This document shows positions 1-43,148 of a stretch of DNA of 43,148 nucleotides, piece after piece (within the stretch, counting starts at the first letter, position 1; each line of letters opens with the position of its first letter). The translations under genes were made by a program, and so were the position numbers. The notes beneath the pieces were generated by a model. That model was given only the letters and a program-made list of their open reading frames with translations. It made no database searches and was not told the origin of the DNA. The DNA comes from Candidatus Rokuibacteriota bacterium (lineage in GTDB: Bacteria; Bacteroidota; Bacteroidia; Flavobacteriales; Flavobacteriaceae). The DNA is taken from contig OMJU01000021.1 in the NCBI GenBank assembly GCA_900299425.1, positions 1 through 43,148 of the forward strand, given 5' to 3'.

Positions 1-2
1 AG

Positions 3-1046
3 GCGGCCGCAGCGATAGCGGAGGCGGGCACTGCCGTGTATGCTTGGAAAGGCATGAACGAAGAAGAATTTGACTGGTGTATCGAGCAGACCCTCTTCTT
101 TGGAGAAGATCGCCAGCCCCTTAATATGATTCTAGACGATGGTGGAGACCTTACCAATATGGTACTGGATCGCTATCCTGAGCTTGTTGCCGGGATCAGA
201 GGACTCAGCGAAGAAACCACCACTGGAGTACACCGCCTTTACGAGCGCATGGAAAACGGCACCTTGCCCCTTCCTGCGATCAATGTAAACGACAGTGTGA
301 CCAAAAGTAAATTTGACAACAAATACGGATGTAAAGAAAGTGCCGTTGATGCCGTACGTCGCGCCACCGATATCATGCTTGCTGGAAAGCGCGTGGTAGT
401 TTGTGGTTATGGTGATGTGGGTAAAGGAACTGCGGCTTCATTCCGCGGTGCTGGTGCCATTGTAACCGTTACAGAAATCGACCCAATTTGTGCCCTTCAA
501 GCGGCTATGGATGGCTATGCCGTGAAGAAACTAGAGACCGTTATCGATACAGCCGATATCGTAGTAACCGCTACAGGAAATAAAGACATCGTTCAAGGGA
601 CGCATTTTGCCCAGATGAAGGACAAAACCATCGTTTGCAACATCGGTCACTTTGACAATGAAATCGATGTTGCTTGGCTAAAAGCCAATGCCGATGGACC
701 AAAAGTGGAGATCAAACCTCAGGTCGATAAATACACCTTAAATGGAAAAGATATCATCCTTTTAGCCGAAGGTCGTTTGGTAAACCTGGGTTGTGCCACT
801 GGGCATCCAAGTTTTGTGATGAGTAACTCCTTTACAAACCAAACATTGGCCCAAATCGAACTTTGGAATCACACCGATAAGTATGAAAACAAAGTTTATA
901 TGCTCCCTAAGCATTTGGATGAGAAGGTCGCGGCCTTACACCTTGAGAAAATCGGGGTAGAGCTTACCGAGCTACGCTCAGATCAGGCTAAATACATCGG
1001 GGTGACCCGACAAGGGCCATTTAAGCCAGAGTATTACCGATACTAG
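3..1046 (+). CDS. ahcY: Adenosylhomocysteinase (S-adenosyl-L-homocysteine hydrolase), 5'-truncated by window edge
   Basis: Reading frame is open back to base 3 ([17 protein letters not shown]...). Diagnostic AhcY motifs: [46 protein letters not shown]-terminal FKPEYYRY. Confidence 0.98.
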
Positions 1047-1155
1047 AACACCTTGGATGCATAAATCCTTGTCGCTGACCGCTTGATACTATTTTTCAGA
1101 CCAGGCACAGGAACCACCGGAAAGGATTCTGTCTTCAAATCACTAAATATTGAAT

Positions 1156-1187
1156 AAAAAAGCCCCGTCATGGACGGGGCTTTTTCT
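1156..1187. terminator. Bidirectional intrinsic terminator between convergent ahcY and rpmA
   Basis: AAAAAGCCCCGTC-ATG-GACGGGGCTTTTT perfect hairpin with A/T tracts on both sides. Confidence 0.9.
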
Positions 1188-1206
1188 TATTGGATTGAAG
1201 TAAGTC

Positions 1207-1470
1207 TTAGGCTTCGCCTTGTGGGACGATGGAAACAAATGATTTTCCGCCTTTCTTCTTTTCAAATTTTACAGTACCGTCCACTTTAGCGTGTAATGTA
1301 TGATCTTTTCCAAGGTATACATTATCTCCTGGATGATGTTGGGTACCACGTTGTCTTACGATGATATTTCCAGCGATTGCCGCTTGGCCACCAAAAATCT
1401 TAACCCCTAGGCGTTTCGATTCTGATTCGCGACCGTTTTTAGAACTACCAACTCCTTTTTTGTGAGCCAT
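1207..1470 (-). CDS. rpmA: 50S ribosomal protein L27
   Basis: [29 protein letters not shown]...IVRQRGTQ is the L27 signature. Confidence 0.98.
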
Positions 1471-1489
1471 TTTCTTTCGGTTTTATAGG

Positions 1490-2017
1490 TTATACACTTT
1501 TGATTGCCTCGATTAGCTCAGCCTTTTTCATTGAAGAAATTCCGGCAACACCTTTATCCTTAGCAATAGCTTTTAGTTGAGCAACCGTCATTGAATCGTA
1601 ATCTGCAGCTTGATCAGCTTTGGCAGCCTTTGGCGCCTCTGCTTTAGGGGCTGCTTCAGCCTTAGGCGCAGCAGCCTTCGCTTTTGGCGCAGCTTTCTGA
1701 GCACCACTAGCAACAATTCCTTCGATTAGGATTTCAGTGAGTGATTGACGATGACCGTTTTTCTTACGGTATCCTTTTCTGCGTTTCTTTTTAAACACAA
1801 TAACTTTGTCACCCTTAAGGTGCTTCAAGACTTTTGCGCCAACTTGAGCGCCGTCTATAGCCGGGGCGCCAACGGTTACTTTGTCTCCTTCACCAATCAA
1901 AAGAACGTTGTCAAATGACACTTTCGCCCCCTCTTCTTCTGGCAAACGATGGACAAAAACCTTTTGGTCTTTCGCAACTTTAAATTGCTGCCCTGCTATC
2001 TCTACAATTGCATACAT
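1490..2017 (-). CDS. rplU: 50S ribosomal protein L21 with Ala/Lys/Pro linker and C-terminal Rho-N/SAP-like extension
   Basis: [14 protein letters not shown]...[16 protein letters not shown] is L21. An extra ~70 aa follow: [18 protein letters not shown]... then [30 protein letters not shown]. Confidence 0.97.
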
Positions 2018-2090
2018 AGCGTATCGATTAATTTATTGTTTAACTATTTCCTGAGGCCACAACACAAATCAGCAGAGCCTAAGGCGGGTG

Positions 2091-2121
2091 CAAATATAAT
2101 CGTAATATTTAATACCACAAA
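2091..2121 (-). promoter_or_regulatory. Bacteroidetes-type sigma-A promoter for rplU-rpmA
   Basis: On minus strand: TTTG (2121-2118), N19, TATATTTG (2098-2091), matching the Bacteroidetes -33 TTTG / -7 TAnnTTTG consensus, ~74 nt upstream of the rplU ATG. Confidence 0.75.
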
Positions 2122-2179
2122 GGTATTTTTATCTTAAAGTAAGGCGCAATTGCTCAGGGTTTTAGAAAACATCGCGGCC

Positions 2180-3064
2180 CTACTTCTGTGACTCTTTTGA
2201 GGCTTTGCTTTGATTGGCCAAATACACCCCAAAAAGAACAATAAGTGCGGAAATGCCCTGATACCATCCAAATCGCTCCCCATCAAAAATACCCCATAGA
2301 ACCGATACTATGGGCATGGTGTAAGTCACTGAAGAGGCAAACACAGCACTCGAAATTTGGATCATTTTATTGAATAAAATTTTAGCCAGTGCCGTACCGA
2401 ACAAGGCAAGTATGGCAATATAGCCCGTGGATACTTGTACTTTTGGCATGGTCCAAACTTCACTAAAATAGCCGGTGCCGATCAAAATCAGAAGAGCGGG
2501 GATCACTATTACCACAAAATTACCGGTAGCTATAGCAAGAGGGGATATATCGTTCAGATGCTTTTTTAGGATATTGACATTTAAAGCATACCCCACCGAA
2601 GCCACCAATACCAATATTCCATACCAGTGATTTTGATGCGGATTGATGTGGGCGCCAGCCAAGATCAGCATGGTCGAACCCAGCAGACCAATGAATACCC
2701 CGAGCATTTGTCGGCGGGTTGTATAAATGCTGAATGCCCAATAGCCCAAAACCGCAGTAGCCAGCGGGGTTAGGCTATTAAGAATTGAGGCCACCGCACT
2801 ATCGATATGTTTTTGAGCAAAGGCAAATAAGTAGGCGGGGAAAAACGTACCCACCAGCGCCGATATAGCGATCCACTTCCACTGATGTTTTTTAATCTGT
2901 TTCAGGGTGGGCAATCCTACCGAAAACAGTATGATGGCCGTAAGCACTGTGCGCAGAGACCCAAGCTGAATTTGGGTGAGTCCGACCAAGCCCTTTTTAA
3001 TCAAGATAAAGGAAGTCCCCCATATCAGAGACAACACGATAAGGTATAGCCATTTTTTATCCAT
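2180..3064 (-). CDS. EamA/DMT-family transporter
   Basis: 294 aa with ~10 hydrophobic segments; N-terminal LYLIVLSLIWGTSFILIKKGL is typical of EamA (drug/metabolite transporter) proteins. Confidence 0.9.
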   Translation of the reverse strand: MDKKWLYLIVLSLIWGTSFILIKKGLVGLTQIQLGSLRTVLTAIILFSVGLPTLKQIKKHQWKWIAISALVGTFFPAYLFAFAQKHIDSAVASILNSLTPLATAVLGYWAFSIYTTRRQMLGVFIGLLGSTMLILAGAHINPHQNHWYGILVLVASVGYALNVNILKKHLNDISPLAIATGNFVVIVIPALLILIGTGYFSEVWTMPKVQVSTGYIAILALFGTALAKILFNKMIQISSAVFASSVTYTMPIVSVLWGIFDGERFGWYQGISALIVLFGVYLANQSKASKESQK

Positions 3065-3083
3065 ATATCAATTGCTAACCTAC

Positions 3084-3686
3084 TTATTGCCAACGCAGGG
3101 TTTCCATCATCCTGCGGATATCCTGGCGCACGTAATCTATGGCGGGATACAAGGAATCAAAATTTGGTTTTGTGTTAAAATAGAGCGCGCCGGTTAAAAA
3201 ATGGCGCGTACTGTCTGTGAGGTAAAACTGAGCATGGGAAGCCGCAGGGCCGTCTATTTGATAGTACATGCCGTAAACCTCATGTTCAGGATCTACCAGG
3301 GGCTGCTCCAATATTTCACTGGCCTTGATGGTGTGGTCATAAGTGAGTTTTTGGGCATCGCTAAACAGTTGTGGGAGGTCCCCCTGTATGCCTTGATAGG
3401 TTAAATAGACCGTGGCTCCCATAAATGGATACTCGAGATTAAGAGCACATCGCTCTTTTTTCCGAGGCTCGGCAAATTGATTAAGTTTAAATTCATAAGG
3501 ACAATCTTGCACAAATGTGCCGTAAATCGGTTCGGGAAAATCTAAACGTAAAAATGCCGCAGGTTTGACCACAACAGGCTCCTTGCAAGCCGAAGGTATT
3601 AGTGCTAAAAAACCGAGCATCAAAACCGTGCACAACGACACACCCCAAAAGCTCTTGCGCAAGTAATGACTTATTTTATCAATCAT
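3084..3686 (-). CDS. gldD: Gliding motility lipoprotein GldD
   Basis: Lipobox ...LIPSAC, RLDFPEPIYGTF, position directly after gldE; overlaps gldE by 8 bp. Confidence 0.9.
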   Translation of the reverse strand: MIDKISHYLRKSFWGVSLCTVLMLGFLALIPSACKEPVVVKPAAFLRLDFPEPIYGTFVQDCPYEFKLNQFAEPRKKERCALNLEYPFMGATVYLTYQGIQGDLPQLFSDAQKLTYDHTIKASEILEQPLVDPEHEVYGMYYQIDGPAASHAQFYLTDSTRHFLTGALYFNTKPNFDSLYPAIDYVRQDIRRMMETLRWQ

Positions 3687-4983
3687 TTATGGTCAGCTTT
3701 ATTTGATTTATCCGCTTGCCCTGAAAGGATTCAATCACAAAATGGTAACGCCCAAAAACCACGATTTCGTCTTTTTTTGGAAAACCTTTAGTCAGCTCAA
3801 GGATAAATCCAGCCAAGGACTCTGCTTCTCCCTTGCTTTCCTCAAACTGGTTCGGGTCCTCAAGTTGGATCACCCGATAAAAATCTTTAAGCGGTGTCTT
3901 CCCTTCAAAAATAAAATTGCGATCATCGAGTTTAGAGAACACCAAATCCTCATCGTCAAACTCATCGGTAATTTCCCCCACAATTTCTTCGATGATATCT
4001 TCCAAAGTGATCAGTCCACTGGTACCTCCATACTCATCGACAACAATGGCCAAATGCATTTTCATTTGTTTAAATTCATTGAGCAAATCGTCGAGCTTTT
4101 TATTTTCAGGCACGAAATAAGGCGCCCTTAAGAGTTCTGACCAAGCAAAGTCTTTTTTATCGAAATGAGGCAGTAAGTCTTTGATATATAAAATACCCTT
4201 AATCTGATCAATAGACTCCTGGTAGACGGGAATCCGAGAATAACCGTGCTTTAAAATGTCCTCTAGGACCTGGGTGTAGGATGAAGCGATATCCAATGCA
4301 AATATATCAATCCGGGGGCGCATCACATTTTTTGTGTCCGTTGCTCCAAAAGTTACAATCCCTTGGAGTATTTTTTGCTCGTCATGAGTGGTTTCCTCAT
4401 CCGAAGTCAGCTCAAGGGCTTGACTGAGCTGATCGACACTGATACTGAGCTTTTGTCTTGAAAACTTGCGCTCTAAATAAACCGTCGCGTTGCGCATAGG
4501 TCGGCTCAAAGGGGTGAATAATCCAAAGAGTACTTGAATTGGAAAGGCCATAAACATCGCGAAACGGACTTTATTACGACTGGCATAGACTTTAGGCAAT
4601 ATCTCTCCAAACAACAGGATTAAAAAGGTCACTAAACCGACCTCAATTAAAAATTTCAGCCACTGCGGGTCTATGGACTTAAAAAATGGAGCTGCTACTG
4701 AATCGAACACTAAAACAATAGCGATATTGATCAAATTATTTGCGATCAAAATCGTAGCCAATAAGCGCTTTGGGGTGTCGAGTAGCCGAGCAACAATTTC
4801 CATGCGTTTGCTGCGTTGTACCCCTTCTTCGGGATCAAGGTCGGTACTGCTGAGAGAAAAAAACGCAATTTCTGCCCCAGAAATCAGGGCAGAACAAAAC
4901 AAAAGAAGCAGTATCCCTCCCAGCCATATCAGCTCAGGAAAAGCGAGTGTTGTAAAAATTAAACTCGGGGGCTCTGATTCCAC
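3679..4983 (-). CDS. gldE: Gliding motility-associated protein GldE (CNNM/CorC-like: DUF21 + CBS pair + transporter-associated domain)
   Basis: Four-TM DUF21 N-terminus, VMRPRIDIFALD and GYSRIPVYQESIDQIKGILYIKDLL (CBS), VDEYGGTSGLITLEDIIEEIVGEI; located between ssb and gldD. Confidence 0.92.
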   Translation of the reverse strand: MESEPPSLIFTTLAFPELIWLGGILLLLFCSALISGAEIAFFSLSSTDLDPEEGVQRSKRMEIVARLLDTPKRLLATILIANNLINIAIVLVFDSVAAPFFKSIDPQWLKFLIEVGLVTFLILLFGEILPKVYASRNKVRFAMFMAFPIQVLFGLFTPLSRPMRNATVYLERKFSRQKLSISVDQLSQALELTSDEETTHDEQKILQGIVTFGATDTKNVMRPRIDIFALDIASSYTQVLEDILKHGYSRIPVYQESIDQIKGILYIKDLLPHFDKKDFAWSELLRAPYFVPENKKLDDLLNEFKQMKMHLAIVVDEYGGTSGLITLEDIIEEIVGEITDEFDDEDLVFSKLDDRNFIFEGKTPLKDFYRVIQLEDPNQFEESKGEAESLAGFILELTKGFPKKDEIVVFGRYHFVIESFQGKRINQIKLTIND

Positions 4984-5003
4984 AAATTAAAATTTAAATA
5001 GGC

Positions 5004-5507
5004 TTAAAAGGGCAAATCGTCCTCCAAATCATCGGATTCCGCACTCTGAGCATAGCTATTACTGGGCTCCTGGGCACTCATGCTCATGTCATTTGTCCGA
5101 GTACTACTTGGTTTGACATCAGCCGCACTCAGGCCAGAATCCATATTTGTGCTGCCCATTGAATCACTGCTTTTTGGTGTTAAAAATGTAAAATCGGTGC
5201 ACTGAATTTCGGTACTGTAACGATCATTGCCTTGGTCATCAGTCCATTTACGCGTTTTTAAGCGACCTTCGATATAAATTTTATCTCCCTTTTTTAAATA
5301 TTTTTCACAAACCTCTGCACCCTTATTCCGCACCACTATGTTGTGCCACTCGGTATTGGTGATACGCTCACCTGTAGTTCTATTATTATAGGTTTCATTT
5401 GTCGCTAAAGGAAATCTTCCAATACATCCTCCTCCTTCAAAATAGGTCATTTTTATGGCATCCCCAGTATGACCAATCAACATAACTTTATTCAGCGTTC
5501 CACTCAT
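5004..5507 (-). CDS. ssb: Single-stranded DNA-binding protein
   Basis: OB-fold motifs (NKVMLIGHTG, EWHNIVV, GDKIYIEGRLKTRKW) and acidic C-terminal tip DLEDDLPF. Confidence 0.97.
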   Translation of the reverse strand: MSGTLNKVMLIGHTGDAIKMTYFEGGGCIGRFPLATNETYNNRTTGERITNTEWHNIVVRNKGAEVCEKYLKKGDKIYIEGRLKTRKWTDDQGNDRYSTEIQCTDFTFLTPKSSDSMGSTNMDSGLSAADVKPSSTRTNDMSMSAQEPSNSYAQSAESDDLEDDLPF

Positions 5508-5550
5508 CTTTTTACTTTTTTACAAAATTAACTAAGGCCATCTAATATAA

Positions 5551-6624
5551 CTAATTTTGACGGGTAAAAGGGACTGCTTTCGAAATAAAACGCGCAATTA
5601 TAGCCGGAACAGCCAGGCCTTCAAGCGCAGCTACAGGGTAACTTTTTGGCAGAGTCCCCTCAACAAAACCAAGCCAAAAGACAACCATCAACTTTTTATG
5701 AGTCAAACGGTGTGCCCAGGGCACTGCATTATATTGCTCTAGTGCTTGTATAGAATTGTCAGAGACTTCCAGCATGGCATGGGCTTGTGTTAAAATATAT
5801 TCTTGATCCACTGCTTCCGCTGTCTCTATAAGTGGGAATTCGTATAAATTAGGCCAAATACCTTGATCAGATCGGCGGCGCATCCATATCCCCCCTGTAT
5901 GGTCTTGCAAGACCAAGAAATTATAAAACTCCGTTTTGACTTTAATTTTTTTGATCGATACAGGCAGCCCATGCACTGACCCAGTTGTGTAGGCAACACA
6001 ATGATTGACAAGTGGACACTTCTCACAGTTAGGGTTTTTTGGCACACATTGTAACGCGCCAAACTCCATTATAGCCTGGTTGTAAGTGCCTGGATCATCT
6101 AGGGCCAGTTGTTGGTCAGCCAGCTCTTGAAATCGTTTTATTCCTGCCGTTTCATTTATAGGAAGATCCAGTCCAAACACCCGGCTCAAAACCCGATAAA
6201 CATTGCCATCGACCACCGCTTTGGGCACATCAAAACAAATCGAGGCTATGGCGCTCGCCGTGTAAACACCCACGCCCTTTAGCGACAACAAACCTTCAAA
6301 TGTCTGCGGAAAGATTCCATTGTGATTTTCACTCAACTGCCGGGCAGTATGATGAAGATTTCTAGCTCTGGAATAATATCCTAAGCCCTGCCAAAGCTTA
6401 AGCACTTCTTGTTCACTGGCTTTGGCCAAATCATGCACCGATGGAAAGGCTGAGACAAATTTATTGTAATAGGGCAAACCCTGAACAACCTGTGTTTGTT
6501 GCAATATTATTTCAGAGAGCCAAACTTGGTATGGAACTTTTGCTTGGCGCCACGGCAAGTCACGCTTGTTTTCTAAATACCACGTAACCAGTATTTTATC
6601 TATTCTTCTTTGGGAGGACTTCAC
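5551..6624 (-). CDS. mutY: A/G-specific adenine glycosylase (GTG start)
   Basis: LPWR..VPYQVWLSEIILQQTQV, LKGVGVYTASAIASI, Fe-S cluster C-X6-C-X2-C-X5-C (CVPKNPNCEKCPLVNHC), C-terminal NUDIX-like domain. Confidence 0.97.
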   Translation of the reverse strand: MKSSQRRIDKILVTWYLENKRDLPWRQAKVPYQVWLSEIILQQTQVVQGLPYYNKFVSAFPSVHDLAKASEQEVLKLWQGLGYYSRARNLHHTARQLSENHNGIFPQTFEGLLSLKGVGVYTASAIASICFDVPKAVVDGNVYRVLSRVFGLDLPINETAGIKRFQELADQQLALDDPGTYNQAIMEFGALQCVPKNPNCEKCPLVNHCVAYTTGSVHGLPVSIKKIKVKTEFYNFLVLQDHTGGIWMRRRSDQGIWPNLYEFPLIETAEAVDQEYILTQAHAMLEVSDNSIQALEQYNAVPWAHRLTHKKLMVVFWLGFVEGTLPKSYPVAALEGLAVPAIIARFISKAVPFTRQN

Positions 6625-6669
6625 CTGTCAAAAATAGGCTTTATGTATTTATATTTTAATACTTTACGA

Positions 6670-6702
6670 TTTGATTATTTGATTTTAAAATCCTTATATT
6701 TG
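6670..6702 (+). promoter_or_regulatory. Bacteroidetes-type sigma-A promoter for the HU gene
   Basis: TTTG (6670-6673), N21, TATATTTG (6695-6702); ~60 nt upstream of the HU ATG. Confidence 0.75.
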
Positions 6703-6761
6703 CCTCCTCGAAAATCGAGCCTATCAAACATTAATTATATCATATTTAAAAGTACTTCAGA

Positions 6762-7052
6762 ATGACCAAAGCAGACATTGTCACAGAAATTTCAGAGAAA
6801 CTAGGTTTAGAAAAAGGGGACGTACAGGCTACAGTTGAGGCCTTTATGGGTGAGGTAAAACAATCTTTGGAGTCCGGCGAAAATGTATATTTGCGAGGGT
6901 TTGGAAGCTTCATCATCAAAACGAGAGCGGAAAAAACCGGAAGAAATATTTCTAAAAACACAACGATCAAAATACCAGCCCACAATATCCCTGCATTCAA
7001 ACCGGCAAAAGTTTTTGTAGAAGGCGTAAAGGCTGGCGTTAAAGTCAAATAA
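6762..7052 (+). CDS. HU/IHF-family DNA-binding protein
   Basis: 96 aa: MTKADIVTEISEKLGLEKGDVQATVEAFMGEVKQSL, GFGSFIIKTRAEKTGRNISKNTTIKIPAHNIPAFKPAK. Confidence 0.96.
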   Translation: MTKADIVTEISEKLGLEKGDVQATVEAFMGEVKQSLESGENVYLRGFGSFIIKTRAEKTGRNISKNTTIKIPAHNIPAFKPAKVFVEGVKAGVKVK

Positions 7053-7096
7053 ATATTCATTAGTTCGATCAGTCGAGCGACTAAATCATACACCGT

Positions 7097-7186
7097 ATGC
7101 CAAGTGGTAAAAAAAGAAAAAGACACAAGGTAGCGACGCACAAGCGCAAGAAGCGTAGACGCGCAAACCGCCACAAGAAGAAGTAA
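7097..7186 (+). CDS. 29-aa highly basic protein (MPSGKKRKRHKVATHKRKKRRRANRHKKK); candidate small ribosome/RNA-associated protein
   Basis: Direct translation of ATG CCA AGT GGT AAA ... AAG TAA at 7097-7186. Below the ORF-track length cutoff. Almost entirely K/R/H, between HU and RNase G. Confidence 0.85.
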   Translation: MPSGKKRKRHKVATHKRKKRRRANRHKKK

Positions 7187-7363
7187 TTCAAAATTACTTG
7201 TTCAAACCAATGTTCTTTGACATAGAAATAAGTTCATACAATTTGCTTATTTCTGCAGGCCTATTCAAAATCAACTCTGTTGATTTTGAACCTGTGTTCA
7301 AAATTGTTTAATCCATCCCTTCCTAAACACAGTGTTTTTGGATGGGGATAAAAATTAATTAAC
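7187..7363 (+). promoter_or_regulatory. Structured leader of the RNase G gene with boxA-like motif and competing hairpins
   Basis: TGTTCTTTGACA at 7211-7222; hairpin 7225-7253 (GAAATAAG/CTTATTTC); 12-bp hairpin 7264-7290 (TTCAAAATCAAC-TCT-GTTGATTTTGAA); alternative hairpin 7283-7304 (ATTTTGAA-CCTGTG-TTCAAAAT); CCATCC/GGATGG 7313-7345. Confidence 0.6.
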
Positions 7364-8905
7364 GTGAACTACGAATTAATCGTTAGATCCAGTTCACAAC
7401 AAGTTGATTTTGCCCTTTTAAAAGATGGAAAACTAATCGAACTTCACAAGGAAGCAGAGGACAATAAATATTCCGTTGGAGACGTGTTTATCTCCAAAGT
7501 TAGAAAAACTGTCCCTGGACTCAATGCCGCATTTGTCAATGTGGGTTATGAAAAGGATGCATTTTTGCATTATCATGATTTGGGTCCAAAAATTCTGTCA
7601 ACCTTGGAGTTCGTAAAACGTGTAAGCACAGGAAAATTAAGAGATTACTCCTTAAAAGAATTCCCATTAAAAAAAGAGATTGATAAAAATGGTAGCATTA
7701 ATGATGCCCTTAAAAATAATCAATCAATTCTGGTACAAATCGTAAAAGAACCCATTTCAACAAAAGGTCCGCGCATCAGCTCGGAGCTTTCTTTGGCTGG
7801 ACGCTATGTCGTTTTGGTGCCTTTTTCTGACCGTATTTCAATTTCACAAAAAATTGAATCTAATGAAGAAAAAGAACGACTAAAAAGACTGATCAAGAGC
7901 ATCAAGCCAAAAGGTTTTGGGGTCATCATACGCACTGTAGCAGAGGGTAAAAAAGTAGCAGAACTGGATAGAGATTTAGAAAATCTCATGGATCGCTGGA
8001 CAGCGATGTGTAAAAAGCTACGTGGGGCGCACCTCCCTAGTAAGGTGCTCAGTGAACTCAATAGAGGCGCTTCAATAATTAGAGATATGTTTAACGAATC
8101 TTTTTCGGCCATTCATATCGATGACGAAACCCTCTATTATCAAATAAAAGATTATGTGCAAGCCATTGCACCTAAGCAGGAGAATATCGTAAAGTACTAT
8201 GACGCCAAAGTGCCAATTTTTGAAAAATTCGGCATTGAAAGGCAGATTAAAACTTCATTCGGCAAAACAGTTTCTGGTGCCAAAGGATCCTATTTAGTGA
8301 TCGAACACACCGAAGCACTCCATGTCATTGATGTCAACAGTGGTAACCGAAGCAATAAGTCCAAAACACAAGAGGACACTGCTCTGGAAGTCAATTTATT
8401 AGCAGCAAGTGAGGTGGCCCGTCAGCTCAGACTAAGAGATATGGGCGGCATCATTGTTGTAGACTTCATTGATATGGCAAAAGCCGAGCATCGCAAAAAA
8501 CTATTCAATCATCTTCGCGATGAGATGAGTGATGACAAAGCGAAGCATAAAATTCTTCCCCCCAGCAAATTTGGACTCATCCAAATCACCAGACAACGCG
8601 TGAGACCTGAGGTCAACATTAAAACGCGTGAAATAAACCCCAATGCAGGGGCTAGTGATGAAATTGAGCCACCAATTGTTGTGGTACAGAAAATTGGCGA
8701 AGAGCTGAAAAGGCTCATCAACAAAGACTATAAAAGAATAACTTTAAACACACACCCTTTTATAGCAGCCTTTTTAACCAAAGGCTTTCCATCATTGCGC
8801 ACCAAATGGTTTTTGGAGCACAAACAATGGATAAGAATTCAACCTAGAGATGCTTACACGTACCTAGAATATCATTTCCAAAACGATAAAGGAAAGGATA
8901 TATAG
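7364..8905 (+). CDS. rng: Ribonuclease G (RNase E/G family), GTG start
   Basis: S1-like N-terminus (YSVGDVFISKVRKTVPGLNAAFVNVGYEKDAFLHYHDL), catalytic DVNSGN, GGIIVVDFIDM, GLIQITRQRVRPE. Confidence 0.96.
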   Translation: MNYELIVRSSSQQVDFALLKDGKLIELHKEAEDNKYSVGDVFISKVRKTVPGLNAAFVNVGYEKDAFLHYHDLGPKILSTLEFVKRVSTGKLRDYSLKEFPLKKEIDKNGSINDALKNNQSILVQIVKEPISTKGPRISSELSLAGRYVVLVPFSDRISISQKIESNEEKERLKRLIKSIKPKGFGVIIRTVAEGKKVAELDRDLENLMDRWTAMCKKLRGAHLPSKVLSELNRGASIIRDMFNESFSAIHIDDETLYYQIKDYVQAIAPKQENIVKYYDAKVPIFEKFGIERQIKTSFGKTVSGAKGSYLVIEHTEALHVIDVNSGNRSNKSKTQEDTALEVNLLAASEVARQLRLRDMGGIIVVDFIDMAKAEHRKKLFNHLRDEMSDDKAKHKILPPSKFGLIQITRQRVRPEVNIKTREINPNAGASDEIEPPIVVVQKIGEELKRLINKDYKRITLNTHPFIAAFLTKGFPSLRTKWFLEHKQWIRIQPRDAYTYLEYHFQNDKGKDI

Positions 8906-8910
8906 AATCA

Positions 8911-8939
8911 AACCCCTCCATATCGGAGGGGTTTTTTTT
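8911..8939 (+). terminator. Intrinsic terminator downstream of rng
   Basis: AACCCCTCC-ATATC-GGAGGGGTT followed by TTTTTT. Confidence 0.92.
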
Positions 8940-9010
8940 ATGCCCTATTTTTATGAATTCTATAAGCTTTTTATCAAGTTAAGAATTGAAATTTTAAATC
9001 AAGTATCTCG

Positions 9011-9511
9011 ATGACGAGGATTAATTATCTTTATTCGATGAAAAATTCCACCCCATCATATACCGTGGACCAAGCCAAAGAAAAGCTAGAGCGTTACTGC
9101 GCCTATCAAGAGCGTTCCCATAGGCAGGTTGAGGAGCAACTCTACAAAATGCGGATGATTCCCCAGGCCCAAGAGGTGATCATTACCCATTTAATACAAC
9201 TCGATTTTCTCAATGAGTCCCGTTTTGCTCAAGCCTATAGCCGAGGGAAATTTCGCATTAAGAAATGGGGTAAAAAGCGCATAACTCAAGGGCTAAAACA
9301 ACATGGGGTCAGTGCCTACAACATTAAATTAGGTTTGGCTCAAATTGATCCTGAGGCCTACCGAGTGACTTTTCAAGAACTAGTCAAGAAGCGTCTAGCG
9401 GAACTTTCAAATGAAGGCAACTCCACTAAAAAAAAACGCAAACTTTTTGATTATTTAACCTATCGAGGCTGGGAAACAGAGCTTATTTATGAGGCTCTTG
9501 CGCGCCTTTGA
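9011..9511 (+). CDS. recX: Regulatory protein RecX (start may be ATG at 9038)
   Basis: CAYQERSHRQVEEQLYKM, LIQLDFLNESRFAQAYSRGKFRIKKWGKKRI, FDYLTYRGWETELIYEAL. Confidence 0.9.
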   Translation: MTRINYLYSMKNSTPSYTVDQAKEKLERYCAYQERSHRQVEEQLYKMRMIPQAQEVIITHLIQLDFLNESRFAQAYSRGKFRIKKWGKKRITQGLKQHGVSAYNIKLGLAQIDPEAYRVTFQELVKKRLAELSNEGNSTKKKRKLFDYLTYRGWETELIYEALARL

Positions 9512-10371
9512 TGGCGGGCGATATTTTTTTGCGTCTGCAAAACAGCCTTTTCGTTTTTATAATCAATCCAAGCTTGACCTTTGAGACGTCTCATGAGCTG
9601 GTCATAATAGCGCATGATCAAAATATTGTAAAGCGCTTTTGCCAAATGTTTTGGCTTACGCGGCATGGCGCGAAGGCTCATCGAAAAACCGGGAGTGATA
9701 TACTGCATATAATGCCAATACCCTTCCGGCATATACAAAACATCACCGTGCTTTAGGTTACCTTCAAATCCTGAAACAAGGCGCAAGCCTGGCCACTTGT
9801 CATAATCGGGATCAGCAAAATCTATATCTTCACGAACAATCAACGAGTGCGGTACTTGATACATAAATTCGCTTTGGCTTTGATCGAACAAAACAACTCT
9901 TTTTTCCCCTTGAAAATGGATGTGAAAAATATTGGCTAAGTCAATGTCGTAATGCATAAAGGTGTAGCTCTTTTGCCCTCCAAAAAATAGCATTGGCAAG
10001 CCCTTTAATATGGGTAATCCTAAATCAAGATTTTTAAAATCTTTTTGCAAAGCAGGCACTTCTTTGAGCAGATTCCATAGAAAAATTCTAAATTTAGTAG
10101 GTTCACGTTCTAACAAATCGATATACTCAGCCATATTCATTTTGGCATGAGGCTCGTTAAACCCATCTTTGTGATCTACTGGACGATCATCGTATAAGGG
10201 GACTGTTTTATGCCCCGCAACTTTGCGAATATGGTCAAAACTCCACAGCGAATAGGCAGGCCAATCCTCGATGGCATCTTGAATAATGACAGGCTTTTGC
10301 GGCTTGTAATATTCTTTTATAAATCGCTCTTTTGTCAGATTTGTAACCCGATCAATGCTGTGTAACCGCAT
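9487..10371 (-). CDS. Cupin-like/JmjC-fold (cupin_8) protein, putative Fe(II)/2-oxoglutarate hydroxylase
   Basis: W-rich N-terminus YYKPQKPVIIQDAIEDWPAYSLWS; metal-triad candidates HYDID (HxD) and distal His in GDVLYMPEGYWHYM. Confidence 0.88.
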   Translation of the reverse strand: MRLHSIDRVTNLTKERFIKEYYKPQKPVIIQDAIEDWPAYSLWSFDHIRKVAGHKTVPLYDDRPVDHKDGFNEPHAKMNMAEYIDLLEREPTKFRIFLWNLLKEVPALQKDFKNLDLGLPILKGLPMLFFGGQKSYTFMHYDIDLANIFHIHFQGEKRVVLFDQSQSEFMYQVPHSLIVREDIDFADPDYDKWPGLRLVSGFEGNLKHGDVLYMPEGYWHYMQYITPGFSMSLRAMPRKPKHLAKALYNILIMRYYDQLMRRLKGQAWIDYKNEKAVLQTQKNIARHQRRARAS

Positions 10372-12257
10372 TAAGGAATCAGTTTGTAAATTAATTCAAA
10401 TAAAACATTGCCCTTTGGCATGGGCACTAAATTTGTCTCGCTGTAATCTGCACCAAAAATATTTTCAGCGGCCAATCTCAGTGTATAGCGGTCCCTATGA
10501 TAAAGCAAAGAACAGTCTGCTACATTAAAAGGATCCTGAGCATCACGATTTCCATATTTATAAAGCATGGTTGTTTCCCAGCTTTGGGACCATCGGGCAC
10601 GCCACTGTCCTACAGCACGATTTTTAAAAGAATTTATGGAATACCGCGAGAGTTCGCCCGGGGCCACAGCCAGATCATCGTCAATTTGAGTATAGCCCAA
10701 CTGGAGATAGTGCGTTATGTTATTCAACGCTAAAGTGTATTGTAAATTTGCTTCCCAGCCTTGTGTCAGCAACCCACGTACATTAGCAGCTTGCCAGAGA
10801 TCATCGGGATCATTTTTTACATAATCTATTAAGTTATTTGCATCACGGCGAAACCAAGCCGCATTGAGTTTGAGGCCTCCCTCTTTTAGGCGCATTCCAA
10901 ATTCATAGGCCAGAGCCTTTTCTGGTTCTAAATCAGCGTCACCAAGTGTGGTCGGATCGCTATAAAACAAATCGGTGTAAGTAGGAATGCGATAGGTATA
11001 ACCCATATTTGAATAAACTCTCCACTGGCGACTCAGGGCATACCCCACATCAATTCCGGGATAAGTGAAGCTGCCAAAGTCAGAAAAGTTAGTGAGCGCA
11101 ACCCCCGGAATGATGTCTAATTTATTTTGAAGAAATTCTAGGCGGTGCTCGATAAAAAGTGTGGTAGCCAAACGCTCGCGATTGCCTAAGTTGTTGCTAG
11201 ACAAATAGGTTTGCGCTAAATCAAGACCGATTCCTGTTGTTCCCCAAGAATGAGTCCATTGACCGTGTAACTCGGCCGCGAGTTTGTTTGTGGTATGTAA
11301 GTTGCGATAGACCGTGGGATTATTGCGCAAGTAGATGTACTGGTCTTGATTGCGCCGCCAATAGACGCGCGGGGTCCAAATCCATTGATTCTTCCTTATT
11401 TGCGTCTGTAGGCCTACAAGGCTGGTTTGCGTCTCTTCATATTGATCAGTAGCAGCCGCAGAGGCGTAAAAACCATTGGCGCCAAAGGCGCGTTCTGATA
11501 AGCTTGCTAAAAGATGTACCGGGACTTCCTGAGTGTTGAAGGTACTCTTAATGGTGTAACTTGACTGATCGTAATCTGTATTATAGCGGTAACCCCTCGA
11601 GGTATAACGGGAAACATTCACCATATGGGCACTATTATCCATGGACTTATATGCTGTAAAACTACCGTTGATTTGCTGAAAAGAACCGCCACTCAAACGG
11701 AGGTCAAAGGCATCATCAAAGTCCGATTTTGTGACAATATTTATCGCCCCTGTAAACGCATTTTGTCCATAGACTCTGGCCGCAGGACCTTTTATGATTT
11801 CAATGCGCTCGATAATCTCCAGTGGCAATGCAGCGTTTAACGTATGATGTCCAGTTTGTGCATCCTCGAGTTTAATACCGTCAATGAGCAAGAGTGTTTG
11901 GTCGAAGCTTCCACCGCGTATATAGAGGTCTGCTTGGCTGCCCTTGGGGCCTCTTCGTCGAATATCAACCCCAGCCTCTTGCTGCAGCAATTCAGCCAGA
12001 CTACTTGCCGGTGATGCCTGAATTTGCTGCGCATCAATGGTAGTAATCGATCGTGATTGTTGCGCAAACGGGATCATCAACCGAGTTCCAGAAAGTAAGA
12101 CTTGATCCAAAGCTTCCGCCTGCTGCAGACCTGCATCCTGGCTGGATTGCCCTTTTTGATCTAATGAATCTATTTGTGCTGCTGTGGTTATGGTACATAA
12201 ACCAATAATGGTCGCCGACAACAGTCCTTTGAATTTGTATTTAAAAATATTCATCAT
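10371..12257 (-). CDS. TonB-dependent outer-membrane receptor (BtuB/siderophore-like)
   Basis: Plug domain SSLAELLQQEAGVDIRRRGPKGSQADLYIRGGSFDQTLLLIDGIKLEDAQTGHH, IERIEIIKGPAARVYGQNAFTGAINIVTK; signal peptide; C-terminal beta-barrel. Confidence 0.94.
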   Translation of the reverse strand: MMNIFKYKFKGLLSATIIGLCTITTAAQIDSLDQKGQSSQDAGLQQAEALDQVLLSGTRLMIPFAQQSRSITTIDAQQIQASPASSLAELLQQEAGVDIRRRGPKGSQADLYIRGGSFDQTLLLIDGIKLEDAQTGHHTLNAALPLEIIERIEIIKGPAARVYGQNAFTGAINIVTKSDFDDAFDLRLSGGSFQQINGSFTAYKSMDNSAHMVNVSRYTSRGYRYNTDYDQSSYTIKSTFNTQEVPVHLLASLSERAFGANGFYASAAATDQYEETQTSLVGLQTQIRKNQWIWTPRVYWRRNQDQYIYLRNNPTVYRNLHTTNKLAAELHGQWTHSWGTTGIGLDLAQTYLSSNNLGNRERLATTLFIEHRLEFLQNKLDIIPGVALTNFSDFGSFTYPGIDVGYALSRQWRVYSNMGYTYRIPTYTDLFYSDPTTLGDADLEPEKALAYEFGMRLKEGGLKLNAAWFRRDANNLIDYVKNDPDDLWQAANVRGLLTQGWEANLQYTLALNNITHYLQLGYTQIDDDLAVAPGELSRYSINSFKNRAVGQWRARWSQSWETTMLYKYGNRDAQDPFNVADCSLLYHRDRYTLRLAAENIFGADYSETNLVPMPKGNVLFELIYKLIP

Positions 12258-12314
12258 AGCAATTTACGAAATTAATAATCAGCTAATTATCAAAAATTAT
12301 TGACTAAAAAACAT

Positions 12315-12342
12315 GAAAAAAGCCTCATTTTGAGGCTTTTTT
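12315..12342 (-). terminator. Intrinsic terminator downstream of atpC
   Basis: GAAAAAAGCCTCA-TTT-TGAGGCTTTTTTC hairpin with T tract in either direction. Confidence 0.85.
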
Positions 12343-12360
12343 CTATTGTATAGAGTGTTT

Positions 12361-12636
12361 TTAATCCGCCAATACAATGACTTTATTGTCCACCATCTGC
12401 ACGGTTCCGCTATTGATACTCAAATGCCATGCCCCATCCTTTTGGGTAAACTTACTTTTGAAGTCTTCAGCAATTTTTGGCTGTCCTACAAATTTCACTT
12501 CTCCCGCACCGAGTGTAGAAACTATTGCTGCGTGATTTTCGAGCATTTGAAAAGCTCCGTCAGTTCCGGGAACACTAACACTAGTGACCTCTCCTTGTAC
12601 TAACGACGCTTCTGGTGTGACTATTTCTAAATACAT
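12361..12636 (-). CDS. atpC: F0F1 ATP synthase subunit epsilon
   Basis: MYLEIVTPEASLVQGEVTSVSVPGTDGAFQMLENHAAIVSTLGAGEVK; directly downstream of atpD. Confidence 0.95.
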   Translation of the reverse strand: MYLEIVTPEASLVQGEVTSVSVPGTDGAFQMLENHAAIVSTLGAGEVKFVGQPKIAEDFKSKFTQKDGAWHLSINSGTVQMVDNKVIVLAD

Positions 12637-12656
12637 TGTATTTTAATTAGTTCTAA

Positions 12657-14273
<1,617 letters not shown>

Positions 14274-14286
14274 TCAAAAAGGCATA

Positions 14287-14326
14287 AAAAATAATACGCC
14301 CCTGCAGTGCTTACTGCAGGGGCGTA
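14287..14326 (-). terminator. Intrinsic terminator downstream of the SGNH lipoprotein gene
   Basis: 13-bp perfect stem TACGCCCCTGCAG/CTGCAGGGGCGTA (14295-14326) followed on the minus strand by TTATTTTTT. Confidence 0.85.
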
Positions 14327-14348
14327 TCGAGCCTTGAAAAGACCTTAA

Positions 14349-16133
14349 CTATTGTAATTCAGGAGCGTAATTTACCGGATAGTCATTCGCACGAGCGCGT
14401 TGACCAGCTTCGATAAAGTTAGATCCATAGGTCGCATCAATGGCTGCTAAAAATTCATTAGCCATCAGAGCGTAACCACGCGCAGTAAGATGTACTCCAT
14501 CTAAACTCGCAAGCCCGCCGAAAACTAAATCTGTGGACATGGTGAATCCATCAAAAACTACACCTCCTGTAGAGGCATTTTGGAGGATCCCCTTAAGATC
14601 TACCTTAGCAAGACCTTTTGCCGCCACTAACGCGTCTATGGTCGCGTTGTAAGCGTCGGTTGCATTTAAAACAGACTGAGTTTCAGTCCCTGTAAGCACC
14701 CATCTATCAGCCAATGGCTTAGTGATTCCGTTAACCGATAGCTGTCCTGCTTGCTGCTGGGCAATTGCAGGGCTCTGTTGTTCTGCGATAAGTGGCGCTT
14801 GAACTGTGGCAGCTGCCGTTGCTTCACCATCGGCAAAAGCGGCAGCCTGAGCTTCGTCAAAACCTAAATCAATTGCTGCTTGATAAGCGATGGCATAGGC
14901 TTGTTCGTAAACTGCAGCATAAGCCTGAGCATAGACTTGTACATAAACCCCATCATAAACCGCGGGATAAATTGAGGTCGCATAGTCCGTGTCTACAGTA
15001 GCGATATGCGTGGCACTAGTCAACACCATAAGATCGGTCTCATTCGCCTGGCGCGATTGACCAAATTGAGTGGCCAAAAGGTTCGCAAATGACTCTGGGT
15101 AACCTAGTGATTGTAATACTGCAGAAAGCTGATCGACGATATTTGGCAAATTCTCATCCACAATCACAACAGGACTGGCCATATCTTCGCTAAAAATAAT
15201 TTTGCGCTCCGGCACCCCTAAAGCATCAAATACTTGATTCAATGGGCCAAAGGTCTCATTCAGTAAAGGAATCTGAGGTCCAAAATCTGGATTACTCGGA
15301 TCAAGCGGCGCATAAGGTACCGTGGTAAAGTAAGGTAAAGAGGTTACATAAGGAACGTTACCTACTGCTCCTTTAGCACCATTTGCCGTAAGGGCATCCA
15401 AGGTGGCCGATAAAGCGGCAGCGAATACATTAGGATCAGTAATATCATTCCCTCCATAAGTAGACGGATCTAAATTTCCCGTTTGATCCACACCACTACC
15501 CCCAGAGGTTGCAAAACCCAAAACATCATTACCGCCAAACTCAGAAAGAGTAAAGAACGTCGGATTTTGGGCAACGGCATCCTCCAAAACAGTAGCGTTA
15601 GCAGAACTCGCCATGCGGGCAAAATACGGATTGGCTAATCCTAAAGGAACACCAGCTAAATTACCGTAACCGGGTGCTAAAAAGTGGAAACTCTTTGCGC
15701 CTGGAACGCCCATATTGTTGAAAACTCCTGCCACCACATTGGTAACTTCTGTGGTCGGGTTTGCTTGAAGAACCGCAGGTCCTGAACCATTAAAGTACAA
15801 TCTTGGATTCGCAATTAAATTACCTCCGTAAAGCAAACCGCCCACATTGTCAGTCATCATGGGCTGATTAAAATCTCCGCCTCCTACAGCAGCAAATTGC
15901 TGTGAAAGAATATTCGGGAAGGAATTCGTCTGCGCTGCTTTAAATAAAGCATTGTCAGTAAATCCAGCCGTAAAAGAAGCGCCCAAAGACACAAAGTTTG
16001 AAAAATCTGCATCACCAGCAGTAAGCGGCACAACTACCTCAGGAGTTGTGTCTTCTGTCATGTCATCGCTTTGGCATGAGACAATGCCCAGTGCCAGTAA
16101 AGCGAAACCTAAATATTTTAATTTCATCTTCAT
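14349..16133 (-). CDS. SGNH/GDSL-type outer-membrane lipoprotein with Ala/Tyr-rich insertion
   Basis: Lipobox GIVSCQSDD; block I FVSLGASFTAGF, block III FGGNDVLGFA, block V LDGVHLTARGYALMANEFLAAI. Confidence 0.87.
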   Translation of the reverse strand: MKMKLKYLGFALLALGIVSCQSDDMTEDTTPEVVVPLTAGDADFSNFVSLGASFTAGFTDNALFKAAQTNSFPNILSQQFAAVGGGDFNQPMMTDNVGGLLYGGNLIANPRLYFNGSGPAVLQANPTTEVTNVVAGVFNNMGVPGAKSFHFLAPGYGNLAGVPLGLANPYFARMASSANATVLEDAVAQNPTFFTLSEFGGNDVLGFATSGGSGVDQTGNLDPSTYGGNDITDPNVFAAALSATLDALTANGAKGAVGNVPYVTSLPYFTTVPYAPLDPSNPDFGPQIPLLNETFGPLNQVFDALGVPERKIIFSEDMASPVVIVDENLPNIVDQLSAVLQSLGYPESFANLLATQFGQSRQANETDLMVLTSATHIATVDTDYATSIYPAVYDGVYVQVYAQAYAAVYEQAYAIAYQAAIDLGFDEAQAAAFADGEATAAATVQAPLIAEQQSPAIAQQQAGQLSVNGITKPLADRWVLTGTETQSVLNATDAYNATIDALVAAKGLAKVDLKGILQNASTGGVVFDGFTMSTDLVFGGLASLDGVHLTARGYALMANEFLAAIDATYGSNFIEAGQRARANDYPVNYAPELQ

Positions 16134-16138
16134 AACTA

Positions 16139-18943
16139 TTATAAATTATTAATTGTCCATGATAAGTAATACATAGAACCAATATTTCCAGTTCCAAATG
16201 CCTGAGTATACTCATTACCCAAGGCGTTTACTGCCCCTAACTTAAAGGTCGATTTTAAGAAGTTTGGCATTCTGTAGTTGACTTGGAAGTCTAATACGTT
16301 ATAGGCTGGAATATCCCCATCGCCAAAACTAGCTTCCCACTTATAGTCACCGATGTAACGCCATGCAGTATTGAACCCTAAGTTTTCGATTACTTCTGTG
16401 TTACCGAAAGAGAATCTGAATTTATCTCTTGGCGTATTGAAGTTTGTTCTGAAATCAGGATTACCTCCTTCGCGATCTTGCATCGCATAAGTATAGCTGG
16501 CACCCAAATCGTAACCGCCGAACACTTTTGCTGAAAGTCCAAGGCTTCCTCCATAAGAATTGATTTCCTCTTCAGAGTTCGTGTAGACCTGGTAGACTTG
16601 ATAGTCTCCGTTTGCGATTGCAGCCACAGCTAGCGGCGTACCGTTAGGCAAAGTTTCCGTCAAAGCCACATCTCCATAAAATGGTGAAATTACCGTTTCG
16701 TTTGAGATGAAGTCATTATAAGTGTTGTAATACCAGTTAAAGTCTACAATTAACTTGCCGAGTTTACCACGGTATCCAAAGTCGATAGAACGTACCTGCT
16801 CAGGCTTAACGTAGTTTGAATTCGCTACACTCAAAGCTCCAGGATTTCCAGTTGCTGCAAAGCTTTGTACTGAACTTGCATAGAAAGAATTATTATATGC
16901 CCCAGTTCCATCAACGCTCAAAGATGCCGCTCCGGTAATCGCTTGTCCTGTAGTACTCAATCCGTACTCACGCACATCGCGCTCCGGGTTATTGACAGCA
17001 CCCCCAACTAAGATGGCACGTCCTACGTCTAATCCGATGTACAAATCTTGAGTGGTTGGATTTCTAAATCCAGTCTGTATAGACGCACGAATATTATGAT
17101 TGTCATTTAAAGTAAAACCAGCCGCTAAACGAGGCGAGAAAAAGCCATCAAATAATTCAGACTTATCGTAACGAACAGATCCGGTTAATTTAAGATCTAG
17201 GTTATCTGCCAAATTGAATTTCTTTTGTCCCTGAGTATAAATCCCAAGTTCTGAATAGTCAATTGGCCCATCAGCATCCGTATATATGGTTCCCGAAGAG
17301 TTCAAGCTATAGGTTCTAAATGACCCCCCGACTTGAATTTCCACTGGTTTGAAAATTTCAGAGAAATTATAATTGTAGTCCGCGTGGTAAATTTTTGAAT
17401 TGTCTTGGAACTTTGACCCACGAGAAAAGTCAGCATCACTGATGACAGAGTCAAATGCGTTTTGATACTCCGCTGAACCTGGCACATAACGACCTGTATC
17501 GGCTGTTTGTCTTGCAAAATCATGCGCTTGATCAGGCGTCAAACCAGCGTAAAGCTGCGACTGTACAAAAGCCCCAACATACTCCCCAAACCATGTGGCG
17601 TCATCTTTCCATGAACGGTTGATATTAATTCCTGTAAAGACCATATCATAACTGTCTCCAGCGTCGTCTGTTGTCATGTAAGCACGCGCAAAGAAGTTAT
17701 CATTTTTGACTTCTAATTTATGCTGAGTCATCACAAAATTATCGATGGCATAACGGTTTGCTCCTTGATAAAGCGTAGAACCAGTACCGTATTTACCGAC
17801 GTAAGAGAATTCTAAATCATCCTCAAATGGACGATAGTATACCCCCCAATCGGCTTTAATACTTTCTGCAGTATAATCGGTCAAATCGATTTCGTTATAT
17901 CCAGTACGGCTGACATTTACCGAAGGAACGAGCTGCTCTGCTCCTGAAGGAAGAATTCCTAGTCCTACCAAGGCTTGTGCAACCCCATTGATGTTAGTGG
18001 AAACCTCATCTCCATAGACGTTTACCCCGTCATAGTTGATGTCAGCACGTGAGGCTCCAGTCCCTACTTTTCCGTCGTAATTGTTTGCACCCCAATCAGT
18101 ACCACTGAGGTAACCTCCATTGATTTTTACAGCGAGTTTATCACTGAACTTGTGACCCACTCGGAAGTTTACGTCTGTATATGGGTTATCGCCTACAAAG
18201 GTTTGTGAAGTCTGGCCTTGTTTAAGTGAAACACTGATGCCTTGATGGTCAAATGGATTTTTACTCACCATGAATAAAATTCCATTAAATGCGTTTGCTC
18301 CATAAAGTGCAGAAGCGGCTCCAGGGAGGATCTCCACGCTTTGGACATCAGTATCGGTCATCCCAAGTAAGTTCCCCAGAGGAAAGTTCAAGGCTGGTGC
18401 CGAGTTATCCATACCGTCAACAAGCTGCATGAAACGCGTGTTTGCAAAGGTGGCAAATCCGCGAGTGTTGATTGATTTAAAGGTCAAACTGTTGGTGTTG
18501 ATGTCTACCCCTTTTAAATTTTCAAGGCCATCGTAAAAATCTGCAGAGGCAGTATTTTTAATTTCCTTTAACCCAAAACGCTCAATGGTCACAGGGGACT
18601 CAAAAATACGTTCTGGTGTTCTAGAAGCTGATACAACCACTTCATCGAGTTCAGACCCTTCAATCAGGGTAACACTCAAAGATTGATTATTCGCAGTTAC
18701 GGCAACTTTTTGAAGGGCATAACCAATAATTGAAACTTCTAGATTAAAAGGCGGCTCGGCATCTACCAACAAGGAAAAATTACCGTCAAAATCGGTTGCT
18801 GTTCCCGCTGTAGTGCCTACAGCAACAACATTAGCTCCTACTACAGGAACCCCCGCCTCATCAACCACTGTTCCGCGAACATTGGTCTGCGCATAAGTAA
18901 TGCAACTCAAAAACAAGCCGCAAACAAACAATACGTTTTTCAT
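16139..18943 (-). CDS. TonB-dependent receptor with N-terminal carboxypeptidase-regulatory-like domain (SusC/RagA-like)
   Basis: Signal peptide; NVRGTVVDEAGVPVVGANVVAVGTTAGTATDFDGNFSL; plug VEILPGAASALYGANAFNGILFMVSKNPF; long beta-barrel. Confidence 0.93.
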   Translation of the reverse strand: MKNVLFVCGLFLSCITYAQTNVRGTVVDEAGVPVVGANVVAVGTTAGTATDFDGNFSLLVDAEPPFNLEVSIIGYALQKVAVTANNQSLSVTLIEGSELDEVVVSASRTPERIFESPVTIERFGLKEIKNTASADFYDGLENLKGVDINTNSLTFKSINTRGFATFANTRFMQLVDGMDNSAPALNFPLGNLLGMTDTDVQSVEILPGAASALYGANAFNGILFMVSKNPFDHQGISVSLKQGQTSQTFVGDNPYTDVNFRVGHKFSDKLAVKINGGYLSGTDWGANNYDGKVGTGASRADINYDGVNVYGDEVSTNINGVAQALVGLGILPSGAEQLVPSVNVSRTGYNEIDLTDYTAESIKADWGVYYRPFEDDLEFSYVGKYGTGSTLYQGANRYAIDNFVMTQHKLEVKNDNFFARAYMTTDDAGDSYDMVFTGININRSWKDDATWFGEYVGAFVQSQLYAGLTPDQAHDFARQTADTGRYVPGSAEYQNAFDSVISDADFSRGSKFQDNSKIYHADYNYNFSEIFKPVEIQVGGSFRTYSLNSSGTIYTDADGPIDYSELGIYTQGQKKFNLADNLDLKLTGSVRYDKSELFDGFFSPRLAAGFTLNDNHNIRASIQTGFRNPTTQDLYIGLDVGRAILVGGAVNNPERDVREYGLSTTGQAITGAASLSVDGTGAYNNSFYASSVQSFAATGNPGALSVANSNYVKPEQVRSIDFGYRGKLGKLIVDFNWYYNTYNDFISNETVISPFYGDVALTETLPNGTPLAVAAIANGDYQVYQVYTNSEEEINSYGGSLGLSAKVFGGYDLGASYTYAMQDREGGNPDFRTNFNTPRDKFRFSFGNTEVIENLGFNTAWRYIGDYKWEASFGDGDIPAYNVLDFQVNYRMPNFLKSTFKLGAVNALGNEYTQAFGTGNIGSMYYLSWTINNL

Positions 18944-19157
18944 AATTTGATTAGTTAAAATTTGTTAAATATACTTATAAATATTGCTGATTCCGCAGTA
19001 TACCTGTGGTTTTTTTGCTCTAATTACAAGTATTGAAACAGAGTTTGCCCAAAAAAAGTTCCAGCTTCTTTAGCAATCATTCACCGATAAATAATTACAA
19101 TCCAGTGTTCTAGTGCGCACTACTGCTGGGTAACATTGCCTTTACAATCGGAGGAAA

Positions 19158-20057
19158 TCAGTAATTCAAGGGCTGACAAAAATTGCGGATTGACGTTTTA
19201 AACAATCCCAATACATGCTGCAAATCTGGGTGGTCTTTGGCAATCACGCGACCGTCAATTTCCACCACTGGAGTCAACTCACCCATGGTCCCCGTGGCAA
19301 AAACTCCGTCCGCATTATAAAACTCAGACAAACTCAGGTCGGCCTCTTGGCATGGGATTCCATTGCTTAGACAAATCTCCATAACCGTTTTTCGTGTTAT
19401 CCCAGGAAGACAAGCATGAGCGTAAGGGGTATAAACCACCCCATTTTTAAGGGCAAACAAATTACTGCCGTTGAGCTCAGCGACAAAGCCGCGCTCATCG
19501 AGCATGAGTCCCGCATCTTTACCTGCCACATTGGCTTGGATTTTGGCCAAAATATTGTTGAGCAAATTGTTATGGTGGATTTTACTGTCCAAAAATTGCG
19601 GTCCATTTCGGCGCTGACTGCTCGAGATGACTTTTATCCCGGAGTTATTATCGTAAACGAGTGGTTTCCACTCGGCCAAAACGATCAAACAAGACCCATT
19701 TTGATTCAGACGTGGATCCATGCCACTGGTAATCTTTTCTCCACGGGTTAAGGTCAAACGAATATGGGTATCATCGGTCATTCCATTGGCCTTAAGGGTC
19801 TTATCAATTGCTTCCATGACCTGGGCCTTTGTAGGAATATGTGTGAAAGCCAAAGTCTTGGCCGAAGCCAAAAGCCGATTTAAGTGGTCGTCCAAACAAA
19901 CGATACCTTCAGGATAAACGCGGAGCCCTTCCCAAACGGCATCTCCTCCTTGGACTGCGCTGTCAAATACAGAGATTTTTGCCTCATGACGGGGATACAA
20001 TCGATCTTTAATCCAAACTTGGATTTCGTTGTTACGGGGGTCAAATTTTTGCAGCAT
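19158..20057 (-). CDS. PLP-dependent class IV aminotransferase (branched-chain / D-amino-acid aminotransferase family)
   Basis: SVFDSAVQGGDAVWEGLRVY, catalytic-Lys region LDSKIHHNNLLNNILAKIQA, AELNGSNLFALKNGVVYTP, LPGITRKTVMEI. Confidence 0.92.
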   Translation of the reverse strand: MLQKFDPRNNEIQVWIKDRLYPRHEAKISVFDSAVQGGDAVWEGLRVYPEGIVCLDDHLNRLLASAKTLAFTHIPTKAQVMEAIDKTLKANGMTDDTHIRLTLTRGEKITSGMDPRLNQNGSCLIVLAEWKPLVYDNNSGIKVISSSQRRNGPQFLDSKIHHNNLLNNILAKIQANVAGKDAGLMLDERGFVAELNGSNLFALKNGVVYTPYAHACLPGITRKTVMEICLSNGIPCQEADLSLSEFYNADGVFATGTMGELTPVVEIDGRVIAKDHPDLQHVLGLFKTSIRNFCQPLNY

Positions 20058-20793
20058 GATTGTTTTTATTTAAAAGTACTTTGTGTTTTAGTTTATGATA
20101 ATAAGGCAAAGCCTGCTTATAGACTTCGTCCAGATGAGCGTTCCAAAGCCCTGACCCCTGAGTGATTTTTGGTTTGGAAAAGCCGGTGCTTCGATGAACA
20201 TTATTATACCAATATGGCGCCCAGATGCCATCGGCGGCAATAGGCCCCTTAGGCCATTGACACATTTGGGAGTAAAAATCAATACCTAGGGCCTGGCAAA
20301 GTTGATTTAAATATACAGGAGGATCAATCATGAGTTCATCACTTTCAATAACGGTGTAAGTGAAGTTTTCTTTGTCAAAAAATTCCATAAGTTCCCAAGC
20401 CCGTTTAATGCCAATGGCATCCAAATCTGGGTGCTCAATCACCTTGGCAAAAGACTGCAAAAGCTTTTTTGGGTCTCGAATCAAAATCACGTTTTGCCAA
20501 TGGTTCATGTAAAATGGTTGCTGCTCAAGGCAGTGATGGGCCATGTTTTTTACAAAGACATTTTGTGTTGCAGCCCGCGCGTGAATTTGATCCAATACCG
20601 CCTGATGATTTTGCGGCATAGTGTCGAGAATTTCCTGTTCCATGGGGTGAGGTTCCCGGTCCTTTACATGAGCTAAATAGTATCCGTAAAAAGGCTCATC
20701 CAATACAAAAAAATCAGGGCGCTGTGCAAAGGAGTACATCAAGGCCGTAGAAATATTGCGCGGACCAGAAATTAAATGAATTACTTTATTCAT
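20041..20793 (-). CDS. Sulfotransferase-like P-loop protein, overlapping the aminotransferase start by 17 bp
   Basis: 5'-PSB-like loop HLISGPRNISTALMYSFAQR and 3'-PB-like VILIRDPKKLLQSFAKV. Confidence 0.8.
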   Translation of the reverse strand: MNKVIHLISGPRNISTALMYSFAQRPDFFVLDEPFYGYYLAHVKDREPHPMEQEILDTMPQNHQAVLDQIHARAATQNVFVKNMAHHCLEQQPFYMNHWQNVILIRDPKKLLQSFAKVIEHPDLDAIGIKRAWELMEFFDKENFTYTVIESDELMIDPPVYLNQLCQALGIDFYSQMCQWPKGPIAADGIWAPYWYNNVHRSTGFSKPKITQGSGLWNAHLDEVYKQALPYYHKLKHKVLLNKNNHAAKI

Positions 20794-20907
20794 GTGCTAA
20801 AATTAATCAATCAAATAGGATTTCATGGACCGAAAAGACGATAGTTCTGACTGAGGTGTATTTTGTAACTTTAACACCATGAGCCATTCTGTGATTAAAT
20901 CAGTGTC

Positions 20908-22059
20908 ATGAGTAAAAGGGTGATAATCGTTTGCGATTCTTTTAAAGAAAGCCTCGATGCCACTGCTGTGGCTCAGGCTATAGCTCGTGGCATCGGCGCT
21001 GCCGATGCCACGGCGCGCTGTACACTTATGCCGTTTTCTGATGGTGGCGAGGGTGCCATAACGGTATTGGAACAGGCCGTCGTCGCGGGGACGGTCTCTG
21101 GAGGCCAGCGGGTGGCCTGTCCGACGCAAGACGCCCTTGGACGCCCGATTACCGCCGAATATTTTCGCTTTACCCTCCGGCCCGCGGCCTGGATTGAACT
21201 CTCCGCGGCCAGCGGCATTCATTTAATCGAACCGCCGGCCCGCGATCCCAAGATCACCTCGACTTACGGCACGGGCCTGCTTATTCGCCATGCAATAGCG
21301 CATGGCGCCAAAGAAATAATTCTGGGCGTAGGGGGCAGCGCGACTAATGATGCCGGAGCCGGCATCATTCAAGCTCTAGGAGGCAAACTTTTGGATAAAA
21401 ATGGCCGCGATTTACCTCCAGGAGGAATGGCCTTATCTCATCTTCACACCATAGAACTTCCCGATGGTCTGGAAGGTATAAACTGGCGTATTGCCTGCGA
21501 TGTCAATAATCCCTTACTTGGGCCCAATGGCGCAAGTCACACCTATGGTCCCCAAAAAGGAGGCAGTGCCCAAGACATAGATCAATTAGAACAGGCCCTA
21601 GCGCATTTTGCCCATAAAATTCAGGACCACTTGGCCATTACTGTATCAGATATTCCCGGTGGAGGAGCAGCCGGAGGCACGGCTGCCGGATTGCATGGGT
21701 TTTTTAGTGCAACGCTGATTTCGGGCTTTGAGCTCTTGAGTACCATGACCGCTTTAGAACAACAAATAGAAAAAAGTGATATCCTTATCACGGCCGAAGG
21801 CCGCATCGATCATCAATCCCTAACCGGCAAAGTGCCGATTTCTGTCGCAAAACTGGGTAAAAAGTATCAGAAACCTGTCATTGGAATCGCAGGATCCATT
21901 GAGCTCCCTTACATCAGCTACAAAGAAGTAGGGCTGAGCAGTCTTTTTAGCATTCAAAACGGCCCTATGAGCTTAGAAGATTCTAAAAATAACGCTACAC
22001 GACTCATTGAAGATACCGCATATCGCATCTGGTCTTTAATCAAAACCACAAGAGGATGA
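20908..22059 (+). CDS. Glycerate 2-kinase (GlxK/GarK family)
   Basis: VIIVCDSFKESLDATAVAQAIARGI, MPFSDGGEGA, LGVGGSATNDAGAGIIQALGG, GGGAAGGTAAGL, ILITAEGRIDHQSLTGKVP. Confidence 0.95.
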   Translation: MSKRVIIVCDSFKESLDATAVAQAIARGIGAADATARCTLMPFSDGGEGAITVLEQAVVAGTVSGGQRVACPTQDALGRPITAEYFRFTLRPAAWIELSAASGIHLIEPPARDPKITSTYGTGLLIRHAIAHGAKEIILGVGGSATNDAGAGIIQALGGKLLDKNGRDLPPGGMALSHLHTIELPDGLEGINWRIACDVNNPLLGPNGASHTYGPQKGGSAQDIDQLEQALAHFAHKIQDHLAITVSDIPGGGAAGGTAAGLHGFFSATLISGFELLSTMTALEQQIEKSDILITAEGRIDHQSLTGKVPISVAKLGKKYQKPVIGIAGSIELPYISYKEVGLSSLFSIQNGPMSLEDSKNNATRLIEDTAYRIWSLIKTTRG

Positions 22060-23438
22060 CACTGACTTTGTTTTTACTAGCCCTCACGGTCTTGTGGATT
22101 ATTATCGGGACCACGAAATTTAAACTTCATCCATTTTTTGTTTTGCTTTACGCAGCTATCGGCCTAGGATTATTGGCCCAAATCCCTGCGGAATCGCTGA
22201 TTCCACTCATTACCAAGGGATTCGGAAAAACATCCGAAAGCATTGGCCTACTTATTGTTTTTGGCACATTGATTGGCCTTTTCTTAGAGCAATCCGGAGC
22301 CACAAAGACCATAGCCCACAGCATTTTAAAAAGTCTGAGTCGACTTCCTTTACCTTATGCCATCAGTGCTATTGGTTATGTGGTTGCGATTCCGGTGTTC
22401 TGTGATTCAGCCTTTGTCATTTTATCGGCGTTAAACAAGACCCTTGCAAATGAGAGCAAAACCCCTCGATTAGCCCTCACTATTGCCTTATCTACAGGGC
22501 TTTTTGCCCCACATGTTTTAGTACCACCCACCCCTGGGCCGCTAGCAGCCGCGGCTCAACTCGAGTTGCAAAACCTTGGGTTACTCATTGTTTTGGGGGG
22601 GCTGGTAGCCCTTATATTGGTTTTGGTAGGTGGTTTTTACGCCCAACACCTTGCCAAAAATGTCCGTGTTCAAGATACTCACAAAACTCCTCTGGATAAG
22701 GCCTCCAGCAGCGCCCAAGAAAACTCGGCTTCTGATGCGCCACAAAATTCCACAAAAGTATTGCCCGGTATCTATCATGCCTTGAGCCCAATTGTAATCC
22801 CAATTTTATTGATGGCCTTGGGTAGTATCATGAAATATACTGCACCAAATCTCGGCCCTATCAATGACATTATCACCCTTATGTGTGCCCCTGACGCAGC
22901 CTTATTTATCGGGGTATTATTGGCCATGAATTTGGGTTTTGATAACCAAGACAATTCTTCAAAATACACGCTGATTCAGCAAGGTCTAAAAATAGCTGCG
23001 CCTATTTTGCTAATTACTGCCATGGGGGGTGCATTGGGAGGTGTAATCAAAGAACTTCCTCTAACAGAATACCTCAGCGGTTACAGTGCTCTGGAGCAAT
23101 TTGGACTGATATTGCCTTTTGGTATAGCGGCTTTATTAAAAACAGCACAGGGATCTTCCACTGTGGCCATCATCACCACCGCCTCCATTATTTTCCCTAT
23201 TTTAGGTCAACTCGGCTTGACCTCGGAGCTCGACAAAGTTTGGGCCATCATCGCCATAGGTACTGGTTCGATGACTGTATCACACGCCAATGATTCATAT
23301 TTTTGGATCGTCTCCCAGATGGGCGAAATCGATGTAAAGACGGCCTACAGACATCATACCTTAGCCACCTTGATTCAGGGCTTCACTGGGCTAGTGGTAG
23401 TGAATTTACTTTTTTATCTCAGCAAACTTTGGGTGTAA
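22056..23438 (+). CDS. GntP-family permease (gluconate/glycerate-type H+ symporter)
   Basis: 460 aa, ~12 TM; GKTSESIGLLIVFGTLIGLFLEQSGAT, HVLVPPTPGPLAAA, TAQGSSTVAIITTASI, SHANDSYFWIVSQM; ATGA overlap with upstream glycerate kinase. Confidence 0.94.
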   Translation: MTLTLFLLALTVLWIIIGTTKFKLHPFFVLLYAAIGLGLLAQIPAESLIPLITKGFGKTSESIGLLIVFGTLIGLFLEQSGATKTIAHSILKSLSRLPLPYAISAIGYVVAIPVFCDSAFVILSALNKTLANESKTPRLALTIALSTGLFAPHVLVPPTPGPLAAAAQLELQNLGLLIVLGGLVALILVLVGGFYAQHLAKNVRVQDTHKTPLDKASSSAQENSASDAPQNSTKVLPGIYHALSPIVIPILLMALGSIMKYTAPNLGPINDIITLMCAPDAALFIGVLLAMNLGFDNQDNSSKYTLIQQGLKIAAPILLITAMGGALGGVIKELPLTEYLSGYSALEQFGLILPFGIAALLKTAQGSSTVAIITTASIIFPILGQLGLTSELDKVWAIIAIGTGSMTVSHANDSYFWIVSQMGEIDVKTAYRHHTLATLIQGFTGLVVVNLLFYLSKLWV

Positions 23439-23540
23439 AAAATACATCACAAAATCGGGGAACCTAAGTAATACACCTTTGGTAATAAAACACTTGAAAA
23501 CCTCAGTAAATAAGGGGAAATCAACCCGGATATCTGCGGC

Positions 23541-25388
23541 CTATTCCACCGTAACCGACTTTGCGAGATTTCTTGGCTGATCGACGTTGCGGCCGAGCAT
23601 CACGGCGATGTGATAAGAAAGGAGCTGAAGCGGAATCGTGGTCACCAGTGGTGAGGAAGCCTCGGTAGTTTTAGGCACTTCAATCACGTAATCGGCGAGC
23701 GCTTTTATAACGGTATCGCCTTTAGTGACCACTGCGATAATGCGTCCTTTTCGAGCTTTGATTTCCTCTATATTGCTCACTACCTTGTCGTAATGATTGC
23801 TATTCACCGCCACTACAACAACAGGCATTTGCACATCAATTAGCGCGATCGGGCCATGCTTCATCTCGGCAGCAGGATAACCCTCGGCATGGATGTAGGA
23901 TATTTCTTTGAGCTTCAAGGCGCCCTCTAAAGCCACTGGAAAATTCACCCCACGCCCGAGATAAAGGGCATTTTGCGCCATTACCATATTGTTAGCGATC
24001 TTCTTGATTACCGCGTCACTCTCTAATGCTTGAGCCACCAGTTCTGGTATTTGCTGCATTTCATAAAGGTGCTGACGATAAACCGACTCTGAAATAGACC
24101 CTTTTTCCTTGGCCAATTTCAAGGCCATTAAAGTCAATATCGTAATCTGAGTCGTGAAGGCTTTGGTAGAAGCCACGCCAATCTCTGGACCAGCATGGGT
24201 ATAGCTACCCGCATCAGTTTCACGAGCAATAGAAGAACCCGCTACATTACAGACCCCGTAAACTAGAGCGCCCTGACTCTTGGCGAGTTTTATGGCCGCT
24301 AGGGTATCGGCGGTTTCCCCACTTTGAGAAATGGCAATCACCACATCTTTCTTGGTGATGATCGGATTGCGATATCTAAATTCTGAGGCATATTCGACCT
24401 CCACTGGAATACGCGCCCATTCTTCAAAAATATATTCTGCAACCAATCCGGCATGCCATGAAGTACCACAGGCCACTATCAAGATGCGATCGGCCCCAGT
24501 AAAACGGGAGAGGTGATTATCAAGACCGCTTAATTTGATCAAGCCTTTTTCGGGCAGTAATCTCCCGCGGAATGTATCGAGTATGGCTCGAGGTTGTTCA
24601 TAGATTTCTTTGAGCATAAAGTGGTCGTAGCCACCTTTTTCGATTTGTTCTACACTCAAACTCAGCTCCTGAATTTGAGATTCCAAGCGCAAATCTTCTT
24701 TTAGGTCGCGCACACGGACCTCACGGCCTAGTCGCAACACCGCCATCTCGTGGTCTTCGAGATAAATTGCTTGGTTTGTAAACTCGATGAATGGTGTAGC
24801 ATCACTGGCGATAAAAAACTCGTTTTCGCCTACGCCTATGGCCAATGGACTTCCGAGTTTGGCCACGACAATTTCATTTGGTTTGCTCTGGTCAAAAACG
24901 GCAATCGCATAGGCCCCCTCAACTTCTTGTAAGGCGAGCTGAACCGCTTTTCCTAGCTTTACTTTATTGGTCTTTTTAACCTCCTCGATGAGATTAACCA
25001 AAACCTCTGTATCGGTATCGCTGTGGAACACATAACCGCGTTGTTGCAGCACTGTTTTTAGGGCCGCGTAGTTCTCAATAATTCCGTTGTGTACCAGAAT
25101 TAAATCTCCACTATTGGAAACATGTGGGTGAGAATTCACATCGTTGGGCACCCCGTGAGTGGCCCATCGTGTATGGCCAATGCCGATTTGGGCCTCTGGC
25201 ACGCCTTGAGCTGAAAACTTTTCCGCCAAAGAACTTACTTTGCCTTTGGTCTTACACACGTGGGTCATGGCGCCGTCATACAATGCAATTCCCGCACTAT
25301 CATAACCGCGATATTCTAATCGCTTGAGCCCGTTTAAAACAATGGGATAAGCCTCTTTTGAACCGATATAACCAACAATACCACACAT
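23541..25388 (-). CDS. glmS: Glutamine--fructose-6-phosphate aminotransferase (isomerizing)
   Basis: MCGIVGYIGSKEAYPIVLNGLKRLEYRGYDSAGIAL ... QPRNLAKSVTVE C-terminus. Confidence 0.99.
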   Translation of the reverse strand: MCGIVGYIGSKEAYPIVLNGLKRLEYRGYDSAGIALYDGAMTHVCKTKGKVSSLAEKFSAQGVPEAQIGIGHTRWATHGVPNDVNSHPHVSNSGDLILVHNGIIENYAALKTVLQQRGYVFHSDTDTEVLVNLIEEVKKTNKVKLGKAVQLALQEVEGAYAIAVFDQSKPNEIVVAKLGSPLAIGVGENEFFIASDATPFIEFTNQAIYLEDHEMAVLRLGREVRVRDLKEDLRLESQIQELSLSVEQIEKGGYDHFMLKEIYEQPRAILDTFRGRLLPEKGLIKLSGLDNHLSRFTGADRILIVACGTSWHAGLVAEYIFEEWARIPVEVEYASEFRYRNPIITKKDVVIAISQSGETADTLAAIKLAKSQGALVYGVCNVAGSSIARETDAGSYTHAGPEIGVASTKAFTTQITILTLMALKLAKEKGSISESVYRQHLYEMQQIPELVAQALESDAVIKKIANNMVMAQNALYLGRGVNFPVALEGALKLKEISYIHAEGYPAAEMKHGPIALIDVQMPVVVVAVNSNHYDKVVSNIEEIKARKGRIIAVVTKGDTVIKALADYVIEVPKTTEASSPLVTTIPLQLLSYHIAVMLGRNVDQPRNLAKSVTVE

Positions 25389-25487
25389 AAGGTCTAAAAA
25401 TACAAATTAATTTGTGCGGAGAACAACCCACCGCACTTTACATATTTACAAAGCGCATCTCATTTGGGCAGCATCCTAGGCAAAAAA

Positions 25488-27071
25488 CTACTCAGGTTTG
25501 GTATAATACAATTCTAACCGCAAGCGCTTTTCAGGATCTGTAGCTAAATTGCCGTGCAAGGCCGTACCTTGAGGAGCGATGATGGTCCCTCCTGGGACAC
25601 GATCAAATCCTTGTTCTAAAAGAGGCGTTTGCATGTCAAAAAAGCCGACGTAGGATACATTCTGAGAAACTACCAAGCCCAGAGCCACATTCGTAGAATC
25701 TCTATTAATGAGATTACTCACATGAGCCGTAAGCTTAATTTTATAGTATTCTCCGCGATCATCGCTACCGCGCACCAACCTTCCTAGGTGATTGGTAATG
25801 GCGTCGATCGGGGGAAGATTTGAGGTCAAATCAATAGAGTAGTCCGCTAAAATAGAGCTGTTTTTTGTATCGAACACCATGAGGCGTTCTGGCTCTTGGG
25901 TCGGGCTACTGATTTTATCTTGGTCTACGTAAAAAATTAAGTTGGCTTCATTTACTAGCCAGCCTTCATCACGCAATTCTTGTAGGTCGTCTAATCCATT
26001 TTGATTGTCGTCATTGCCAAAAAGTTCGACAATAGTCGCTATGCCATCATTGCCATCTACATACAAGGTCTCTGCGCCTTGAATTGAGTCCCCTGCTTCA
26101 ATATCTTGAACAACCTCAGTGGACCATTGGTGTTCAAAAACATTAACTTTTATGGCCGAAAAATTCAAGTCGTAGGAAAACACCTCGCGGATAATCTCCC
26201 CATCGTCGTCGGTAGATTGATTTCCTGAATCATCAAATGTGGAGGTTTCAGCAGAATAATACAGGGTGATTTTACCTTCTGTAGGGTCAAAAATAGCTTG
26301 GTGTCCACTTTGGTTAACCGCCTCAGCCTTAAAATAAAGCCCTCTGAAGTAATCCTTAAAATTGTTGTTGTTGAGCAAAACCTCTTCATTTTGCTGATCC
26401 CAAATTTTTTCTTGAAAAAACTCAAGAGGTAATTCTAAGTTTATTCCTGGATTAAATGTCAAAGTATCTAGGTCCTCTATGATAAATTCATCAGCCTCAC
26501 TGCTGGCGACAAATTCAGGAATCTCTAACAGCAGTGTTCCTAATTGACCTTCAAAGGTTTGGCGCTGATTGGAAAAATACTGCTGAGGATCAGCAAAGCC
26601 CGTGGCTGGGTCAAAATCCCGCAAAAAATAGTTTGATTCGTAAATGGAAAGTTTTATTGGATCACTCCCAAAAATTGAGTCTAAATCAAATACTGTTTCA
26701 CCCTCATCATTTGTGTCAGAAGTACTGTAATAAGGCAGCGTCAAAATGACTTTCTCCAGCACAGGATTGAGTGTGTCTACAGAAAAAGCTGGATTATTCG
26801 CCGACAATACCACCTGAGTTAGAAAATCGGCTGAATGTGGCCCAAATAGAGGATCATTATAATACCCGAGCTTGTAGCTCAATTGATTGTTAGTCTGAAC
26901 AGGACCCAGGAATCGGCTATAGGCACGCACCGAGAATACCGTATCCGGAGTGGTGTAGTTTTGATCAATTAAGTCAGTATCTAGGTTAGTGAAATTCTCA
27001 TCACAAGAAGCAAAACCAATGATGACGAGTAAAACCCAAATAAAATGAGGAATGCGCTGTGTCACGTTCAT
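25488..27071 (-). CDS. DUF4270-like lipoprotein (start likely MNVTQRIPHF)
   Basis: Lipobox IGFASCDENFTNLDTDLIDQ; position between starch-synthase-like gene and glmS as I recall for Flavobacteriia; RLRLELYYTKPE C-terminus. Confidence 0.8.
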   Translation of the reverse strand: MNVTQRIPHFIWVLLVIIGFASCDENFTNLDTDLIDQNYTTPDTVFSVRAYSRFLGPVQTNNQLSYKLGYYNDPLFGPHSADFLTQVVLSANNPAFSVDTLNPVLEKVILTLPYYSTSDTNDEGETVFDLDSIFGSDPIKLSIYESNYFLRDFDPATGFADPQQYFSNQRQTFEGQLGTLLLEIPEFVASSEADEFIIEDLDTLTFNPGINLELPLEFFQEKIWDQQNEEVLLNNNNFKDYFRGLYFKAEAVNQSGHQAIFDPTEGKITLYYSAETSTFDDSGNQSTDDDGEIIREVFSYDLNFSAIKVNVFEHQWSTEVVQDIEAGDSIQGAETLYVDGNDGIATIVELFGNDDNQNGLDDLQELRDEGWLVNEANLIFYVDQDKISSPTQEPERLMVFDTKNSSILADYSIDLTSNLPPIDAITNHLGRLVRGSDDRGEYYKIKLTAHVSNLINRDSTNVALGLVVSQNVSYVGFFDMQTPLLEQGFDRVPGGTIIAPQGTALHGNLATDPEKRLRLELYYTKPE

Positions 27072-27084
27072 AAAATTAATGAGC

Positions 27085-27897
27085 CTAGGCTCCGAGGACT
27101 TTTGATTTGTAAAAATCGATATAAGCCTGAGAAAATTCATCTTTATTGTGAAAGTTTAACACAGGGCAAGAGGCATTTTTAAGATATGCAGCTAAATCCT
27201 CCGATAAATCAGGAGAACCTTCGATTACGGCATCAGAATGGTCTATGGCCGTTTTCATAATATTCAAGTAGCTCGGTGTATCCAAATGCGCATATTTTTT
27301 GGCATCAATTCCATCAAAGCTTATTTTCTTTGAAAGGTCTTGGTTCAATGTGCCATCGAAACCTTGACTGTAAAGTGAGGTCACAATTTTACACCCGTCA
27401 AATAGCGGTTCGTTGCTGTAGTAAGTTCTAAGATATAGCGGCAACAAAGAAGCGAGCCATCCATGGACATGAATGATATCTGGACCCCAATTCAGTTTTT
27501 TTACTGTTTCGACAACCCCTTTGGCAAAAAATAAAGCACGCTCGTCATTGTCTTCAAATAAGGCGCCATCTTCATCGGCAAAGGTCGCTTTACGCTTGAA
27601 ATAATCATCGTTATCGATAAAATATACCTGCATGCGTTCCTTCGGGATTGAGGCAACTTTAATGATCAGCGGCATGTCCATATCATTGATCACAAGATTC
27701 ATTCCTGAGAGGCGAATCACTTCGTGTAATTGGTGACGACGCTCATTAATATTGCCATAACGCGGCATAAAAATGCGGATCTGACCATTGTTATTGTTTA
27801 CCGCTCTAGGGGCCTCAAACGACATCGAAGAAATCTCAGTCTCTGGGAGGTAAGGAACCACCTCGGAAGACACATACAAGACTCTTTTATCTTTCAT
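27085..27897 (-). CDS. Truncated glycogen/starch-synthase-like protein (GT5 N-terminal-domain homologue only)
   Basis: RVLYVSSEVVPYLPETEISSM..., WGPDIIHVHGWLASLLPLYLR, IVTSLYSQGFDGTL; only 270 aa. Confidence 0.85.
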   Translation of the reverse strand: MKDKRVLYVSSEVVPYLPETEISSMSFEAPRAVNNNNGQIRIFMPRYGNINERRHQLHEVIRLSGMNLVINDMDMPLIIKVASIPKERMQVYFIDNDDYFKRKATFADEDGALFEDNDERALFFAKGVVETVKKLNWGPDIIHVHGWLASLLPLYLRTYYSNEPLFDGCKIVTSLYSQGFDGTLNQDLSKKISFDGIDAKKYAHLDTPSYLNIMKTAIDHSDAVIEGSPDLSEDLAAYLKNASCPVLNFHNKDEFSQAYIDFYKSKVLGA

Positions 27898-27996
27898 AAA
27901 ACACTAAAAATTTTCCGTAACTGTTGTGCGGATGCAAAATTACGAAAATTTATGCAGATTGCTGTGAATATCTTAATTTTGCCCGATTTCAAGGCA

Positions 27997-28845
27997 ATGA
28001 CCATACTCCAAACAAAGGAAGATTTACAGCAATATTTGGGGCCCTACAAACAGGCAAACAAATGCATCGGCTTTGTCCCAACTATGGGAGCGCTGCATCA
28101 AGGTCATTTAAGCCTCGCTTCCCGTGCCCTTGAGGAATGTGCCCTGGTGGTGGTCAGTATTTTTGTGAATCCTACTCAATTCAACAATCCTGAGGATTTG
28201 GAAAAATATCCCAGGCAGCTAGCACAAGATGTTGCAATACTCAGCGCACTCAATACGGATATAGTGGTTTTTTCACCGACATCTGAAAATATATACGCAG
28301 GCCAAGTCAAGGCGCGGCAATACGATTTTGGCGATTTAGGAAGTTTCATGGAAGGCCTTCATCGACCAGGACATTTTGATGGTGTAGCTACTGTAGTCTC
28401 TCTGCTTTTTGATGCTGTTACGCCCGATCGCGCTTATTTTGGTGAAAAAGACTACCAGCAACTGCGCATTGTAGAAACCCTGGTCGCAATCGAAAAGCAA
28501 CCTGTAATCATTGTTCCTTGTGCCATCGCAAGAAATGTAGAGGGACTCGCTTTGAGCTCACGCAACCAAAGGCTAAATGTGCTGCAACGGCAACAAGCAC
28601 TACTTTTGATTCAAGTCTTGCGAGATGCGCGTAAAAATTTTGGCACGACATCTATTGAGGCAATCAAAAAACAAGTGTTCACTGCTTTTGAGAACAATCC
28701 TGAATGCACCCTAGAATACTTTGAAATTGCGGATGTGGTATCACTAGTCCCACGCAACACCAAAGACCCTAAAAAGAAATATCGGGCATTTATTGCCGCA
28801 CACATAGCAGGCGTGCGTCTGATCGATAATATTGAACTTAATTAA
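27997..28845 (+). CDS. panC: Pantoate--beta-alanine ligase (start MTILQTKEDLQ, ORF-track start rejected)
   Basis: IGFVPTMGALHQGHLSLASRALEECALVVVSIFVNPTQFNNPEDLEKYPR, AYFGEKDYQQL, SSRNQRL. Confidence 0.98.
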   Translation: MTILQTKEDLQQYLGPYKQANKCIGFVPTMGALHQGHLSLASRALEECALVVVSIFVNPTQFNNPEDLEKYPRQLAQDVAILSALNTDIVVFSPTSENIYAGQVKARQYDFGDLGSFMEGLHRPGHFDGVATVVSLLFDAVTPDRAYFGEKDYQQLRIVETLVAIEKQPVIIVPCAIARNVEGLALSSRNQRLNVLQRQQALLLIQVLRDARKNFGTTSIEAIKKQVFTAFENNPECTLEYFEIADVVSLVPRNTKDPKKKYRAFIAAHIAGVRLIDNIELN

Positions 28846-28857
28846 TACCTTTGGCCC

Positions 28858-29208
28858 ATGTTGATTCATGTCGTTAAATCCAAAATTCATCGCGTTAAAG
28901 TAACAGGGGCTGACCTGAATTATATCGGCAGCATCACCATAGATGAAGATCTTATGGATGCGGCCAATATTGTCCCTGGAGAAAAAATCCAGGTGGTCAA
29001 CAACACTAACGGCAACCGACTTGAAACTTATGTCATTCCAGGACCGCGCAATAGTGGCGAAATTACGCTCAACGGAGCCGCGGCAAGATTAGTTTCAGTG
29101 GGAGACGTCTTGATTTTAATGGCCTATGCCCTTATGAGCCCGGAAGAAGCTAAAGAGTTTTCTCCTGCCATTATATTTCCTGACGAAGCGACTAATTTAT
29201 TGAGGTAG
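28858..29208 (+). CDS. panD: Aspartate 1-decarboxylase
   Basis: 116 aa with pyruvoyl processing site [29 protein letters not shown]. Confidence 0.98.
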
Positions 29209-29228
29209 GCGTGGTAATTTACACTTAA

Positions 29229-30188
29229 GTGAAGACAAAAATTGTCAAGTTTCTAAAAATAGTGGTCCCGGTTTTATTGGGCATCGCTCTGGTTTGGTAT
29301 TTCTATCAAAAATTTACTCCCGAGCAATGGAATGAAATGAAACGTCATTTTAAAGAAGCGAACTATACCTTTCTTTTTTTATCCGTTTTACTTTCGCTTG
29401 CCAGTCATATTCTGCGCACACATCGATGGCATTTACTCCTGCGGCCCTTAGGACATGACCCGAAATGGTTCAATAGTTTTTTCGCGGTGTGCATTGCCTA
29501 TTTTATGAACTTATTCATTCCTAAAAGCGGGGAGGTTTCTCGGGCTGTAACCTTGAATCAATACGAAAATATACCTCTGGAGCATGGCCTTGGCACCATC
29601 ATCACTGAACGCATCATCGATTTGGTGTTTTTATTGTTGTTTTTTAGTCTCGCCATTTTCCTGAATTACGCTCTGCTGATGGACTATATCAGCAGTGTCA
29701 TTCCTGGGTACAAATTACTTTGGACACTACTGATTTTATTTGTCGTATTGATTGTGTTTTTCTATTGGGTCCAAAGATCCAGTCAGCAATTTGCTTTGCG
29801 GCTGCGCAAATTTATTGCAGGGCTGATTCAAGGCATGGCAAGCATTAAAAAGGTTTCTGCCCTTGGCGTATTTATTGTCGAAAGCCTCCTTATTTGGGGA
29901 CTTTATGTTGCTTCATTTTATGCGGCCACTTTCGCACTTGTGGAGACAAGTAGCATTGGCTGGGAGGTAATCATTATCACTTTTGTAGTGGGGAGCTTCA
30001 CCTTTGCCTTTACGAACAGCGGCATTGGTTACTACCCCCTGGCTGTTGCGGGGGTCATGGGTCTTTTTGGTATTGCTTTGCCGCTTGGGAATGCTTTTGG
30101 CTGGCTGATTTGGACGGCCAATATTTCTTCGATCAACTTTTTCGGGCTAATCGCGCTAATAGGGCTGCCTATTGTGAACAAAAAGTAA
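29229..30188 (+). CDS. YbhN/UPF0104-family (lysylphosphatidylglycerol synthase TM-like) integral membrane protein, GTG start
   Basis: Multi-TM; SHILRTHRWHLLLRPLG, YFMNLFIPKSGEVSRAVTL, ERIIDLVFLLLFF. Confidence 0.87.
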   Translation: MKTKIVKFLKIVVPVLLGIALVWYFYQKFTPEQWNEMKRHFKEANYTFLFLSVLLSLASHILRTHRWHLLLRPLGHDPKWFNSFFAVCIAYFMNLFIPKSGEVSRAVTLNQYENIPLEHGLGTIITERIIDLVFLLLFFSLAIFLNYALLMDYISSVIPGYKLLWTLLILFVVLIVFFYWVQRSSQQFALRLRKFIAGLIQGMASIKKVSALGVFIVESLLIWGLYVASFYAATFALVETSSIGWEVIIITFVVGSFTFAFTNSGIGYYPLAVAGVMGLFGIALPLGNAFGWLIWTANISSINFFGLIALIGLPIVNKK

Positions 30189-30259
30189 GAATTCGTAACG
30201 GTTTCATGCCTGAGCAGGTGGCATAAATTTACTATCTTTCTGATTGAAAATTTCCACCC

Positions 30260-31414
30260 ATGAAATCGCATTTGTTTCTGTTTTTTGCCCTAGTTTTTCT
30301 CAATCCAATTTGGGGTCAATCCAAAGTTATTTATGAAGAATTTTCCTCTTACAGGCTAGGCGAAACACGACGCTTAAAAATTCAATTGCCAAGAGATTAC
30401 GAAACCAACACTGAGAAATCTTATCCCATTGTCATTGTATTAGACGCCAATTATCTATTTGAGCCAGTGGCTGGGAACGTAGACTATTTCGGCTATTGGG
30501 AAGATATGCCCGAGGCTTTGGTTGTAGGGATTATGCAGGGGGATAGCCGTTATGACGATTGTTATTATGACGACACTAATTTCATGCCGGCGGACAAAGG
30601 CGCCGATTTTTTTGAGTTTATCGGTATGGAGCTCGTGCCATTTATAGATGCCAATTTTAGAACTGCAAAATTTATCATAGCCGTGGGTCATGACCTTACG
30701 GCCAGTTACATCAATTATTACCTCTTTAAAGACCCTCCTTTGTTTAATGGATACATTGCCCTGAGTCCAGACCTAGCCCCAATGATGGACGATCGCCTAC
30801 CTAAGCGTCTTCCTAATATTCCACAAAAGCTATTCTATTACCTGGCCACCGGGACCGATGATATACCAGACCTGCAACTCATCGCTCAGGAGCTCAATAC
30901 GTCGCTCAGTGCATTAAAGTCTGAACAGTTCAATTATTACTACGATAATTTTGAAGGTGCCACACATTATTCGCTGGTGGCCCGGGCCATCCCCTCTGCT
31001 TTGGAAAAAATATTTTCTATTTATCGGCCCATTTCAAAGCAAGAGTTTAACGACGTATTATTAAAGTTAGAAACGCCAGTCCACCTCTATCTTTTAGATA
31101 AATACCAAACCATTGCCAATCTTTTTGGTATCAATAACCCCATTCGGATTAATGATTTTTTGGCCTCAGCTACGGCCTGTGAAAAACTCAAACAATGGGA
31201 ATCACTAAGGGAAATTGCAACCATGGCCACACGTCAATATCCAGATTTAATTTTGGGCGATTATTATATGGGGCGCTATTACGAAGAAATTGGGGACCCA
31301 AAACGCGCAATGCGCACCTTCCAAGGAGGTTTTGACAAAGAAGAAGTGGATTTTATTACTGTAGATTTGATGCTGGACAAGGCCGATCAAATCAAATATG
31401 ATTTTGGGTACTGA
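30260..31414 (+). CDS. Alpha/beta-hydrolase (esterase D/Fes-like) fold protein with C-terminal tail; nucleophile replaced
   Basis: Signal peptide; LKIQLPRDYETNTEKSYPIVIVLDANYLF; elbow position reads IIAVGHDLTASY rather than GHSxGG. Confidence 0.85.
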   Translation: MKSHLFLFFALVFLNPIWGQSKVIYEEFSSYRLGETRRLKIQLPRDYETNTEKSYPIVIVLDANYLFEPVAGNVDYFGYWEDMPEALVVGIMQGDSRYDDCYYDDTNFMPADKGADFFEFIGMELVPFIDANFRTAKFIIAVGHDLTASYINYYLFKDPPLFNGYIALSPDLAPMMDDRLPKRLPNIPQKLFYYLATGTDDIPDLQLIAQELNTSLSALKSEQFNYYYDNFEGATHYSLVARAIPSALEKIFSIYRPISKQEFNDVLLKLETPVHLYLLDKYQTIANLFGINNPIRINDFLASATACEKLKQWESLREIATMATRQYPDLILGDYYMGRYYEEIGDPKRAMRTFQGGFDKEEVDFITVDLMLDKADQIKYDFGY

Positions 31415-32772
31415 TGGCAAAAACGAAAACAAGTTTTTTTTGTCAGAACTGTGGGAGCTCCTTTGCCAAATGGCAGGGGCAATGCAATTCATGTAAATCA
31501 TGGAACACCATTATCGAGGAAGTCATCAGCAGTAATGTCCCAGCAGCTTGGGAACAAGCCACAGGAACCTCCGCAAGAGTGGCCCAGCCACAACCCATCG
31601 AAGAAATCGCCACCAGTGATACCCCGCGCAGATCTACTTACGATTCAGAACTAGACCGAGTTTTAGGTGGTGGCTTAGTCCCTGGATCCTTAACCCTGTT
31701 AGGTGGGGAACCCGGTATCGGCAAAAGTACGCTCATGCTGCAAGTCGGATTGCGATGGCCGTATAAAACCCTGTATGTTTCTGGAGAAGAGAGTGCCCAA
31801 CAAATTAAAATGCGTGCAGAACGCTTGGGTAAAAACACAGGACAATGCCTAATCTTGACTGAAACACAAACACAAAATATTCTTCACCACGCTGTTGAGC
31901 AGCAGCCTGAGGTGGTGGTCATTGATTCCATTCAGACCCTGCAGTCCAACCAAATCGATAGTGGCTCTGGAGGTATTGCACAGATTAGAACAGCTACTGC
32001 AGAACTCATTAAATACGCTAAATCCACTCAAACCCCAGTAGTGCTGATTGGTCATATTACTAAAGATGGCCATATCGCTGGCCCAAAGATTCTCGAGCAT
32101 ATGGTCGATACGGTCTTGCAATTTGATGGGGACCGTCATCACGTTTATCGTATTCTCAGGGCACATAAAAATAGATTTGGCAGCACAAATGAGTTAGGGA
32201 TTTATGAAATGCTATCTCAAGGGCTGCGTGCGGTCACGAACCCCTCTGAACTGCTCATTTCAAAAACCGACGAACCGCTCAGTGGTAACGCAATAGCCGC
32301 TACACTCGAGGGCATGCGCCCACTGATGATAGAAATTCAAGCGCTAGTGAGTAGTGCCGTCTACGGAACACCTCAACGCTCTGCTACGGGTTATAACCTG
32401 AAAAGGCTCAACATGATCTTAGCGGTACTGGAAAAGCGTGTAGGCTTTAAACTTGGGGCCAAAGATGTGTTTTTAAACATTACTGGAGGCATACAGGTCG
32501 ATGATCCAGCCCTTGATCTGGCGGTGGTCGCGGCAGTGCTCTCATCAAATAACGACATGCCGCTAATGCGCAGCAGTTGCTTTGCAGGTGAAATTGGATT
32601 GGCCGGTGAGGTAAGACCCGTAAGTCGACTGGAACAACGCATTTCAGAGGCTGAAAAACTTGGGTTCAATCAAATTATCGTAGCCAAGCACAGCAAAGTA
32701 CCTAAAAACACCCGAATCCATGTAATCCAAGTGGGCAAGGTCCACGATCTGGTCCAACACCTATTTGTCTAG
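31414..32772 (+). CDS. radA: DNA repair protein RadA
   Basis: Zinc finger CQNCGSSFAKWQGQCNSC, Walker A GGEPGIGKSTLMLQ, KNRFGSTNELGIYEM; A-of-TGATG overlap with upstream gene. Confidence 0.98.
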   Translation: MAKTKTSFFCQNCGSSFAKWQGQCNSCKSWNTIIEEVISSNVPAAWEQATGTSARVAQPQPIEEIATSDTPRRSTYDSELDRVLGGGLVPGSLTLLGGEPGIGKSTLMLQVGLRWPYKTLYVSGEESAQQIKMRAERLGKNTGQCLILTETQTQNILHHAVEQQPEVVVIDSIQTLQSNQIDSGSGGIAQIRTATAELIKYAKSTQTPVVLIGHITKDGHIAGPKILEHMVDTVLQFDGDRHHVYRILRAHKNRFGSTNELGIYEMLSQGLRAVTNPSELLISKTDEPLSGNAIAATLEGMRPLMIEIQALVSSAVYGTPQRSATGYNLKRLNMILAVLEKRVGFKLGAKDVFLNITGGIQVDDPALDLAVVAAVLSSNNDMPLMRSSCFAGEIGLAGEVRPVSRLEQRISEAEKLGFNQIIVAKHSKVPKNTRIHVIQVGKVHDLVQHLFV

Positions 32773-33573
32773 TTAAATCGCTAACTCCACCATGTGGGGA
32801 CAATGATCACTGTAATTGGCTTGAGGCAAAATCACTGCCCGCTTGATTTGATCCCGTAATGGCTCTGTGACCATATTGTAATCAATGCGCCAACCCTTAT
32901 TATTTGCACGTGCATTGGCCCGATAACTCCACCAAGTATACTGCCCAGGTTCTTTGTTTAAATGCCTGAAACTATCCACAAAACCGGACTGCACAAAGGC
33001 TTCCAGCCACTCGCGCTCCCTAGGTAAAAAACCTGAGACTTTGGCATTGCGAATGGGGTCGTGGATGTCAATGGCGTGATGACAAATATTGTAATCTCCA
33101 CAAATCACCAAATTCGGATATTCACGACGCAGCTCGGTTACATAGGCCAAAAAATCATCCATGTATTGAAATTTAAAATCTAGACGGTCGTCATTCGTCC
33201 CACTGGGTAAATACAGACTCATGATAGAAACACCATCAAAGTCAACCCTTAGATTGCGGCCTTCAGCATCCATATAGTCGATCCCTGTACCATAGGCCAC
33301 ATGTTCTGGCTCCTGCTTGCAAAAGATGGCCACACCGCTATATCCTTTTTTTTGTGCGCTAAACCAATAGTGAAATGGATAGCCCGCTTGTTCAATTAAA
33401 TCAAGATCGACCTGATCTTTCATTGCCTTGGTTTCTTGAATACAAAACACATCTGGATTGGCTTGGGTTAACCACGCTAAGAGTCCTTTATTCATTGCCG
33501 CACGAATACCGTTGACGTTATAAGAGATTATTTTCAAAACATTTGATTTTATGTGTAAAACATCGCAGTCCAC
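32773..33573 (-). CDS. xth: Exodeoxyribonuclease III (start uncertain; possibly internal TTG before KIISYNVNGIRA)
   Basis: KIISYNVNGIRAAMNKGLLAWLTQANPDVFCIQETKA, VICGDYNICHHAIDIHDP, NYSDHCPHMVEL. Confidence 0.95.
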   Translation of the reverse strand: MDCDVLHIKSNVLKIISYNVNGIRAAMNKGLLAWLTQANPDVFCIQETKAMKDQVDLDLIEQAGYPFHYWFSAQKKGYSGVAIFCKQEPEHVAYGTGIDYMDAEGRNLRVDFDGVSIMSLYLPSGTNDDRLDFKFQYMDDFLAYVTELRREYPNLVICGDYNICHHAIDIHDPIRNAKVSGFLPREREWLEAFVQSGFVDSFRHLNKEPGQYTWWSYRANARANNKGWRIDYNMVTEPLRDQIKRAVILPQANYSDHCPHMVELAI

Positions 33574-33689
33574 TAAATTAAATAAGCCCGTATATTTACC
33601 CTAGTAACCCGCTGTGCAATTTTCAAAAAACAATCAACAAAATAATTTGAAGCGGATTCTGTTTATTCAAAGAGACTCGTCCCGTTTTT

Positions 33690-36600
33690 ATGGCTTTGAA
33701 AGCAAAGTTATTCCCTAAAACTTACATGCTGATCGCATTTTGGATGTGGTTTACCTCTATGGCCATAGCCCAAGATCAATCGTCTTGGACAGGGCGCAGT
33801 GTAAAAGTCAAAGTAACAGATACCATCCAATTCGATTCAATATCCATTAATCCTCAACACTTTATAGTTTTGGGCTTGAATCATACCCCTATTGACAGTA
33901 GCCACTATAGAGTGCGCTTTGAGCGGGCTCAACTCATACCTGATTACACTCTGAAACAGGAAAACGACTCTATCGAAATTCAATATTTGCGTTACCCTAA
34001 TTATCTGACCAAAGCCTACAGCGCCCTTGATCCAGAACTCATTCTTCCAGCTCAGAATCAAGTCGGCAAAATTTATCGCATGGGCGTCAATAATTTTACA
34101 CGAGAAAAAAATCCATTTTCCGGGCTCAATGCACAAGGGAGTATCCTGCGCGGGCTCACTGTGGGCAATAATCAAAATGCCGTAGTCAACAGTCAACTCG
34201 ATTTGCAAATTACAGGAGCCTTGAGTGACAAAGTCAAAATTACCGCCTCGTTACAGGACAGCAATTTACCTGGAGAAAATGGGGGCTATACCCAGAGTCT
34301 TGAAGAGTTTGATCAACTTTTTGTGGCCCTTGAGGCGGATCGATGGCATTTGCGCGCGGGCGATGTAGACCTGATGAATCGCCAAACCACTTTTGGACAG
34401 TTCACTAAAAAAATTCAAGGGATGCACGCCGCATGGCAAATCGACCATGGAGATGGGAGCCAGACCCAAATGTTTGCGGCTGCAGGTTTGGTGCGTGGGG
34501 TCTTTAAACGCAGTGTCATACAGGGGCAAGAGGGAAACCAGGGGCCCTACAAACTCTTGGGGGCCAATGGCGAGGCATTGATTTTGATGATTTCTGGAAG
34601 CGAGCGCATTTATATTAATGGAGTCTTGCTCGAGCGGGGCGAAAATGCGGATTACATTATTGATTACAATGCGGGGGAAATTCGCTTTAACCCCACATAT
34701 CCCATAAATAGCAATATGCGTATTACGGCTGAGTATCAGATCACCGAAAGAAATTATACCCGCTTTATCGCCAATACTGGCGGGGCATACCAAAGTGAAC
34801 ATCTCCATATAGGGGCATACCTCTACACCGAGCAAGACGATAAAAATCAGCCTCTGCAACAGAATTTTACGCAAGCCCAAAAGCAGGTGCTACAGACCGC
34901 CGGAGATAATCCTGAATCCCTTTTGGCCCCTTCTGAGCAACTTGCGACCTATTCCGAAAACCAGATTCTATATAAAAAAGAGCTGGTCGAAGGAGTAACA
35001 GTATTTGTTTTTTCAAACAATCCTGAGGATGAACTCTATCAGGTTAGATTTACACTAATTGGGCCCAATCAAGGGGACTATATCATCGACAGCCAAACCA
35101 GTATCAATAAAATATTTGTCTATGTCCCCCCCATAGATGGAATACCGCAGGGCTCATACAGTCCGTTAATTAGATTGACTCCAGCGCAAAAACTTCAACT
35201 CGCCGGTGCTTTTTTGCGCTATGACAATGACAAAACCCAAATCGAAGGTGAATTCAGTGCCAGCGATAATGATTTGAACCGATACAGCAGTTATGACGAT
35301 CAAGATAATACAGGATACGCGGGTCTTTTAAGTGCCAAACAAGTTTTAGCACAACAAGACAGTACTTGGCAGCTCAATGCCTTTGTGCGCTTAAATGCCA
35401 TAGACAAAAATTACCGCAGCCCTGAGCTTCTCTATCAAGTCGAATTTAATCGAGATTGGAATTTACCCCTGAACCAAATCATCGGTGATCAAACTTTGAG
35501 TTCGGTCGGTGCGCAGTGGCAAAACCAAAAAATAGGCCAAGCGACCTACCAATTTGATCAGCTCAAAACTTTGGGTAATTACTCCGGGCAAAAACATAAT
35601 ATCAACAGTAATCTAAACGGGAATAACTGGCGTTATCAGGGGCAATTGAGCAATCTCAGTACAAAGTCCCTGTCAGGCAGCAGTTCTTTTCTAAGGGCCA
35701 ATCAATCATTAGGCCTTTCGGGAAATAATAGGTGGTTACGCGCTAAATTTCTTACCGAGAACAATCGCGCTAAAGATAGCCTAAGACAATTCACATTACT
35801 GAGTCAAAAATTCGTCGCTTACGAAACGGCCGTGGGTCTGGGAGACAGTACTGCCGTATTTACTGAGCTGGGTTGGCGTTATAGAGACACCGATAGCGTG
35901 GTTGATGGATCATTGAGTCGGGTGGGTATCGCAAGAGATTTGTTTGCAAAGGCTCAATTCATTAATTCTGCAAAAACTAAATTATCAGGATTTGCACAAT
36001 ACCGGAATCTTACCACGGCAAACAGCACCCAACAAGATCAGAAATCACTGAATCTGCGACTGAGTTTTGCCCAAAGCATTTGGGAAAACCGCCTTCGGAT
36101 CGCAACAAATGTTGAGTCTAATAACGGAAAACTCCCGCAACAAGAGTTTACTTATGTTGCTGTAGAACCCGGGCAAGGCAACTATACCTGGATCGATTAT
36201 AACGACAATGGCATACAGGACTTAGATGAATTTGAAATCGCTCAATACCAAGATCAAGCGGCCTATGTGCGTCTTCTACTGCCGAATCAAACCTTCATTG
36301 ACATACAGCGCAGTGCGCTGACACAACTGATGACGTGGCAATTTTCGTCTTGGCAGAATAAACCTGGGCTACAAGGTGTTTTGTCTCATTTTTACAGCCA
36401 AACCTCCTTGATGGTGGATAGAAGTGCTCCAAAAAGCAAATTGGTCTTTATCAATCCATTTGGTCAAGCGAGTACACAAGATCTCGCACTACAATTCAAC
36501 TTAAAGCAAGCATTGTTTTTTAACAGAAATCGGCAGCATTACACCACGGCCTATATTTATCAGCGCAATAAAAGCAATCAACTTGTGGCACTAGGCCTAC

Positions 36601-37133
36601 AGCAAACGACCCTAGAGCAACATCAGTTGACTTTTGACCACATGATTCAAAATCAATTTTTAGCGCATTTTACTGCGGAGCAAAACAGACGCGATACACG
36701 ATCCGAAAATTTTGGCCAACGCAACTTTAATCTCCTACACAGAGGCATCAAGCCTAAAATAGGCTATTTCTGGGGGGAGAACTCTAGAGTCAATCTGTCC
36801 TGGTCTTATGCTGAAAAAGAAAATCAACTCGGGGCTATGGAACGCCTAAGTCAAAACAATCTAGGGGTGTCATGTACTTTAGCAAAGGCGGATAAAATGT
36901 CCTTGACTGCAGAATTTAATGCCATCAATAATAAATTTGAGGGCTCAGCCTTCTCCTCAGTAGCCTATCTCATGCTTGAAGGGCTTCAACCTGGAGCAAA
37001 TTACACGTGGAATCTCCTTTGGCAAAAGCGCATCAATAGTTTTTTGGACTTAAACCTTTCTTATTTTGGACGACAGAGTCCTGAAAGCAAAACCATACAT
37101 ACGGGATCCATGCAGTTACGTGCATTTTTCTAA
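33690..37133 (+). CDS. Large predicted outer-membrane beta-barrel protein (1147 aa)
   Basis: Signal peptide ending [47 protein letters not shown]; many alternating amphipathic strands; C-terminal MQLRAFF ending in aromatic residue. Confidence 0.75.
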   Translation: [1147 protein letters not shown]

Positions 37134-37168
37134 AAAAAATGGGCCGTCGAATGACGGCCCATTTTTTA
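37132..37168. terminator. Bidirectional intrinsic terminator between convergent genes
   Basis: AAAAAAATGGGCCGTC-GAAT-GACGGCCCATTTTTT near-perfect hairpin. Confidence 0.92.
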
Positions 37169-37186
37169 GATAGATCTTAAGGTGGA

Positions 37187-39805
37187 TTATTTTACAATAA
37201 TCTTAGCTGTCTTATAAATATTCGAGAACAAGTCTCCCATCTTGATGATATAAACACCTGATGGGGCATAAGACATGTCTAACTGATAGTTGAAGCGATC
37301 GCCTTCTTTTTCGATATAGTTAAACGCTAATAATTGACCCAAAACATTGTATACACCGATCGCAGCACGATCTTCATAGCTCGTTACCAAAGCGATATCA
37401 AACTGATTGTTTTGACCTGATGTCACAATCAAATCAGCGTTACTTATGGCTGCTTGAGTGATGCCCAATACACCATCGATATCTGCTGAGTAATCTTCAG
37501 TCTCCCCGTAGGTAGTTTCCTCACAAGCATCTGCAGGAACTTCTGCTTGCCAGTTTGATTTGAAGCGTAATCTATGAACACCGCTTGGCACCCCAGCAGG
37601 AATAACTAAATCCGTGGTTTCGGTGTAACTGCCGCCAGCCTGTCCAGGGGCAATTACAAAATTAGGAACCACTAACTCGTTATTGGAGAAGATCCCATCA
37701 TCATTGAAATCAATCCAACCTTTGATGTGCTGATCACCATAGCCAGTTGTAAACGTTACTTGGTAAGTATCCCCAGCTGCGAAACTAGCGACTTGAGTGG
37801 TGAAATTTCCATAGCCCTCGCACGCCGAAGGATTATTGATTTGCTCAACAGCGACTAATTGGAAACCATCGCCAAAATCACAGTTCGCTCCTGGGTTACA
37901 GTAAATAATAGAGTTTTGCACTGTTTTTGTGGCCTCGTCATTTGCTGGATTAGAGTCCGGAGCATAATTTGTGCGTGACGCTATAGTGTAGATTTGGTTT
38001 TGGATAGATAAATCAGCGGTAGTGGCAAAAGTATAAGTCTCTGTAGCCCCTGCTGCCAAAACTCCTGTAAATGTTTCTACTACTGGCGTTCCTCCATCAA
38101 TGGTATACTGTACCTCTGGATCAATGATGTCATTGATACCAAAGTTCCTAACGTTGATGGTAATTGCTTCCGCATTAGTCAACTGTCCACTAGATGGATC
38201 CGTGATACTCGTTACGCCTATATCATCCACGGTAGTGTTTGGTTCTAGTTGGAATACACCGACCACACCCTTACGGCCACTATTCATGTACTCATTGATG
38301 AACCAAAATGTAGCATCATCGGCAGGATCAATATCGATCTTATTGTAATCTCCGTAGCGCAATCCTGGTATGTTTGCGTTTCCGTTTGCAATTAACTCTT
38401 CGGCAACGGTCATAACACCAGGAGCATCACCATCAAAACGGCCTGTGTAATAAGAACTCACACGAACAACATCAGTAGAAGTCGGTCCAGACATTGAAGA
38501 ATATCCCATACCGATATTTCCAGAACCATCCATAATCATACTTGCATGCCACGCATGACGTCCGTCAGGGGCAGTATAGGTTCCTTCTTGGAATAAAGTC
38601 CAAGGTTGGTTATCTCCCGCTTGACGAAACTCATACCAACGAATACCAGCCAATTCTCCTCCAGTGGCATCAGTGTCCACAACGTGATTGAAAACAGCAC
38701 TATTGTGCGTCGCGAATTTGCGGAATTGGGCCTGATTCATGATGGTCGCCTGTAGGGCGTCTATAGCAACCCCGTTGTTTGGTTGCGTTAAATTAGAAAA
38801 GCTTCCTCCGTCAAATACAGAGATAAATGGTGTTGTATTGATTTGAGTGGCTGCAGAAATAGATGAATTAGTAGGCGTAGCCCAATCAACATCTATTGTC
38901 CATACTTTAATGTGATCTTGTGAAACACCTGCCCAGGCATCGTCCTGCAGGTAAACCACAGTTGCTCCACCAGCAGCCGGCATAGTTGCATCACTCACAT
39001 TTAAGGCTTGAGGACTAAAAAATCCTGAAGTTTGAATGCCTGTTAAAGTGAATGTTTGGAACCCTGCAGTAGTATTTCCTGCAATCATCTCAGTACGGTT
39101 CAAAGCCCATACACGTCTTGTTCCAACATTGGCAGTCATATAATAACCATCACTCCAAACTGAAAGTTTATTGTAATCACTTACCCCTGTGTAGGTATAA
39201 ACATACCATCCATTGTTGATTGGATCTGGACCATCAGAGACTGCAACTTGAACATTTCCGTTAAGAAATAGATAACCGATCACCCAACGATCAGCAGCTG
39301 CATCATATGAAGCAGTCAAATCACAGCACCCTCCACCAGAAAAAATATTTGTTACTGCTAATTGACCCGTCAAGGCATTTCCTGCTTTGTCAAAAATGCG
39401 GTATCCAGTATTGTAAACTACAAAAACGTGGTTCAATCCAATGGCCATTGAGGGGTCCGTTGGTTGAGAGCCTGAAGAATAGGCATCAAAAACAACTGAA
39501 GGCGGCATAACGCGAATGCTCTGCTCAGTTTCGTGACGATTTAAAACAAAGTAATCATCCGTATCTTGTTTTTCTTTTCCAATGACCACCTTGTTGCGAA
39601 TTGATCTGCGGTCACGAGCCTCTTCTTCTGTATACTCAGCAGGAATGAGGTTGGTTCTTGAAGCTAGAGAAGGCACATAAAACATTGGCAAAGATTCACC
39701 AAAATCAGCCACGCCTTGTGGCTCGTTTTGTACTTCTTCCTGAGCGAATGATACTGCACTAGAGAGCAAAAGGCAGAACATTACTAAATAACTTTTGAAT
39801 TTCAT
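37187..39805 (-). CDS. T9SS-secreted protein: propeller-like N-terminus, CARDB-like and GEVED domains, type A C-terminal sorting domain
   Basis: Signal peptide SSAVSFAQE; DQHIKGWIDFNDDGIFSNNELV...GETEDYSADI (GEVED); C-terminus VYNVLGQLLAFNYIEKEGDRFNYQLDMSYAPSGVYIIKMGDLFSNIYKTAKIIVK. Confidence 0.9.
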   Translation of the reverse strand: MKFKSYLVMFCLLLSSAVSFAQEEVQNEPQGVADFGESLPMFYVPSLASRTNLIPAEYTEEEARDRRSIRNKVVIGKEKQDTDDYFVLNRHETEQSIRVMPPSVVFDAYSSGSQPTDPSMAIGLNHVFVVYNTGYRIFDKAGNALTGQLAVTNIFSGGGCCDLTASYDAAADRWVIGYLFLNGNVQVAVSDGPDPINNGWYVYTYTGVSDYNKLSVWSDGYYMTANVGTRRVWALNRTEMIAGNTTAGFQTFTLTGIQTSGFFSPQALNVSDATMPAAGGATVVYLQDDAWAGVSQDHIKVWTIDVDWATPTNSSISAATQINTTPFISVFDGGSFSNLTQPNNGVAIDALQATIMNQAQFRKFATHNSAVFNHVVDTDATGGELAGIRWYEFRQAGDNQPWTLFQEGTYTAPDGRHAWHASMIMDGSGNIGMGYSSMSGPTSTDVVRVSSYYTGRFDGDAPGVMTVAEELIANGNANIPGLRYGDYNKIDIDPADDATFWFINEYMNSGRKGVVGVFQLEPNTTVDDIGVTSITDPSSGQLTNAEAITINVRNFGINDIIDPEVQYTIDGGTPVVETFTGVLAAGATETYTFATTADLSIQNQIYTIASRTNYAPDSNPANDEATKTVQNSIIYCNPGANCDFGDGFQLVAVEQINNPSACEGYGNFTTQVASFAAGDTYQVTFTTGYGDQHIKGWIDFNDDGIFSNNELVVPNFVIAPGQAGGSYTETTDLVIPAGVPSGVHRLRFKSNWQAEVPADACEETTYGETEDYSADIDGVLGITQAAISNADLIVTSGQNNQFDIALVTSYEDRAAIGVYNVLGQLLAFNYIEKEGDRFNYQLDMSYAPSGVYIIKMGDLFSNIYKTAKIIVK

Positions 39806-40006
39806 TATTTTGGTTTTTGAGTTAATTGATTAAAAAGAGCCTAAAAATACACTCATTTTATTGAATTTCTTATGGATGTGTTAAAATTTAACGATTCTCT
39901 ATGAATAATATAGACCTTCGGGTGGCTCAACTTGACAAAAGAGCTTTTTTGATCATACTTCAAAGTAATTTCAATGTTCATCACTAGATTTAACATAGTA
40001 CCCGAC

Positions 40007-40408
40007 ATGAAAATCCATACTACAATTGTCATTATATGTTCGGTCACTCTGTCTTTTTGCTTGCAAGGGTGCGGTGGCCTATCCATGAAAAAGGCCGATT
40101 CCATCAAGGCTCAAGACCATCAAAATCATCGAATTCAGCCACCAAGTGCAGATCACATTGCTGGACTAATTGTCCAAGGCAATAGCCTGGCAGATAAAGC
40201 AAATATTAACGAAGAAGGAAACTCTTGCCCATGGTTCCTGAAACTGGAAAATGATCCTACTAGACTTCTTGATCCAATCAATCTATCTGAGGAATTTCAA
40301 CAGGACGACACACCGGTCTGGGTAATTTTCTCAGGTATGCGTCGCATGAATCGATGTCCAGAGGCCAATCCCGTCTGGATTCAAGACATGGTTTTACGCA
40401 ATCGTTGA
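40007..40408 (+). CDS. Small hypothetical lipoprotein (start ATG 40007 preferred)
   Basis: MKIHTTIVIICSVTLSFCLQGCGG signal plus lipobox LQGC; two downstream Cys (SCPWFLK, NRCPEAN). 3' end overlaps glyS 3' end. Confidence 0.7.
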   Translation: MKIHTTIVIICSVTLSFCLQGCGGLSMKKADSIKAQDHQNHRIQPPSADHIAGLIVQGNSLADKANINEEGNSCPWFLKLENDPTRLLDPINLSEEFQQDDTPVWVIFSGMRRMNRCPEANPVWIQDMVLRNR

Positions 40409-41941
40409 GCCCAGCCAATGTTTGAATGAGATTGACTCCTGCATTTTATGGCTTAATTCTGAAATAGCGATACGCTCCTGCTCCATACTGTCTCGATGGC
40501 GAATGGTAACTGTTTTGTCCTCCAGTGATTGATGATCTACCGTAATACAATAGGGAGTCCCTACAGCATCTTGTCTGCGATAGCGTCGGCCTACAGCGTC
40601 CTTTTCATCATAGGCGACCGGCATATCCCATCTCAAGGTATCGACAATCTCTTGAGCCAATTCGGGCAATCCGTCTTTTTTGACTAGCGGCAACACAGCG
40701 GCCTTAACAGGGGCCAATATTGAAGGCAGTTTAAGGACCGTACGGCTCGTTCCATCACCTAGATCCTCTTCTTGAAGTGCATGACTCAAGACTGCCAAAA
40801 AAATACGATCTAGACCAATCGACGTCTCAACTACATAGGGCACATAAGAGGCCCCAAGCTCAGGATCGAAATATTGCAACTTTTTACCTGAAAAAGATTC
40901 GTGCTGTTTTAAATCAAAGTCAGTTCTGGAGTGAATCCCTTCTAATTCTTTAAATCCAAAGGGGAAATTGAATTCAATATCCGCAGCAGCATTGGCGTAA
41001 TGGGCCAATTTTTCATGATCGTGAAAACGATAGTTCTCAGCCCCCATCCCCAGAGACAAATGCCATTTTAAACGCGTTTGCTTCCAATACTCATACCACT
41101 GCATTTCTTGCCCTGGGCGCACAAAAAACTGCATCTCCATTTGCTCAAATTCGCGCATACGGAATATAAATTGACGTGCGACTATTTCATTGCGAAAGGC
41201 CTTTCCAGTTTGCGCAATCCCAAAGGGAATTTTCATGCGTCCTGTCTTCTGTACATTTAAATAGTTGACAAATATCCCTTGGGCGGTCTCTGGTCTTAAA
41301 TAAAGATCCATGGCTGAATCAGCACTTGCTCCCAGTTTAGTGCCAAACATCAAATTAAATTGACGCACATCAGTCCAATTCTTTGACCCGGTGTCAGGAT
41401 CTGCTATCCCCAATTCCTCAATGAGCGCTTTGACATCAGCCAAATCTTCATTTTCGAGTGACTGGGCCATACGTGATAAAATTGTTTTTTGCTCTTCACG
41501 ATAGCGCAACACACGCTCATTTGTGGCCTCGAACTGCGCTAAATCAAAACTTTCGCCAAATCGCTTTTGTGCTTTGGCTATTTCTTTTTGCGCCTTTTGT
41601 TCGATTTTCTCGGCATAATCTTCAATCAAAACATCGGCACGAAAGCGTTTTTTGGAATCCTTATTGTCAATAAGTGGGTCGTTAAAAGCATCGACGTGCC
41701 CTGAAGCCTTCCAAGTGGTTGGGTGCATGAGTATCGCCGCGTCCACACCGACAATGTTTTGGTGCAACTGCACCATGCTGCGCCACCAATATTGGCGTAT
41801 ATTATTTTTTAGAGCAGAACCGTTTTGACCGTAATCATAAACAGCACTTAACCCATCGTAAATTTCGCTAGAGGCAAAAATAAAGCCGTACTCTTTGGCG
41901 TGAGCAACAACTTTTTTGAATAAATCTTCTTGTTGTGACAT
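40394..41941 (-). CDS. glyS: Glycyl-tRNA synthetase (alpha2, class II, eukaryote-like type)
   Basis: EDLFKKVVAHAKEYGFIFASSEIYDGLSAVYDYGQNGSALKNNIRQYWW, LRPETAQGIFVNYLNV, IGLDRIFLAVLSHAL. Confidence 0.97.
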   Translation of the reverse strand: MSQQEDLFKKVVAHAKEYGFIFASSEIYDGLSAVYDYGQNGSALKNNIRQYWWRSMVQLHQNIVGVDAAILMHPTTWKASGHVDAFNDPLIDNKDSKKRFRADVLIEDYAEKIEQKAQKEIAKAQKRFGESFDLAQFEATNERVLRYREEQKTILSRMAQSLENEDLADVKALIEELGIADPDTGSKNWTDVRQFNLMFGTKLGASADSAMDLYLRPETAQGIFVNYLNVQKTGRMKIPFGIAQTGKAFRNEIVARQFIFRMREFEQMEMQFFVRPGQEMQWYEYWKQTRLKWHLSLGMGAENYRFHDHEKLAHYANAAADIEFNFPFGFKELEGIHSRTDFDLKQHESFSGKKLQYFDPELGASYVPYVVETSIGLDRIFLAVLSHALQEEDLGDGTSRTVLKLPSILAPVKAAVLPLVKKDGLPELAQEIVDTLRWDMPVAYDEKDAVGRRYRRQDAVGTPYCITVDHQSLEDKTVTIRHRDSMEQERIAISELSHKMQESISFKHWLGSTIA

Positions 41942-42000
41942 GCGGCAAAAATATAAAACCCATGGCAATTCATTCCCTGCATGGGCTATTTTTTAAAGAC

Positions 42001-42882
42001 TTATTTGAGGTACATCGTCCCAGTGGTCAACCGAGTACTATCTTGATAAAGATTTAATATATAACGCCCTGAGACCAAATCTTCTTCTTGAGCACCAACC
42101 ATAATACAAACATCGATTTCTTCCTGCTGAAAATTAACTTCAGTCGAAGCGCTGTAATAAAAAGTTTCACCGCCCTGGGACAAGGTGGCTCTGGTGCCAA
42201 TCAGGTTGTTCTTTGGGTTGATCACTTGAATATAAAGACTGCGCACTCCCGGAGTTGCTACCGCATTTGGCGAAATGGTAAAACAGGCTCTGATTTTATC
42301 GGCTCGACTCGCCCGTTTGGTATCTACGATTTTCCCGCTGCGGCGCACGATAACGGCATTACTTGAAAAGTCAATGATTTGAAGCCTCGAACCCTTTTCT
42401 AATACACGCTCTAAATCCTCGTTTTTTTGACGTAAGTCATCCCCTTCTAAACGTGTTTGATCGAGCACTACTTGTGTGCTGTCTACTTTAAAGGACAAAC
42501 TCTGTGTGACTTGCACCAAACTATCAGCTCGAGCAAACAACATGGTTCGTTCCTCCTTTAAGCGGGCAATTTCTAATCGATAACGTTTAATTATAGCCAT
42601 ACTCGGCTTTGCAGATTCCACCGAATCCAATAATTGTGCAATACGGCTGCGGGCCTCCAAAAGTTCCTTGTCTTGCAGCTGGTAATCCTGCAAAAGGGTG
42701 TCATACGTGCCTTTTAGATCACTGAGCTCCAGGGCTATTGCACTTTTTTGCTCCTCTAAATCTTGCTGATTTGCTTGACTCTCCTGAAACAGAATTAGAG
42801 TATATGCCCCAAGACTAAATAACAGCAGCACCAAAATAACAATGATGCGTTTAAAATTTTTTGTCTGATTGTCGTTATTCAT
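42001..42882 (-). CDS. Hypothetical inner-membrane-anchored coiled-coil protein
   Basis: Single N-terminal TM (IIVILVLLLFSLGAYTLILF), long E/L/K/Q-rich heptad-like region, C-terminal globular domain. Confidence 0.75.
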   Translation of the reverse strand: MNNDNQTKNFKRIIVILVLLLFSLGAYTLILFQESQANQQDLEEQKSAIALELSDLKGTYDTLLQDYQLQDKELLEARSRIAQLLDSVESAKPSMAIIKRYRLEIARLKEERTMLFARADSLVQVTQSLSFKVDSTQVVLDQTRLEGDDLRQKNEDLERVLEKGSRLQIIDFSSNAVIVRRSGKIVDTKRASRADKIRACFTISPNAVATPGVRSLYIQVINPKNNLIGTRATLSQGGETFYYSASTEVNFQQEEIDVCIMVGAQEEDLVSGRYILNLYQDSTRLTTGTMYLK

Positions 42883-42954
42883 AAAAGCTCCCTTTAACCT
42901 TTGGCCTGAAAATTTGGCCACAATAATAGCACAAGCAATAATGTGTTTAAAGGT

Positions 42955-43148
42955 ATGCTAAATATTTTATTTCCCAAGTATTGCCCTGGCTGTGACTTGG
43001 CTTTAAATGAGCCCAAAATTTTACTGTGTCTGAACTGCAGAAATGCATTGCCGTTAACCCACTATCATTTACACAATAACCAGAGTATAGTCGACAAATT
43101 CTATGGTATTTTGCCCCTTGACTGCGGGACGGCCTTATTGCATTATCA
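42955..43148 (+). CDS. ComF-family protein (phosphoribosyltransferase-like), 3'-truncated by window edge
   Basis: Translation from ATG 42955: MLNILFPKYCPGCDLALNEPKILLCLNCRNALPLTHYHLHNNQSIVDKFYGILPLDCGTALLHY; CPxC...CxxC pattern typical of ComF N-termini. Confidence 0.8.
   Translation, partial: MLNILFPKYCPGCDLALNEPKILLCLNCRNALPLTHYHLHNNQSIVDKFYGILPLDCGTALLHY

Follow-up and report, generated by a model that had tools for sequence, protein, structure and literature searches.

To our knowledge, the role of Nus factors was long believed to be confined to rRNA and phage, and the main cellular exception is suhB in γ-proteobacteria. The boxA-containing leader of E. coli suhB is repressed by Nus factors as a form of Nus-factor autoregulation (Baniulyte 2017, PMC5725501), and boxA-like sites were found ahead of other genes in γ-proteobacteria (PMC5725501). 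For Synechocystis there is support for autoregulation of an RNase E/G gene through the rne 5′ UTR, with cleavage inside a U-rich stretch (PMC10989929). Structured 5′ elements of flavobacteria have been described, 64 of them in F. psychrophilum (PMC9723704), as have ribosomal leaders (PMC7247131); the elements named in the text searched are pheA, hisG, ftsY, acsA, alaS, rimP and the ribosomal leaders, and rng is not among them.

The region upstream of rng in the window, i.e. the whole stretch of 43,148 nucleotides analysed here, contains a structured boxA leader that is real and widespread and apparently undescribed: no report of a boxA leader of rng was found in Rfam 15 or in the open-access literature searched, to which the claim of novelty is limited, and control of RNase E/G in Bacteroidota likewise appears undescribed in this literature. 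We interpret the region as a conserved cis-regulatory 5′ leader of the Flavobacteriaceae Rne/Rng gene, by which Nus factors would couple the supply of RNase E/G to ribosome synthesis, and assign this reading a probability of roughly 0.55. It resembles the suhB leader of E. coli and Enterobacteriaceae in that boxA occurs in the untranslated region ahead of a protein-coding gene with a link to ribosome biogenesis, and in being conserved in many genera. In contrast to suhB, the regulated gene encodes RNase E/G and not a Nus factor, the phylum is different, three covarying hairpins are located between boxA and the start codon, and the start is over 100 nt away from boxA, compared with about 50 nt at most in the suhB type; by gene and by distance the leader falls outside that type. 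The boxA has one mismatch to GYTCTTTAANA, a γ-proteobacterial consensus. Like the rne 5′ UTRs of E. coli and Synechocystis (PMC10989929), it is structured, precedes an Rne/Rng-family gene and combines hairpins with a single-stranded A/U-rich stretch, but it has no sequence or model match to them and carries boxA. The flavobacterial structured 5′ elements are similar in being lineage-specific structured leaders without Rfam hits.

In the window, a gene for an HU/IHF-family protein is followed by the bS22 ORF and rng, with 177 nt between the latter two (Table 1). The rng product scores above the cut-off of TIGR00757 and under the curated cut-offs of both the RNase G and the RNase E equivalogs. 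In the relatives inspected bS22 is also ahead of rng, and the recurrent layout in Flavobacteriaceae is bS22, a terminator-like hairpin, GTTCWTTGAMAT, three hairpins and rng. Both the bS22 ORF and boxA had been overlooked in an earlier note on this DNA.

Table 1. Features of the rng locus and its leader (coordinates in the window)
Feature	Position	Strand	Basis or content
Bacteroidota-type promoter motif TATATTTGCC, before HU/IHF gene	~6692-6700		read off sequence
HU/IHF-family DNA-binding protein gene, first gene upstream	6762..7052	+	Pfam PF00216, E=5.5e-28
Ribosomal protein bS22 (bL38/AURKAIP1-COX24 type), 29 aa, MPSGKKRKRHK...	7097..7186	+	PDB 7jil chain 5, E=4.2e-11
P1, terminator-like hairpin AAGTAATT-CAA-AATTACTT, overlaps bS22 stop codon	7181..7199	+	fold
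Whole conserved element, boxA to rng start	7212-7363	+	boxA, P2, P3, linker, P4, spacer
boxA GTTCTTTGACAT, putative NusB/NusE binding site	7212..7223	+	conservation, match to rRNA boxA
P2 hairpin, directly 3′ of boxA	7224..7254	+	8/8 counted pairs changed on both sides, two independent alignments
P3 hairpin, closed by CAGG/CCTG; in the window with TTCAAAATCAAC/GTTGATTTTGAA 12-bp stem	7256..7294	+	fold
Single-stranded linker ATTGTTTAATCC between P3 and P4	7303..7314	+	1.63 bits per column, near-invariant columns
P4 hairpin before start codon, U7316-C7323 with G7340-A7348	7316..7348	+	fold; 7-8/8 pairs changed on both sides
A/T-rich spacer, 15 nt, translation initiation region	7349..7363	+	P4-to-start distance
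rng, Rne/Rng-family endoribonuclease, 513 aa, GTG start	7364..8905	+	PF10150, E=5.9e-99

The upstream regions of rng were gathered from 58 related genomes, and 80 named loci from Aequorivita, Algibacter, Arenibacter, Sinomicrobium, Gramella, Flavobacterium and others were also used. The covariance model of the leader, R1, has hits in 34 of the 37 Flavobacteriaceae among the relatives. A family-wide draw of 251 Flavobacteriaceae genomes gave 221 with the element, covering 182 of 203 genera; in a class-wide draw, 8 of the 11 Flavobacteriaceae have it and the 279 genomes from other families all lack it. The filters of these searches were stricter, so that weak matches may account for some of the absences. 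With few exceptions there is one hit per genome. The element is located directly upstream of rng and behind bS22 in all 89 Flavobacteriaceae loci checked. The element is absent from 21 genomes representing the order's other families, although rng follows bS22 in all of them for which the upstream region is readable. A single hit of R1 outside the family is weak (G042, E=0.03); its locus shows no rng (L258), and the hit was taken as a false positive. Several Flavobacteriaceae lack boxA or an R1 hit. Two examples of such natural losses are the loci L030 (G030) and L036 (G023), which have bS22 and rng separated by spacers of 60 and 115 nt without boxA and leader.

The structure of the leader was analysed in two alignments, A1 of 46 leaders and A2 of 61 rows, the latter comprising the window and 60 leaders, each at most 86% alike to any A1 row, to which the A1 structure was applied. 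Changes on both sides were found in all eight pairs of P2 and in all eight pairs of P4 in A1, where 83.8% of cells are paired (66.0% in shuffled alignments) with a covariation score of 0.573 (0.261 shuffled). The respective values in A2, whose loci were picked among model hits so that some bias towards the model remains, are 87.9% (71.3%) and 0.503 (0.216); none of the 500 shuffles of either alignment reached the observed values, and sliding the partners by 1–3 columns in A2 gave scores of at most 0.179. Compensatory changes above the controls in an independent set identify the leader as a conserved structured cis-regulatory RNA. The folding energy of the window leader is -41.1 kcal/mol compared with a shuffled mean of -26.3 (z = -4.1), and the mean z over 181 leaders is -3.8. 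The earlier note had proposed a structured cis element of an Rne/Rng-family gene and had suggested a search for compensatory changes across Flavobacteriia; these are strongly evident in both alignments, and covariation together with the anchoring to the rng start bears the proposal out.

The information content is highest in boxA (1.70 bits per column), followed by the linker, and is 0.74–0.80 in the stem arms of P2 and P4, where low values are expected since the helices are kept by compensation. P2 begins 1–3 nt past boxA. In P4, 92–94% of cells are paired, and its distance to the start codon has a median of 15 nt (IQR 14–16) in both alignments, the total distance from boxA to the start being 109–222 nt (5–95%). 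Covariation is weaker in P3, which is kept more by sequence on the 3′ side: its 3′ arm CCTGTG is conserved, and the 5′ arm is variable and occurs in two registers (CRGG or CGGAT).

Nine leaders from several genera (L087, L088, L090, L093, L101, L112, L119, L132 and L135) have boxA about 215–325 nt from the start; they contain long palindromic or repeat-like insertions in the apical loop of P4, sometimes also between P3 and P4, and the base of P4 is kept. RNAalifold additionally pairs GTTC of boxA with GAAC, GAAT or GGAT of the start region (A1 columns 4–7/246–249), which in the window corresponds to 7212–7215 with about 7365–7368, the first rng codons. The columns are nearly invariant and show no real covariation, and this pairing, either an accident of conservation or a real contact, is not claimed.

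The linker core TTGTTTAATCC is A/U-rich, nearly invariant and single-stranded, with hairpins adjoining, and the linker is a candidate cleavage region of RNase E/G. By analogy with rne, the enzyme may bind a hairpin of the leader, cut its own mRNA between P3 and P4 and thereby lower its own expression, boxA being secondary. We consider such autoregulation a serious possibility, somewhat short of even odds: the gene is a member of the Rne/Rng family, the linker has the expected properties, and a precedent is known in the 5′ UTR of E. coli rne and supported in Synechocystis (PMC10989929). However, it leaves boxA unexplained as the best conserved part of the leader, and no Rfam covariance model, that of the rne 5′ UTR family included, matches the window or 15 relatives. 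Autoregulation and control by Nus factors are compatible and not exclusive.

A hairpin with a T-run is found between the bS22 stop codon and boxA in 188 of 199 leaders, and the stop codon is inside the P1 stem in 90 of 112. A ribosome finishing bS22 could block the P1 terminator and allow the polymerase to enter boxA and rng, so that rng would follow the translation of bS22. Readthrough of some kind seems to be needed, since the Bacteroidota promoter motif TAnnTTTG was found near boxA in only 5 of 199 leaders, and the stretch from boxA to the start contains it in 3 of 199, which gives no evidence that rng has a promoter of its own; given the lack of a recurrent motif near boxA, the transcript probably begins at the HU-bS22 promoter and passes through P1. 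Coupling to bS22 translation is nonetheless an unlikely explanation of the leader: the T-run that most relatives have after P1 is lost in the window, P2–P4 and boxA are left unexplained, and in compact genomes a stop codon often falls within a terminator. The bS22 ORF, which is Lys/Arg-rich and has 29–30 aa, could play the part of a leader peptide that permits readthrough into rng.

The terminator-like hairpin after bS22 is also what would be seen if the hairpins were a passive 3′ end of the hu-bS22 transcript, serving to terminate or stabilise it and having no function for rng. This is very improbable, as P2–P4 have no T-run in the window and families without the element still have bS22 followed by rng. 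Moreover, the gap from bS22 to boxA varies from 24 to 387 nt whereas P4 is fixed at 15 nt from the rng start; the element thus belongs to rng and not to bS22.

The leader had been described in the earlier note as an attenuator in which three copies of TTCAAAAT (at 7187, 7264 and 7297) compete for a single complement, ATTTTGAA (at 7283). These repeats are at the positions given, the 12-bp hairpin at 7264–7290 and the GAAATAAG/CTTATTTC stem are present, and the local arrangement is unusual, any 8-mer occurring three times together with its complement in 15 of 4000 dinucleotide shuffles of 7187–7363. In the window as a whole TTCAAAAT occurs 9 times against an expectation of 6.7, a count attained in 28 of 100 shuffles, and so shows no enrichment. 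Competition between the copies is, however, extremely unlikely. The P3 hairpin has an ensemble probability of ~1, and both the alternative hairpin of the third copy and the pairing of the first copy have probabilities of ~0; the isolated alternative hairpin has -6.1 kcal/mol versus -15.4 for P3. The first copy is part of P1, where it makes up the loop region, and the third overlaps the 5′ side of the linker. Competition is not conserved even within the genus, being possible solely in the window's species and one near-identical relative: at least two copies of TTCAAAAT are found in just 3 of 199 leaders, and the P3 3′ arm and the linker are complementary over at most 8 nt in the window, 7 nt in the nearest relative, 3–6 nt elsewhere in the genus and mostly 3–4 nt over 166 leaders.

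In the window, no hairpin with a T-run is present between boxA and the start, so an attenuator with an intrinsic terminator is not supported; the sole terminator-like hairpin of the leader, P1, sits before boxA. The complement in the CCATCC/GGATGG stem of the earlier note does exist, but the favoured final stem (7316–7323/7340–7348) is shifted by 3 nt and the stem as named has a probability of 0.004. The register 7313–7318/7340–7345 (AUCCAU/AUGGAU) was rejected as the conserved form, with a covariation of 0.099 versus 0.092 in shuffled alignments. No conserved alternative pairing was found, neither among the TTCAAAAT alternatives, which are not conserved, nor in the second P4 register, which does not covary.

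The boxA was identified in 111 of 113 leaders, and a further set of 89 loci has it without exception. In rRNA operons of Flavobacteriaceae the same motif, GTTCWTTRAMAT, is found in the same genomes: it is present in the 16S leaders of relatives, with GTTCATTGACAT in their 16S-23S spacers, relatives being used for this comparison since 16S was not found in the window's MAG. The forms in the 16S leaders of relatives are GTTCATTAACAT, GTTCATTGACAT, GTTCATTGATAT and similar. There is a slight difference between the rng boxA, mostly GTTCTTTGA, and the rRNA form, mostly GTTCATTGA/GTTCATTAA; furthermore, the rRNA boxA is followed by a ATTGACAGCG-like motif, whereas the rng boxA lacks it and is followed by P2 in an mRNA context. 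Genome-wide, the pattern GTTCWTTGAMAT has 46 matches in eight genomes, of which 18 fall in the leader or the 16S-23S spacer of rRNA operons and 6 are at rng, and two further genomes have GTTCTTTGATAT at rng, which is outside the pattern. Among the other matches 18 were inspected and four left out; 16 of those inspected are inside ORFs, one is intergenic, and one is in a doubtful short antisense ORF or intergenic. In the eight genomes scanned, rng is the only protein-coding gene with a recurrent intergenic boxA. NusB is encoded in the window's genome and nine others (TIGR01951 above cut-off).

The presence of boxA, a control tag otherwise on ribosomal RNA, suggests that the supply of the RNase is tied to ribosome production. 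Once the polymerase has transcribed boxA, NusB and NusE (ribosomal protein S10) would bind the RNA and load the Nus complex, as on pre-rRNA, and the complex would set the amount of polymerase or ribosomes reaching rng. It may shield the long untranslated leader from Rho or, alternatively, repress translation, as is the case for suhB in E. coli; the sequence does not discriminate between activation and repression of rng. Given the location of P2 closely after boxA and of P4 immediately before the spacer, the two hairpins seem positioned such that they present boxA and shape the initiation region. Shine-Dalgarno sequences go unrecognised by the ribosomes of Bacteroidia (PMC9976891), and control of initiation would thus have to act via structure near the start, which the fixed position of P4 would fit. 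The output of RNase E/G would then follow the supply of Nus factors and S10, i.e. the rate of ribosome synthesis, and self-cleavage of the linker is a plausible second layer by analogy with rne.

Counted against control by Nus factors are the distance of boxA from the start, mostly 110–220 nt compared with less than 50 nt for most suhB-type sites, the losses of boxA or R1 in several Flavobacteriaceae, the missing ATTGACAGCG-like motif and the different form of boxA at rng. Nus-factor coupling, if true, would carry the control of mRNAs by Nus factors into another phylum through a boxA leader on RNase E/G conserved in more than 180 genera, and would link RNA turnover and the maturation of rRNA to ribosome synthesis. 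The leader is also a compact RNA, for which the structure model is strong and precise mutations can be specified. We tentatively speculate, as a possible but doubtful extension, that the Nus regulon of Flavobacteriaceae could consist of the rRNA operons and, in essence, a single mRNA encoding RNase E/G, whose leader would imitate the start of pre-rRNA. BoxA and self-cleavage could then form a two-input homeostat for ribosome maturation, synthesis of the enzyme scaling with free Nus factors and S10 and with its own unoccupied activity.

Mimicry of the 16S 5′ end (GTTTAATCC versus GTTTGATCC) was also considered and is not claimed, as by a rough estimate a coincidence with one mismatch arises easily by chance. 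Among the matches inspected, a single one outside rRNA and rng is clearly intergenic, namely GTTCTTTGACAT in genome G021 (L259:601, + strand), located ~43 nt ahead of an ORF starting MVTKLHKNPFPANRIGKRREVRKNELLF. Upstream of 16S in three loci (L144, L145 and L147), there are apparently two tandem promoters per rRNA operon, with a boxA-like GTTCWTTGR after each.
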